Shown here one piece after another: positions 1 to 20,251 of a DNA stretch of 20,251 nt (its first letter is position 1; the number at the start of each line of letters is the position of its first letter). The DNA is taken from IMG/VR virus record IMGVR_UViG_3300020428_000122, positions 1-20,251 of that record; one strand, written 5' to 3'. The notes below the pieces were generated by a model. It was not told the DNA's origin, ran no database searches, and saw nothing but the letters and a program-made list of their open reading frames with translations. A program made the position numbers and the translations under genes. Source of the stretch: a virus.

Positions 1-275
1 ATCATTGCTAGTTTGCGTTGTTCCTCCGAAGCCAGCGGAAAATGGACGCGCATGGCGCCACCGAATAGATCTTCGAAATCATATGGCATGCCATCGGTTT
101 CGCTCATCCAATCATAAATCTTTTCAGCGGAGTCTTGAGAGATCTCATTAAATAATTCCTGGTCTTCGAGAAGCTGCTTTTTTCTAGCTTCTCTAGACTC
201 AATAATTTTTCCTAGAGAGTTTACTTTCTCACTGTACTCGCGAAATTCGGCGAGGATCTTCTTCATGCTTTTCAT
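1..275 (-). CDS. Partial unknown protein with targeting-peptide-like N-terminus
   Basis: The gene runs off the left edge, so only the first 91 codons are visible. The ATG at 273-275 has a GGAG eight bases upstream; a second in-frame ATG lies at 264-266. The protein begins MKSMKKILAEFREYSEK and is then rich in E, K and D, probably helical to about residue 55. A less charged stretch follows, with YDWMSETDGMPYDFEDLFGG. The basic, amphipathic start with an LAE triplet resembles the N-termini of the proteins at 12932-14065 and 14068-14487. In T4-like phages such peptides direct internal proteins into the prohead; that role here is inference. A 15-nt motif shared with two other genes lies 25 nt upstream. 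I do not recognise the family with confidence. Confidence 0.75.
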   Translation of the reverse strand, partial: MKSMKKILAEFREYSEKVNSLGKIIESREARKKQLLEDQELFNEISQDSAEKIYDWMSETDGMPYDFEDLFGGAMRVHFPLASEEQRKLAM

Positions 276-300
276 TTATGGGGCTCCGATGCAAATTGTG

Positions 301-315
301 CATTTATAAATAGTA
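301..315 (-). promoter_or_regulatory. Recurrent 15-nt intergenic motif, copy A
   Basis: On the minus strand this reads TACTATTTATAAATG. It is identical over 15 nt to the copy at 14943-14957 and matches the copy at 8448-8462 at 13 of 15 positions. It lies 25 nt upstream of the start codon of the partial gene at 1-275. The core ATTTATAAAT is palindromic. The plus strand contains TATAAATA, the T4 late-promoter consensus, but no plus-strand gene is present. A phage-specific promoter element is the simplest reading, unproven. Confidence 0.45.
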
Positions 316-326
316 CAATTTATGAA

Positions 327-674
327 CTAACGCCAAAACACCTGAATGATTATTATAGCGAATGCCAGTATGCTACAAATTATGGTTTTCGCGGTGAATG
401 GAGACTCTCCCAACAACCACCATGTTAGTATCGGAAAGCTGATGTAGCTGGCTGTGAAGGCCAAGAATCTGGCAGTCCACAACTCACCTGAGGCTTCCAT
501 TATAAGCCTTGTGCCGTACCAAAAACAAAGCCCTACCGGGATTGAGTAGGTCGCGACTGCCAGGAGGGGTTTATCTTGCCACCAACTCCAAACAAACTGC
601 GAGTTAAGTTGAAACCAAGCAAGTGCTTGGCCCGTGACGAACAGTAGTGCGCCATACAAAAATCTAGGATCCAA
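327..674 (-). CDS. Small four-helix integral membrane protein
   Basis: This 115-residue protein is strongly hydrophobic. About four transmembrane segments are visible, near residues 5-22, 37-55, 68-87 and 94-113, linked by short polar loops. The pattern and size resemble small multidrug resistance / drug-metabolite transporter half-proteins, and I recall similar proteins in marine phages, but no diagnostic transporter motif can be named. It would sit in the host inner membrane; a transport or holin-like role is possible but unsupported. The start is a TTG at 672-674, overlapping the end of the upstream methyltransferase-like gene by 11 nt, with GAGG about nine bases before it. Expression is probably coupled to that gene. 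Confidence 0.75.
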   Translation of the reverse strand: MDPRFLYGALLFVTGQALAWFQLNSQFVWSWWQDKPLLAVATYSIPVGLCFWYGTRLIMEASGELWTARFLAFTASYISFPILTWWLLGESPFTAKTIICSILAFAIIIIQVFWR

Positions 675-1437
675 TAATCAATACCTCTTCAGCCCTGTCC
701 GGGTTGCTTGTAGGTCGATAAGCCTCCGTGAACATGAGTATTTCAGAACCAGAGTACAATTCAAGCAACTCCTTATTATATTTATATAACAAAATCCAAC
801 CAGGGACATCGCGGGACTTAATCATTTTTGCGAACTTCTTATGGTTGAGTTGGGGCCTTTCAGGGATCACAACGGCTGCTGCAAGATTTGATTTTATATA
901 CTCGGGCATTGCGCAGACGAGATAGTTTCCTGCATCCAGAGCAGTCGTGTAACTTTCCAACTCTAATGTAAACGGTTGGGCTTCAAAGCTTGCTAACTGA
1001 TTTAACCTCATCTCGTTGAAATGTGGGGTGCCAGGGTCTAGGCGGCCGCCGGTTGTGGAGCCCTGCTCAGAACAGTGGTTCAGCACATAGAACAATGCTG
1101 AACGTAAAAATTCATCATCCGGCTGGTATACTTTCTTCTGCAGCATTGAGAAAAGCTTTTGCTCTCGGACTGGGTAGAAGCTACTGGCCATTTGGTATAG
1201 TTTTCCGGGATCCATTTGTATGCATTGCCAAAAGTCATACAACAAGCGATACTCCGTATATGCAGTCACCTTGTACCCTCTGGCTGCCAAACCAAGCTCG
1301 ATAGAACCACCTCCAAGAAAAGGGGTAGTAATTGAAGTTTGGCCGAGAGGGATATGCTCAGCTATTACGCTAACTGCTAGTGGTTTGTCGTTCGGATACG
1401 TCAGTGGCGACTTCTGTGTCTTCTTTGCGTTCAACAT
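664..1437 (-). CDS. Degenerate D12-class DNA adenine methyltransferase homologue
   Basis: The 257-residue protein follows the D12 (Dam-type) N6-adenine methyltransferase plan. It has TYPNDK where the family has YPGGK, then the SAM-binding motif PFLGGGSIE at 39-47. The C-terminal segment GWILLYKYNKELLELY...EEVLIIGS matches the family's conserved end. The catalytic motif IV, normally DPPY, reads AMPEY at 176-180, and the acidic residue expected after motif I is replaced in VTAYTEY. Methyl transfer is therefore doubtful. The fold may have been kept for DNA or SAM binding, or for blocking host methylation or restriction. The start overlaps the glutaredoxin gene by 68 nt, unusual here, but the conserved N-terminal block leaves little room for a later start. 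A separate intact adenine methyltransferase is encoded at 10791-11267. Confidence 0.75.
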   Translation of the reverse strand: MLNAKKTQKSPLTYPNDKPLAVSVIAEHIPLGQTSITTPFLGGGSIELGLAARGYKVTAYTEYRLLYDFWQCIQMDPGKLYQMASSFYPVREQKLFSMLQKKVYQPDDEFLRSALFYVLNHCSEQGSTTGGRLDPGTPHFNEMRLNQLASFEAQPFTLELESYTTALDAGNYLVCAMPEYIKSNLAAAVVIPERPQLNHKKFAKMIKSRDVPGWILLYKYNKELLELYSGSEILMFTEAYRPTSNPDRAEEVLIIGS

Positions 1438-1693
1438 CTTCTAATTGTTCCATGAAATATTCTTTAAGATCTGTAAAGCCGCCAATGAATTTCTCATTGC
1501 CAGAAACGTCCACCTCCACCACCATCGGCACTGTTTGCCAATCATACTTCTTCTTTACATTATGATAAAACTCCGGAGAGTTTTCAACCAGTGTAAGGAC
1601 GAATTCGCTGCCAACAGAATGCAGAAGGTTTACTGCGTCCACACACCACGGACATGTTGCCTTAGCGTAAACATGATAGTATTTTAACATCAT
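1370..1693 (-). CDS. Glutaredoxin
   Basis: This 107-residue thioredoxin-fold protein has the dithiol active site CPWC at residues 14-17. The cis-proline motif TVP is at 54-56, and the glutathione-binding GGF turn is at 71-73. The core fits a normal glutaredoxin of about 85 residues; the last 25 residues form an acidic, polar tail that overlaps the next gene. Such phage glutaredoxins can supply electrons to ribonucleotide reductase, but none is in this window. The start overlaps the upstream stop as ATGA, and two tandem ATGs follow AAAGGG directly, so the second Met (1690) may be the real start. Confidence 0.9.
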   Translation of the reverse strand: MMLKYYHVYAKATCPWCVDAVNLLHSVGSEFVLTLVENSPEFYHNVKKKYDWQTVPMVVEVDVSGNEKFIGGFTDLKEYFMEQLEDVERKEDTEVATDVSERQTTSS

Positions 1694-1989
1694 CCCTTTA
1701 GAAGTTCCTTTGCAGTGATGATATCGATCTTCTCGCGGACATCCGAAGGGTCTCCTACCACATTAATATCCAAGCCGGCTGAACCCCTGCTTAAATGAAT
1801 CGTGCTAAACTGTTGGCGCTTGTCCAAGCCCGGAAGTTTACCTTCTGTTAATTCTCGCTTCAGCCAGGGGGCATTACGAATATATACTATATGGTTAGGG
1901 TTAATGAATACTTCCTGCAGCGAATAATTGCTGCCGGTAGTCGAGTTGTTCTGAACAATCTCTACGAATTTTACAACTTGGCCAATCAT
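1690..1989 (-). CDS. Unknown 99-residue protein, possibly FlbD-like beta-rich
   Basis: I do not recognise a function. The protein is mostly predicted beta-strand with a central NPNHIVYIRN segment, then STIHLSRGSAGLDINVVG, and ends in a short helix. The N-P-x-x-I-x-x-I pattern is loosely like small FlbD-type proteins, a weak resemblance only. No cysteines, signal peptide or membrane segment are present, so it should be cytoplasmic. The ATG at 1987-1989 follows AGGA at about seven bases. It sits between an unknown gene and glutaredoxin in a tight operon. Confidence 0.7.
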   Translation of the reverse strand: MIGQVVKFVEIVQNNSTTGSNYSLQEVFINPNHIVYIRNAPWLKRELTEGKLPGLDKRQQFSTIHLSRGSAGLDINVVGDPSDVREKIDIITAKELLKG

Positions 1990-2004
1990 CTTATGTCCTT
2001 TATT

Positions 2005-2235
2005 TTATAGGTGCACTGGGTAGGCGTGCTTTAGTTCTACTGTCCACTTGGAGCCGCGGTATACCACCTCGACCGATTCCCCAGTCATTTCGGAAACCAG
2101 TACTGTAACGGGCGAATCCAACTTTAGATATTCGGTAACCGCGGTCGAGCCTAGGGTCGGGTCGAAGCGTTTTAAGTTTACCTCGGAAGGCACATAGATC
2201 AGATCACCAGATGTTGGAGACCAATCATTCATCAT
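2005..2235 (-). CDS. Unknown small beta-barrel-like protein
   Basis: This 76-residue protein has the look of a small SH3-like or OB-like barrel. It contains W-S-P-T-S-G-D-L-I-Y-V-P-S near the start, a central KLDSPVTVLVSE strand pair, and VEVVYRGSKWTVELKHAYPV at the end. Similar short proteins occur in marine phages from memory, without known function. The start overlaps the upstream gene's stop by 11 nt; AGGG lies five bases before the first of two tandem ATG codons. The second ATG is an alternative. No catalytic motif is visible. Confidence 0.7.
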   Translation of the reverse strand: MMNDWSPTSGDLIYVPSEVNLKRFDPTLGSTAVTEYLKLDSPVTVLVSEMTGESVEVVYRGSKWTVELKHAYPVHL

Positions 2236-2620
2236 CGTGGCCCTGCTCTAAAGTCTCGGCGTTGACGGTTGCCATGGCTGCTGCTGCGTTGATCTGATCA
2301 ATAGCCTCACTCGTAGGAGCAGGCTGGTGCTGGGGCGTTGATAACTGTTGCATACCTGAGAGCATCATTGCGATGTCAGATAAACGATAGTCAACGTCTG
2401 CCAAGGTACGACGGATGCTGTCAATCTTTTCTGTTCCGAATGAATAGTTGTCGTACTGCTCGGACTGTTTACAAATTTCTGGGTAGAATTTCACCGCATT
2501 ACTGGACGCTCTCTCCAGCGTAGATACTGCCTCCGACAACAGGCGTGATACCAACTCTGGCACCTCTTCCACATTGACGGAATATTGAATGTTTACTCTC
2601 TGTTGCTGTGTATCACTCAC
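2225..2620 (-). CDS. Unknown helical protein, first gene of the last operon
   Basis: The 131-residue product begins with a short strand (RVNIQYSVNVEEVPELV). It continues as helices from about 18 to 110 and ends in an alanine- and acid-rich tail. No known motif is seen. The start is a GTG at 2618-2620, strongly supported by AGGAGG six bases upstream, and it is the first gene after a consensus sigma70-type promoter. Being first in a promoter-led group of small genes suggests an early or middle function, which is inference. Confidence 0.75.
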   Translation of the reverse strand: MSDTQQQRVNIQYSVNVEEVPELVSRLLSEAVSTLERASSNAVKFYPEICKQSEQYDNYSFGTEKIDSIRRTLADVDYRLSDIAMMLSGMQQLSTPQHQPAPTSEAIDQINAAAAMATVNAETLEQGHDDE

Positions 2621-2643
2621 AACACACCTCCTAATATGATATT

Positions 2644-2673
2644 ATTATAACACCTTTAACTTGGTGTTGTCAA
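2644..2673 (-). promoter_or_regulatory. Consensus sigma70-type promoter with inverted repeat
   Basis: On the minus strand, TTGACA (2668-2673) and TATAAT (2644-2649) are separated by 18 nt. Both hexamers are perfect consensus. The spacer carries a perfect 6-bp inverted repeat, AACACC and GGTGTT, around an 8-nt centre at 2649-2668, which touches both hexamers and could be an operator. AGGAGG and the GTG start of the gene ending at 2225 follow. Host RNA polymerase should recognise it without phage factors. Confidence 0.8.
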
Positions 2674-2678
2674 CTTTT

Positions 2679-2975
2679 TTATTGACTTACGATAAGATTC
2701 CAAAATGTTGCGCTAGCGAGGCCCACAAGGGAAGTCACCAGGATCCACGTTATTCTAGAGCTTGTATCTTTCCACGCCTCCAAAGAGCGCAATCTAGCAT
2801 ACAATCCAGAGTCCGGGTTGTATACCGCTTCCTTGATCTTTCCAATATCCAGGGCCATCTGTTCTTGGCGATCTTTCACAACGTCAACTGCGTCCACTAA
2901 GCGTTGCAGTTTGGTATCAAGGGTCATAAGATCTAATTCGATCTCGTTCTTTACATCTTTAATTTCATCTGACAT
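2679..2975 (-). CDS. Coiled-coil protein with C-terminal membrane anchor
   Basis: In this 98-residue protein, residues 1-55 form a charged helix with heptad-like spacing. A GLYARLRSLEAWKDTSS motif follows, then a single hydrophobic segment of about 20 residues near the C-terminus. This arrangement resembles XhlA-type hemolysin/holin accessory proteins and short tail-anchored phage proteins. The likely topology is a cytoplasmic coiled coil anchored in the inner membrane. A role in lysis is possible, but no endolysin or holin partner is adjacent. The ATG at 2973-2975 has only a weak ribosome site. The gene follows groEL after 28 nt and may be co-transcribed with it. Confidence 0.75.
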   Translation of the reverse strand: MSDEIKDVKNEIELDLMTLDTKLQRLVDAVDVVKDRQEQMALDIGKIKEAVYNPDSGLYARLRSLEAWKDTSSRITWILVTSLVGLASATFWNLIVSQ

Positions 2976-3003
2976 GGTATCTTAAGTAGTTGGCCATTGC
3001 GGT

Positions 3004-4581
3004 TCAGCTTTGTATAATAGCATAATTTGTAGTAATCAGTGTTCCCGCGGCTGAAACCGCGTTTTGCAGAGCCGTAGTGGTAACCTTGACTGGATCTAGG
3101 ATACCCGCTTTCAGCAAGTTGGTCTGCTCAAGGGTGCGAAAGTTACACCCCATTGGCGCCGGGTCATTCGATACCTGATCTACAATCAAATCTGCACTAA
3201 GGCCAGCGTTCTGGGCCATTTGTCTAATTGGGCCGGACATTGCTTCTAAAAGAATATCCACTCCTCTTTGCTGATCTTCGTTGTCTGTGTCAATATTGTT
3301 TTGGATAGCTGCAGCAGTTCTGAGAAGTGCTGTTCCTCCGCCGGGTACAATACCATCAATCTGTGCAGACTTAACAGCTTCTAAGGCATCTTCAATCCGG
3401 TGCTTCTTTTCTACCATCTCGACCTGTGTTGGGGCCCCAACGTGGATTACGCCGACGCCTGAAGCCAGACGGGTGATGCGTTGCTGCATAGCATCACAAA
3501 GCTGCATCGAATCCTCGTTCGCAATCTCTTCCTTTAGTCTTGCAATCTGTGTTTCGATACCCTCGTAGTCTGCTTGGCCACCAACAATAGTCGTGTGCGT
3601 TTTTGTTGACTCAATGGTCTTGGCAGTACCAAGGTGCGTCAGGGTAGTTTCGCGGAGTTGCATGCCTTTGGCTCGCGTGATCAGGGTTGCACCGGTAGAG
3701 AGGGCCAAGTCTGCAAGCATATCTCGGCGCTCTTGACCGTAGCGTGGGGCCTTGATGGCTGCAACCTTAAGGCTGCCCCTCATTGTGTTCATGACTATAG
3801 CTGCGAGAGCTTGACCCTCGATGTCATCAGCTACGATGATTAGTGGCCGGCTCTCACGGGCGGCTAGCTCTAGTATCGGGAGAATGTCATCTACCATCTC
3901 GATCTTATAATCCGTCACAAGGATCAGCGGACTGGTATGATTCATTGTGCCGCGGCGTTCATCTGTGACGAAAGCTGCTGCGCGGTAACCAGAGTCAATG
4001 CGGAAGCCCTCCATGATATCCAAATGAGTTTCCATCGTACGAGACTCTTCAATCGTAATCGATCCGTCGTTGCCAACTTTATCAACAGCTGTGGCAATAA
4101 GTTTACCTATGTACTTATCGTTATTCGCTGAGATTGTCGCGATTTGTTCGACGTCAGCAATAGTTCTCACGGGGGTGGCAACCTCACGCAAGTGTTCAAT
4201 GGCTACTTTGGCTGCAGCGTCCATGCCGCGCTTAAGCTCGACAGGAGAGGTTCCTGCCGCAAGATAGGGTTGGGCTCCAGTAAGGATAGCTCTCGACAGC
4301 ACTGTCGCTGTGGTGGTGCCATCGCCGGCATGAGCATTCGTCTCGATGGCGGCTTGCTTAATAATCTGTGCTGCAGCATTTTCAAAATGATCTTCCAGGT
4401 GCACGAATTGTGCGACGGTAACTCCGTCTTTTGTAATAAAAGGGGCTTGGCCCTTCTCCTGTAAGATTACATTTCGGCCTTTCGGGCCTAGGGTAGTGGC
4501 CACATTGTCGGCCAGTGTATTTACTCCATTGAGAATCTTCTCTCGGAGCGTGGTTTTTGAATCATAGCTAAATGTTGACAA
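3004..4581 (-). CDS. groEL: Phage-encoded chaperonin GroEL (HSP60)
   Basis: The 525-residue protein aligns without gaps to E. coli GroEL numbering through at least residue 398. The ATPase residues D52 (TKDG), D87 (AGDGTTTA) and D398 are all present, as is TLGPKGRNV at 30-38. The apical substrate/GroES-binding surface keeps Y199, F204, L234, L237, L259 and V263 but has R at 200, A at 203 and M at 264. The protein ends where the E. coli ordered domain ends, so the flexible GGM tail is missing. The start is TTG at 4579-4581 with GGAGG five to six bases upstream. No GroES gene is in the window. It probably folds phage capsid or replication proteins, either with host GroES or alone as in some phage chaperonins. 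Confidence 0.97.
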   Translation of the reverse strand: MSTFSYDSKTTLREKILNGVNTLADNVATTLGPKGRNVILQEKGQAPFITKDGVTVAQFVHLEDHFENAAAQIIKQAAIETNAHAGDGTTTATVLSRAILTGAQPYLAAGTSPVELKRGMDAAAKVAIEHLREVATPVRTIADVEQIATISANNDKYIGKLIATAVDKVGNDGSITIEESRTMETHLDIMEGFRIDSGYRAAAFVTDERRGTMNHTSPLILVTDYKIEMVDDILPILELAARESRPLIIVADDIEGQALAAIVMNTMRGSLKVAAIKAPRYGQERRDMLADLALSTGATLITRAKGMQLRETTLTHLGTAKTIESTKTHTTIVGGQADYEGIETQIARLKEEIANEDSMQLCDAMQQRITRLASGVGVIHVGAPTQVEMVEKKHRIEDALEAVKSAQIDGIVPGGGTALLRTAAAIQNNIDTDNEDQQRGVDILLEAMSGPIRQMAQNAGLSADLIVDQVSNDPAPMGCNFRTLEQTNLLKAGILDPVKVTTTALQNAVSAAGTLITTNYAIIQS

Positions 4582-4604
4582 TTAATCCTCCATCGTCTTT
4601 ATAC

Positions 4605-4633
4605 ATTATAACCTAGTCACACAAGGATTGCAA
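4605..4633 (-). promoter_or_regulatory. Sigma70-type promoter of groEL
   Basis: On the minus strand, TTGCAA (4628-4633) and a perfect TATAAT (4605-4610) are separated by 17 nt. The site lies about 24 nt upstream of the groEL TTG start and its GGAGG. No CIRCE-type (GAGTGCTAA) heat-shock repeat is visible, so control by HrcA is not suggested. It gives groEL expression independent of the upstream 563-residue gene. Confidence 0.75.
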
Positions 4634-4648
4634 CTAATTTGTTAAAAA

Positions 4649-6340
4649 TTATTCAGGTGCGTCTTCTGTGCGGGCTGCAAGCGATTTAACAATCGATTTT
4701 CCGTGAGTCTGAGCAGTTCGACTGGCTTCGGCTCCGACTGTACGATCCTCAGACGAAAAGTAAGTTCCGATATTCTCCGCGAACTCTTTTGTGGCCTGCA
4801 GCAGAGTGATCATATCATCGCCAAGCTTCTTAATGTAAATCTTGGCGACGGCTTCGATGTTCTTGCTAGAAAGATTTAAAGGTGGATAAAACTCTGTTTC
4901 CAAAAGAGAAGCCTGCGAAACGATGTCGTTGCCGGAGAGAGACCACTGAGAGCCTGCATCGTCGGAGCCCTTCTTGCCCCCCTCTCTCAGAGAGTTCTCT
5001 TCTGCCATAAGTTTTCTTTCTCTCTCATGAAAATGGCCAAAGTAAGATTCACTGACAGGCGCCTGCTCGACTTCGTCGTTACCGGCCATTGTAGCTTCTG
5101 CTTTTTTGACTCCCCTATCGAAATCGGCTCGCAGTCGGTCGCCATACTTCTTATCCGATCTGGCACGGGCCGCGTCAGACATCTTAGTACTTCTTGATGC
5201 AAAGCCAGCCTCAACTTTGTCTTCGTAAGATATACTTGCCCACCATGTATCAAAGTCTGGGCCATTCTCTCTAGAGTGTTCGAAGCCGGCTGTATTGGCT
5301 AACTGTCTCACCTTTAGAGTTGTTTGTCCACGTTGGACCATCGCATCAAAGGGGCTGATCTTAGGTTTGGCATCGGGGTCGGCTGGCTCAACAGCATCTT
5401 CTGGTGACTTTTCAAGATCGTCGAAAGCTCCAGCCGCGTCAAGGTTTTTATTGAACATTCCACGTTTCCATGTATAGCCCGGAGTCTGTTCTAAAATTCT
5501 AGCCATTTTAACTCGCCACTCTGGTGAGTCCTGCCAGACTGCGATGTGATCCTTTAAAGCTTCTGCTTGATTACCGAGCAGACCCATATTGTTTTTACCA
5601 GTGTTGGCAAACACCTGTACAACATTACTGCGCTTAATCTCAAATTCCCAAATACCAAGCTTATCGACATTCTCCCCTTCCTTATTCTTATAAGCAACAA
5701 GGTAGCCAATAGAGTCCACTCCACGGCCTCCACGAATGAATAAATAGTCAAATAGGTTAGTAAAACTGCCGTGAATTCCGGTTTTAGGACTTAATAGCTT
5801 CAAGCTTACATTTCGGTCATCGCTAGTGATGAAGTCCTCAATTGGCAAGGTACCGCCGACACGGCCGGCTTCTTGGCGGCCCTGAGTTAGCGCAGCCATG
5901 AACCCTTCGAACACGAAGCCGGCAGAGGATTCATTGAAGTCGTTTAGCGTAGCCTGCAGGGATTCGATAATTTGCATCATGCTGAGCAGTGTGTGAACTT
6001 TTCCGCCGGGAGCTTTTAATTTGGCTGATTCGGGATCTAGGAAAGAGTTAACATGTGCGATACGGTCTTTAATTGAGCCGGCTCGGTTAATAGCAGAAAA
6101 TACTTTATCGATATCTTTTCGGGCCATTGAACTGGGATCACCCCAAGCTTCTGTTGGAACTAACTTGGGAATTGGAATGTGCACGCTGAAGCGGCCTGAG
6201 CTTGGGGAGGCCTCATCCTCTGTAATTGCTACGCGGGGGGCCTCACTCATCACTTCTTCGACTAAGCGTACTAGGGCCTCAAAGTCCATGCTCTCGCTGG
6301 GCTTTAAAAAGCCCTCTACTAATGTATCAAAATCTGACAT
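4649..6340 (-). CDS. Large unknown phage protein, possible nuclease-like fold
   Basis: The 563-residue protein has no domain I can name with certainty. The best-ordered part is residues 115-260. It contains GFVFEGFMAAL (E145), then PIEDF (D169) and VSLKLLSP (K181), followed by GSFTNLFDYL and GIWEFEIKRSN. The E...D...xxK order and strand pattern are loosely like the PD-(D/E)XK nuclease fold, but the second acidic residue is not convincing. Residues 310-345 and 415-480 are charged and likely disordered. I recall similar proteins in marine myophages, so a conserved virion or DNA-handling role is plausible. ATG at 6338-6340 follows GAGGA at seven bases. Confidence 0.8.
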   Translation of the reverse strand: MSDFDTLVEGFLKPSESMDFEALVRLVEEVMSEAPRVAITEDEASPSSGRFSVHIPIPKLVPTEAWGDPSSMARKDIDKVFSAINRAGSIKDRIAHVNSFLDPESAKLKAPGGKVHTLLSMMQIIESLQATLNDFNESSAGFVFEGFMAALTQGRQEAGRVGGTLPIEDFITSDDRNVSLKLLSPKTGIHGSFTNLFDYLFIRGGRGVDSIGYLVAYKNKEGENVDKLGIWEFEIKRSNVVQVFANTGKNNMGLLGNQAEALKDHIAVWQDSPEWRVKMARILEQTPGYTWKRGMFNKNLDAAGAFDDLEKSPEDAVEPADPDAKPKISPFDAMVQRGQTTLKVRQLANTAGFEHSRENGPDFDTWWASISYEDKVEAGFASRSTKMSDAARARSDKKYGDRLRADFDRGVKKAEATMAGNDEVEQAPVSESYFGHFHERERKLMAEENSLREGGKKGSDDAGSQWSLSGNDIVSQASLLETEFYPPLNLSSKNIEAVAKIYIKKLGDDMITLLQATKEFAENIGTYFSSEDRTVGAEASRTAQTHGKSIVKSLAARTEDAPE

Positions 6341-6343
6341 TTT

Positions 6344-6964
6344 TTAATCCTCTATATCCGTGCTTTCCAAAAGGGTGTAGCTAAATGAATTTCCTAATCT
6401 GTTAGCGGCTTCTTTCATGGTTGACATGAAGGACTTGAAATCACTATCGTTTTTAAAAACTTGGCAGCCAGCGGACCATTTATCGACTCGGATTGAGTTG
6501 CGGCCGGCCTTGTGTAAATTGATCCCGAACCACCCTGTATCTTTAGTTGAGTCGTCCATATCGTGCTTTGAGTCGCGATCAGAGTCGCGCCAAACAGTAA
6601 CCTCAGCACCCCTTTGGCATAACGCTTCGTATTTTCCTGCGTGCTTATCAATTTTGTGTGATCCTCGGTATTGGCCCGGGCAAAGAATGGCTGTGCCTTT
6701 GACGTTCATGGGGCGCTTAAGCCAGTAAAGTCCCGGATCTGTTGTGATTTGGTACGTATCCACTAGCCACCTTTTGTAGGAATCTCGGTAGATTATCAAC
6801 ATTACATCATCGAACTTATTTGCTTGACCGTGCATGTTTCTTACACCAATGATGTTTACATTATATGGTACACTACTATCAAAAAATTTGTAACCCTTTT
6901 TTTCAATAATCTTGCGGTACCTTTCTTTAATTATTTCTGCGTGATATCCTCTTACTTTGGCCAT
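6344..6964 (-). CDS. YkuD-like putative cell-wall enzyme
   Basis: The C-terminal half of this 206-residue protein carries GINLHKAG (H151) and, 16 residues on, WSAGCQVF (S164, C167). This matches the H...S-x-G-C signature of L,D-transpeptidase (YkuD)-type catalytic domains, so it may cut or link peptidoglycan as an endolysin or virion lysin. The N-terminal 60 residues are basic and helical, with no signal peptide. I chose the ATG at 6962-6964, which has AAGGA six bases upstream; the longer reading from TTG at 6994 would overlap clpP and lacks a good site. A cysteine peptidase of related shape is an alternative. Confidence 0.65.
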   Translation of the reverse strand: MAKVRGYHAEIIKERYRKIIEKKGYKFFDSSVPYNVNIIGVRNMHGQANKFDDVMLIIYRDSYKRWLVDTYQITTDPGLYWLKRPMNVKGTAILCPGQYRGSHKIDKHAGKYEALCQRGAEVTVWRDSDRDSKHDMDDSTKDTGWFGINLHKAGRNSIRVDKWSAGCQVFKNDSDFKSFMSTMKEAANRLGNSFSYTLLESTDIED

Positions 6965-6974
6965 GCTGGATCCT

Positions 6975-7658
6975 TCAAATGTATTTATCGGCAATTCCGT
7001 ACTGAATTGCTTCCTCTGCAGATAAATAGATGTTAACTCTCTTATCTAACAGTTTCTTGAGAGATCTTTTTGTAAAACTTGTCTCTGAGATTAATACTTC
7101 TACATATCGGGACTCCATTGCCTCGATGGATTCGAGGTCGGCAGCCATCGAGGGGAGAGAGCCTGCGATGCCGCCGGCGACATGATGAATCATTACCCTG
7201 CAGTTCTTGCCAATGCGGCGTTCGCCCTTTGTACCCGAAGCTAGGAGCAGTACTCCAGCTGACATTACTTTCCCCATGCCATAAGTGTGGATAGGAGTTT
7301 CTTCCTGCACAGATTTCATAACGTCATAAATCGCGAACATATCATCGGCATTCCCGCCATATGTTGAAATCATAAAGTCGATGCCGTGTACGAAGCGCTC
7401 GACTTCTTTACACTCGGCGTCGTCTGGGTTTACTGGTACGATCTCTTCACTATTGAGCGACATCGAGATCAATTCTTCGATAATCTTCTCACTCTGCTCA
7501 TCGCAAACCTCACCAAATAGCTTCACAGACCGGGTTGCTCGGCCGCCTCCCATACCAAAACCGGGCAACATCGGTGTAGGCATGATAATAATCTTACTTT
7601 TCTCTGTATCTTCTGCTAACTCGGCAAGTTGCTCCAAATTCTGCTGTTCTTTTGTCAT
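6975..7658 (-). CDS. ClpP-like serine protease, phage type
   Basis: The 227-residue protein follows the ClpP fold. It has STYGGNADDMFAIYD (oxyanion region, 98-112), the nucleophile S133 in GKVMSAGVLLLASG, H158 in VMIHHVAGG, and the closing LSAEEAIQYGIAD block. The position of the catalytic aspartate (E. coli D171) is asparagine, N209, a feature I recall in related phage ClpPs. The first 45 residues are an acidic extension and then a glycine-rich loop. No ClpX/ClpA partner is in the window. It could act in capsid maturation or in degrading host proteins, with or without host ATPases. ATG at 7656-7658 follows GAGGT at seven bases. The gene begins a new unit after the terminator at 7731-7760. 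Confidence 0.9.
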   Translation of the reverse strand: MTKEQQNLEQLAELAEDTEKSKIIIMPTPMLPGFGMGGGRATRSVKLFGEVCDEQSEKIIEELISMSLNSEEIVPVNPDDAECKEVERFVHGIDFMISTYGGNADDMFAIYDVMKSVQEETPIHTYGMGKVMSAGVLLLASGTKGERRIGKNCRVMIHHVAGGIAGSLPSMAADLESIEAMESRYVEVLISETSFTKRSLKKLLDKRVNIYLSAEEAIQYGIADKYI

Positions 7659-7730
7659 TGGGTGTACCTCAATATCGTGCGGTTCGAACTCTTTGCACGT
7701 ATATTAACTAGTCGTGAAGAACTGTTTTAT

Positions 7731-7760
7731 CGAAAAAACAAAGGCCGCGTGAACGCGGCC
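7731..7760 (-). terminator. Rho-independent terminator
   Basis: Read on the minus strand, GGCCGCG (7754-7760) pairs perfectly with CGCGGCC (7743-7749) around a 4-nt loop, followed by TTTGTTTTTT (7733-7742). It lies 27 nt after the stop of the acidic protein gene at 7788 and should end that transcript. The plus-strand side has a weaker T-run at 7765-7772, so some bidirectional function is possible. Confidence 0.9.
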
Positions 7761-7787
7761 CTCGTATTTTTTGGGAGTTGTATAATA

Positions 7788-8393
7788 CTACTTTGATGTA
7801 TGGCTTCGAATACGTTTTGCGACGCGTCGGACGATGCGCTCTACAAGCTCGTCTTCTAAGGCTGGACCTTCCTCACCGGGAATCTCATCAGATAACTCGG
7901 CTTCAAGATCCGCGGGCTCTTCCTCCGGGGCGTCCAGATCCATTCCATCTTCCGGTGCTAGATCTAGGTCGGCCTCTTCGGAGCCCTCCTGCTCAACAGA
8001 AAGGTCAAGTTCCGGAATTGCAGCTTCAAGCTCCTGCTCCATAGCACCGAGCGCTGACGCCAGAGCATCCTCGACTTGGGCTACAACTTCAGGCGGCAGA
8101 GATTCGCCAGCAGCGTCGTCCATAGCTGGCTCGTCTTCGATTCCCAAATCTACATCCATAGCCGGCTCCTCTTCGGCGCCAAGGTCCATAGCGTCTTCGG
8201 GGCCCTCGTCTCCGGGAAGTTCATCTTCCAGAGGCTCTTCCTCTTCTTCTGCGATGGTCGGAAAATAGCCGGCCTCGTTGAGGCCGTCAACAAAGCCGTC
8301 TGATAGACTGCCCAGTGTTGCTAGCTTCATAAATCTACGAACTTGCGTTTCGTTTAAAAGTGTTTTTTTGCTCATTTTAGATGAATCTCCCAT
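7788..8393 (-). CDS. Very acidic low-complexity protein, probably virion core
   Basis: From the ATG at 8391-8393 the protein has 202 residues; ATG at 8373-8375 (MSKKTLLNETQVRRFMKLA) is an equally likely start. After a basic amphipathic N-terminus, residues 50-180 are dominated by E, D, P, A and L, with repeated units such as DLGAEEEPAMD and DLGIEDEPAMD. The C-terminus is again basic (LVERIVRRVAKRIRSH). This basic-acidic-basic layout fits a scaffold or internal virion protein. I recall similar N-termini in marine phages. The longer frame back to 8450 would begin inside the conserved upstream motif and lacks a ribosome site. A strong terminator follows. Confidence 0.75.
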   Translation of the reverse strand: MGDSSKMSKKTLLNETQVRRFMKLATLGSLSDGFVDGLNEAGYFPTIAEEEEEPLEDELPGDEGPEDAMDLGAEEEPAMDVDLGIEDEPAMDDAAGESLPPEVVAQVEDALASALGAMEQELEAAIPELDLSVEQEGSEEADLDLAPEDGMDLDAPEEEPADLEAELSDEIPGEEGPALEDELVERIVRRVAKRIRSHTSK

Positions 8394-8420
8394 TATATAT
8401 TTTCTTTTCGGATGAACATA

Positions 8421-8438
8421 GTGTATTGTATAATACAC
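8421..8438. repeat. Perfect inverted repeat upstream of the acidic-protein gene
   Basis: GTGTATT and AATACAC, 7-bp perfect arms, flank a 4-nt centre. The repeat lies 28 nt before the ATG at 8391-8393 and 9 nt after the shared motif at 8448-8462. It could be an operator or a 5' mRNA hairpin; no T-run follows, so it is not a terminator. Confidence 0.55.
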
Positions 8439-8447
8439 CCAAATCAA

Positions 8448-8462
8448 CATTAGTAAATAGTA
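8448..8462 (-). promoter_or_regulatory. Recurrent 15-nt intergenic motif, copy C
   Basis: On the minus strand this reads TACTATTTACTAATG, matching the copies at 301-315 and 14943-14957 at 13 of 15 positions. It lies in the gap between the sigma4-like gene and the acidic-protein gene, about 54 nt before the ATG at 8391-8393. The internal palindrome of the other copies is broken here, which argues that the conserved direction is toward the minus-strand gene. Confidence 0.4.
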
Positions 8463-8491
8463 CGAACTTTTGCTAAATGCTGTTCGTTGTG

Positions 8492-8758
8492 CTAAAAATC
8501 AAAAATCTTTCGCTTCTTGAGCTTTTCTAAAGCCTTTTGTTCAATCTGCTTAACTCTAGATAGTGACAAACCCATTCTTTTTGCTGTCTCTGCCAAAGTT
8601 AATGAGCCGTGTTCCCATACGGTCACATTTGTACAATTTCTGTCTTCTGGATAGTCCTGCCATAATCGGCAATTGCATCTGTCGCAATTCTTGTCTTCCT
8701 TAATCAGATTCATCCAAGCGCCACAAGAAGGCTCATTTTGTTTATTCTTCTGTTTCAT
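8492..8758 (-). CDS. Sigma-region-4-like small protein with cysteine cluster
   Basis: The second half of this 88-residue protein, LTLAETAKRMGLSLSRVKQIEQKALEKLKKR (53-83), matches the helix-turn-helix of sigma70 region 4, which binds the -35 element and the beta-flap. Regions 2 and 3 are absent. The first half holds five cysteines (12, 25, 28, 30, 42), including CDRCNC, likely a zinc-binding knuckle. By analogy with T4 gp33 or other small phage co-activators it may redirect host RNA polymerase; that is inference. The start overlaps the preceding stop as ATGA, so it is translationally coupled to the ribbon-helix-helix-like protein. Confidence 0.8.
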   Translation of the reverse strand: MKQKNKQNEPSCGAWMNLIKEDKNCDRCNCRLWQDYPEDRNCTNVTVWEHGSLTLAETAKRMGLSLSRVKQIEQKALEKLKKRKIFDF

Positions 8759-9093
8759 AGCTCGGGGTGCTCCTGTTCAATTAGGTCGAAGATATCAGAC
8801 ACTTCAGCCTCCCTAAGTCCATGAGTCTCTTCCGCTTCTCTTCCTTTTTCTATCATCTTGTTCATTTTCTTTCTCTGAGTGGCGGACTGTGTTCCCGCTT
8901 CTTGTTTATAGTTATCGATAAATGCTAACAAATCCGAGTCTTTATTCAAATAACCAGTTATCATCATTCGAAAAAACGCCGATTGTGTTAGTCCGTCATG
9001 CTGCAGCCGGATCTTCAGGTCTGCGTGGCGCTTGTCATTATCATAGAAGATGACTTTTTTATCATTCGGGCCGTATTCTTCAAACTCAGCCAT
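8755..9093 (-). CDS. Ribbon-helix-helix-like small protein
   Basis: In this 112-residue protein, the segment RHADLKIRLQHDG (22-34) followed by LTQSAFFRMMITGYLNKD (35-52) looks like the strand-helix-helix of an Arc/CopG-type DNA-binding protein. A long charged helix (60-95) and an acidic end, DIFDLIEQEHPEL, follow. I recall close relatives in many marine phages without known function. The ATG at 9091-9093 has AAGG at six bases and overlaps the GMPR/IMPDH gene by 8 nt. Coupling to the sigma4-like gene suggests a joint regulatory role. Confidence 0.75.
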   Translation of the reverse strand: MAEFEEYGPNDKKVIFYDNDKRHADLKIRLQHDGLTQSAFFRMMITGYLNKDSDLLAFIDNYKQEAGTQSATQRKKMNKMIEKGREAEETHGLREAEVSDIFDLIEQEHPEL

Positions 9094-10114
9094 ATCGAAC
9101 CTTAATGTGAGTCGAGCTTTCCACTTGGCCGGCGGGGGTCTGTTGAATCAACTGGCACTTTGCGGCGAACTCGCTGAGATTGTGTGCGCCGGTATAAGAG
9201 AATCCGCTGCGAATTCCGTTATCTAGCTGCTGGAGGATGGGCACTACCGAGCCTCGATAAGGCAACATGCTCGCGACACCCTCCAGTGAAGATGTTCTGC
9301 CTCGCCAGCTAAGCTGCGCTTCTGCTGAAGCCATGCCACGATACTCTTTATACTTCTGGCCATCCATCGAAATGATACGGCCTGGGCACTCGTCTGTGCC
9401 TGCTAGAAGAGATCCCAGCATAACGAAGTCTGCGCCGGCAGCGAGGGATTTTACAATGTCGCCGCTGTTTTTGATTCCGCCATCGGCAATCAGTTTCACG
9501 CCATACTCATCTGCCACTGCAGAGCAGTCTAGAATAGATTGGAACGTGGGCATGCCGTGGCCTGTTTGAATGCGAGTTGAGCAGATGGAACCTCCGCCGA
9601 TGCCGACGCGAATGCTGTTGGCTCCCCACTTTGCTAGATCCTGGACTGCTTCGGGAGTGGCGACATTGCCAGCCATCAAGTGTATCTTTTTAGCTTGGGC
9701 AGTTGGCACGATGGCGGCCAACGTCTTCTGCACTAAGGAGTGGTGACCATGCGCAACATCGATACATAAAACGTCGGCGCCGGCAGCCATAAGAGCGTGC
9801 GCACGTACGATGGCTTCGTCACCAGTGCCGATTGCGGCGCCGACAGCGGAAGAGTCGTCCTTTTTTACATCCATAACGGTCTGGACCTGTTCAATGGTGT
9901 CCATGTAGCGGTGGATAATTGCCATGCCTCCCATCCGAGAAATAACTGTCGCCATTTCAAATCCGCTCACTGTGTCCATAGGACTGGCTATGATGGGCAG
10001 GGTTAGTTCAAGGTCAGGTGACAATCGTGAGGATATATCAATCTGCCGGCGGCTCTTAATATCACTATACTGTGGTTGCAAGAGCACATCGTCGTATGAT
10101 AGTGTTTTTCTCAT
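9086..10114 (-). CDS. IMP dehydrogenase / GMP reductase family enzyme
   Basis: The 342-residue TIM-barrel protein has the catalytic loop GIGGGSICSTR with nucleophile C178. It also has the IMP-binding blocks ADGGIKNSGDIVKSLAAGADFVMLGS and YRGMAS, and the ending SGFSYTGA. The CBS domains of normal IMP dehydrogenase are absent, and its flap Arg-Tyr pair (418-419 in bacterial enzymes) is not seen near GRTSSLEGV. The short length and missing RY favour GMP reductase (GMP to IMP), though the sequence also keeps IMPDH-like features. It would shift guanine/adenine nucleotide pools during phage replication. The start ATG at 10112-10114 matches the family N-terminus MRKTLSYDDVLLQP and overlaps the previous stop as ATGA. 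Confidence 0.9.
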   Translation of the reverse strand: MRKTLSYDDVLLQPQYSDIKSRRQIDISSRLSPDLELTLPIIASPMDTVSGFEMATVISRMGGMAIIHRYMDTIEQVQTVMDVKKDDSSAVGAAIGTGDEAIVRAHALMAAGADVLCIDVAHGHHSLVQKTLAAIVPTAQAKKIHLMAGNVATPEAVQDLAKWGANSIRVGIGGGSICSTRIQTGHGMPTFQSILDCSAVADEYGVKLIADGGIKNSGDIVKSLAAGADFVMLGSLLAGTDECPGRIISMDGQKYKEYRGMASAEAQLSWRGRTSSLEGVASMLPYRGSVVPILQQLDNGIRSGFSYTGAHNLSEFAAKCQLIQQTPAGQVESSTHIKVRYG

Positions 10115-10425
10115 TGTTCTTCTTCCGTGGTAGACTCGGGTGGTGGCGCGAATCTCTCCGCCATCGACTCTACAATATTGATAGCCTTCTGCCAACAATC
10201 GGGGCAATACAAGTTTACTTTTTCTTCTGCTTCTCTGACTGCCACATGCCAAGTTGCAACCATATCTCGGTCTGTCTTATCAAATGGGGTGTGGCATGTC
10301 AAGCACTCGTCAGGGAGATGACCGAAGAGCGCGACCTTCTGGCCGATGTCGGTATTCGCCTTTTTGGCCTTCTTTATCGATTGCCGGCGAAGTGCGTCGT
10401 CGGCCCGGCGCTGCTTTCTATTCAC
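10111..10425 (-). CDS. Small zinc-finger-like protein
   Basis: From GTG at 10423-10425 the protein is 104 residues. It has a very basic start (NRKQRRADDALRRQSIKKAKK), then CLTC (41-44) and CPDC (74-77), a likely single zinc site with two CxxC knuckles. An acidic tail follows. I prefer this GTG because it overlaps the upstream stop by 8 nt, has GAGG nine bases before it, and yields the N-terminus I recall in related phage proteins. The longer frame would overlap the upstream gene by 164 nt. Nucleic-acid binding is plausible; function is unknown. Confidence 0.75.
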   Translation of the reverse strand: MNRKQRRADDALRRQSIKKAKKANTDIGQKVALFGHLPDECLTCHTPFDKTDRDMVATWHVAVREAEEKVNLYCPDCWQKAINIVESMAERFAPPPESTTEEEQ

Positions 10426-10759
10426 TTGCTCTTGCCTCAGTGGAGGGCCGGATTCGGCGAGACTCGACGGTCGCATCCGTAATCGTTCCTGGGGATTCTT
10501 CTTCCTCTTCTGTTTCCTCGACTTCAACCTCTGTTGTGGGTTGCAGGGCCTGGTTCCCGGCAGCGAGAATATCTGGTGCATACTGTTGAAGAGTCAGCAT
10601 TGCACCCTCTAACTGTGCCAACTGCGCAGCCAGGGTCGATATTTGGTTTACATCTTCGGCCGTGGTTGGACGGCGGGCGATGTCTTTCATTCGACCTAGG
10701 CGTTCGAAGGCCTGTGAGCGAAGGTATAAAATTGCGGCTTGCATCGTTTCGTCTGTCAT
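10418..10759 (-). CDS. Unknown helical protein with acidic tail
   Basis: Residues 1-70 of this 113-residue protein are predicted helical (AAILYLRSQAFERLGRMKDIA, then ISTLAAQLAQLEGAMLTLQQY). The tail from about 75 is acidic and threonine-rich, probably disordered. No domain is recognised. The ATG at 10757-10759 has AAGGAG seven bases upstream, the best ribosome site in this part of the window. It is coupled by overlap to the zinc-finger-like gene downstream. Confidence 0.75.
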   Translation of the reverse strand: MTDETMQAAILYLRSQAFERLGRMKDIARRPTTAEDVNQISTLAAQLAQLEGAMLTLQQYAPDILAAGNQALQPTTEVEVEETEEEEESPGTITDATVESRRIRPSTEARASE

Positions 10760-10790
10760 GTGTTTACTCCTTATTGTCTTTTACTTATTA

Positions 10791-11267
10791 CTAACGGTTC
10801 ATTGCGCCGAAGATTTGTTGGCCAGCATGGCTTCCATCAAATACAATCACGGCTGAGGGGAACGGGGCGCAGTTCTTAGCTGCTCCGAATTTGAGTCGAC
10901 CCTTGACGAAGTGCACCTCTGCTGCCTTCATAACATAGGAATGCCAGTACTTTGTATCGGTCCTTGCCGGGATCAACATTACTACTCGGGAATTCTCATT
11001 CTTTGCTGTATTGTAGGCCTTCTCGATCCACTTCTCAATACCTCGCCCATAAGGGGGGTTGACAAACACTGTGTGGCCAGTCCAATCTTTGGATAGTCCG
11101 TCCTCAATCTCCGTGTAGAAGTTTGCACACTTTGTATTGTGGGTGCTTGCGCAGGGATCTAGATCGAACGGTCCATATCTCCAATTGAGTTTATCAAAGA
11201 AGTCTTGAGGGGTTGCCCAATCTCCTGTTTTCGAGGAAAACATTACTTTTTGTACATTACTATTCAT
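10791..11267 (-). CDS. Phage DNA N6-adenine methyltransferase
   Basis: The 158-residue protein fits the phage Dam-like family (PF05869). It opens with DWATPQDFFDKLN and FDLDPCAS, carries the catalytic NPPY at 70-73 (FVNPPYGRG), and has VVMLIPARTDTKYWHSYV and KGRLKFG blocks in the usual order. It should transfer a methyl group from SAM to adenine N6 in DNA, protecting phage DNA from host restriction or marking it. The start overlaps the DUF3310 gene by 8 nt, with AAGG six to seven bases before the ATG. This is the intact adenine methyltransferase here, in contrast to the degenerate D12 homologue at 664-1437. Confidence 0.93.
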   Translation of the reverse strand: MNSNVQKVMFSSKTGDWATPQDFFDKLNWRYGPFDLDPCASTHNTKCANFYTEIEDGLSKDWTGHTVFVNPPYGRGIEKWIEKAYNTAKNENSRVVMLIPARTDTKYWHSYVMKAAEVHFVKGRLKFGAAKNCAPFPSAVIVFDGSHAGQQIFGAMNR

Positions 11268-11472
11268 TTGTTACCTTTTGTATTAATCTGGACAAATACC
11301 AGTGGGCCTTTTTCAAGTCCTGCAGGGCTTCGCCTTTGTGTCGTGAGCGGGCAACATACTTAATCACATTGCCCTCGCAGAAGTTTAGATCCCAATCCTC
11401 AATCGCATCTATAACTTCAATCTTTCCTTGGTTATAATGCGAAGGGTGATCAACCATCTCCCTCCTAGGCAT
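11260..11472 (-). CDS. DUF3310 family protein
   Basis: Across its 70 residues the protein shows the whole DUF3310 pattern: VDHPSHYNQGKIEVIDAIE, then FCEGNVIKYVARSRHKG, and DLKKAHWYLSRLI. The family is common in phages, sometimes called SaV-like nucleotide kinases in databases, but no kinase motif is visible and its role is unproven. The ATG at 11470-11472 overlaps the dUTPase stop by 8 nt and has GGGAAG five bases upstream. The Met at codon 6 is close behind AGGAGG and is an alternative start. Confidence 0.9.
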   Translation of the reverse strand: MPRREMVDHPSHYNQGKIEVIDAIEDWDLNFCEGNVIKYVARSRHKGEALQDLKKAHWYLSRLIQKVTNE

Positions 11473-11926
11473 CGGTGCTTCCCAGGGCCCCTGAGCCGCG
11501 GTTACTAATTGTCATCGGCTCCGCATAGAGCGCGTCTTGGGAGCGCTCTGTGGGTCGGAAATGCACCACGGGCGTCATCACAAGTTGTGCGATTTTCATG
11601 TTTTTCTCGATAAGCTGCCGATCTCGACCTACATTATGTAGGTTTACGAATACCTCGCCATCATAACCAGAATCAACTACACACGCGCCCACTAGTAGGT
11701 GTCGCTTCGCTGCATTTCCGGATCGGTTCTTTACTTCTAACATGTACCCGTGGGGCACTCCAAACTTGAGACCGGTCTGAAATAGACCAGATTCACCGGG
11801 CTCAAGCCACTTGCCAGTAAGAGATGAATCCTCTGGGCAAAAATAAACGTCTAGGCCAGCATCCGAAGGGTTTGCTCGGGTTGGAGTTACGACGTCCTTA
11901 CGGGTCTTATAAAACTCAACAAGCAT
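11465..11926 (-). CDS. dut: dUTPase (deoxyuridine 5'-triphosphate nucleotidohydrolase)
   Basis: The 153-residue protein has all five motifs of trimeric dUTPases: PSDAGLDVY (20-28), NRSGNA (67-72), VVDSGYDGEVFV (83-94), KIAQLVMTPVV (111-121) and RGSGALGSTD (143-152). It hydrolyses dUTP to dUMP and PPi, keeping uracil out of phage DNA and feeding thymidylate synthesis. Motif 3 has D in place of the usual R of YRG, and motif 5 has L where a stacking F is usual. The start is the ATG at 11924-11926 with GAGGA at eight bases; an upstream extension to 12025 would run inside the previous gene. Confidence 0.95.
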   Translation of the reverse strand: MLVEFYKTRKDVVTPTRANPSDAGLDVYFCPEDSSLTGKWLEPGESGLFQTGLKFGVPHGYMLEVKNRSGNAAKRHLLVGACVVDSGYDGEVFVNLHNVGRDRQLIEKNMKIAQLVMTPVVHFRPTERSQDALYAEPMTISNRGSGALGSTDA

Positions 11927-11927
11927 C

Positions 11928-12212
11928 TTAGGAATCCTCTTCCGTATTGTTGTAGGTCGCAGTGCCGCTAGCTGGGCGTACCAGTGCTTCGTACACATCA
12001 TACAATTCGTCCAAATCGATCTCACTCCTCATCAAGCGATACGCCTTTGTTGCGAGGCGCTGTTCAGTCTGAGTGAGCCAACCCTGCCTCTTGAAGTCCA
12101 TTCGAAGATCTCGCTTCTGCTCCTTATAGGGCTCCATCGCATCCTCGATTGTCTTGAGATTACGAATGTACTCAATGATTTTGGCCTTTTTGTCGTCGTC
12201 TAAGTTTAGCAT
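11928..12212 (-). CDS. Unknown all-helical protein
   Basis: The 94-residue protein is charged and predicted almost wholly helical: DDKKAKIIEYIRNLKTIEDAMEPYKEQKRDLRMDF, a QGWLTQTEQR turn, then a second long helix to about residue 80. Similar proteins occur in marine phages from memory; function is unknown. It is the first gene after a consensus promoter, and AGGAG lies five bases before the ATG at 12210-12212. It leads directly, after 1 nt, into dUTPase, so it shares that transcript. Confidence 0.75.
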   Translation of the reverse strand: MLNLDDDKKAKIIEYIRNLKTIEDAMEPYKEQKRDLRMDFKRQGWLTQTEQRLATKAYRLMRSEIDLDELYDVYEALVRPASGTATYNNTEEDS

Positions 12213-12235
12213 TTTTTCTCCTTTGCTATACTATT

Positions 12236-12264
12236 ATTATACTAAAGTTTTGTATGAAAGTCAA
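12236..12264 (-). promoter_or_regulatory. Consensus sigma70-type promoter before the dUTPase operon
   Basis: On the minus strand, TTGACT (12259-12264) and TATAAT (12236-12241) are separated by exactly 17 nt. A direct repeat of TAGTATA covers the -10 and the following bases. It lies about 24 nt upstream of the ATG at 12212, with AGGAG in between, and should drive the helical protein, dUTPase, DUF3310 and methyltransferase genes. Confidence 0.85.
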
Positions 12265-12282
12265 TAGTGATTTTGAATTATA

Positions 12283-12630
12283 TTAGTCGCGCTCGGCTAC
12301 GGTCATGACCATGAAAGGGTCGGTACATAGCGGGGATACATCGCTTGGGATGCTGGATCCAAACGCAATGCCATAAAATTCGTGTGTGATCCACACAGGC
12401 TGCTGTTGGTCTAGCGTTGTAGTGGTGATAGCCGGAGGATCGTCGCAACGCAAGATCGTTCTTCCGTACACGGTCTTATCTACTGTCACTATCGTACAGC
12501 CGGCGGATCTGATATTTGCTAGTGTCGCGTCTAGACACATGCTGCTTGATGGCGTAAACTCAATGCTCGTCGATGGTGTGGTAGTGTGTGCACACCCACC
12601 AAGTAAAGCGAGAAGGATCATCCTATACAT
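12283..12630 (-). CDS. Phage-encoded lipoprotein
   Basis: The 115-residue product starts MYRMILLALLGGC, a short signal peptide ending in the lipobox LGGC, so C13 would be lipidated and the mature protein anchored in a membrane. The remainder is Thr/Ser-rich with three further cysteines (32, 45, 62) before residue 65 and one near residue 101. These could form disulfides in the periplasm. Phage lipoproteins of this size serve in superinfection exclusion or as outer spanins; neither can be chosen here. The ATG follows AAGG at five bases and the previous stop by 1 nt. Confidence 0.75.
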   Translation of the reverse strand: MYRMILLALLGGCAHTTTPSTSIEFTPSSSMCLDATLANIRSAGCTIVTVDKTVYGRTILRCDDPPAITTTTLDQQQPVWITHEFYGIAFGSSIPSDVSPLCTDPFMVMTVAERD

Positions 12631-12631
12631 A

Positions 12632-12880
12632 CTAACCTTTTTTTGTTTGTTTCTTGATTATCTCAAAGTCGAAAACCCAGACATTTGGCTTTTCATTCTT
12701 TTTATATGGTACACCACTTTGGCGTAATTTGTCAACATCTTTTTTATAAATTATTGTTGCGTCCCAGCCTTCAGCACCCCAGCCGACGCCAAAGTTGGCG
12801 TGGCGCTCATCGAGACGAACGTGGACTTCAGGGCCTGCGAAGCTCTTTACTAGGACAATATCGCCTGTTTTGTATTCCAT
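12632..12880 (-). CDS. Unknown small SH3-like protein
   Basis: The 82-residue protein begins GDIVLVKSFAGPEVHVRLDE, resembling a small beta-barrel. It continues with WGAEGWDATIIYKKDVDKL and ends basic (IIKKQTKKG). No family is recognised. The ATG at 12878-12880 has no ribosome site. Its A falls six nt after the -10 of the promoter at 12887-12915, where transcription should begin, so the mRNA may be leaderless. Confidence 0.65.
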   Translation of the reverse strand: MEYKTGDIVLVKSFAGPEVHVRLDERHANFGVGWGAEGWDATIIYKKDVDKLRQSGVPYKKNEKPNVWVFDFEIIKKQTKKG

Positions 12881-12886
12881 TCATAT

Positions 12887-12915
12887 AATATAACAGGTTG
12901 TTAGCTTCGTGTCAA
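12887..12915 (-). promoter_or_regulatory. Sigma70-type promoter, possibly giving a leaderless mRNA
   Basis: On the minus strand, TTGACA (12910-12915) and TATATT (12887-12892) are separated by 17 nt. The first base of the downstream ATG (12880) is separated from the -10 by six nt, the normal position of +1. Confidence 0.75.
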
Positions 12916-12931
12916 GTGTTAATGTGGATTA

Positions 12932-14065
12932 TTATCGGGTCTGGGAATACGAGCGGCCAGCAAACTTCGTCGCTTCCGACCGACTCAATCCTTGATCTCT
13001 CATCAGTTTCTCAATTTTTTCTTTTTGAGCGGCTTCGCGTTTCTGGCGTTCGGCGCCACCTTCCTCAAGCTCTTCTCCACCTTCAAGCGAGTCTTCGGGT
13101 TCGATAGCATTAGCACGCTCCCTGCCTTTTTCGCTGCTAGCGGAGAGCATCTTGAGGGCCTCGTCGTATGCTAGTTGTGGTTTGCCACTCTTGATCATAT
13201 TGGCAATCTTCTCCAAAACCTTTTCGTAGTCGTTTCGTCTTGCCCCCATCCGAGCCTTGTCGGATGCATCACCATCTGTGTCGGTGAAGATCATTTCGCC
13301 GTCCTTGTTGATGACTTGGCCGCCTTCTTCCATGGGCTCGTCGTCGTAACCACCGTGGCGGAAACCCTTGTATCCTGCTGGGTCTGGGCCTTCCATCTCG
13401 GCCTGTAACTGTGCCAGGATATTTGCGAGGTCGTTTTCAATCTTTTTCGGATCCTGGCCTTGACGAAGCTGAGCACTAAGTCGATCCAGGGCGGCAGCAG
13501 TGTCGGTGTCATCACCCATCTCAGGATCATCGCCGCCCATATCAACGACACCTTCTTTGTGTGGAAGCCTGACATCAACTGAGTCTTTGGCTGTCTCTTT
13601 GTCTTTGCGCTTTTTGCGCTTTTTGTTCCGCGCGCGCATGTCTTCAACGCCTTCTTTGATAGCCTTGACAGTTTCCTCGTGGATGATTCTTGCGAGACCT
13701 TCCTTGTTTAACGTTCGGTTGCCGAACTCGTCTCGGTCAGCGAAAGGGGCGTTGCGCGTTGTTTTAAGTGGGGGCATATCATCGATGGCCTGCGTGTGGC
13801 CGCCTAGAATGTGGTGCTGAATTGTTTCAAGTCTGTTCCTCTGATCATCTGTGAGATCGAGTGTGTTAAGCAGGTCTTCAAGGTAGGCTTCAATCTGCTC
13901 ATCATCTAGTTGGCCGGGGGGGGCAAGTTGCGGGGAACCATCGAGGGCTTTGACGTTGTTGGCCATGGCCAACTCCTTTTCCCATTCTGCAGGTCCGCCG
14001 GCTTCAGCCATGGCCTTGACTTCTTCTTTGATAATCTCTTTAATTCTTGCAGTGGTAATCTTCAT
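12932..14065 (-). CDS. Large acidic internal-type virion protein with targeting-like repeats
   Basis: The 377-residue protein is highly charged and low in hydrophobic core, so largely helical or disordered. It starts MKITTARIKEIIKEEVKAM, resembling a capsid-targeting peptide with IKE sites such as the T4 prohead protease (gp21) cuts. A second similar block, LARIIHEETVKAIKEGVEDM, lies at 124-143, followed by a very basic patch (KKRKKRKDK, 148-156). The C-terminus (RDQGLSRSEATKFAGRSYSQTR) is helical and basic. A core or scaffold role is inferred. ATG follows AAGGA; the gap from the upstream gene is 2 nt. Confidence 0.75.
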   Translation of the reverse strand: MKITTARIKEIIKEEVKAMAEAGGPAEWEKELAMANNVKALDGSPQLAPPGQLDDEQIEAYLEDLLNTLDLTDDQRNRLETIQHHILGGHTQAIDDMPPLKTTRNAPFADRDEFGNRTLNKEGLARIIHEETVKAIKEGVEDMRARNKKRKKRKDKETAKDSVDVRLPHKEGVVDMGGDDPEMGDDTDTAAALDRLSAQLRQGQDPKKIENDLANILAQLQAEMEGPDPAGYKGFRHGGYDDEPMEEGGQVINKDGEMIFTDTDGDASDKARMGARRNDYEKVLEKIANMIKSGKPQLAYDEALKMLSASSEKGRERANAIEPEDSLEGGEELEEGGAERQKREAAQKEKIEKLMRDQGLSRSEATKFAGRSYSQTR

Positions 14066-14067
14066 TT

Positions 14068-14487
14068 TTAATCCTTATATTTTAATCTAGGGTTCGCTCT
14101 GCGGCGGCCAATTGATCTCATCCTGTTAAAAGTGTCTCCCGTTCGGTCGACTTCTGGGCCAAGGTCAAGGGCTGGCTCCGAGGAGTCTTCTTCACCCGCT
14201 CCTGAAAGATGGTTCAATACTGTATTTATATAGTCGTGAGCCTTTGTAATCTTTGATTCGACCCACTCGTCTAAGTTGTCTTCATCGCTAATCATGCCCT
14301 GGACTTCGTCGACCATCTGGGCGAGTCGTCCGAGTTGGCCAACGGCCATGGAGCCTTCTCCATCGTGACCTTCTTCAAGCTGATCTTTTACCACTGTACC
14401 GAACAGGTCCGCGGCTTCCTCGTTAGTAAGAACAACCTCAAGCTCTTCTTTGATCATCTGTTTGATCTGTGTCATTGTAAACTTCAT
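14068..14487 (-). CDS. Targeting-peptide-type protein with WVxSKITKAxDYI motif
   Basis: From ATG at 14485-14487 the protein has 139 residues, starting MKFTMTQIKQMIKEELEVVL. In the middle it has LDEWVESKITKAHDYINTVLNHL (72-94), a motif I recall as common in marine phage proteins of similar size. The end is basic (MRSIGRRRANPRLKYKD). GGAGGG six bases upstream and a 1-nt overlap with the previous stop (TAATG) support this start over TTG at 14493. A virion-internal role is inference. Confidence 0.78.
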   Translation of the reverse strand: MKFTMTQIKQMIKEELEVVLTNEEAADLFGTVVKDQLEEGHDGEGSMAVGQLGRLAQMVDEVQGMISDEDNLDEWVESKITKAHDYINTVLNHLSGAGEEDSSEPALDLGPEVDRTGDTFNRMRSIGRRRANPRLKYKD

Positions 14488-14921
14488 TACCAACCCTCCA
14501 TGTTGTATGCTTCATCTTCAGTTGCAGGTTCTAAGTCGAAAGAGTCTTCCTCAATATAGGGCTCCAGAGCTTCTGCGAGCGCGTCGGCAATCATTTGTGG
14601 CACATCAGACAGAGCGTCCATCACGGCGCCCTTAATCTCTTTACGCAAGTGTTTCATGGGTGCACCGCCAGAGTGGCGCTGCTCATGACTAACAACATAG
14701 TTGCCTACTACAGAAATAAGCTCGTCATATGATAAGCCTTGGCCCATAAAATTCACACCCTCAGAGGCGTCGATCTCAATTTGATCTAATTCTCGCGAAA
14801 ACTCTTCCATTGCCTCTTCTGCAGCGGACACAGGTGCGTCGGCAGTGTTGGGCAGTTGTGTCAGGTAATCGTCTTTAATCTCGGCAATCATTTGCCGTAA
14901 CATTTTGTTGGTTAAAAACAC
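14487..14921 (-). CDS. Acidic helical protein with targeting-like N-terminus
   Basis: The 144-residue protein starts MFLTNKMLRQMIAEIKDDYL, again basic and amphipathic with an IAE triplet, then becomes acidic and helical throughout. VSHEQRHSGG and a helix LRKEIKGAVMDALSDVPQMIADALAEALEPYIEE stand out. No family is recognised. The start is GTG at 14919-14921 with AAGGAG six bases upstream. The shared 15-nt motif lies 21 nt before it, so this gene probably leads the three-gene set 14921-12932. Confidence 0.75.
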   Translation of the reverse strand: MFLTNKMLRQMIAEIKDDYLTQLPNTADAPVSAAEEAMEEFSRELDQIEIDASEGVNFMGQGLSYDELISVVGNYVVSHEQRHSGGAPMKHLRKEIKGAVMDALSDVPQMIADALAEALEPYIEEDSFDLEPATEDEAYNMEGW

Positions 14922-14942
14922 AGGTATCTCCTTTTAATCGAA

Positions 14943-14957
14943 CATTTATAAATAGTA
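14943..14957 (-). promoter_or_regulatory. Recurrent 15-nt intergenic motif, copy B
   Basis: The minus strand reads TACTATTTATAAATG, identical to the copy at 301-315. It is 21 nt before the GTG at 14921 in a 57-nt gap, with AAGGAG between motif and start. No matching -35 hexamer lies at 16-18 nt, which suggests a phage-specific rather than sigma70 promoter. Confidence 0.5.
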
Positions 14958-14978
14958 GCGTAGTCGTTAATCGTAATT

Positions 14979-15449
14979 TTATTTAGAGTGCTTATCTGCA
15001 ATAGATGCTGCGGCAAACGCATCAGGTTTTATTTTTGTCTCAAAACCAGCACCTCTGGCAAAGCCTACCAGCATATCTGAGAACTGACTTGTACTCTCTT
15101 TTTTATCTGATGCGCTAACATCTAAATGAATTTCGACTTTGATTTCTGGGCATAGTTGCATGAGTTTTAATCCTAATTGAACCGAACGATTTGTTTCTTC
15201 TGTTATTCTCGCGATCAAAACATCATACGGACCCTTGTCAGAATCTGTTCTGGTTACAAAATATCTGCCCCCGGATTGCCCGAGGGCGCCATGTAGAACC
15301 AGCGCGGTTGAAAAGGTGCATCGCTCTTTATTTACAAACGAGTCAGTGCCCAAATATACCGTTCCGCCGGATGCTACATGATCTCCAATATGCTGCATTA
15401 TCCTATCAAAGTCTATCAACCTTCCGGATCCGGTAAACCATCTTGCCAT
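14979..15449 (-). CDS. RNase H-like nuclease (DUF458/YkuK type)
   Basis: The 156-residue protein fits the predicted RNase H-fold family PF04308. YLGTDSF supplies D36, ITEET supplies E84/E85, IHLDVSA supplies D110, and the C-terminal AASIADKHSK supplies D152, the expected acidic metal-binding set. It directly follows the polymerase gene after 9 nt, so primer removal or another step in DNA replication is a reasonable guess; activity is unproven for the family as I know it. The ATG at 15447-15449 has only a weak ribosome site, so it may depend on translation of the polymerase. Confidence 0.8.
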   Translation of the reverse strand: MARWFTGSGRLIDFDRIMQHIGDHVASGGTVYLGTDSFVNKERCTFSTALVLHGALGQSGGRYFVTRTDSDKGPYDVLIARITEETNRSVQLGLKLMQLCPEIKVEIHLDVSASDKKESTSQFSDMLVGFARGAGFETKIKPDAFAAASIADKHSK

Positions 15450-15458
15450 TACAACTAA

Positions 15459-18400
15459 CTATCCGAGTAAACGGAAATTGTACTGAATAGACCGGGTGCT
15501 AAATCCCCATTGGGTATTGTGATCTAGTTTTGCCAAGTATGGCCGGTTTAACAGGATGCGGTCTTTTTCGGGCTTAACACCCCAACACCGAATCTTGGTC
15601 AGTGCGTTGGTTGAGTCAATCACTTCAAGGATCCAATAAAGTTTACCATTCTTGGTCTTCTTCGGAACAACCTTTCGTGGAATAAACCATGCAACCTGCA
15701 GATCTGGATCAAACTCTGCGATGGGTGGAATGAACTTCTCCTCTAGCCTCTGCATAATATCGTCGTCAATCACACGGGACATGGGGAAAACGCCAGTCAG
15801 ATCAACAATAGACTGAATCTTTTCTTCTTCGGTAAACTCGCCTTCAGGTCGATACACTTCTACATTTTCAATGAACTTCTTTTTGTTCTTGGGCCGATCT
15901 ACTGCTACAGCAGACCAAAAATGCTTTGTACCCGTGAACCTCTCATCCATTAAGCAATCAAGCGATTCACTACGGATTAGTACATCCAGTGCCTTCTTAT
16001 TAAGCTTTGAATAAGAAATCTTATCATTGAACAGGAACTCTTCAATATCTGCATAGGGTCGACTATTCAAGATCTGGTCGATAGCAGCATCGCCAAGACC
16101 CTTGATGGAGCTAAATGGCTGAATCAGTGTCGTACCTTCCGTGTTAATCTCCCAGACTCTGCCTGAAGTATTTACATTTAGCGGACGGATATCGAAACCA
16201 AAGTTCTTTGCGACACTGATAGCGCGCTCCTTACGAGATTCGGGCTCCTTATCGAGGAAGGCTGCGACCCACTCAGCTGGATAGTAGTTGAGAAGCCAAG
16301 CACATTGGTATGACAGGATGCTGTATGACACAGCATGCGATTTGTTGAAGCCGTAGCCTGAGAAGTACTCAAAGGTTTCCCAAAGGCGTTGGGCTGTGCT
16401 CTTCTGTAGGCCCTTTTCGATACACCCATCAATGAACTTCTTAAGAATCTTGTTCTTTTCTTGGGCGCCCTTTCCGGTACCCTTCTTTGTCAGCAGTTTA
16501 CGAAGCTTGTTACCTTCATCTAGGCTAACGTCTTTGCCGAGCTTATGCGCCAACAGGGCGATCTGCTCTTGGAAGATTAGAAAGCCAAAGGTCTCCTCTG
16601 TAATCTCTTGAACGAGGGGGTGCACATACTTAATATACTGCGGATTCTCTTTCGCCTCGACATATTGATCGTCAACGTCGGCCGAAAGCGGGCCCGGTCG
16701 GAAGATAGAAGTGATAGCGGAGATGTCAATAATGCTTCGTGGCTTTGCGCGTACGCAGAAACTTTGGGCGCCGGACTCAGTAAACTGGAAAACTCCTGCC
16801 CACTTACCCGCATGAAAGATGTTCTCGTATACAGCCTGATCATCGAGATCAATCGTATCTGGGTGGAGGTTCTTTTCATAGTATGCCTTAACATCTGCAA
16901 ACGACGGATTCTCAATATTGTGGTGCCGAGTCAAGATATGACGAATTGCTCCGTCAATCATACGCAAAGAGGCAAGACCCAACAAGTCAAACTTGATAAA
17001 TCCCATCGGCTCAAGGTGGCGTACGTTTTGACCCTCAGACCAGGGAGTCTGTCGGACTCCTCCCGAATTAATCAGTGGCATGTGATCGTCAAGGTTTTCT
17101 GCGACAACGACACCGCCGGCATGACGGCTACAACTACGTACTTGGCCAACCAAGGTCTCAACGTGAGTCTTGATATCTGGGTATGTCTCAAGGAAGGTAC
17201 GAAGGGTTGGACTAAACTCAACAACCTCTTGCCAAGTTGGTGTATAAACGCCGGCTTTGATTCCGTGCTTTTGTTTGGCTAGCGGAATAGCTTCCGACAT
17301 CATAACCGAAGTTACTTTATTTACTTCTGTAAACTCTACGCCATAAAACTTAGAGATGTCTTTAATAAGAGAGCGCAGCTGCAACGTGTTCCAGTTGGAG
17401 ATCGGGGCAACGGTATCGGCACCCCACTCATCAATCAACTGCTCCTTCAAAATCATCGGATCCGCAACATCATAATCAATATCTGGGTAATCTGTCGCGT
17501 CGGATCGCAGGAAGCGAGAGAAGAGCAATCCGTACTTAATGGGATCGACCTGTGTGATGCGTAGTGCATACGCAACAAGGGAACCAGCCGCTGAGCCGCG
17601 GCCCGGGCCAGTCAGCATGGAGTCCGTTGCTCGATCAGAGATAGCCTTCATCGTCAAAAAGTACTTGGAGAAGCCGCGGTCGTCAATGACCTGAAGTTCG
17701 TGGCGCAAGCGAGCGAGATACTCCTCATCGTTTGCGAAACCCAGTTCATTGAGGCCATCCATCGATAGCTTAATCAGAGCATCAGTTGCGGACATGCCCG
17801 CTGGGACCACAAAGTCTGGTAGGCGGACTGTGTTGTCAGGAAAGAAACTCTCTACCCGGTCATGCGCAATGGAGTATGTGTTTGTGAAAGACTCCATAAT
17901 CATGTCATCGTCGTACTCGACGTTGCAGAGTTGGGAATACTTTTTATATGACTCCCACATCTCATCGCCATTCTTAGGATAAAGCTCGTACCCGACCTCG
18001 TCAACGTCAACGGGCAAATCAGAATCGTCTTCTGCCCACGAGGGTCGACCCTTGCCCAGCCAACCGAGGCGATTATAAAGCTCCCGGTCTTTCCAAGCAT
18101 CAGGATTTGGATAATGACTGTCTGCGGTGGAGATCAACTTTACATTGTGCTCCTGTGCCACCTGAACAATTAGCTTATTTAGATGATGTTGTTCTGGAAT
18201 ATTGTTCCATTGCAATTCTGCATACCAACGATCACCAAAGACGTCAAGCATTCGGCGTGTAGTCTCTCGCATGGATTCCAAGGCCTTATCAGCGTTGAAA
18301 CCAGTGCGATTGCCCTCCTCATCATAAGTACTTGAACCCCAGAAGTCAGAAGCATAAACGCCTCCGAGGCATGCACTAGCTGCAATTACACCTTCGCCAT

Positions 18401-18920
18401 ACTTCTCCAGCATCTCATAATCCATGCGAGGATAGCGATAAAAGTTTTCTTCCTTATAGGATTCTGAAACCAGCTTGAACAAGTTATTTAGGCCAGTTTG
18501 GTTCTGGGCCAGGAGAATCAGGTGTGAGCGGCGCTTGAGGATGTTGTTTGTTGCGCGCTTCGACTCAGCCGAATCTTCTACAGTGGCTCCCGATTGCTTA
18601 CCTTTTGCTAGCTCCCGAGCCTTCTTCTTATCCTGCATTGCCTGCTCGTACTCGTTGCGCCAGCCTTCCAGTGAGGGCACAAAATAGGCCTCAACCCCAT
18701 AGATCGGCTTGAAGTCCTTGCCCTGTTCGACCATCTTTCGGCCATGAAGTACTTGATATGCAAGACCATTCATGTTTCCATGATCTGTAAGAGCCAAGGC
18801 ATCCAGACCGTTTTGGTAGGCAAAGTCCATATGGTCTGCTGGAAAGCCAATCGCATCGAAGATGGAGCCGGCAACGCTGTGGGCATGAAGGTTGACGAAT
18901 TTAATTTTTGGTTGTGTCAT
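15459..18920 (-). CDS. dnaE: DNA polymerase III alpha subunit (DnaE type)
   Basis: The 1153-residue protein has the normal length of bacterial DnaE and no intein. The N-terminal PHP domain has its usual metal-binding positions: HAH (12-14), DH (46-47), E77, H133, C184 and ADSH (266-269). The polymerase catalytic core has GPGRGSAAGSL (438-448), PDIDYD with D480, D482 and D484, and the third aspartate D645 in KFDLLGL. SRHAGGVV (598-605), VFQFTESG and FRPGPLS follow, then FNKSHAVSYSILSYQ (beta-binding side) and a C-terminal OB fold. A charged insertion lies near 84-128. It should be the phage replicase, with possible PHP proofreading. ATG at 18918-18920 follows GAGGA and overlaps the upstream stop as ATGA. 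Confidence 0.97.
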   Translation of the reverse strand: MTQPKIKFVNLHAHSVAGSIFDAIGFPADHMDFAYQNGLDALALTDHGNMNGLAYQVLHGRKMVEQGKDFKPIYGVEAYFVPSLEGWRNEYEQAMQDKKKARELAKGKQSGATVEDSAESKRATNNILKRRSHLILLAQNQTGLNNLFKLVSESYKEENFYRYPRMDYEMLEKYGEGVIAASACLGGVYASDFWGSSTYDEEGNRTGFNADKALESMRETTRRMLDVFGDRWYAELQWNNIPEQHHLNKLIVQVAQEHNVKLISTADSHYPNPDAWKDRELYNRLGWLGKGRPSWAEDDSDLPVDVDEVGYELYPKNGDEMWESYKKYSQLCNVEYDDDMIMESFTNTYSIAHDRVESFFPDNTVRLPDFVVPAGMSATDALIKLSMDGLNELGFANDEEYLARLRHELQVIDDRGFSKYFLTMKAISDRATDSMLTGPGRGSAAGSLVAYALRITQVDPIKYGLLFSRFLRSDATDYPDIDYDVADPMILKEQLIDEWGADTVAPISNWNTLQLRSLIKDISKFYGVEFTEVNKVTSVMMSEAIPLAKQKHGIKAGVYTPTWQEVVEFSPTLRTFLETYPDIKTHVETLVGQVRSCSRHAGGVVVAENLDDHMPLINSGGVRQTPWSEGQNVRHLEPMGFIKFDLLGLASLRMIDGAIRHILTRHHNIENPSFADVKAYYEKNLHPDTIDLDDQAVYENIFHAGKWAGVFQFTESGAQSFCVRAKPRSIIDISAITSIFRPGPLSADVDDQYVEAKENPQYIKYVHPLVQEITEETFGFLIFQEQIALLAHKLGKDVSLDEGNKLRKLLTKKGTGKGAQEKNKILKKFIDGCIEKGLQKSTAQRLWETFEYFSGYGFNKSHAVSYSILSYQCAWLLNYYPAEWVAAFLDKEPESRKERAISVAKNFGFDIRPLNVNTSGRVWEINTEGTTLIQPFSSIKGLGDAAIDQILNSRPYADIEEFLFNDKISYSKLNKKALDVLIRSESLDCLMDERFTGTKHFWSAVAVDRPKNKKKFIENVEVYRPEGEFTEEEKIQSIVDLTGVFPMSRVIDDDIMQRLEEKFIPPIAEFDPDLQVAWFIPRKVVPKKTKNGKLYWILEVIDSTNALTKIRCWGVKPEKDRILLNRPYLAKLDHNTQWGFSTRSIQYNFRLLG

Positions 18921-19798
18921 GTAGTTTCCTCACTGTCTATACACATTTTACTCAATTTTTTGCCTCTTGTCAAGTAAGAAGCGCGATATTCTAAAATTTT
19001 ATTTGAGGCCATATATTCTGCATAAGAGGCCCAGGTTTGGATGTTGTGGTAGCTTTCGATCTCAACTGTATTATCTATAATAACAGGTTTTAAAACTTTG
19101 TCAAGCGTAAAATGGCGCGCAGAGTATCTTTCTTCTAAAGGCAACTTCTCTCTTGGATATAGGCCATCTTTCATTTCATTAGAAGTAAAGGCACCTGTTC
19201 CAGTTCGGATGATTCGGCGCATTTCCAGCCACTCGTCTTTGCCAAAAGTAAAACCAAGATAGCAATTCTGCTTTACAGTTTGTTCAGCATGGCTAAGAGC
19301 AAAGACTTCCTCCTTCTTTATTGTGTCGCGGTGAGTTCGTATCAGTGCAGGGTCATAAATACCATATGGGAAAGAGACATAATAACGATACGGGGCAACC
19401 CAGCCGCTCAAAGTCTTGCCAATCTTAAAGGCAGTTATTGCACCGTATAAGATAGACCATGCGATGCAATCTCGCTTGTTGACATCCTTTGAATGTATCG
19501 GAACATAGAAGATGGGTATAACGCGTCGGGACTCACTCGGGTATTTATCTTTCCTATAATGATACACCGGATCGTAAACGTACTCTCCTATTCTCGCCTT
19601 TACAATTGGTGAAATATCATCATTGCATACAACCCAAATTGTTTTACAGCCGGCGTATGCGCACTCCAATACTGAGCGCTCAATCGCGAGGAGATTATCA
19701 CCAATTGGTAACATGCAGTCTGGCCACGGGAACCCAAGACTGTCTTCTTTGCCCGCGATTGGAATAACCCCTGCGATGTGGCGTCGTCTTTGTCTCAC
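18917..19798 (-). CDS. Nucleotidyltransferase-like (GT-A fold) protein
   Basis: The N-terminus of this 293-residue protein, GVIPIAGKEDSLGFPWPDCMLPIGDNLLAIERSV (10-43), and AYAGCKTIWVVCNDDI follow the layout of sugar-1-phosphate nucleotidyltransferases. The diagnostic GxGTR loop is missing. RDCIAWSILYGAITA (109-123) and YYVSFPYGIYDP resemble later strands, with the usual metal-site D not evident. It may be a relative adapted to nucleotide or DNA modification, or inactive. Its substrate is unknown. The start is GTG, overlapping the previous stop (GTGA), with GGAA six bases upstream; it is coupled to dnaE downstream. It contains the dnaE promoter within its last codons. Confidence 0.6.
   Translation of the reverse strand: MRQRRRHIAGVIPIAGKEDSLGFPWPDCMLPIGDNLLAIERSVLECAYAGCKTIWVVCNDDISPIVKARIGEYVYDPVYHYRKDKYPSESRRVIPIFYVPIHSKDVNKRDCIAWSILYGAITAFKIGKTLSGWVAPYRYYVSFPYGIYDPALIRTHRDTIKKEEVFALSHAEQTVKQNCYLGFTFGKDEWLEMRRIIRTGTGAFTSNEMKDGLYPREKLPLEERYSARHFTLDKVLKPVIIDNTVEIESYHNIQTWASYAEYMASNKILEYRASYLTRGKKLSKMCIDSEETT
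18945..18973 (-). promoter_or_regulatory. Sigma70-type promoter of dnaE
   Basis: On the minus strand, TTGACA (18968-18973) and TAAAAT (18945-18950) are separated by 17 nt. The site lies within the last codons of the gene at 18917-19798 and about 25 nt upstream of the dnaE ATG. A second candidate, TTGACA (19099-19104) with TATTAT (19077-19082) at 16 nt, lies upstream in the same gene and may be chance. Confidence 0.65.
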
Positions 19799-20247
19799 AT
19801 GGTTTCCGTCAGATACTTTAAATATTTGTGTGTTGTTGGGCGAGGCAAGACATCAACAAGAGGCTCTGCCGTACGTACCTCTCTTCTGTTGGTTTCGATT
19901 TTGAGTGCGTAATACTTGTATTTTTCCGGGTTTTTCGTGTCGCGGCCGTTGCGGGCGCCGCGTATTCCTAGATTTCGCATGCGATGCAGTATACTAAACC
20001 GAGCATATGTATCAGAGTACTCATAACTGTGCAGTTGCTCTTTCGTCAAGTATGACACCGATACTAGGTCCTTTTTGTTGTGATTTCCATCTACTCTTTC
20101 TGATGGATAAAAGTGTATCCGATTAACGAAGTCTGCTTCGTTTTCTATTGTATCGAATTGGTGGACCATACCAGATCTGACGTCCATCCAATCTAAGACC
20201 TCATATTTCTCTGGGCTTGTGGAGGGCTCAAGCAGATTATTTCCCAC
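19795..20247 (-). CDS. Unknown protein, possibly cut by the window edge
   Basis: The visible frame gives 150 residues from a GTG at 20245-20247, but it stays open to the right edge, so the true start may lie outside and its ribosome site cannot be seen. The sequence is mixed alpha/beta, rich in charged and aromatic residues, with SILHRMRNLGIRGARNGRDTK and YKYYALKIETNRREVR. No domain, signal or membrane segment is recognised. The stop overlaps the next gene's start by 4 nt (ATGTGA context), placing it first in the visible replication cluster. Confidence 0.65.
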   Translation of the reverse strand: MGNNLLEPSTSPEKYEVLDWMDVRSGMVHQFDTIENEADFVNRIHFYPSERVDGNHNKKDLVSVSYLTKEQLHSYEYSDTYARFSILHRMRNLGIRGARNGRDTKNPEKYKYYALKIETNRREVRTAEPLVDVLPRPTTHKYLKYLTETM

Positions 20248-20251
20248 GATG

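Follow-up and report, generated by a model that had tools for sequence, protein, structure and literature searches.

A phage D12-family protein that is maintained without its catalytic motifs and encoded beside a predicted membrane protein

Adenine methyltransferases of the D12 class (PF02086), among them E. coli Dam (EcoDam), T4 Dam, DpnM and Mcbe1 (7m6b), share their fold with the phage protein described here along almost all of its length and have the same order of core elements. Its best relatives from cultured phages are the "Dam" proteins of T4-like cyanophages (Kyanoviridae), e.g. those of Syn1 and P-SSM2, at about 25-30% identity. Each of those read has FLGGGS or FIGGGS and, unlike our protein, an intact DPPY, with RYPGGK present where the annotated start includes it; their genes adjoin sliding-clamp/clamp-loader genes or, in one phage, polymerase and primase genes. 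A precedent for a disabled enzyme of this kind, METTL14, belongs to another methyltransferase family than D12. Methyltransferase-derived pseudoenzymes are already known in eukaryotes: METTL14 has EPPL for DPPW and a pocket without SAM, and is required by METTL3 (PMC6112310). Like the family presented below, it has the fold of an N6-adenine methyltransferase but a motif IV that is disabled, and is kept in non-catalytic form (PMC6112310). It differs in being eukaryotic and in acting on RNA, and it is bound to an active relative. A search of the open-access literature found no account of a phage D12 family that is catalytically dead, and phage D12 pseudo-methyltransferases have apparently not been described there before.

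The window, by which we mean the whole stretch of DNA analysed, is a 20,251-base virus record. Four of its genes concern us here:

327..674, minus strand: 115-aa hydrophobic (predicted membrane) protein, TTG start, 11-nt overlap with the D12-like gene
664..1437, minus strand: D12-derived pseudo-methyltransferase, 257 aa (intact reading frame, Pfam/PHROG D12 match, AlphaFold2 model)
1370..1693, minus strand: glutaredoxin-like gene upstream of the D12-like gene, 68-nt overlap (reading frame and profile)
10791..11267, minus strand: intact phage Dam-type N6-adenine methyltransferase (PF05869), NPPY at 11049-11060

The window further holds phage-like DnaE and dUTPase genes, a GroEL-like chaperonin (3004-4581, minus strand), a ClpP-like protease (6975-7658, minus strand) and an IMP dehydrogenase/GMP reductase-like gene (9086-10252, minus strand), the last judged by sequence character only; names given without a profile test were assigned by reading the sequence. 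In relatives, too, the GroEL gene sits a few genes upstream of the D12-like gene.

The D12-like gene starts with ATG and is uninterrupted over its 257 aa. Its product matches the Pfam MethyltransfD12 profile of the D12 class over residues 18-125 (E 9.7e-5; 22.6 bits against a cut-off of 22) and PHROG 56, "DNA methyltransferase" (E 1e-6). An AlphaFold2 model built on an alignment of 52 homologues reached a pLDDT of 93.4, and its best solved-structure matches were Mcbe1 (7m6b; VIA Z 23.8, 221 residues aligned) followed by EcoDam, DpnM and T4 Dam (Z 19-23), which places the protein in the Dam/DpnM-type fold.

Scanning viral contigs with the 115-aa neighbour protein gave 80 loci, which were pooled with earlier loci to define the family. 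Directly upstream of the 115-aa gene we found 51 non-redundant D12-like sequences that are catalytically dead by their motifs and a single intact one (L077). The predicted Dam fold recurs in both sub-groups of this dead family, most of which goes unrecognised by the Pfam D12 profile (1/45 at E < 0.01). For comparison, the 51 were aligned with 18 relatives presumed active because all catalytic motifs are present, namely 13 from the same phage group and five cyanophage Dam proteins. The informative positions in the window protein are:

898..909, minus strand: MPEY (residues 177-180), replacing the catalytic DPPY (alignment)
1063..1068, minus strand: E124-Q125, replacing an invariant Phe-Ser of the active relatives (alignment)
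1255..1257, minus strand: T61, at the position of the motif II Asp (alignment)
1303..1323, minus strand: motif I, PFLGGGS (residues 39-45), which the sub-clade of the window retains and most of the family has lost
1384..1398, minus strand: motif X remnant, YPNDK (residues 14-18), where 18/18 active relatives have YPGGK

A preliminary description of this DNA had held that the catalytic DPPY was lost while motif I was conserved and the acidic residue after it changed, and each of these points stands. MPEY falls on the DPPY column, which is invariant in the active relatives, and the Asp of that column is found in 18/18 active against 0/51 dead sequences. The motif reads MPEY in the window itself, PPPY in L001 and L008 and PPPL in L039; across the dead family its second position is Gly in 40/51 and its aromatic position is Phe or Tyr in 44/51. 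The motif has not simply moved, as [DNS]PP[YFWHL] is absent throughout the window protein and its 50 non-catalytic relatives and present only in L077. A shifted DPPY was rejected as well for the 48 loci of a scan blind to the membrane gene, presented below. The acidic residue is the motif II Asp, present in 18/18 active relatives and replaced by Thr in the window and in 46/51 dead sequences; by alignment, the adjacent E62 is not its equivalent. The altered motif X adds to the earlier account, and the observation as a whole is confirmed and larger than first described.

Taken across the three elements of the SAM pocket (motif X GGK, motif I GGG, motif II Asp), the window protein has kept motif I and changed the other two, and most members of the wider family have lost all three. 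GGGS survives in the four-member sub-clade of the window; the first Gly of motif I has become Tyr or Phe in 34/51 dead sequences, and because of this aromatic replacement SAM binding is probably lost in most members. Given that one of the sub-groups still has GGGS and neither has the two aspartates, the simplest order of events would be that the aspartates went first and the glycine loop later. Some positions have newly become near-invariant in the dead family (T53, G176, G238 and T241 in L010 numbering). The motif II and motif IV sites are themselves among them, as would fit either a pocket that was remodelled or packing that followed the loss of the cofactor.

The window's sub-clade may retain weak SAM binding or an odd activity, since it keeps GGGS and, mostly, the motif IV aromatic. 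That its members are still enzymes, methylating through MPEY/PPPY or performing a different SAM chemistry, nevertheless appears very unlikely. PPPY is the reading in two of the four members, and the window protein does retain Tyr14, Pro15, Lys18, GGGS and Tyr180. Against this, neither of the aspartates that every one of the 18 active relatives has is found at its position, Glu takes the place of the second motif IV proline in the window, and the motif of one close relative is PPPL.

Missing catalytic residues could also mark a pseudogene in the course of decay or an artefact in the sequence of a single contig, an explanation whose probability we regard as negligible and which is refuted by the selection tests. 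Under a codon model, the trio of the window, L001 and L008 gave an omega of about 0.05, with omega = 1 worse by 120 lnL, or by 113 lnL once codons overlapping the neighbouring genes were left out. A second trio (L010, L011 and L028) gave the same omega of about 0.05, with omega = 1 worse by 78 lnL. Synonymous sites were saturated in both trios and therefore close pairs were also used, for which dN/dS was 0.04-0.19 at dS down to 0.03. On the window's own branch omega was 0.12, with omega = 1 rejected more weakly (2dlnL 7.5). Purifying selection on the dead gene is strong, dozens of intact homologous frames occur across separate contigs, and the predicted fold is well packed. The gene had been proposed to be open, maintained and not decaying; its intact ATG-started frame, its membership of a single-origin clade and a dN/dS well below 1 agree with this, and the reading of a kept but non-catalytic methyltransferase is supported. 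A homologue of an enzyme family whose catalytic residues are gone and which selection preserves is a pseudo-methyltransferase.

Phylogenetically, all dead sequences group together in one clade (SH-aLRT 99, and still 99 after removal of nine long-branch rows) that is sister to the 13 active ones from the same phage group, showing that a phage D12 ancestor lost its catalytic and ribose-binding aspartates once. This sister group unites the active D12 paralogues L117, L118 and L121-L130 with L077, whose intact, DPPY-bearing D12 gene (6222-7004) overlaps the membrane gene by 4 nt and is the only intact one found in the slot that otherwise holds dead copies. L077 groups with the active set (support 90-92), but placing it beside the dead clade as its sister gives a tree that is just as good (AU p 0.557). 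It may represent the ancestral state of the slot or, alternatively, a replacement by a D12 copy from elsewhere. Unlike the dead clade, the closest active branch had DPPY in 80/80 of the loci scanned and no adjoining membrane gene in 79/80, only L077's adjoining the 115-aa gene; a few of these loci end close to the D12 gene, where a neighbour just outside could be missed. Among 84,980 prokaryote genomes, a search sensitive to close relatives only returned no relative with the dead-gene pattern. Two very diverged copies in the same slot, in L080 (6220-7002) and L057 (6223-6996), form a long branch and lack most of what the other dead sequences conserve.

The 115-aa neighbour is predicted from the hydrophobic character of its sequence to be a membrane protein, and searches against Pfam, NCBIfam and PDB sequences gave no match. 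A distant homologue in a Flavobacterium phage carries the annotation "multidrug transporter". Because the family search had first been anchored on the membrane gene, linkage was guaranteed, and the search was therefore repeated with the D12-like gene alone. This returned 48 dead copies, 47 adjoining the 115-aa gene and one at a contig end, under a pattern drawn from one half of the dead family, with the window's sub-clade tested less strictly. Overlap between the two frames is usually 4-17 nt, in several cases measured from apparent TTG starts that may not be real. The 115-aa gene also occurs without the D12-like gene, and hence the dependence appears to be one-way, the dead D12-like gene needing the membrane gene and not the reverse. 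In eight loci without a dead D12 gene (L012, L013, L042, L050, L056, L061, L065 and L114), the slot upstream of the 115-aa gene is taken by an HExxH (ImmA/IrrE-like) peptidase-like gene, its domain named by sequence. Two unrelated proteins, the dead D12-like protein and the HExxH peptidase-like one, thus alternate beside the same membrane gene.

We consider it rather unlikely that the protein serves as a decoy or DNA binder, occupying restriction or methylation sites or binding modified DNA without methylating it. Its D12 fold is complete, and the motif IV aromatic, which stacks on the flipped base in active enzymes, is Phe or Tyr in most of the dead family. Compared with D12 enzymes, however, the dead family has not only lost the motif IV Asp, the motif II Asp and the motif X GG, with an aromatic at the motif I Gly in most members, but also carries changed hairpin residues. 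E124-Q125 lie at what we take to be the start of the Dam-type DNA-recognition hairpin, where the Phe-Ser of active relatives presumably corresponds to the base-intercalating Tyr119 and to Asn120 of EcoDam. In the dead proteins these positions hold mostly acidic or variable residues. Since residues aligned with the Dam recognition hairpin have changed, DNA binding as in Dam seems somewhat disfavoured. The dead proteins are also shorter (median 257 aa against 281 in active ones), and constant linkage to a hydrophobic protein would be unexpected for a decoy; that the gene's constant partner encodes a predicted membrane protein rather than a DNA-modifying enzyme likewise leans against DNA binding in the manner of the active ancestor. 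Charge was dropped as a test of DNA binding, as dead and active proteins are equally neutral and charge is uninformative on this point.

The PF05869 enzyme of the window is apparently active and differs in family from D12. A rival reading is a METTL14/METTL3-like arrangement. Here the dead protein would pair with the active PF05869 Dam, or with an intact D12 paralogue, as a regulatory or substrate-binding subunit, and would alter the activity or target choice of the active enzyme. We hold this to be unlikely, although it has the METTL14 precedent (PMC6112310), an intact PF05869 gene is found in nearly every record carrying the dead gene, and an intact D12 belonging to the nearest active branch is present in several of these records as well. 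Among the first nine records PF05869 even appeared to pair specifically with the dead gene (5/5 with it, 0/4 without), an association that was dropped because PF05869 is present in most relatives without the dead gene as well and so does not identify a partner. Moreover, long records (203, 196, 146 and 187 kb) have the dead gene without an intact D12, and the dead gene adjoins neither the PF05869 enzyme nor an intact D12.

Our best explanation, offered tentatively and at slightly less than an even chance, is that this pseudo-methyltransferase partners the membrane protein in a non-enzymatic role. A phage D12 adenine methyltransferase ancestor lost both aspartates and retained its fold under purifying selection. 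The resulting protein would transfer no methyl groups and, in most members, bind no SAM. It would be produced together with the membrane protein and serve as its cytosolic partner, as adaptor, regulator or ligand-sensing subunit, with the remodelled rim of the old active site acting as a binding surface. Linkage and overlap do not prove a physical interaction between the two proteins, because genes are tightly packed in these phages and the membrane gene is also found where the D12-like gene is absent. More speculatively, and with a low probability in our estimation, the fold, emptied of cofactor and catalysis in what would be a large and widespread family of phage proteins, may have become the soluble half of a two-protein membrane system, which could, for example, use the old SAM pocket to sense a new ligand and control the small membrane protein during infection.

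In conclusion, the label "DNA methyltransferase" is attached in databases to the window protein and to some of its relatives, and Pfam misses most of the family, an annotation trap for those who read these genomes. A single phage group provides a natural contrast, in which intact D12 copies sit at other genomic positions, the dead ones occupy one slot beside a fixed neighbour, and L077 has an intact copy in the dead slot, so that the change from enzyme to non-enzyme is directly testable. With dozens of related phages from the environment keeping the disabled version, always beside the membrane gene, evolution has apparently given an old enzyme fold a new job.
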